Origin: Candidatus Aminicenantes bacterium RBG_13_64_14
Lineage (GTDB): Bacteria; Acidobacteriota; Aminicenantia; Aminicenantales; Saccharicenantaceae
Length of the DNA stretch: 17,957 bases
Direction of reading: 5' to 3'
Assembly: GCA_001773855.1 (NCBI GenBank)
Contig: MEXZ01000119.1
Coordinates: 401 to 18,357, forward strand
The notes beneath the pieces are model-generated. The model did no database searches. It saw only the letters and a list, made by a program, of their open reading frames with translations, and was not told the DNA's origin. Shown here piece after piece: positions 1 to 17,957 of this stretch; position 1 is the stretch's first letter, and each line of letters opens with the position of its first letter. A program made the translations under genes and the position numbers.

Positions 1-338
1 GAAAAATCCTTCTCCTTCCGCTCCATCGACTGGAACCGCCGCTCCAGGTTCTCCTCCTTGCTGAGGAGCCGGCGCTCGGTCTCGTTGATCTTGCGCTGCT
101 TTTCCCGGTTTTGGGCCTCTAATTCGTTCTGCCGGGCCAAGTCTTTCTCGCGGGCCTCGAGGGTCGCTTCCCGCTTGATCTTTTCCCCTTCATCCCGGGC
201 CTTGTCGATGACCGCCCGGGCTTCCTCCTGAGCTTCGACGGCCCGGCGGGAACCCTCCTTGCGCTTGAGCAGGAGGACGACGACCGCCCCCAGGAGAATG
301 GCGATAACGGCGATGCCGGCGTAATTGACCGGATTCAT
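1..338 (-). CDS. rny: Ribonuclease Y, N-terminal part (runs off the window)
   Basis: RNase Y is the membrane-anchored endoribonuclease that starts mRNA decay in many bacteria. The visible part is the first 112 codons. It opens MNPVNYAGIAVIAILLGAVV, one hydrophobic N-terminal membrane segment (about residues 5-24), followed by a basic stop-transfer patch (LLKRKEGSRR). A long charged coiled coil follows, including KINETERRLLSKEENLERR, which matches the conserved RNase Y linker. The KH and HD domains would lie outside the window. The start is fixed by an AGGAGG Shine-Dalgarno sequence 7 nt upstream of the ATG. It is the last visible gene of the minus-strand operon, 119 nt after zapA. The family assignment is firm even though the catalytic part is not visible. 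Confidence 0.9.
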   Translation of the reverse strand, partial: MNPVNYAGIAVIAILLGAVVVLLLKRKEGSRRAVEAQEEARAVIDKARDEGEKIKREATLEAREKDLARQNELEAQNREKQRKINETERRLLSKEENLERRFQSMERKEKDF

Positions 339-345
339 AGGATGA

Positions 346-370
346 CCTCCTCATCTATTTGAATGAGGAG
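346..370 (-). promoter_or_regulatory. Hairpin covering the rny ribosome-binding site
   Basis: On the minus strand, CTCCTCAT (370-363) can pair perfectly with ATGAGGAG (354-347) around an 8-nt loop. The downstream arm contains most of the rny Shine-Dalgarno sequence (AGGAGG, 351-346), so in the folded mRNA the ribosome site would be paired. The rest of the zapA-rny gap (371-457) is GC-rich, with several short palindromes such as GGACC-CCG-GGTCC but no U-run. I see no gene and no clear terminator in it. Confidence 0.45.
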
Positions 371-457
371 ACGCGAGGAAAGATAAGGAGGCGTCAGGTG
401 CCGGGGCCGGACCCGGGGTCCGCCCGTCCGGCGAGCCGGCCGCACGCGGCCTGCCCG

Positions 458-787
458 TCACGAAGGTGATTTATCGGCGTCCGTGTATGTATTTTCATCC
501 GCAAAGAGATGAACCTCCAAGCTTTCTATCTCCGTCTCCATGTGGCCAAGGGCCTCGTTCAGTTGATCGAGTTTCTTCTGGCTCAGGAACAACTCGTCCG
601 CGATGTTCAAGGCCGCCAGGACGGCGATCTTGGTCGTGTCCGCGGACTTGGATTTCACAGCCACTTCGTGCATCTTCTGATCAACGAGCGAAGTCAGGTG
701 GCCGATATATTTCTCATCCTCTTCTCCTTTGACGCGGATCTTGTATCGTTGTCCGAAGATTTCGATCTCGAGGATTCTTTCAGTCAT
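458..787 (-). CDS. zapA: Cell division protein ZapA
   Basis: ZapA binds FtsZ and bundles its filaments at the division site. The 109-residue protein has the family layout: an N-terminal beta-rich head (EIEIFGQRYKIRVKGEEDEKY), the conserved helix region KIAVLAALNIADELF, and a C-terminal coiled coil from about residue 68 to 95. Its length is normal for the family. Its ATG overlaps the TGA of the preceding coiled-coil gene by 4 nt (ATGA, 784-787), which implies translational coupling and fits a ZapB-ZapA pair. The last 15 residues are acidic and probably disordered. Co-transcription with pheST is a common arrangement for zapA. Confidence 0.92.
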   Translation of the reverse strand: MTERILEIEIFGQRYKIRVKGEEDEKYIGHLTSLVDQKMHEVAVKSKSADTTKIAVLAALNIADELFLSQKKLDQLNEALGHMETEIESLEVHLFADENTYTDADKSPS

Positions 788-1044
788 AAGCCGAGCTGAT
801 CGATCTGCCCGATGATGGCTTCGATCTTCCCCTTGATGATGTCCCGTTCGCCCTCGAACTTCTTCATCTCCTCGTCCATGCGGGTGAGCTTGCGGGCGTT
901 TTCCTCGAATTCCTTCTTTTCCGTCCGGAACTCCTTGAGCTGCTGCTTCAGCTTCTCGTTCTCGGTCGATAGCTTGTGGACGTGATCGACGACCTGTCCG
1001 ATCTTCCCTTCCAGTATTTTAATTCGCTCAAGTTCGGTTGTCAA
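784..1044 (-). CDS. ZapB-like small coiled-coil division protein
   Basis: An 86-residue protein that is almost entirely heptad-patterned coiled coil (about residues 5-80), rich in K, E and L. Its size and composition fit ZapB, which bridges ZapA to other divisome or chromosome proteins. Such short coiled coils show little sequence identity, so the name rests on size, coiled-coil character and position directly before zapA. The start codon is TTG (1044-1042), supported by a purine-rich GGGAGGGG sequence 4 nt upstream. The reading frame begins 17 nt inside the end of pheT, and its stop overlaps the zapA start. It could also be another type of coiled-coil scaffold protein. Confidence 0.75.
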   Translation of the reverse strand: MTTELERIKILEGKIGQVVDHVHKLSTENEKLKQQLKEFRTEKKEFEENARKLTRMDEEMKKFEGERDIIKGKIEAIIGQIDQLGL

Positions 1045-3091
1045 TTTTCCCCTCCCTCAGTTGGATGTTCAAGGTGGATCTCAGGTGGCCGACGATGTCC
1101 TGTTCGACGCGGTCCACTTCCTCGGCCACGAGCGTCCTCTGGGGATGCCGGAAGCGGAAGCGGACGGTCAAGCTGACCTTGGCCGCGGGGATGGACGGGC
1201 CGCTGAACCGGTCGCGGAGCTCGAACCCCTCGAGAAGAGAGGGGTTGAGCTTGGCCAGGGCCTGGCCGACCTCCTGATAGGCGATGCCCCTGTCCAGGAG
1301 GAACGACAGGTCGCGGCTGACCCCCGGGAATTTCGGGACCGGCGCGTACTGGAAGATCCGGGGTGTCTTCTCGAACAGGCTGGTCAGGTCCACCTCGGCG
1401 GCGAAAACGGTCCGGTCGCCCGCCGATGCGGCCGCAAGCGACTTCCGGAGGGCGCCGAGACAGCCGACCGCCAGGCCCTTGTACAGGAGCGCCAGGGCCT
1501 GGCCGGGTTCGAAATGGGGGTGGTCCCGGTCCTCGAACGCGACGGGCTCGAAGCGGAGCGCCTCCATCAGCGCCTCGATGGCGCCCTTGAGGACGTAGAA
1601 ATCGGTCTCTGCCGGGGCCGAGGTCCAGCCCGCCCCGGGCAGGAGCCCGGTCGTGAGCAGGCCGAGGTGGAGCTCCTCGCGGTGCTTGTCCCCTTCCCAA
1701 TAAAAAACGTCCCCCAGCTCAAAGACGTGGACCCCCTCGAGTCCCCGGTTGAGGTTCCAGGCCGCGTTCTCGAGAAGTCCAGGGAGAAGCGTCGTGCGCA
1801 ACACGGACGCCCGGCTCGAGATGGGGTTCTGGATGTCCACGGGTCGCAGGCCGCTCCCCGCCGCCGCTTCCTTTTCCGGGTCGGCGAAGCTCCAGTTGAT
1901 GACCTCGTCGAAGCCCTGGCCGAGCAGGGTCTGCCGGATCTTCCCGAGACGTTCCCTCTTCCTGTTGACGCTCAGGTCGAACGAACGGACCGGTGAGAAT
2001 TCCGAGGGGATTCGGTCGTAGCCGTAGAATCGGGCGACCTCCTCGATGAGGTCCGCTTCCAGCCCGACGTCCACCCGGAAGGTAGGGGCCTCCACCCGCC
2101 AGACGCCCTTGTGGGTGCCCTCGACGCGGAAGCCCAGGCGCCCCAGGACTTCGACGACGAAGCTCTCGGGGACGTCGACGCCCAGCAGCTCGGCGATCCG
2201 CCGCAGGCGGAGCCGCACGAATTTTGGCTGGTGCGGCTTTGGATAGACGTCGATGAGACCCCTTGAGGCCTGGCCGCCCATCTGCGTCAGGAGCGACGCG
2301 GCCATGAGCGCGGCCTGCGGCGCGAAGCCGACATCCGCCCCCCGCTCGAAACGGTAGGAAGCGTCGGTCGAGAGGCCCAGTTTCTTGGCCGTCTTGCGGA
2401 TCCCGACCGGATCGAAATTGGCGCTTTCGATGAAGACGTCCCGGGTCGCGCCGGTGATCCCGGAGGCCTCGCCGCCGATGACGCCGGCCAGGGCCACCGG
2501 CCGGGATTCGTCGGCGATGACGAGCATGTCGGTCGTAAGCTCGAGCGTCCGGCCGTCGAGGTCTTTCAGCGTCTCGCCCCGTTTCGCCTTACGGACGACG
2601 ATCCGGCCGCCGCCGATCTTTCCGAAATCGAAGGTGTGGATGGGCTGGGCCGTGGCGAAGAGCACGTAATTCGAGACGTCGACGACGTTGTTGATCGGCC
2701 GGAGGCCCATGGCCTCGATCCGGCGTTCCAGCCAGTCGGGAGACGGGCCGACCGGGACGTCCCGGACGACGAGGCCGCAGTAACGGGGGCAAAGGCTTTC
2801 GCTCAAGATCTGAACCTCGGCGATTTCCGTCGTGGCCTGGGGGAGCTCGGCGAGCGGCCAGTTCTTTTCATTGAGGGAAAGCCCAAGCATAGCCCCGATC
2901 TCCCGGGCGACGCCGAGGTGGCCGAGTGTGTCCGGCCGGTTGGCGTAGGTCTCGAGGTCGAGGACCGCGTCCCCGTCCCTCTCCTCGACCGTGTCGGCGA
3001 CGAGGCCGATCATGGTCAGCCTGTCGAGGAGCTCCTGGCGGGGGATGTCCACCGTGACGAACTCGCGAATCCAGTCCAGGCTGATCTTCAT
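1028..3091 (-). CDS. pheT: Phenylalanyl-tRNA synthetase beta subunit, short form
   Basis: PheT pairs with PheS in an alpha2-beta2 enzyme that charges tRNA-Phe. It carries the B3/B4 editing module, visible here around LRPINNVVDVSNYVLFATAQ (residues about 130-150). Further on are the B5 domain, the catalytic-like B6/B7 fold (LIEEVARFYGYDRIP, then PISSRASVLRTTLLPGLL), and a C-terminal ferredoxin-like anticodon-binding domain (KFPGVSRDLSFLLD to the end). At 687 residues it is about 100 shorter than the usual 790-800. The gap is precise: after the N-terminal segment MKISLDWIREF...VEERDG (residue 40) the sequence goes straight to VLDLETYANRPDTLGHLGVA. The EMAPII-like OB-fold tRNA-binding domain normally found there is missing. 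The start overlaps the pheS stop by 4 nt (ATGA). Confidence 0.97.
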   Translation of the reverse strand: MKISLDWIREFVTVDIPRQELLDRLTMIGLVADTVEERDGDAVLDLETYANRPDTLGHLGVAREIGAMLGLSLNEKNWPLAELPQATTEIAEVQILSESLCPRYCGLVVRDVPVGPSPDWLERRIEAMGLRPINNVVDVSNYVLFATAQPIHTFDFGKIGGGRIVVRKAKRGETLKDLDGRTLELTTDMLVIADESRPVALAGVIGGEASGITGATRDVFIESANFDPVGIRKTAKKLGLSTDASYRFERGADVGFAPQAALMAASLLTQMGGQASRGLIDVYPKPHQPKFVRLRLRRIAELLGVDVPESFVVEVLGRLGFRVEGTHKGVWRVEAPTFRVDVGLEADLIEEVARFYGYDRIPSEFSPVRSFDLSVNRKRERLGKIRQTLLGQGFDEVINWSFADPEKEAAAGSGLRPVDIQNPISSRASVLRTTLLPGLLENAAWNLNRGLEGVHVFELGDVFYWEGDKHREELHLGLLTTGLLPGAGWTSAPAETDFYVLKGAIEALMEALRFEPVAFEDRDHPHFEPGQALALLYKGLAVGCLGALRKSLAAASAGDRTVFAAEVDLTSLFEKTPRIFQYAPVPKFPGVSRDLSFLLDRGIAYQEVGQALAKLNPSLLEGFELRDRFSGPSIPAAKVSLTVRFRFRHPQRTLVAEEVDRVEQDIVGHLRSTLNIQLREGKIDNRT

Positions 3092-4122
3092 TTCGCCCCG
3101 AATTGCCGGAGGAACCTCAGGTCGTTCTCGTAGAAATGCCGCATCTCGGTGATGCCGTAGGCGAACATGGCCGTCCGGTCGATGCCCAGCCCGAAGGCCC
3201 AGCCGGAATATTTTTCAGGGTCGATGTTGACGTTCTTGAGGACCTGGGGGTTGACCATGCCCGAGCCGAGGATCTCTTTCCAGCCCGTCCCGCCGCAGAC
3301 CCGGCACGACGGGTCCTTGCCGTCGCAGACGATGCACTCGATGTCGACCTCGGCCGAGGGCTCGGTGAAGGGGAAGAAGCTCGGCCGGAAGCGAACCTTG
3401 ATCTTCTCCCCGAACAAGGCCCGGATGAAGTATTCGAGCGTCCCCTTGAGGTGGGCGAAGGTGGCGCCCTCGTCGACGACCAGGCCCTCGACCTGCATGA
3501 ACATCGGCAGGTGCGTCGGGTCGGGCGTCTCCCGGCGGAAGACACGGCCGGGGATGATGATCCGGATAGGCGGCTTTTTTTTCTCCATGACCCGGATCTG
3601 AACGGGCGAAGTATGGGTTCGCAGAAGGAGGTCGTCCTTGATGTAGAGCGTGTCCCAGCTGTCCCGGGCCGGGTGGTGGGGCGGGAAATTGAGGGCCTCG
3701 AAATTGTAGTAATCGGTCTCGATCTCCGGTCCCTCCTCGATGGCGAAGCCCATCCCGAGGAAGATGTTCTCGATCTCCTGCTGGAAGAGGACGAGCGGGT
3801 GGGGAGCCCCGACGTATTTTTTCCGGCCGGGGAGCGTCAAGTCCATGGCCCGGGCCGGGCGGCCGTCCGACCGGACCTTGCCCTCCAAGGCCAGAAGCCC
3901 ATCCTGGACGAAGGTCTTGAACGCGTTGACCTGCCGGCCCGCTTCGCGCTTGTCCTCCGCGGGCACGGTCTTGAGGTCTTCGAACAGAAGGGTGACGTGG
4001 CCCTTCTTGCGGCCCAGGAAGGCGGTCCGGAGCTCTTCGAGGGATTTCGCGTCGCCGACCTTTAGGGCCTCCGCCTCGAACGCTTTCCGGAGACCTTCGA
4101 TCCGGTCCTTGAGATCCGCCAT
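3088..4122 (-). CDS. pheS: Phenylalanyl-tRNA synthetase alpha subunit
   Basis: This is the catalytic subunit of PheRS, class II, 344 residues. The N-terminal coiled coil (about 1-90) normally grips the tRNA. The catalytic core has motif 2-like VFRRETPDPTHLPMFMQVEG (194-213), the FNFEALN-type motif at YNFEALNFPPHHPARD (139-154), and motif 3 at GWAFGLGIDRTAMFAYGI (307-324). A four-cysteine knuckle lies at C263, C266, C273 and C276 (C-x2-C-x6-C-x2-C). Similar inserts occur in many bacterial PheS proteins and could bind zinc. The gene starts 9 nt after rplT and ends overlapping pheT. The ATG follows GGAG directly, so initiation probably depends on coupling with rplT. Confidence 0.97.
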   Translation of the reverse strand: MADLKDRIEGLRKAFEAEALKVGDAKSLEELRTAFLGRKKGHVTLLFEDLKTVPAEDKREAGRQVNAFKTFVQDGLLALEGKVRSDGRPARAMDLTLPGRKKYVGAPHPLVLFQQEIENIFLGMGFAIEEGPEIETDYYNFEALNFPPHHPARDSWDTLYIKDDLLLRTHTSPVQIRVMEKKKPPIRIIIPGRVFRRETPDPTHLPMFMQVEGLVVDEGATFAHLKGTLEYFIRALFGEKIKVRFRPSFFPFTEPSAEVDIECIVCDGKDPSCRVCGGTGWKEILGSGMVNPQVLKNVNIDPEKYSGWAFGLGIDRTAMFAYGITEMRHFYENDLRFLRQFGAK

Positions 4123-4131
4123 CTCCGGCAG

Positions 4132-4488
4132 CTAAACCGCTGTATCTTTCGCCTTGCGGGCCAGGTGGGCGAACGTTTCGGGAGCGTTGACGGCCAGTTC
4201 GGCCAGGATCTTGCGGTCCAGCTCGATGCCCAGGGTCTTCAGGCCCCGGATGAATCGGCTGTACGAGGTCCCGTTGATGATGGCCGCCGCCTTGATCCGG
4301 ACGATCCAGAGGCTGCGGAAATCCCGCTTTTTGGCCCGCCGGTCGCGGTAGGCGTAAAGCAGGGACTTCTCGACCGCCTCCTTGGCCGTCCTGTAGTTGC
4401 GGCTCTTGGCGCCGAAGTATCCCTTGGCCAGGCCGAGGACTTTCCTCCGCCGGTCTCGTCTTTTAGTGCTGCGTTTTACGCGGGGCAT
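4132..4488 (-). CDS. rplT: 50S ribosomal protein L20
   Basis: L20 binds 23S rRNA early in large-subunit assembly and in many bacteria represses its own operon by binding the mRNA. The 118-residue product starts [20 protein letters not shown], a very basic N-terminal extension, followed by the conserved [20 protein letters not shown] and the globular C-terminal domain ([20 protein letters not shown]). The length is standard. An AAGGAG ribosome site lies 6 nt before the ATG. It sits in the classical infC-rpmI-rplT order, 27 nt after rpmI. I could not identify an L20-binding pseudoknot in the short leader. Confidence 0.98.
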
Positions 4489-4515
4489 GGTCGTCTCCTT
4501 GGGCGCGGGGCGCCG

Positions 4516-4716
4516 TTACATCTCGTACGGGAGCATGGTCTTGAGGGCTTTGCGGTCGGCCGGGCTGGCGACGGCCTTCTTGCCCAGGTGCCGCTTGCGC
4601 TTGGAGGCCTTCTTGGTCAGGATGTGGCTTTTATTCGCCTTGGCGTGGAGAAACTTTTTCTTCGCCGTGACCTTGAACCTCTTTTGCGCTCCCTTGTGGG
4701 TTTTTAACTTTGGCAT
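4516..4716 (-). CDS. rpmI: 50S ribosomal protein L35
   Basis: L35 is a small basic protein of the large subunit. The 66 residues ([20 protein letters not shown] to the end MLPYEM) match the family in length and sequence, including [20 protein letters not shown]. The ATG at 4716 is chosen because [10 protein letters not shown] is the universal N-terminus and AGGAGG lies 5 nt upstream. The open frame continues upstream to 4869, but that part is a shadow of infC. The first 86 nt of rpmI lie inside the 3' end of infC in another frame, so its ribosome site is in translated infC sequence. Confidence 0.96.
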
Positions 4717-5272
4717 CTTTTCCTCCTGATTTCGTGGGGACCAGCAGAGCGGAAACGGCCCAATCCTGCTTCCGGGCCGAACCATCTTGAGTCGCCAGCT
4801 CCTTAACGTCGGCGAGGACCCTGTCGAGGACCTGATATCCGAGCTCCGGCTTCTGCTTTTCGCGGCCACGCAGCATGACGGTGATCTTGACCTTGTTGCC
4901 TTCCCCGAGGAAGCGCTTGACGTGATTCATCTTGAAGTCATAGTCGTGGACGCTGATCTTGGGGCGGAACTTGATCTCCTTGATCTGGATCTGCTTCTGG
5001 TGCTTTTTGGCCTCGTGGTCCTTCTTATGCTGTTCGTACAGGAACTTGCCGTAGTCCGTGATCTTGCAGACGGGGGGCTGGGCCGTGGGCGCGATCTCGA
5101 CGAGATCGAGGCCCCGCTCGCGGGCCATCTGGATGGCCTGGCTCGTGGGCAGGACACCGAGGGCGTTTTTCTCCTCGTCGATGACCCGGACCTCCTTCGC
5201 TCCGATCATCTCATTCGTCCGGTGGGGCTTCGCCTTGGCGACCGCAGGATAATAAGAGTGTCTCTTGAAAAT
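4631..5272 (-). CDS. infC: Translation initiation factor IF-3 (AUU start)
   Basis: IF-3 binds the 30S subunit, checks start codons and keeps subunits apart. The N-domain is clear ([40 protein letters not shown]) and the C-domain follows ([20 protein letters not shown]). The first ATG in frame (5209) is too late, because the residues just before it read [13 protein letters not shown], matching the conserved RVNEQIRAKEVRV of the family. Reading back, an ATT codon at 5272-5270 has AGGAGG 6 nt upstream, giving 213 residues and no better candidate. AUU is the classical, self-discriminating infC start. The C-terminus is long: after the usual final strand (ALLVPTK) about 30 extra residues run into rpmI in a different frame. 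Confidence 0.93.
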
Positions 5273-5284
5273 GTCGGTCCTCCT
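5270..5284 (-). promoter_or_regulatory. infC ribosome site and AUU start codon
   Basis: AGGAGG (5284-5279), a 6-nt spacer, then ATT (5272-5270). The Shine-Dalgarno sequence directly abuts the thrS TAG stop (5287-5285), so infC translation is tightly linked to the end of thrS. In E. coli, IF-3 rejects its own AUU start when abundant. The same autoregulation is the natural reading here, although only the codon and spacing are seen. Confidence 0.85.
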
Positions 5285-7045
5285 CTAGAAATTCATCGTT
5301 GAAATTTTATTCTGATGGAATTCCTTGGCTTTTTCAAGGAAAAGGGCGACGTCCACTTCGCCCTTGTCCCCCTGACCGTGGACACGGAGGGAGGCGCTCC
5401 GGCGCTCGACCTCCTTGTCGCCGACGACCAGGATGAGCGGGATCTTCTGGACCTCCGCCTCGCGGATCTTCTTGCCGACCTTCTCCCGGCTGAGGTCGAC
5501 CGTCGATCGCAGGCCGTTCGCCTGGAGCATCCGGTCGAGGGACCGGGCGTAGTTCTCGTGGCGCTCGGCGATCGGCAGGACGACGGCCTGGACGGGAGCG
5601 AGCCAGAGGGGAAAGCTCCCGTTATAGTGCTCGATGAGGACGCCGAAGAACCGCTCCAGGGAACCGAGCAGGGCCCGGTGGACCATGTAGGGCCGGTGCT
5701 CCTTCCCGTCCTCGCCGACGAAGGTCATGTCGAAGCGCTCCGACATGTTGAAGTCGAACTGGATGGTCGTGCACTGCCAGAGCCGGCCGAGGGCGTCCTT
5801 GATCTTGATGTCGATCTTGGGGCCGTAGAAGACGGCCTCTCCCTCCATCCGCTCGTAGGCGAGGCCCCGGGTCTCGAGGGCCTTGACGAGCGACGCCTCG
5901 GCCCGGCACCAGAGGTCGTCCGCGCCGCAGTACTTGGCCGGGTTCTTCGGGTCGCGCACCGACAGCTCGATCTTGTTGTCGGTGAAGCCGAAATCGGCCA
6001 GGAGGGAGACCGAGAAATCGAGGACCCGGAGGATCTCTTCTTCGATCTGCCCGGGAGTGCAGATGATGTGGGCGTCGTCCTGCGTAAAGCCGCGGACGCG
6101 GAGCAGGCCGTGGAGGGTGCCGCTGCGCTCGTAGCGGTAGACGGTCCCGAGCTCCGCCCAGCGGAGGGGCAGGTCCCGGTACGAACGCATCCGGGACTTG
6201 TAGATCTGGATGTGGAAGGGGCAGTTCATTGGTTTCAGGTAGTAGGCTTGGTCGTCGATGTCCATCGGCGAATACATGCTGTCCTTGTAGAAGCCGAGGT
6301 GGCCCGAGGTCTGCCAGAGGGCCGCCCGCCCGATGTGGGGGGTGAACAGGATGTCGTAACCGCCGGCCCAATGGCGTTCCCGCCAGTGCTGCTCGATGAC
6401 GGCCCGGACGCGCGCGCCCTTGGGATGCCAGAGGATGAGGCCGCCGCCAAGTTCGTCGTTGGTGCTGAAGAGGTCGAGCTCCGCGCCGAGCCGGCGGTGA
6501 TCGCGCTTCTTGGCCTCTTCGAGCAGGCGCAGGTGGTCTTCGAGCTCCTTCTTGGAGAAAGAGACCGTTCCGTAGATCCGCTGCATCTGCGGTCCCCGCT
6601 CGTCGCCCTTCCAGTAGGCCCCCGACACCGAGAGCAGCTTGACGTGCTGGAGGGCGCCGGTGGAGGGCACGTGAGGGCCGAGGCAGAAATCGGCGAACGG
6701 CCCCTGCCGGTAGACGGTCACGGTCGCCTCGCCTTTCTCCCGGATGAGCTCGACCTTGAGCTCCTGCTTCTTTTCCTCGAACATCCGGACGGCTTCTTCC
6801 TTGGCCAGAACGAGCCGCTCGACGGGGACGTTCTCCCGGGCGAGCTCCTTCATCCGCTTCTCGATGGCTTCCAGGTCCTCGGGCGTGAAGGCCTTCTCCC
6901 GGAGGAAGTCGTAATAGTAGCCGGTTTCGACGGCCGGCCCGATGCCGGTCTTGGTCTCGGGGTAGAGGTCCAGGACGGCGTGCGCCAGGAGGTGCGCGGC
7001 GCTGTGCCTCAGAACGTCGATTGTCATACCGGTTTCGTCACTCAT
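5285..7045 (-). CDS. thrS: Threonyl-tRNA synthetase without TGS domain
   Basis: Class II synthetase charging tRNA-Thr, 586 residues against a usual 640. The first recognisable module is the editing domain, with its zinc-like ligands H14, H18 (HSAAH) and C121, H125 (CLGPH) all present. The catalytic domain has the zinc ligands C275 (MNCPFH), H326 (DDAHI) and H456 (MVHRALL), and motif 2 around VYRYERSGTLHGLLRVRGFT. The C-terminal anticodon-binding domain begins about residue 478 (LAPVQAVVLPIAERH). The N-terminal TGS domain (about 60 residues) is absent. An in-frame TAG lies 6 nt before the ATG and a tRNA gene lies 88 nt upstream, so there is no room for it. The ribosome site is weak. Transcription probably comes from the tRNA promoter. 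Confidence 0.97.
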   Translation of the reverse strand: MSDETGMTIDVLRHSAAHLLAHAVLDLYPETKTGIGPAVETGYYYDFLREKAFTPEDLEAIEKRMKELARENVPVERLVLAKEEAVRMFEEKKQELKVELIREKGEATVTVYRQGPFADFCLGPHVPSTGALQHVKLLSVSGAYWKGDERGPQMQRIYGTVSFSKKELEDHLRLLEEAKKRDHRRLGAELDLFSTNDELGGGLILWHPKGARVRAVIEQHWRERHWAGGYDILFTPHIGRAALWQTSGHLGFYKDSMYSPMDIDDQAYYLKPMNCPFHIQIYKSRMRSYRDLPLRWAELGTVYRYERSGTLHGLLRVRGFTQDDAHIICTPGQIEEEILRVLDFSVSLLADFGFTDNKIELSVRDPKNPAKYCGADDLWCRAEASLVKALETRGLAYERMEGEAVFYGPKIDIKIKDALGRLWQCTTIQFDFNMSERFDMTFVGEDGKEHRPYMVHRALLGSLERFFGVLIEHYNGSFPLWLAPVQAVVLPIAERHENYARSLDRMLQANGLRSTVDLSREKVGKKIREAEVQKIPLILVVGDKEVERRSASLRVHGQGDKGEVDVALFLEKAKEFHQNKISTMNF

Positions 7046-7083
7046 TCTCTATGTCCGCTGTGGTTCACAAGGGCAGGCGAGTC

Positions 7084-7114
7084 AATTCCGGCCGGTCCGA
7101 CGGCCCCTTGAATT
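7084..7114 (-). other. Imperfect hairpin between tRNA-Val and thrS
   Basis: The 87-nt gap between the tRNA 3' end and thrS can form a stem of AATTC/GAATT (7114-7110 with 7088-7084) plus GGCCG/CGGCC (7105-7101 with 7094-7090) around a 6-nt loop, with a short asymmetric bulge. No U-run follows, so it is unlikely to be a terminator. It may help RNase processing release the tRNA or act as a thrS leader structure. Confidence 0.3.
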
Positions 7115-7132
7115 CTGACCGCTTGATTCTCG

Positions 7133-7207
7133 TGGTAGGCGCGGAGGGGATTGAACCCACGGCCTCTTCCGTGTCAGGGAAGCGCTCTCCCACTGAGCTA
7201 CGCGCCT
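7133..7207 (-). tRNA. tRNA-Val, anticodon GAC
   Basis: All arms fold. Acceptor is AGGCGCG with CGCGCCT (7 bp), then discriminator A and an encoded CCA. The D stem is GCTC/GAGC, the anticodon stem CTTCC/GGAAG, and its loop CTGACAC gives anticodon GAC (valine, GUC/GUU). The T arm is GTGGG-TTCAATC-CCCTC, with one U-U mismatch at the second pair. The variable region has five bases and the total is 75 nt including CCA. It is the first gene of the minus-strand translation operon, about 20 nt after the predicted transcription start. Confidence 0.95.
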
Positions 7208-7232
7208 AACTTTCGCTTTTTAAGGCTGTTAT

Positions 7233-7261
7233 ATATTAAGGAAATCGGGTGAAACTGTCAA
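7233..7261 (-). promoter_or_regulatory. Sigma70-type promoter for tRNA-Val and the thrS operon
   Basis: On the minus strand a perfect -35 TTGACA (7261-7256), a 17-nt spacer and a near-consensus -10 TAATAT (7238-7233). The expected transcription start near 7226 is about 20 nt before the tRNA. No comparably strong promoter was seen further down the operon, so this one may drive the whole block through zapA and rny. Confidence 0.85.
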
Positions 7262-7284
7262 CACGACGCACAACCTCTTCTTTC

Positions 7285-7293
7285 TGTTATAAT
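7285..7293 (+). promoter_or_regulatory. Extended -10 promoter for the phosphoesterase gene
   Basis: TGTTATAAT is a consensus -10 (TATAAT, 7288-7293) with the extended TGn motif just upstream. The -35 region around 7265-7270 is poor, which is usual for extended -10 promoters. Transcription would start near 7300, leaving a leader of only about 11 nt. It is back to back with the tRNA-Val promoter in a 103-nt divergent region. Confidence 0.65.
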
Positions 7294-7310
7294 AAACTCG
7301 GAAAGTCGCC

Positions 7311-7793
7311 ATGATCGGCATCCTCTCCGATTCCCACGACAACCTGACCCGGGTCCGAGAAGCTGTCCGCCTGTTCAACGATGCCGGCTGCTCTCTCGTC
7401 ATCCACGCCGGCGATTTCGTCGCCCCCTTCACGGTCGATGAGCTCCGAAACCTCCGGGCCCCGGTCAAAGCAGTCTTCGGCAACTGCGACGGCGAGAGAG
7501 TCGGCCTGGCCAAGGCCTTCGAAGGGTTGGGTGAGCTCCGGGAGGCACCCCTGAAATTCTCCCACGCCGGCCTCCGTTTCCTTGTCTGCCATCTCGACGC
7601 CCCCGTCAATCGGCATCTCGCTTCCAAGGCATACGACGTCGTCGTCTTCGGGCACACCCACCTGCCCCTGGCCGAGCGCCGGGACGGGGGCCTTCTCGTC
7701 AACCCCGGAGAAGCGGGCGGCTGGCTCAGAGGCAAAAGCACGATCGCCCTCCTCGACCCGGCCGCCCTCGCCGCCGAAATCATCACCCTCTAG
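7311..7793 (+). CDS. YfcE/MJ0936-type metallophosphoesterase
   Basis: A 160-residue cytoplasmic phosphodiesterase of the calcineurin-like superfamily. All metal-binding motifs are present in order: D7-x-H9 (SDSHD), D35 (HAGDF), N58 (GNCD), H94 (VCHLD), and H115/H117 (FGHTH), followed by NPGEAGG. Relatives hydrolyse model phosphodiesters with manganese or nickel and their physiological substrate is usually unknown. At the fourth motif the common HG is replaced by HL. The length is typical. It is read from its own extended -10 promoter, divergent from tRNA-Val, and may be co-transcribed with the small frame that follows 9 nt later. Confidence 0.9.
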   Translation: MIGILSDSHDNLTRVREAVRLFNDAGCSLVIHAGDFVAPFTVDELRNLRAPVKAVFGNCDGERVGLAKAFEGLGELREAPLKFSHAGLRFLVCHLDAPVNRHLASKAYDVVVFGHTHLPLAERRDGGLLVNPGEAGGWLRGKSTIALLDPAALAAEIITL

Positions 7794-7802
7794 AGGTTCG
7801 CC

Positions 7803-7937
7803 ATGGCTCACCCCGTCAACCGCCGCCAGAAACCCGCCTGGCAGAAGACCCGCCGGCCCCCGACCCCACCGCGCCAGCCCGGAATGCTCAAAAACGCCCC
7901 CGGCCGCAAGATCTCCCCTCCCTCAAAGCCCAAATAA
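7803..7937 (+). CDS. Possible 44-residue basic, proline-rich peptide
   Basis: A short frame starts 9 nt after the phosphoesterase stop. AGAGG overlaps that stop and lies 7 nt before the ATG. The product begins MAHPVNRRQKPAWQKTRRPP and ends ISPPSKPK. It has about 11 K/R and 11 P, only one acidic-free stretch after another (no D or E at all), and no membrane segment. I recognise no family. The spacing and ribosome site suggest a coupled small gene, but frames this short with this composition also arise by chance in GC-rich DNA. Confidence 0.4.
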   Translation: MAHPVNRRQKPAWQKTRRPPTPPRQPGMLKNAPGRKISPPSKPK

Positions 7938-7960
7938 GGGGGTTCCCGCGGTCGGCCGCT

Positions 7961-8199
7961 GAGGGTCCTCGGGGGTCGTCTCCGTCCGCTGCGGTGCTTA
8001 TAGCCGATCTTGACGCTGCCCGGGCAGTGATGGGGGCCATGCATAGCCCCCGTAGCGGAGGGGGTCCCATCAGCTTGCTGATGGGGGAACCGCCGGGACT
8101 GGTTCCCAGGGGGGCCGGGGGATATGCATGGCCCCCGTCGCTGACAAAACGGGCAGCGTCCACCAACAAAAGACTCGCGGATGACCCCCTGAGGCCCTC
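7961..8199 (+). ncRNA. Candidate structured RNA or folded repeat, five nested stems
   Basis: The intergenic stretch 7938-8203 holds no other gene but folds as a single nested structure. Stem A pairs 7961-7980 with 8180-8199 (18 Watson-Crick pairs, one G-U, two single bulges). Stem B pairs 8012-8022 with 8150-8160 (11 pairs, perfect). Stem C pairs 8025-8051 with 8117-8143 (24 Watson-Crick, two G-U, one mismatch). Inside lie hairpin D, 8066-8085 (8 pairs, CTTG tetraloop), and hairpin E, 8086-8106 (6 pairs, 9-nt loop). The three wobble pairs are G-U only if the plus strand is transcribed. No promoter of its own was identified. It may be a 3' UTR of the phosphoesterase transcript, an independent RNA, or a palindromic DNA repeat. 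Confidence 0.5.
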
Positions 8200-8203
8200 C
8201 ATA

Positions 8204-8232
8204 TTGATTTAAATCCCTTGGTGGGCTATACT
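8204..8232 (+). promoter_or_regulatory. Sigma70-type promoter for the cpgS-arcC-OTC operon
   Basis: TTGATT (8204-8209), a 17-nt spacer and TATACT (8227-8232), both close to consensus. Transcription would begin near 8239, giving a leader of about 70 nt. The promoter starts 5 nt after the folded element above, so that element is not part of this leader. Confidence 0.75.
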
Positions 8233-8245
8233 TATCCTTCTTTTC

Positions 8246-8273
8246 GGACAATTGAAGATCGGATAATTGAGGA
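8246..8273 (+). repeat. 13-nt direct repeat in the operon leader
   Basis: GGACAATTGAAGA (8246-8258) and GGATAATTGAGGA (8261-8273) match at 11 of 13 positions with a 15-nt period, just downstream of the predicted transcription start. Each contains the palindromic AATT core. Tandem sites here could bind a repressor or an RNA-binding protein. It does not resemble an ArgR box. The gene's ribosome site (AAAGGAG) follows at about 8296. Confidence 0.4.
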
Positions 8274-8309
8274 CGGAGGAGTTTTTCTAAAAAGAAAGGA
8301 GAACTTATC

Positions 8310-9614
8310 ATGAAAAAGGTCATCATCATGGGCGCGGCCGGGCGCGACTTCCACAACTTCAACACCTATTTCCGGGACAACAAGGACTACCGGGTGGTCG
8401 CCTTCACGGCGACACAGATCCCCGATATCGCGGGGCGCAAGTATCCCGCGGAGCTGGCCGGGAAGCTCTATCCCAAGGGCATCCCGATCTACGCCGAGGC
8501 GGAGCTCAACGACCTCATCGCCGCCCACAAGATCGACGACGTCCATTTCGCCTACAGCGACGTCTCCCACGAGTACGTCATGCAGAAGGCCTCCCAGGTC
8601 TTGGCCGCCGGGGCCAACTTCGTCCTCCTTGGCCCGAACGACACGATGATCAAGAGCCGCAAGCCCGTCATCTCGGTCTGCGCTGTCCGCACCGGCTCGG
8701 GCAAGAGCCAGACGAGCCGCAAAGTGGCCGAGATCCTCCAGAAGAAGGGCCGCAAGGTCGCGGCCATCCGCCATCCCATGCCCTACGGCGACTTGGTCAA
8801 GCAGAAGGTTCAACGCTTCGCCACCTACGCCGACCTCGACAAGCACGAGTGCACGATCGAAGAGCGCGAGGAGTACGAGCCCCACATCGACAAGGGCATC
8901 ATCGTCTACGCCGGCGTCGACTACGGGGCCATCCTCCGCCAGGCCGAAAAAGAGGCCGACGTCATCCTCTGGGACGGCGGAAACAACGACTTCTCCTTCT
9001 ACCGGTCCGACCTCGAGATCGTCGTCGCCGACCCCCACCGGGCCGGCCACGAGCTCCGCTACCACCCCGGCGAAACCAATTTCCGCCGGGCCCAGGTCAT
9101 CGTCATCAACAAGATGGACACGGCCACACCGGAGGACATCGAGGTCGTCCTGGCCAACATCAAGAGGATCAACCCCAAGGCGATCATCGTCCGGGCCAAC
9201 TCCCCGACGATCGTCAAGGACGGCGGCCGGATCACCGGCAAGCGCGTCCTCGTCATCGAGGACGGCCCGACCTTGACCCACGGCGGGATGAAGTACGGAG
9301 CCGGCATCGTCGCCGCCAAGAAGTACGGCGCGGCCGAGATCATCGACCCCCGTCCCTTCGCCGTCGGCACGATCAAGAAGACCTTCGAGAAATACAACCA
9401 CCTCGACAACGTCCTGCCGGCCATGGGCTACGGCGAGAAGCAGACCCGAGAGCTGGCCAAGACGATCGAGGCAATCGACTGCGACCTCGTCGTCAGCGCG
9501 ACGCCGATCGACATCACCCGTGTCATCAAGGTCAGCAAGCCCATCCTCCGCGTCGGCTACGAGCTCGAGGAGATCGGCAAGCCCACGCTCAAGGACCTGC
9601 TCAAGAAGTTCTGA
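8310..9614 (+). CDS. CpgS-like GTPase (cyclic 2,3-diphosphoglycerate synthetase family)
   Basis: A 434-residue protein of the family named after archaeal cyclic 2,3-diphosphoglycerate synthetase. It starts with a Rossmann-like segment (VIIMGAAGRDFHNFN, residues 4-18). A P-loop, RTGSGKSQ, lies at 127-134, a DGGNND motif (222-227) sits in the Walker B/G3 position, and NKMD (267-270) is a G4 guanine-specificity motif. Conserved stretches such as RHPMPYGDLVKQ and EDGPTLTHGGMKYGAG are family-typical. Archaeal members make an osmolyte, but the bacterial role is not established. It is the first gene of an operon with carbamate kinase (6 nt gap) and ornithine carbamoyltransferase, suggesting a link to carbamoyl phosphate or arginine/citrulline metabolism rather than to cDPG. 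Good AAAGGAG ribosome site. Confidence 0.88.
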   Translation: MKKVIIMGAAGRDFHNFNTYFRDNKDYRVVAFTATQIPDIAGRKYPAELAGKLYPKGIPIYAEAELNDLIAAHKIDDVHFAYSDVSHEYVMQKASQVLAAGANFVLLGPNDTMIKSRKPVISVCAVRTGSGKSQTSRKVAEILQKKGRKVAAIRHPMPYGDLVKQKVQRFATYADLDKHECTIEEREEYEPHIDKGIIVYAGVDYGAILRQAEKEADVILWDGGNNDFSFYRSDLEIVVADPHRAGHELRYHPGETNFRRAQVIVINKMDTATPEDIEVVLANIKRINPKAIIVRANSPTIVKDGGRITGKRVLVIEDGPTLTHGGMKYGAGIVAAKKYGAAEIIDPRPFAVGTIKKTFEKYNHLDNVLPAMGYGEKQTRELAKTIEAIDCDLVVSATPIDITRVIKVSKPILRVGYELEEIGKPTLKDLLKKF

Positions 9615-9620
9615 GGATTC

Positions 9621-10586
9621 ATGAGACCGAAGATCGCCCTCGTCGCCTTCGGCGGCAACGCCATGCTCCCCGACGACCAGAGAGGTCTGCAGGCCGAGCA
9701 GATGCGGAACGCCCAGAAGGCGGCCGAGCTCATGGTCCACATCGTCCGCAAGGGCTACGAGCTTATCATCGTCCACGGCAACGGGCCCCAGGTCGGCAAC
9801 CTGCTCATCCAGATGGAGGAGGCGGCCAATAAGATCCCGCCCTATTCGCTCGACGTTTGCAACGCCATGACCGAGGGCAGCATGGGCTTCATGCTTGAAA
9901 GGGCGATCATCAACGAACTCCGCCGGCACTCGATCGACAAGGAGGTCGCTTCCCTCGTCACCCAGGTCGTCGTCGACAAGGATGACCCAGCTTTCGGGAA
10001 GCCGACCAAACCTATCGGGCCTTTCTACTCGAAGTACCGGGCCCAGATGCTCGCCCGGGAGAAGAAGTGGACGATGGTCGAGGATTCCGGCCGCGGCTAC
10101 CGCAAGGTCGTCGCCTCGCCCAAACCCATCGACGTCGTCCCCAACAGGATCATCCGCGAGCTCGTCGAAGCCGGCCGGATCGTCATCGCGGCCGGCGGCG
10201 GCGGCATCCCGGTCATCATCAACGGCAACGGCCTCTTCGAGGGTGTCGAGGCCGTCATCGACAAGGACTACGCCGCGAGCCTGCTCGCCCGCGAGGTCAA
10301 GGTCGACCTATTCGTCATCCTGACCGCCATCGAGCGCGTCTTCATCAATTTCGGCAAGCCCGACCAGGCGGAGGCCCCGGTCCTGACCGTGGACGAGGCC
10401 AAGAAGCACCTGGCGGACGGCCAGTTCCCCCCGGGATCGATGGGACCCAAGATCCGGGCCGCCGTCGAGTACATTGAGGCCGGCGGCCGGGAGGTCCTCA
10501 TCACCAAGGACTCCCATCTCAAGGCCGCCATGCTCAACCGCTCGGGGACCCGGATCATCGCTTCACACGAGGAGGAGCCGCAATGA
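9621..10586 (+). CDS. arcC: Carbamate kinase
   Basis: Carbamate kinase interconverts carbamoyl phosphate plus ADP with ATP plus carbamate and is the ATP-yielding step of arginine/citrulline fermentation. The 321-residue protein has the amino-acid kinase fold motifs: ALVAFGGNAM (7-16), IVHGNGPQVGNLL, the AGGGGIPVI loop, DKDYAASLLA, and LTAIERVFINFGKP. The end, FPPGSMGPKIRAAVEYIEAG, is also conserved. Length is normal. A GAGG ribosome site sits between the cpgS-like stop and this ATG. Its own TGA overlaps the ATG of the next gene by 4 nt (10583-10586), so kinase and carbamoyltransferase are translated together. Confidence 0.96.
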   Translation: MRPKIALVAFGGNAMLPDDQRGLQAEQMRNAQKAAELMVHIVRKGYELIIVHGNGPQVGNLLIQMEEAANKIPPYSLDVCNAMTEGSMGFMLERAIINELRRHSIDKEVASLVTQVVVDKDDPAFGKPTKPIGPFYSKYRAQMLAREKKWTMVEDSGRGYRKVVASPKPIDVVPNRIIRELVEAGRIVIAAGGGGIPVIINGNGLFEGVEAVIDKDYAASLLAREVKVDLFVILTAIERVFINFGKPDQAEAPVLTVDEAKKHLADGQFPPGSMGPKIRAAVEYIEAGGREVLITKDSHLKAAMLNRSGTRIIASHEEEPQ

Positions 10587-11506
10587 ATAAGGATTTCCTG
10601 TCGATACGCGACCTGAGCATCTACGAATTCAGCCAGCTGCTCGACCGCGCGGCGGAAGTGAAGAAGCACCCGCACAAGTACCGCCGGGCCCTCGAACACC
10701 GGATCCTGGCCATGATCTTCCAGAAGCCCTCCTTGAGGACGCGCATGACCTTCGAAGCGGGCATGCTCCAGCTCGGCGGAGAGGCCATCTACCTCGCCCC
10801 CTCGGACATCCAAATGGGCAGCCGCGAGGGTGCCTACGACATCGGCAAGAACCTCGAGCGCTGGGTCGACGGGATCATGCTCCGGACGTTCGGACACCAG
10901 ATCGCCGTCGACCTCGCCGCCAGCACGAAGATCCCGGTCATTAACGCCTTGACCGATCTCTCCCATCCCTGCCAGGCGATGGCCGATTTCCTGACCCTGC
11001 GAGAGCACAAGGGCGCCCTGGCCAACCTCAAGCTGGCCTATGTCGGCGACGGCAACAACGTCTGCCACAGCCTGATGCTGGCCGCCGCCCGGGGCGGGAC
11101 GAAGATGGCCGTAGGGACGCCCGCCGGTTACGAGCCGAAGCCCAAAATGGTCCAGGCGGCCCGGGAGGACGGCAAGGACACCGGCTTCGCCCTGACCCTG
11201 ACGAACTCGGCCGAAGAGGCGGCCAGCGGGGCCGACGCCGTCTACACCGACGTTTGGGCGTCCATGGGCCAGGAGGCGGAAAAGGAGAAACGGGCCCGCA
11301 TCTTCGCCCCGTACCAGGTCAACGCCCGCCTCATGTCCCACGCCAAGAACGGTGCCGTCTTCATGCATTGCCTGCCGGCCCACCGCGGCGACGAGGTCAC
11401 CGACGAGGTCATCGACGCGCCGACCTCCGTCGTCTACGACCAGGCCGAGAACCGGCTCCACGCCCAAAAGGCCATCCTCCTCGCGCTGATGGGAAAAAAA
11501 GACTGA
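10583..11506 (+). CDS. Ornithine carbamoyltransferase
   Basis: This enzyme joins carbamoyl phosphate to ornithine to make citrulline, or runs in reverse during citrulline breakdown. The 307 residues include the carbamoyl phosphate loop PSLRTR (49-54, with the L variant of STRTR), LRTFGH (100-105), HPCQ (128-131), and the ornithine-side motifs DVWASMG and HCLPAHRG. HPCQ and HCLPAHRG mark it as an ornithine rather than aspartate transcarbamoylase. Overlap with arcC suggests the catabolic form (ArcB), but sequence alone does not separate this from biosynthetic ArgF, so no symbol is given. GGAGGAG lies 5 nt before the ATG. Confidence 0.94.
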   Translation: MNKDFLSIRDLSIYEFSQLLDRAAEVKKHPHKYRRALEHRILAMIFQKPSLRTRMTFEAGMLQLGGEAIYLAPSDIQMGSREGAYDIGKNLERWVDGIMLRTFGHQIAVDLAASTKIPVINALTDLSHPCQAMADFLTLREHKGALANLKLAYVGDGNNVCHSLMLAAARGGTKMAVGTPAGYEPKPKMVQAAREDGKDTGFALTLTNSAEEAASGADAVYTDVWASMGQEAEKEKRARIFAPYQVNARLMSHAKNGAVFMHCLPAHRGDEVTDEVIDAPTSVVYDQAENRLHAQKAILLALMGKKD

Positions 11507-11508
11507 AC

Positions 11509-13557
11509 ATGAACAGCGAAACGACCACCCTCACTATGGTGTCCGCCGAGGACATCGCCCTCGTCGAGCGCGAGCTCGAACAGACGCCCCAGCCTCGGTC
11601 GACGCAAGCGCTCGCCGGAAAGCTGGCCTTCGAGAAGACGGCCACGGAGCGGACGCAGGACGTCAAGAAGTACGACCCCTATTCCCACTACGATGTGGGC
11701 GACTTCATCGAAAAGGACTACAACGAGCCCCTGACCGTGGGTAGCAAGGCCGTCGAGCACTTCGAGGGCCGGGTCATCCTGAAGGTCGTCGCCAAGACGT
11801 ATTCCAAGCATTTCAACTGCGAGATGCTCGATCTCGACTACCCCGGCGGCGGCGTCTTCCGGAAATATGTCGACTACATGAAAAAGACCAGGACCCAGGT
11901 CCTGCTCCCCGCGAGCCTCGAAGGCCGGAACGAGGCCGCGGAGATCATGGCTAAGGGCGACGACCCGCGGCTGACCGAGCTGCCCATGACCGAGCGCGAC
12001 CTCAAGACGCTCGAGAAGAACCTCCGGACCGCCCTGGCCAAGAACCCCAAAGTTTTCAGCTGGAATGACTTCTGGCAGCTTTCGACAAAGCGCGTGGACA
12101 TTCTTCCCGAAAAAGTCAAAGAGATCGAGAACGAGTTCGTCGAGACCCGGCGCTCGGCCGCGACGGAAGACCTTGTCAAAAAATATTTCGGGCTGGAGGC
12201 GTCGAGCGACCTCTTCGACCTCACCTGTCTGAGCCTATCCGCCCTCCTCGAGAAGAAATTCAAGAAGGACTTCATCCTCCTGGCCGAATTCGGCTGGGGC
12301 AAGTGGCACCTCAAGTCGATCCTCAACGCCCTGCCCGAGAACCTCCCCCTGGCCGCCCCGATGGCCAAAGTTCCCGAGCTCGAGGAGGTCGAGAAGCCCG
12401 AGATGAGCATCGTCCAGGCCTTCCCGATCAAGATCTACCTCACTTGGCGCGAGATCCTTTCGGGCGGGGTCAAGGTCCCCCGCAGCTTAAACAAGGAGCT
12501 CTCCCACGCCCGGGAGTACACGTTCACGGATCCCGAGGAAGGGAAGGCCTATACGCTCTATTACTACCCGAACCAGAATTTCTTCCTGGGGCTCCAGGAT
12601 TTCTACGCCCAGTACAACGTCCCCCAAGGGACGAGCCTGACTCTCGAAAAAACCGGCCCCAACGCTTTCAAGTTCTGGATCAAGAAATCGAAGAAGAAGA
12701 TGTCCGTCGCCCGGCTGGCCTACGACGCCGAAAAGGACGAGTTCCGCAGCGCGGGCGAGGAGGTCTACACCTACGCCGAGCCCAACAAGATCATCTACAT
12801 CGAGCGCGAGACGCTGGCCCGGATCTTGGCGCTCGCGGCGACACGCGAGGGCCTCGATCTCAAGGAACTCGTCGTCCCCATCTTCAAGGACCCAGCCCTG
12901 GCCACGTCCTCGCATTCCCTCCATTTCCTGCGGGCCTACCACCTCGTCGACGTCATCCGCCAAACGAACCAGGAGGACGTGGAATTCACTCTCCTGAACT
13001 CGCCGGAATTCGCCAAGTCCGATAAGAAAAAGGGCGTCTTCACGTATCATGAGCCCTACGTCCCGAAAGAGGAGGCGCCGCTCGAGGCCGCTTTCCCCGA
13101 AACCTACGCCGAACCCGAGGCCGAAGCCATCACGCCCGAGGAAGCGGCTCTCGAAGCCGTGGCCGAAGAGCTGCGGGGAGCCGTGGCCGCCAGGGAAGAA
13201 GCCCCCCGGGAACGCCCGACGGCGCTCGCTCTCCCCCCCGAGCCCGGCGCCCCCCTGAAGAAGGAAAAGGTCTTCAAGAAAAAGAAGCTTATGTCCGAGG
13301 GGGAGAAGGGCCAGGGCCCGAAGAAAAGCGAACGCCGGGTCATCGAAGAGAAGCTCGTCGAGGAAGAATCGGTCCAGGAAGCCCTGGCCGCCGTCAAGGA
13401 AAAAGCGGAAGAAGGCCTCGAACAGCGGGCCAAGGAAAAGAAAGAGGAGTTCAAGCCGGCTCCGAAAGAGCAGCCCAAGTTCGGCATCTTCGGCGACTTG
13501 CTCAAGACCGCCCTCAAGAAAAAGGACGACAAGCCGCCCGAAGACGAGACGAAGTAG
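11509..13557 (+). CDS. 682-residue protein of unknown function with charged tail
   Basis: I do not recognise this family. The start MNSETTTLTM at 11509 is 2 nt after the preceding stop; an upstream open extension to 11254 is a shadow of the carbamoyltransferase. Residues about 60-140 look like a small beta domain (VILKVVAKTYSKHFNCEMLD, then GGGVFRKYVDYMKK). Residues about 215-280 are helical (DLVKKYFGLEASSDLFDLTC; EFGWGKWHLKSILNALPEN) and could be a winged helix. Residues about 320-415 have a beta pattern (LSGGVKVPRSLNKEL, KAYTLYYYPNQNFFLGLQDF, GTSLTLEKTG) reminiscent of B3/AbrB-like nucleic-acid-binding barrels, which is inference only. From about residue 510 the protein is a long acidic then lysine-rich tail, probably disordered. 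No signal peptide or membrane segment. Its weak ribosome site suggests coupling to the operon. Confidence 0.85.
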   Translation: MNSETTTLTMVSAEDIALVERELEQTPQPRSTQALAGKLAFEKTATERTQDVKKYDPYSHYDVGDFIEKDYNEPLTVGSKAVEHFEGRVILKVVAKTYSKHFNCEMLDLDYPGGGVFRKYVDYMKKTRTQVLLPASLEGRNEAAEIMAKGDDPRLTELPMTERDLKTLEKNLRTALAKNPKVFSWNDFWQLSTKRVDILPEKVKEIENEFVETRRSAATEDLVKKYFGLEASSDLFDLTCLSLSALLEKKFKKDFILLAEFGWGKWHLKSILNALPENLPLAAPMAKVPELEEVEKPEMSIVQAFPIKIYLTWREILSGGVKVPRSLNKELSHAREYTFTDPEEGKAYTLYYYPNQNFFLGLQDFYAQYNVPQGTSLTLEKTGPNAFKFWIKKSKKKMSVARLAYDAEKDEFRSAGEEVYTYAEPNKIIYIERETLARILALAATREGLDLKELVVPIFKDPALATSSHSLHFLRAYHLVDVIRQTNQEDVEFTLLNSPEFAKSDKKKGVFTYHEPYVPKEEAPLEAAFPETYAEPEAEAITPEEAALEAVAEELRGAVAAREEAPRERPTALALPPEPGAPLKKEKVFKKKKLMSEGEKGQGPKKSERRVIEEKLVEEESVQEALAAVKEKAEEGLEQRAKEKKEEFKPAPKEQPKFGIFGDLLKTALKKKDDKPPEDETK

Positions 13558-13605
13558 CTAAAGGATATCCCGCACAGAGCCCTTGCGGCGCGTAACCCCC
13601 ATACT
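13558..13605 (-). pseudogene. SelB-like C-terminal tail, copy 3 (detached)
   Basis: Reads SMGVTRRKGSVRDIL then TAG. It is identical in amino acids to copy 1 and one residue away (K to R) from the end of the intact SelB-like gene. Its codons are GC-rich (CGC, GGC, ATC), like the chromosome. Its stop codon abuts the stop of the convergent 682-residue gene (13555-13557) with no gap. This suggests it is the original end of the SelB-like gene, left behind when newer ends were placed upstream. Confidence 0.85.
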
Positions 13606-13642
13606 GCCCTAATCCTCGCCAACGGACGAGGATTAGGACTGC
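13604..13642 (-). repeat. 39-nt GCAG-bounded palindrome, module h4
   Basis: In the minus direction GCAG, arm TCCTAATCCTC, loop, arm GAGGATTAGG, GCAG. With the flanks the pairing extends outwards through CCCCAT/ATGGGG, giving about 21 positions with one mismatch and two G-U pairs in minus-strand RNA. It lies 7 nt (ATGGGGA on plus) after the stop of tail copy 2 and runs straight into tail copy 3. No U-run follows. Confidence 0.85.
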
Positions 13643-13649
13643 ATGGGGA

Positions 13650-13724
13650 TCAAAGCATGTCTCTTTCAGAACCTTTTCGTCTCGTTATCCCCATGCTGTC
13701 TAGCAGTTCGAGGAGAGGGATGCT
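13650..13724 (-). pseudogene. SelB-like C-terminal tail, copy 2 (detached)
   Basis: Reads SIPLLELLDSMG, then ITRRKGSERDML and TGA. It matches the last 25 codons (with stop) of the intact gene at 68 of 75 nt; the first 11 codons are identical. Changes are V to I, K to R, V to E and I to M, plus one silent change, so here most differences alter protein. It is preceded directly by palindrome h3 and has no gene body in front of it. Confidence 0.88.
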
Positions 13725-13761
13725 GCCCTCATCCTCATGAAAACATGAGGATGAGGACTGC
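13723..13761 (-). repeat. 39-nt GCAG-bounded palindrome, module h3
   Basis: Minus direction: GCAG, then a perfect 13-bp inverted repeat CCTCATCCTCATG / CATGAGGATGAGG around TTTT, then GCAG. It has the same length and ends as h1 and h4 with an A-to-C variant core. Its final GCAG merges into the first codon (AGC) of tail copy 2. Confidence 0.85.
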
Positions 13762-13765
13762 TTCG

Positions 13766-13801
13766 CTGCCCTTCTTTTCATTAGACGAGGATTAGGACTG
13801 C
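13766..13801 (-). repeat. 36-nt GCAG-bounded half-palindrome, module h2
   Basis: Minus direction: GCAG and the left arm TCCTAATCCTCGTC are intact and end in GGGCAG as in h4, but the right arm has been replaced. The replacement can be read as EKKGSEA, loosely like the KGSE of tail copy 2, which may be a fifth fragment; that match is weak. It is separated from h3 by only 4 nt. Confidence 0.65.
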
Positions 13802-13836
13802 ATCCCATCCGGAACAAAACTCATGCGACCGACGTG
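13792..13836 (-). pseudogene. Fragment resembling the RNase R C-terminus
   Basis: One minus frame reads HVGRMSFVPDGMQS and stops at TAA inside module h2. RMSFVP is shared with the end of the intact rnr (15034-15051). The 18 nt match at 15 positions, and all three differences are silent third positions. Homology outside these six codons is not evident, so chance is not excluded, but rnr is the gene directly upstream of the SelB-like gene whose tails surround this fragment. Confidence 0.5.
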
Positions 13837-13838
13837 TA

Positions 13839-13889
13839 TTAAAGAATATCCCGGACTGAACCCTTCCTACGGGTCACTCCCATACTATC
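13839..13889 (-). pseudogene. SelB-like C-terminal tail, copy 1 (detached)
   Basis: Reads DSMGVTRRKGSVRDIL then TAA. Compared with copy 3 over 15 sense codons, nine codons differ and every difference is silent; the stop differs too (TAA against TAG). It follows palindrome h1 directly, with h1's right end (GGATAG) forming the first codons. It has no start codon or gene body. Confidence 0.88.
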
Positions 13890-13923
13890 CTAATCCTCAT
13901 TAAGAAATGAGGCTTAGGACTGC
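13885..13923 (-). repeat. 39-nt GCAG-bounded palindrome, module h1
   Basis: Minus direction: GCAG, arm TCCTAAGCCTCATT, loop TCTT, arm AATGAGGATTAGGA, then TAG where the other modules have CAG. One T-to-G change in the left arm breaks a pair. It begins 7 nt after the stop codon of the intact SelB-like gene, the same spacing seen between tail copy 2 and h4. Confidence 0.85.
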
Positions 13924-13930
13924 ATGGGGA

Positions 13931-15007
13931 TCAAAGTATGTCTCTCACAGAACCTTTTCGTTTCGTCACGCCCATGCTGTCTAGCAGTTCGAGGAGAGGG
14001 ATGCTGTACTTTCGCGACAGGCCGGTTATCACCTTGAAATCGGCGACGGTCAATTCCCGCTTCCCTGATTCCCGGATCTTGCGGACGATCTCGTCGAGCC
14101 AGCGGGAATGGAGGATGAACCCGTCCAGGCCCTCGACGATCTTCTTCCGCTCGGCGAGGACGGCGAGGAGCGTATGAAGCTTCCCCTGGGTGAGCTTGAA
14201 TTCGGCCTGGATGTCGTCCAGGGTTACGCTCCCGAGCTGGCCGCTGAGGACCATCCGTTCGAGCGCGGCCAAGGTCTCTTCGTCTGCGGCCGTGAGGGGG
14301 ATCCGGAAATCGGGAAGCCGGACGATCCCCCCCTCCTCGATGATCCGCACCTCCTTGGCTAGCAGCCGGAGGGCCAGGACGAGGACCGTCCGAGGGGCGT
14401 CGAAGCGCTTCTCGAGCTTCTCGAGGGGGGCTCCTCTCTGGGAGGGGTGTTTCTTGTGGTACTGGGTAACGAAGGAAACGACCCGGCCGCGGAGAAAATC
14501 CAGGGTGCCCTGGGAGACGAGGAACAGGGGCGAAAACGCGAGGATGCGGGCCTTCCCTTCCTCTTCGAGGAGGTGAGCCAGGGCCTCGACGCGGGACCTA
14601 GGCAGGCGGCAGAAAACGTCGAGGTTCTCACCCTTCAGCCCTTTCAGGCCTCCCGCCTCCGCGAGGGCCAGGATCATTTCTTTTTCCCCGAGCGAGAGCC
14701 GCGTCAGGAGGGCCTTTCGCCTCGAAAGCTTGAGCTCGTCGGGCGACGGCGAGCCCGGATAAAGACAGGTGCCGCACCCGAGGCTGTCGCCGGCCGCCGT
14801 CCGGACTTCGAACGGGTCCCCCCACTTGACGTCGACGGGACCGACGGCCAGGGCCCGGACGAACGGGGCGCCCTTCCGGCCGGGGACCGGATACTCGGTG
14901 AAACGGGCGGCGACGGCGCCGTCGAGGAAGACGGCCTCGGCCGGCGCGTCTTGACCGAGTTTCCCCAGCGGGAAATCGAGGACGGCGTCGAATGCGGGCG
15001 CTTTCAT
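13931..15007 (-). CDS. SelB-like protein without a GTPase domain
   Basis: SelB is the elongation factor that delivers selenocysteyl-tRNA and uses C-terminal winged helices to hold the SECIS RNA hairpin. This 358-residue protein matches only the later part. Residues about 20-85 resemble the end of the EF-Tu-like barrel (GDPFEVRTAAGDSLGCGTCL). Winged-helix repeats follow, ending in the SelB signature KRELTVADFKVITGLSRKYS and the tail SMGVTKRKGSVRDIL. G domain and domain 2, with all GTP motifs, are absent. The gene is not cut off by the window: its ATG overlaps the rnr stop by 4 nt, so it is a stable short gene. It may be a repurposed RNA- or DNA-binding protein. The last 24 codons use CTA, CGA, AGA and ATA more than the body and may be imported. 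Confidence 0.85.
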   Translation of the reverse strand: MKAPAFDAVLDFPLGKLGQDAPAEAVFLDGAVAARFTEYPVPGRKGAPFVRALAVGPVDVKWGDPFEVRTAAGDSLGCGTCLYPGSPSPDELKLSRRKALLTRLSLGEKEMILALAEAGGLKGLKGENLDVFCRLPRSRVEALAHLLEEEGKARILAFSPLFLVSQGTLDFLRGRVVSFVTQYHKKHPSQRGAPLEKLEKRFDAPRTVLVLALRLLAKEVRIIEEGGIVRLPDFRIPLTAADEETLAALERMVLSGQLGSVTLDDIQAEFKLTQGKLHTLLAVLAERKKIVEGLDGFILHSRWLDEIVRKIRESGKRELTVADFKVITGLSRKYSIPLLELLDSMGVTKRKGSVRDIL

Positions 15008-17073
15008 GGACGGCTTTCCTCCGGGTCCACCGCCGGGACGAAGCTCATGCGGCGCAGGGCCGGGTCGCAGGAGACAAGGATTACACGAACTTCGTCCCCC
15101 AAGTCAAACGTTTTCCGGAGCCGGCGCGGCCGGAGCCGGCGGGCCGCCGGCTTCGGTTCGTAGTCCCCCCTCAGGGAATCGAAGGGCAGGAGGCCGGAGA
15201 CGAAGTACTCTTCGATCTCGACGATGAGGCCGACCTTGATGACGTCGACGACCATCCCGCTGAACTCGTCGCCCAGGCGGTCCTTGAGAAGGCGGAAGAT
15301 CCGCCATTCGAGGAGCGCCTGCTCGGCCTCGGCGGCGTTCCGCTCCCGCTCGGAGGACTTGGCGGCGATCGCATCGAGGTCAAGCCGGCCCGGCTCCTCC
15401 CGGGCGAGGAGGCCCTTGAGGATGCGATGGACGACGAGGTCGGGATAGCGGCGGATGGGCGAGGTGAAATGCGTGTAGTGGTCCTGGGCCAGGCCGTAGT
15501 GGCCGACGTTCCCGGTCGAATAAACGGCGAGCTTCATGGCCCTCAGGACCTGCCGGCCGACGAACTTCTCGCCGGGGAGGCCCTCGGCCTTTTTGAGAAC
15601 GCGCTGGAGGTCATTCGACCGGACCTTGGCCGGCTCCGGCAGGGTCAAGCCGAAATTGAGGATAAGGTCGCGCAATTTTTCGAGGTCGCCGACGTCCGGC
15701 GGGGGGTGGACCCGGTAGACGGCTGGGATCTTCTTCTCCGAAAAGGCCGTGGCCGCGGCGACGTTGGCGGTGACCATGAATTCTTCGATCAGGCGATGGG
15801 CCTCGTTCCTTTCCGTGGCCGCGACGGCAAGGAGCTTCCCCTTCTCATAGACGAGCTCGGGCTCGACGAGATCGAAGTCTAGACTCCCCTCGGCCAGGCG
15901 CCGTTCCCGAAGGGCCCGGGCCAGCTCCCGCATCAGCAGGAGGTCGGGGACGACATCGGCGTAGGCTTTCGCTTCCGCGGCGTCCCCCTCTAAGATCTTG
16001 AACACCGAAGCGTAAGTCATCCGGTGGGCCGTACGGATGATGGAAGGAGCGAACTCGGTCCGGCCAACACGGCCGTCGTCGCCGATGTCCATCAAGGCCG
16101 AAACGGTTAGCCGCGGCTCTCTCGGCCGCAGACTGCAGAGGTCGTTGGATAGCTTTTCGGGGAGCATCGGCAGGGTCAGGTCGGGGAAATAGACGCTCGT
16201 CCCCCGTTCGAAAGCTTCGCCGTCGAGCGGGCTCGCGGGCCGGACGTAGTGGGAGACGTCGGCGATATGGACGCCGAGGAGCCAGCCCCCGGCGGGGAGC
16301 CGGCGGATGCTGACGGCGTCGTCGAAATCCTGGGCCTTCTCCCCGTCGATGGTCACGGACGGCCAGTCGCGGAAGTCGCGCCGCCCTTCGATCGTACCGG
16401 CGGATAGAACGTCCGGAATCCCGGCGGCCTCGCCCAGGACCTCCTCCGGGAACTGCTGCCGAAGCCCATACCGCCGGATGACCACGTGGGCGTCGACGCC
16501 CGGGTCTTCGGGCATCCCGAAAACCCGCGTGACGGCCAGGGTGGCCCGGTCGGCCTCGACGATCATCCCCGGGGCCGGCCCGAGTTTGCCGCGGGACTTG
16601 AGGGGGACATCGTCCTGCGACGGCGAGTCGAACGGCTGAAGGAAGGGGGCGCCCCCCCGTTCGCGGTAGACGCCGAGGAGCGCCGTCCGTCCCTTCTTGA
16701 GGATGCGCTCGACTTTCCCTTCGGGCTTGCCGAACTTGCCCCGCTCGTTGACGACGACCGTCACCTCGTCGCCCGGAAGGGCCCCCTGCGCATGGCGGGC
16801 GGGGATGAAGATGTCCTTGCCGCCGCCTTCCGGCGTGACGAACCCGAAGCCGGGACGGGCGGTGACGAATCGGCCGCGGACGAGGTCCGTCTTCTCGGCC
16901 AGGAGGAAGCGGCTGCGGAGGTAACGGACCTGCCCCCGGGCTTCGAGCTTCCGGATCTCCTCGAGCGCCTTGGCCCTGTCCCGGCGCTTGACGCCGAGCT
17001 CGATCAGGATCTCGTCGAAGGGCAGTCCTTCCTTGTATCTCTTGAGCAGGGCGAGGATCTTGAGGGCGGTCAT
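15004..17073 (-). CDS. rnr: Ribonuclease R (RNB-family 3'-5' exoribonuclease)
   Basis: RNase R degrades structured RNA processively from the 3' end. The 689 residues show an N-terminal winged helix (about 1-60), cold-shock-type OB folds (GFGFVTPEGGGKDIFIPARH, 75-94, and a second near 130-190), and the RNB catalytic domain. The acidic cluster TIDGEKAQDFDDAV places the metal ligands at D243, D249, D251 and D252, with GVHIADVSHYVRP following. HFTSPIRRYPDLVVHRIL is also conserved. A C-terminal S1 domain begins at about 600 (GDEFSGMVVDVIKVGLIVEI). It ends ALRRMSFVPAVDPEESRP and overlaps the SelB-like ATG by 4 nt. The preceding gene ends 12 nt upstream. A plain RNase R, slightly shorter than the E. 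coli protein. Confidence 0.96.
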   Translation of the reverse strand: MTALKILALLKRYKEGLPFDEILIELGVKRRDRAKALEEIRKLEARGQVRYLRSRFLLAEKTDLVRGRFVTARPGFGFVTPEGGGKDIFIPARHAQGALPGDEVTVVVNERGKFGKPEGKVERILKKGRTALLGVYRERGGAPFLQPFDSPSQDDVPLKSRGKLGPAPGMIVEADRATLAVTRVFGMPEDPGVDAHVVIRRYGLRQQFPEEVLGEAAGIPDVLSAGTIEGRRDFRDWPSVTIDGEKAQDFDDAVSIRRLPAGGWLLGVHIADVSHYVRPASPLDGEAFERGTSVYFPDLTLPMLPEKLSNDLCSLRPREPRLTVSALMDIGDDGRVGRTEFAPSIIRTAHRMTYASVFKILEGDAAEAKAYADVVPDLLLMRELARALRERRLAEGSLDFDLVEPELVYEKGKLLAVAATERNEAHRLIEEFMVTANVAAATAFSEKKIPAVYRVHPPPDVGDLEKLRDLILNFGLTLPEPAKVRSNDLQRVLKKAEGLPGEKFVGRQVLRAMKLAVYSTGNVGHYGLAQDHYTHFTSPIRRYPDLVVHRILKGLLAREEPGRLDLDAIAAKSSERERNAAEAEQALLEWRIFRLLKDRLGDEFSGMVVDVIKVGLIVEIEEYFVSGLLPFDSLRGDYEPKPAARRLRPRRLRKTFDLGDEVRVILVSCDPALRRMSFVPAVDPEESRP

Positions 17074-17085
17074 GGGGATTTTCTC

Positions 17086-17724
17086 TCAGTAATAATAGAG
17101 GGAGACGTGGGGGATCTTGCGGCCGGCCCGCAACTCCTTGACGACCTGACGGCGGATCATGGCTTCGATCCCTTCGGGCCGCCGGCCTCGGAGCCCTTTG
17201 CGGGCCTCGGCCTCGGCCGCGCCCTTCTCCGACCCCGTCGCCCGGCCCCAGAGGAGCTCTTCGACCTCGGAGTCTATCCTCTCTAGCGCGGCTTCGTCCG
17301 GCTTCGGCGCATCCAGGATCTCAAGGGCCGCCTCGAGCAGGCGGGCGATCTCCCGGTCGTCCGGGGCCAGGCCGTGAAGCCCTTTCTCTACCTCCCGGCG
17401 GGCCCGGTCCTTTTTCCGGGGCCGCGGACCGGCTGTATTTCGCCGGCCGGCCGACCGGTCCAGGTGCTGGGCCAAGGCGTCGTCGACCTGCCTGTCGCAA
17501 TGGGCGAGCGATATCCCCTTCGTCCCCCTGCCCCTCGTTTTGAGGCCATCGAAGGCCCGGCCGATACCCTCGAGAACGACTCGGAGTGGGACTCGCCTGG
17601 ATTCCCAGGAGGCGATCGCGGATTGGTCTCTCGGCGACAGGAAGAACGGCGCGCCGCGGCGGGCGAGGAACTCCCGGGCAATCGTTTGGTAGTACCCGCT
17701 CTGTCCCTTGTCTTCGGTGTCCAT
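17086..17724 (-). CDS. Conserved protein of unknown function beside coaX
   Basis: A 212-residue soluble protein. The N-terminal part, YYQTIAREFLARRGAPFFLS then DQSAIASWESRRVPLRVVLE and GIGRAFDG, is a pattern I associate with uncharacterised proteins in Acidobacteriota and deltaproteobacterial groups. The idea of a helical regulatory or adaptor domain there is inference. The middle (about 65-115) is basic and probably disordered. The C-terminal half is helical and charged and ends HVSLYYY. There is no membrane segment, metal motif or known catalytic motif. It lies 22 nt after coaX and 12 nt before rnr, so it is probably co-transcribed with both. No strong ribosome site precedes the ATG. Confidence 0.75.
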   Translation of the reverse strand: MDTEDKGQSGYYQTIAREFLARRGAPFFLSPRDQSAIASWESRRVPLRVVLEGIGRAFDGLKTRGRGTKGISLAHCDRQVDDALAQHLDRSAGRRNTAGPRPRKKDRARREVEKGLHGLAPDDREIARLLEAALEILDAPKPDEAALERIDSEVEELLWGRATGSEKGAAEAEARKGLRGRRPEGIEAMIRRQVVKELRAGRKIPHVSLYYY

Positions 17725-17746
17725 GGTCGTCCGGCCGGGGCGCGGT

Positions 17747-17957
17747 CTAGGGCTTGGCGTTGCGGTTCCTCTCGTGGATGATCCTCAAGCCCTCGAGGAC
17801 GAGGTCCGGCTCGTAGGCCTCGATCACCGGAAGCTCCGCCGCGATCTGGCTGCCGAAACCGCCCGTGGCCACGACCCGGACGCTCCTGCCGAGCTCCTTG
17901 CGCATCTCCTCGATCGTGTTCATGACCAGGCCGACGTAGCCGAAGTAGAGCCCCGAC
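17747..17957 (-). CDS. coaX: Type III pantothenate kinase, C-terminal end (5' part outside window)
   Basis: CoaX phosphorylates pantothenate, the first step of coenzyme A synthesis, without feedback control by CoA. Only the last 70 codons are present. They read SGLYFGYVGLVMNTIEEMRK, then VRVVATGGFGSQIAAELP and YEPDLVLEGLRIIHERN, the typical C-terminal end of the ASKHA-fold CoaX with its TGG nucleotide-site loop and the ending LEGL-R-I-ERN. The stop is TAG at 17749-17747. It opens the visible part of the coaX, unknown, rnr, SelB-like gene group; the promoter lies beyond the window. Confidence 0.92.
   Translation of the reverse strand, partial: SGLYFGYVGLVMNTIEEMRKELGRSVRVVATGGFGSQIAAELPVIEAYEPDLVLEGLRIIHERNRNAKP

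Follow-up and report, generated by a model that had tools for sequence, protein, structure and literature searches.

Repeated replacement of the 3' end of a SelB-C-like gene, with displacement of the old end, is well supported by sequence comparison between Candidatus Aminicenantes bacterium RBG_13_64_14 (G000 below) and its congeners. In the stretch of 17,957 nt that was analysed (the window), this gene is followed by an array of detached gene ends and hairpins that we read, with a probability of roughly 0.5, as a stack of very small mobile cassettes inserting into the 3' end of the gene. The modules of the array seem to carry no gene of their own and thus look like unusually small mobile DNA.

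The gene product, of 358 aa, matches the Pfam families SelB-wing_3 and SelB-wing_2, and a GTPase domain was not found in the same search; the description "SelB-like", given in an earlier reading made from the sequence alone (hereafter the sequence-only reading), is thus correct for the C-terminal winged-helix domains only. The gene was matched in all 60 genomes searched, its own included, the sole match in G034 being a longer SelB-like frame. Its convergent neighbour, whose 683-aa product has no Pfam match, has a homologue of 682 aa that also lies downstream in the congeners G004 and G005. The parts of the locus are listed below in the direction of the SelB-C-like gene; a slash marks a junction.

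13931-15007, minus strand: SelB-C-like gene, 3' end apparently replaced (SelB-wing_3 2.7e-15, SelB-wing_2 1.9e-6)
14003-14004, minus strand: junction site 1, ACAG/CATCCC in the gene (A-type modules); identity with congeners drops from here on
13976-13977, minus strand: junction site 2, ACAG/CATGGG in the gene (B-type modules)
13931-13975, minus strand: tail 1, working, B type (MGVTKRKGSVRDIL and stop TGA), 44% G+C
13923-13928, minus strand: guide CCCATG of module B1, an exact reverse complement to CATGGG, with which the module starts
13885-13919, minus strand: hairpin unit of module B1, TCC...GGATAG, 35 nt, with GCAG in front; fold with outer arms z -6.3
13839-13883, minus strand: tail 2, displaced, A type (MGVTRRKGSVRDIL and stop TAA)
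13798-13838, minus strand: leader of module A, 41 nt, with guide GGGATG (13801-13806) and CAG
13766-13797, minus strand: first hairpin unit of module A, palindrome decayed
13758-13765, minus strand: linker CGAAGCAG joining the tandem hairpins of module A, identical in G005
13723-13757, minus strand: second hairpin unit of module A, 35 nt, end GGGCAG
13650-13722, minus strand: displaced segment comprising tail 3 (B type, MGITRRKGSERDML and stop) and a 27-nt pre-tail
13650-13694, minus strand: tail 3 proper, stop TGA
13642-13647, minus strand: guide CCCATG of module B2
13604-13638, minus strand: hairpin unit of module B2, 35 nt, end GGGCAG; fold with outer arms z -7.6
13558-13602, minus strand: tail 4 (MGVTRRKGSVRDIL and stop TAG), outermost, no hairpin behind it, 60% G+C
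11506-13557, plus strand: convergent neighbour gene, its end adjoining tail 4

A 45-nt tail, running from ATG to a stop, is thus present four times on the gene's strand, once in the gene and three times detached, each detached tail being a copy of the gene's last 14 codons and stop. The copy at 13650 also holds the preceding SIPLLELLDS segment (up to 13724). All three detached tails that the sequence-only reading had described, with their own stops (TAA, TGA and TAG), were found, and an automatic repeat search returned a direct repeat of 167 nt (84%, spacing 281 nt) and a four-copy family of 20 nt. The four palindromes are also present, in three places because two are tandem (13766-13797 and 13723-13757), but not all are GCAG-bounded as had been proposed, since the hairpin behind the gene ends in ATAG. 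Likewise, the regular spacing of stop, 7 nt, palindrome and next tail is seen in only two intervals out of three, whereas the tail at 13839 is followed by the 41-nt leader and the tandem hairpins.

Among the 13 genomes of the genus sample, G000 included, arrays with four, three and two tails are found in G000, G005 and G004, respectively, and decayed arrays in G003 and on one contig of G012 (G012:C266), where the module has lost its hairpin. A single tail is present at eight loci (G002, G006-G011 and G012:C271), and the G001 locus is interrupted by a contig end. Behind the last tail there is no hairpin in G000 and G004 and a broken hairpin arm in G005. Tail numbers therefore differ among relatives, as opposed to the same four-tail array everywhere, and an assembly artefact was rejected because arrays also occur in G004 and G005, which are separately named assemblies (Lake Pavin MAG; Bin2_14.8m). 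Large cargo between tails, which the sequence-only reading had suggested looking for in relatives, is absent: in each of the five arrays or remnants, the gene and its displaced tails are at most a few hundred bases apart, leaving no room for it.

Several lines of comparison indicate where the tails came from. Upstream of the tails, G000, G004 and G005 are about 92-95% identical, but their working tails match at only 30-32 of 45 positions in the three pairwise comparisons, under every upstream window; with the pair G012/G012:C266 added, the range is 30-33/45, below all 318 (or 103) upstream windows. In the other ten pairs, the tail ranks at 0.6% of windows for G000/G011, 6.3% for G005/G011, 8.8% for G003/G002, where the divergence is no significant outlier, and 21.7% for G004/G011, and at 26-98% in the six pairs that lack a complete array. 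In G000, tails 1-3 are AT-rich, with 42-49% G+C as compared to a mean of 66% and a minimum of 51% for windows of the gene, while tail 4 looks native in both G+C (60%) and sequence and is taken to be the original gene end. The divergence of the working tails and the AT-richness of tails 1-3 suggest that the new ends came from elsewhere. In addition, the outermost tail of G005, together with its leader and left hairpin arm, equals the working module of G004 at 100 of 103 bases, which implies that a working end was displaced. Array sizes, this near-identity, the break in identity at the tails and their G+C content all agree with the repeated 3'-end replacement that the sequence-only reading had put forward, and serial insertion of imported tail cassettes is probable on these grounds. 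The pre-tail, in contrast, is identical between gene and displaced copy at 27/27 bases in G000 and at 26/27 in G004, which is unexpected under independent import, so that gene conversion or local copying must be invoked for it. The two tails of G004 are also close to each other (41/45). Several of the detached tails still encode an intact peptide; some are decaying.

The ends of the modules follow a common rule. The six bases before the hairpin foot, here called the guide, match the reverse complement of the six bases opening the module exactly in seven of eight modules, and this match covaries with the module type, whether it starts with CATCCC, CATGGG or TATCCC; in module A of G005, for instance, a C-to-T change in the start is paired with a G-to-A change in the guide. 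The guide of G003 fits at only four of six positions. The module start is preceded by ACAG (CAG) in seven of eight cases, giving junctions of the form CAG/YATSSS, the exception being G012:C266, where GCG takes the place of CAG. The left start of module A in G000 was deduced, because a later module now sits in it. The leader of this module has 34 of 41 bases in common with G004 and 34 of 41 with G005.

Folding was done for seven hairpins from G000, G004, G005 and G003, each taken with its outer arms (53-98 nt). For six of them, none of 200 shuffles folds as well (z -3.8 to -9.7), while the G003 hairpin is matched by 31 of 200 (z -1.0). The foot is GCAG in six of the seven aligned hairpins and ACAG in one. 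In an alignment of few rows, all related, the covariation score was matched by none of 500 shuffles, and two of five covariation measures were unremarkable (pairs changed on both sides, 114/500; pair types, 71/500). The array hairpin resembles GCAG-footed palindromes scattered through the order: the pattern GCAGTCCT...AGGGCAG has 62 matches in 94 genomes versus 36 for its reversed control, meaning that much of this signal is background. The excess is found in G054, which belongs to another genus (25 versus 1), in G052 (6 versus 1), in G056 (6 versus 3) and in the array bearers, with three exact matches each, all within the array in G000 and one within it in both G004 and G005. Clusters of hairpins that lack tails are present in G046 and G005. 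An enrichment of short CAG-bounded hairpins was rejected, with 12 matches in 949 kb against 12 for the reversed sequence and 4-26 for eight other motifs; five of the 12 are the arrays themselves.

In the stretches scanned, detached tails are seen at this one gene. In 945 kb from three genomes, the 600 nt downstream of each stop-to-stop frame with 80 codons or more (5388 frames) were searched for a copy of the frame's own C-terminus. The SelB-C-like locus scores 65-68 in all three, and the other scores above 36 belong to opposite-strand or overlapping frames of the same arrays and to one scaffold gap flanked by duplicated sequence. A first shuffled control, in which C-termini were dealt across the three related genomes, reached a maximum of 78, and 12 of its 26665 scores were 50 or higher; we suspect orthologous frames behind these high scores. 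A stricter control, dealt within a genome and from another stretch, had a maximum of 44 and none of 26665 scores at 45 or more. The sequence-only reading had also suggested looking for tails of other genes beside the hairpin module: in 249 kb of hairpin-rich stretches, which partly overlap the 945 kb, none were seen, and besides the locus only a tandem hairpin repeat (L289) scored above 34. No second gene with detached tails thus appears in about 1.19 Mb of overlapping stretches (945 kb and 249 kb), and since hairpins elsewhere come without gene tails, the notion of tails as cargo rests on one gene.

Searches for enzymes and donors gave the following picture. Y1 transposases are matched in ten of the 13 genomes of the genus, the genomes without a match being G005 (96% complete), G000 (71%) and G006 (73%). 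A GCAG hairpin lies within the fetched flanks (at most 1.5 kb) of two of 34 Y1 loci, both in G046 and one of them inside another reading frame, while the palindromes beside the Y1 genes of the genus differ in sequence from the array hairpin. The integron integrase model TIGR02249 finds nothing over its cut-off in any of the 13 genomes, some of which are incomplete. Neither a convincing donor nor a free form turned up among viral contigs, phages and plasmids, where one search gave a single match at E 5. Three pattern scans for the tail or leader in viral contigs returned nothing, and one for the hairpin foot returned 42 stretches, all without hairpin (best arm match 5-8/10). No enzyme is tied to the modules, which counts against the cassette reading.

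The best reading of these data is hairpin-dependent, cassette-like insertion at two fixed sites, in a form that fails a defining test of REP/IS608 elements as well as of integron cassettes. In order, a cassette would comprise six start bases (CATCCC, TATCCC or CATGGG), the remaining coding tail and its stop, a short leader, six guide bases, CAG, and a hairpin unit (in some cases two) about 35 nt long, ending in CAG or TAG. Insertion would occur directly 3' of CAG, either at the SIP codons or at the SMG codons, and as the cassette supplies a synonymous C-terminus, the gene would stay whole, the old end lying dead behind the hairpin. A putative trans-acting enzyme would recognise the hairpin, folded in single-stranded DNA, together with its foot and cut directly after CAG, with the guide selecting the cut. 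The enzyme may move the cassette between cells or chromosomes, perhaps in the form of a single-stranded circle, by a process like that of IS608/REP transposases or integron cassettes. If cassettes were indeed inserted serially, such a hairpin- and guide-based single-strand mechanism is somewhat favoured. More tentatively, the modules may represent a class of mobile DNA that is devoid of genes, measures about 90-190 bp, homes in on a single chromosomal gene by means of its own hairpin, guide and synonymous tail and is moved in trans by a putative enzyme acting on folded single-stranded DNA, the six guide bases setting both ends and target by pairing.

Known systems resemble the modules in part. 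Like REP elements, the modules contain a short palindrome whose 5' foot is a conserved tetranucleotide, their 35-nt units fall within the 20-50 nt of REP palindromes, and Y1 proteins are matched in the genus. However, REP elements have GTAG (or CGTC) at one end, unlike the GCAG or ACAG found here, are dispersed in many host copies instead of three exact matches per array bearer, and carry no gene tail. A REP transposase gene has the same palindromes beside it; of the Y1 loci looked at here, two of 34 have a GCAG hairpin nearby. The main text of one REP paper contains no word starting with GCAG (PMC3733652), and a GCAG substrate was barely cleaved by the one TnpA-REP concerned in another report (PMC8266576). 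IS200/IS605 elements have hairpins at both ends and a transposase inside, while each module has one hairpin place and a gene tail as cargo instead of a transposase. IS608 inserts 3' of a short fixed sequence, and this, together with a hairpin-adjacent guide, is what the modules would share with it. In IS608, guide bases beside the hairpin pair with the cleavage or target site (PMC5934647). That guide pairs with the left flank, whereas the guide described here pairs with the module's own first bases. Integron cassettes likewise combine a coding piece with a folded hairpin, but theirs is a gene and not just a tail, and their integrase was not seen over cut-off in the 13 genomes. Two further points of likeness are that in integrons the outer arm of the hairpin is made complete by the first bases of the following cassette, or of the cassette itself, and that the newest cassette lies nearest the fixed site. 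The R box of attC ends in AAC or starts with GTT, and the R and L boxes differ from the module ends CAG and YATSSS. The attC sites themselves are folded hairpin structures (PMC2727003).

Other histories could have led to a similar array. Scars of ordinary integrative elements seem rather unlikely: an integrase-bearing phage, plasmid or island would have used the gene's 3' end as its attachment site, and an attP-borne tail and hairpin end would have been left after deletion of the cargo, for example between two flanking hairpins. Such elements are known from the 3' ends of protein genes (SCC at rlmH, islands at guaA), islands also from tRNA genes, and they have in common with the array a synonymous new end, a displaced old end and tandem accretion; tail replacement and AT-rich foreign tails are what they leave, fused ends could account for the tandem hairpins, whose short linker is shared by G000 and G005, and 1 to 11 matches to the tyrosine recombinase family PF00589 in each of the 13 genomes suggest that they may exist in the genus. 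The parallel to integrase-driven elements, drawn in the sequence-only reading, nonetheless finds no support in that form. Integrative elements bring an integrase and cargo, and neither cargo nor a nearby tyrosine recombinase is seen here: there is no PF00589 match on the array contig in G000, G004 and G012:C266, the nearest match in G005 and G003 is more than 40 kb away, and modules of about 90-190 bp have a hairpin in each intact module and no cargo room between gene and displaced tail. The short module plan is the same in three species, which argues against independent cargo loss, G004 has just two full-length PF00589 matches and one fragment, and the scans of viral contigs gave no tail or leader and, for the foot motif, stretches that lack the hairpin.

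Less likely again is a homologous or slippage history, in which a REP-like GCAG hairpin entered the intergenic space once and tandem tails were then made and shuffled by unequal crossing-over between strain alleles, transformation, gene conversion or template switches caused by the hairpin. The near-perfect pre-tails, which point to copying or conversion inside the array, the tail-less clusters of G046 and G005 and the lone hairpins spread in the order would fit it. Tandem duplication of tail and hairpin as the sole cause was however rejected, since the last tail of G000 and G004 has no hairpin and most new tails are too different, far from vertical expectation; the recurrent CAG/YATSSS junctions and the guide complementarity are also left unexplained. 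The hairpin-guided process considered in the sequence-only reading comes closer to the data, with its ingredients present (a self-complementary guide and a covarying hairpin), but plain local template switching is disfavoured because most new tails do not copy the neighbouring tail. A tail-switching locus, with detached tails kept in reserve and recombined into the gene, is very improbable. The shufflon of plasmid R64 has several C-terminal segments separated by recombination sites, and several tails here are intact as protein with palindromes between them; yet shufflon tails lie in both orientations, encode differing C-termini and come with an invertase, whereas these tails are all on one strand and encode nearly the same peptide, so that switching would change little, some of them decay, and the G000 contig is devoid of PF00589 matches. 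Hardly any weight can be given to the idea that the palindromes are terminators between convergent genes and the tails chance or decoration: the genes are convergent and the hairpins strong, but the one terminator-like site of the scan lies elsewhere, at shuffle level, and the tails are far beyond chance. Finally, Rickettsia palindromic elements are small palindromes that enter coding sequence and add residues in frame, whereas the modules swap the gene end and leave the protein nearly unchanged. These elements are among those named in PMC3733652.

Serial insertion of small cassettes would have several implications. Serial replacement of a gene end can here be read from closely related species, and with units so small, site choice would have to be encoded in the hairpin and a few bases. 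The family of GCAG-footed palindromes in Aminicenantes was not met in the literature searched. If the reading of the guide is true, this would be an insertion system found in nature that selects its target by pairing, and a simple test of it would be at hand. The array also shows how selfish DNA could sit harmlessly in a conserved gene by carrying a synonymous end.

The draft genome that holds the window (G000; 1.79 Mb, 71% complete) has an RNase R-like gene and, adjacent to it, a SelB-C-like gene, for whose 358-aa product a domain search of the protein found two SelB C-terminal winged-helix domains and no GTPase domain. The protein is matched in all 60 genomes searched, the match in G034 (G001 to G093 being other genomes of the order) consisting solely of a longer SelB-like reading frame, and such a longer frame is additionally present in several genomes. 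The sequence-only reading had described detached tails behind this gene, and these are present as claimed: the last 14 codons recur three more times downstream, each copy ending in a stop, between the gene and position 13557, where the stop of the convergent neighbour sets the far limit of the array. The features are as follows.

13931-15007, minus strand: SelB-C-like gene (358 aa, two SelB C-terminal winged-helix domains), 3' end at 13931
13931-13975, minus strand: tail 1, the working end
13839-13883, minus strand: tail 2
13650-13694, minus strand: tail 3
13558-13602, minus strand: tail 4
Type A module: CATCCC... pre-tail (the 27 nt before the tail) and tail, TAA, leader (40 or 41 nt) with the guide and CAG at its end, then one hairpin or two
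Type B module: CATGGG... tail, TGA, short leader ending in CCCATG, CAG, 35-nt hairpin

Hairpins separate the tail copies in G000, the outermost having none behind it, and module types A and B alternate in the array. Type A leaders are alike at 34-39 of 41 positions among G000, G004, and G005, the three array bearers. ACAG directly precedes the module start in seven of the eight modules examined, GCG taking its place on contig C266 of G012; the start of module A in G000, inside which a later module now sits, was inferred. The 1077-nt gene has just two (A/G)CAG(C/T)AT sites, ACAG/CATCCC and ACAG/CATGGG (slash marking the junction).

The six bases ahead of the CAG at the hairpin foot, here called the guide, are the exact reverse complement of their own module's first six bases in 7/8 modules, including that of G012:C266, which has lost its hairpin; the fit is 4/6 in G003. 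Each of the three start types (CATCCC, CATGGG, and TATCCC) is matched by its guide, and start and guide of module A in G005 deviate jointly from the remaining A modules. The fit to the displaced side is 6/6 in two modules and 4-5/6 in six. From these complementarities, the guide is taken as pairing within its module, as would be expected on self-closure.

The sequence-only reading had asked for variation in tail number among relatives, and comparison across 13 genomes of the genus, G000 included, brought it out: four tails in G000, three in G005, and two in G004, with an array remnant in G003 and decayed tails at a second gene copy in G012 (contig C266), perhaps from another strain within the bin. 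Eight loci have a single tail (G002, G006, G007, G008, G009, G010, G011, and G012:C271), and that of G001 is interrupted by a contig end. The two G012 copies are 95% identical across 363 nt upstream and, judged by eye, share their downstream flank, single-tailed in C271 and filled in C266. Common intergenic repeat pieces, GAGGCGGCGATGGATGTCGCCCCGAAG and TTCCAGATATTTCGCAGAAG, present to varying extents, lie just past the tails in G004:C15, G012:C271, G012:C266, and G005:C85. Detached tails beside the gene were seen in this genus only, among 94 genomes of the order (89 with a tail-peptide match at E 1), in a search that overlooked the G003 remnant.

The reading held most firmly is that imported tail cassettes were inserted serially. 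Over tail, leader, and left hairpin arm, the working module of G004 and the outermost detached one of G005 agree at 100/103 bases; on this alignment, the discarded end of one species is the working end of its sister species. In G005, the outermost module stops within its hairpin, so that the gene's original end is lost from view there. Working tails match at 32 of 45 positions for G000/G004 and G000/G005, 30 for G004/G005, and 33 for G012/G012:C266, and are beaten by all upstream 45-nt windows (318 windows, 103 for the last pair), whose minima are 35, 35, 38, and 38, respectively. Among ten other pairs, the tail lies at the 0.6% (G000/G011), 6.3% (G005/G011), 8.8% (G003/G002), and 21.7% (G004/G011) percentile of windows, and at 26%-98% in the remaining six. 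For the three pairs of array bearers, the drop begins at ACAG/CATCCC, from 53-57/60 just upstream to 30/36 over KYSIPLLELLDS and 30-32/45 in the tail. G+C is 44, 49, 42, and 60% in G000 tails 1 to 4, versus a mean of 66% and a minimum of 51% in windows of the gene. Tail 1 is closest to tail 2 of G005 (41/45) and then to tail 3 of G000 (38/45), B to B, and tail 4 to the module-free G011, G010, G007, and G006 (38/45 each). Decay affects G000 tail 3 and both detached tails of G012:C266, whereas others are intact. One observation misfits clean insertion: the gene's pre-tail is identical to the displaced one in G000 and differs by one base in G004, whereas an unrelated module A predicts divergence of the kind seen in G005 (19/27). 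The simplest way to reconcile this is gene conversion between copies.

A score for a gene's own C-terminus recurring downstream reaches 65-68 at this locus in three genomes, against a maximum of 44 in 26665 control trials dealt within genomes; a first control, for which C-termini were dealt across related genomes, gave scores up to 78, which we suspect come from orthologous frames. Stretches of G000, G004, and G005 totalling 945 kb yielded no second gene with detached tails, nor were detached gene tails found at hairpins elsewhere in 249 kb. An apparent duplicated tail at locus L180 (G005:C85, near 96.6 kb) was rejected as an assembly artefact, with duplicated sequence on either side of a scaffold N gap. 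No description of gene-tail-bearing palindromes was found in the open-access full-text literature, judged on titles and abstract starts, and the main text on GTAG-/CGTC-tagged repeats (PMC3733652) has no GCAG-initial word.

In seven aligned hairpins, both bases have changed in 7/22 pairs, and the closing pair varies (C-G, G-C, A-T, T-A); in three rows, one outer arm is that of the neighbouring hairpin (both in G005 module A, the second in G000 module A). None of 500 shuffles attains the observed percentage paired, covariation score, or count of cells changed on both sides, whereas 114/500 attain the number of pairs changed on both sides and 71/500 that of pair types; these figures are not probabilities, as the rows are few and related.

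The short fixed target (CAG), the hairpin with its conserved foot, and the adjacent guide bases point to entry by single-strand, hairpin-dependent strand transfer, by which the cassettes would have been inserted. In IS608, the target is chosen via pairing of guide bases at the transposon end (PMC5934647), and TnpA-REP enzymes recognise a foot tetranucleotide and palindrome and cleave nearby (PMC8266576); integron cassettes with attC offer an alternative model (PMC2727003). It may also be that larger elements left the modules behind as remnants. Searches for Y1 transposases, integron integrase, and tyrosine recombinases in the 13 genomes linked no enzyme to the modules: G005 yielded no Y1 transposase, and no integron integrase match exceeded the cut-off in any of the 13. 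Tyrosine recombinases, present in 13/13 and presumably including XerC and XerD, are candidates. At L222 and L219 (G004 and G009), a long palindrome of different sequence occurs twice beside Y1 transposase genes.

A covariance model gives strong matches to the array hairpins and matches at E 0.5 in 13/94 genomes, beyond the array bearers chiefly in G056, G034, G046, and G093. The pattern GCAGTCCT...AGGGCAG occurs 25 times in G054 versus once in the control, and 62 versus 36 times over the 94 genomes. Outside arrays, hairpins are solitary, tandem, or within larger repeats. At L289 (G046:C93, ~1350-1660 of the reversed locus), 53-nt GCAG hairpin units stand in tandem directly after a gene stop, gene tails being absent, and at L278 (G005:C21, final 350 bases of the reversed locus), differing CAG-bounded hairpin units cluster downstream of a gene, where the contig ends. 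GCAGTCC...GGGC(A/G)G palindromes, dispersed in G054 (L301-L315), G056, G052, G046, and G034, often in larger repeats and at contig ends, have the appearance of a REP- or MITE-like family in this order.
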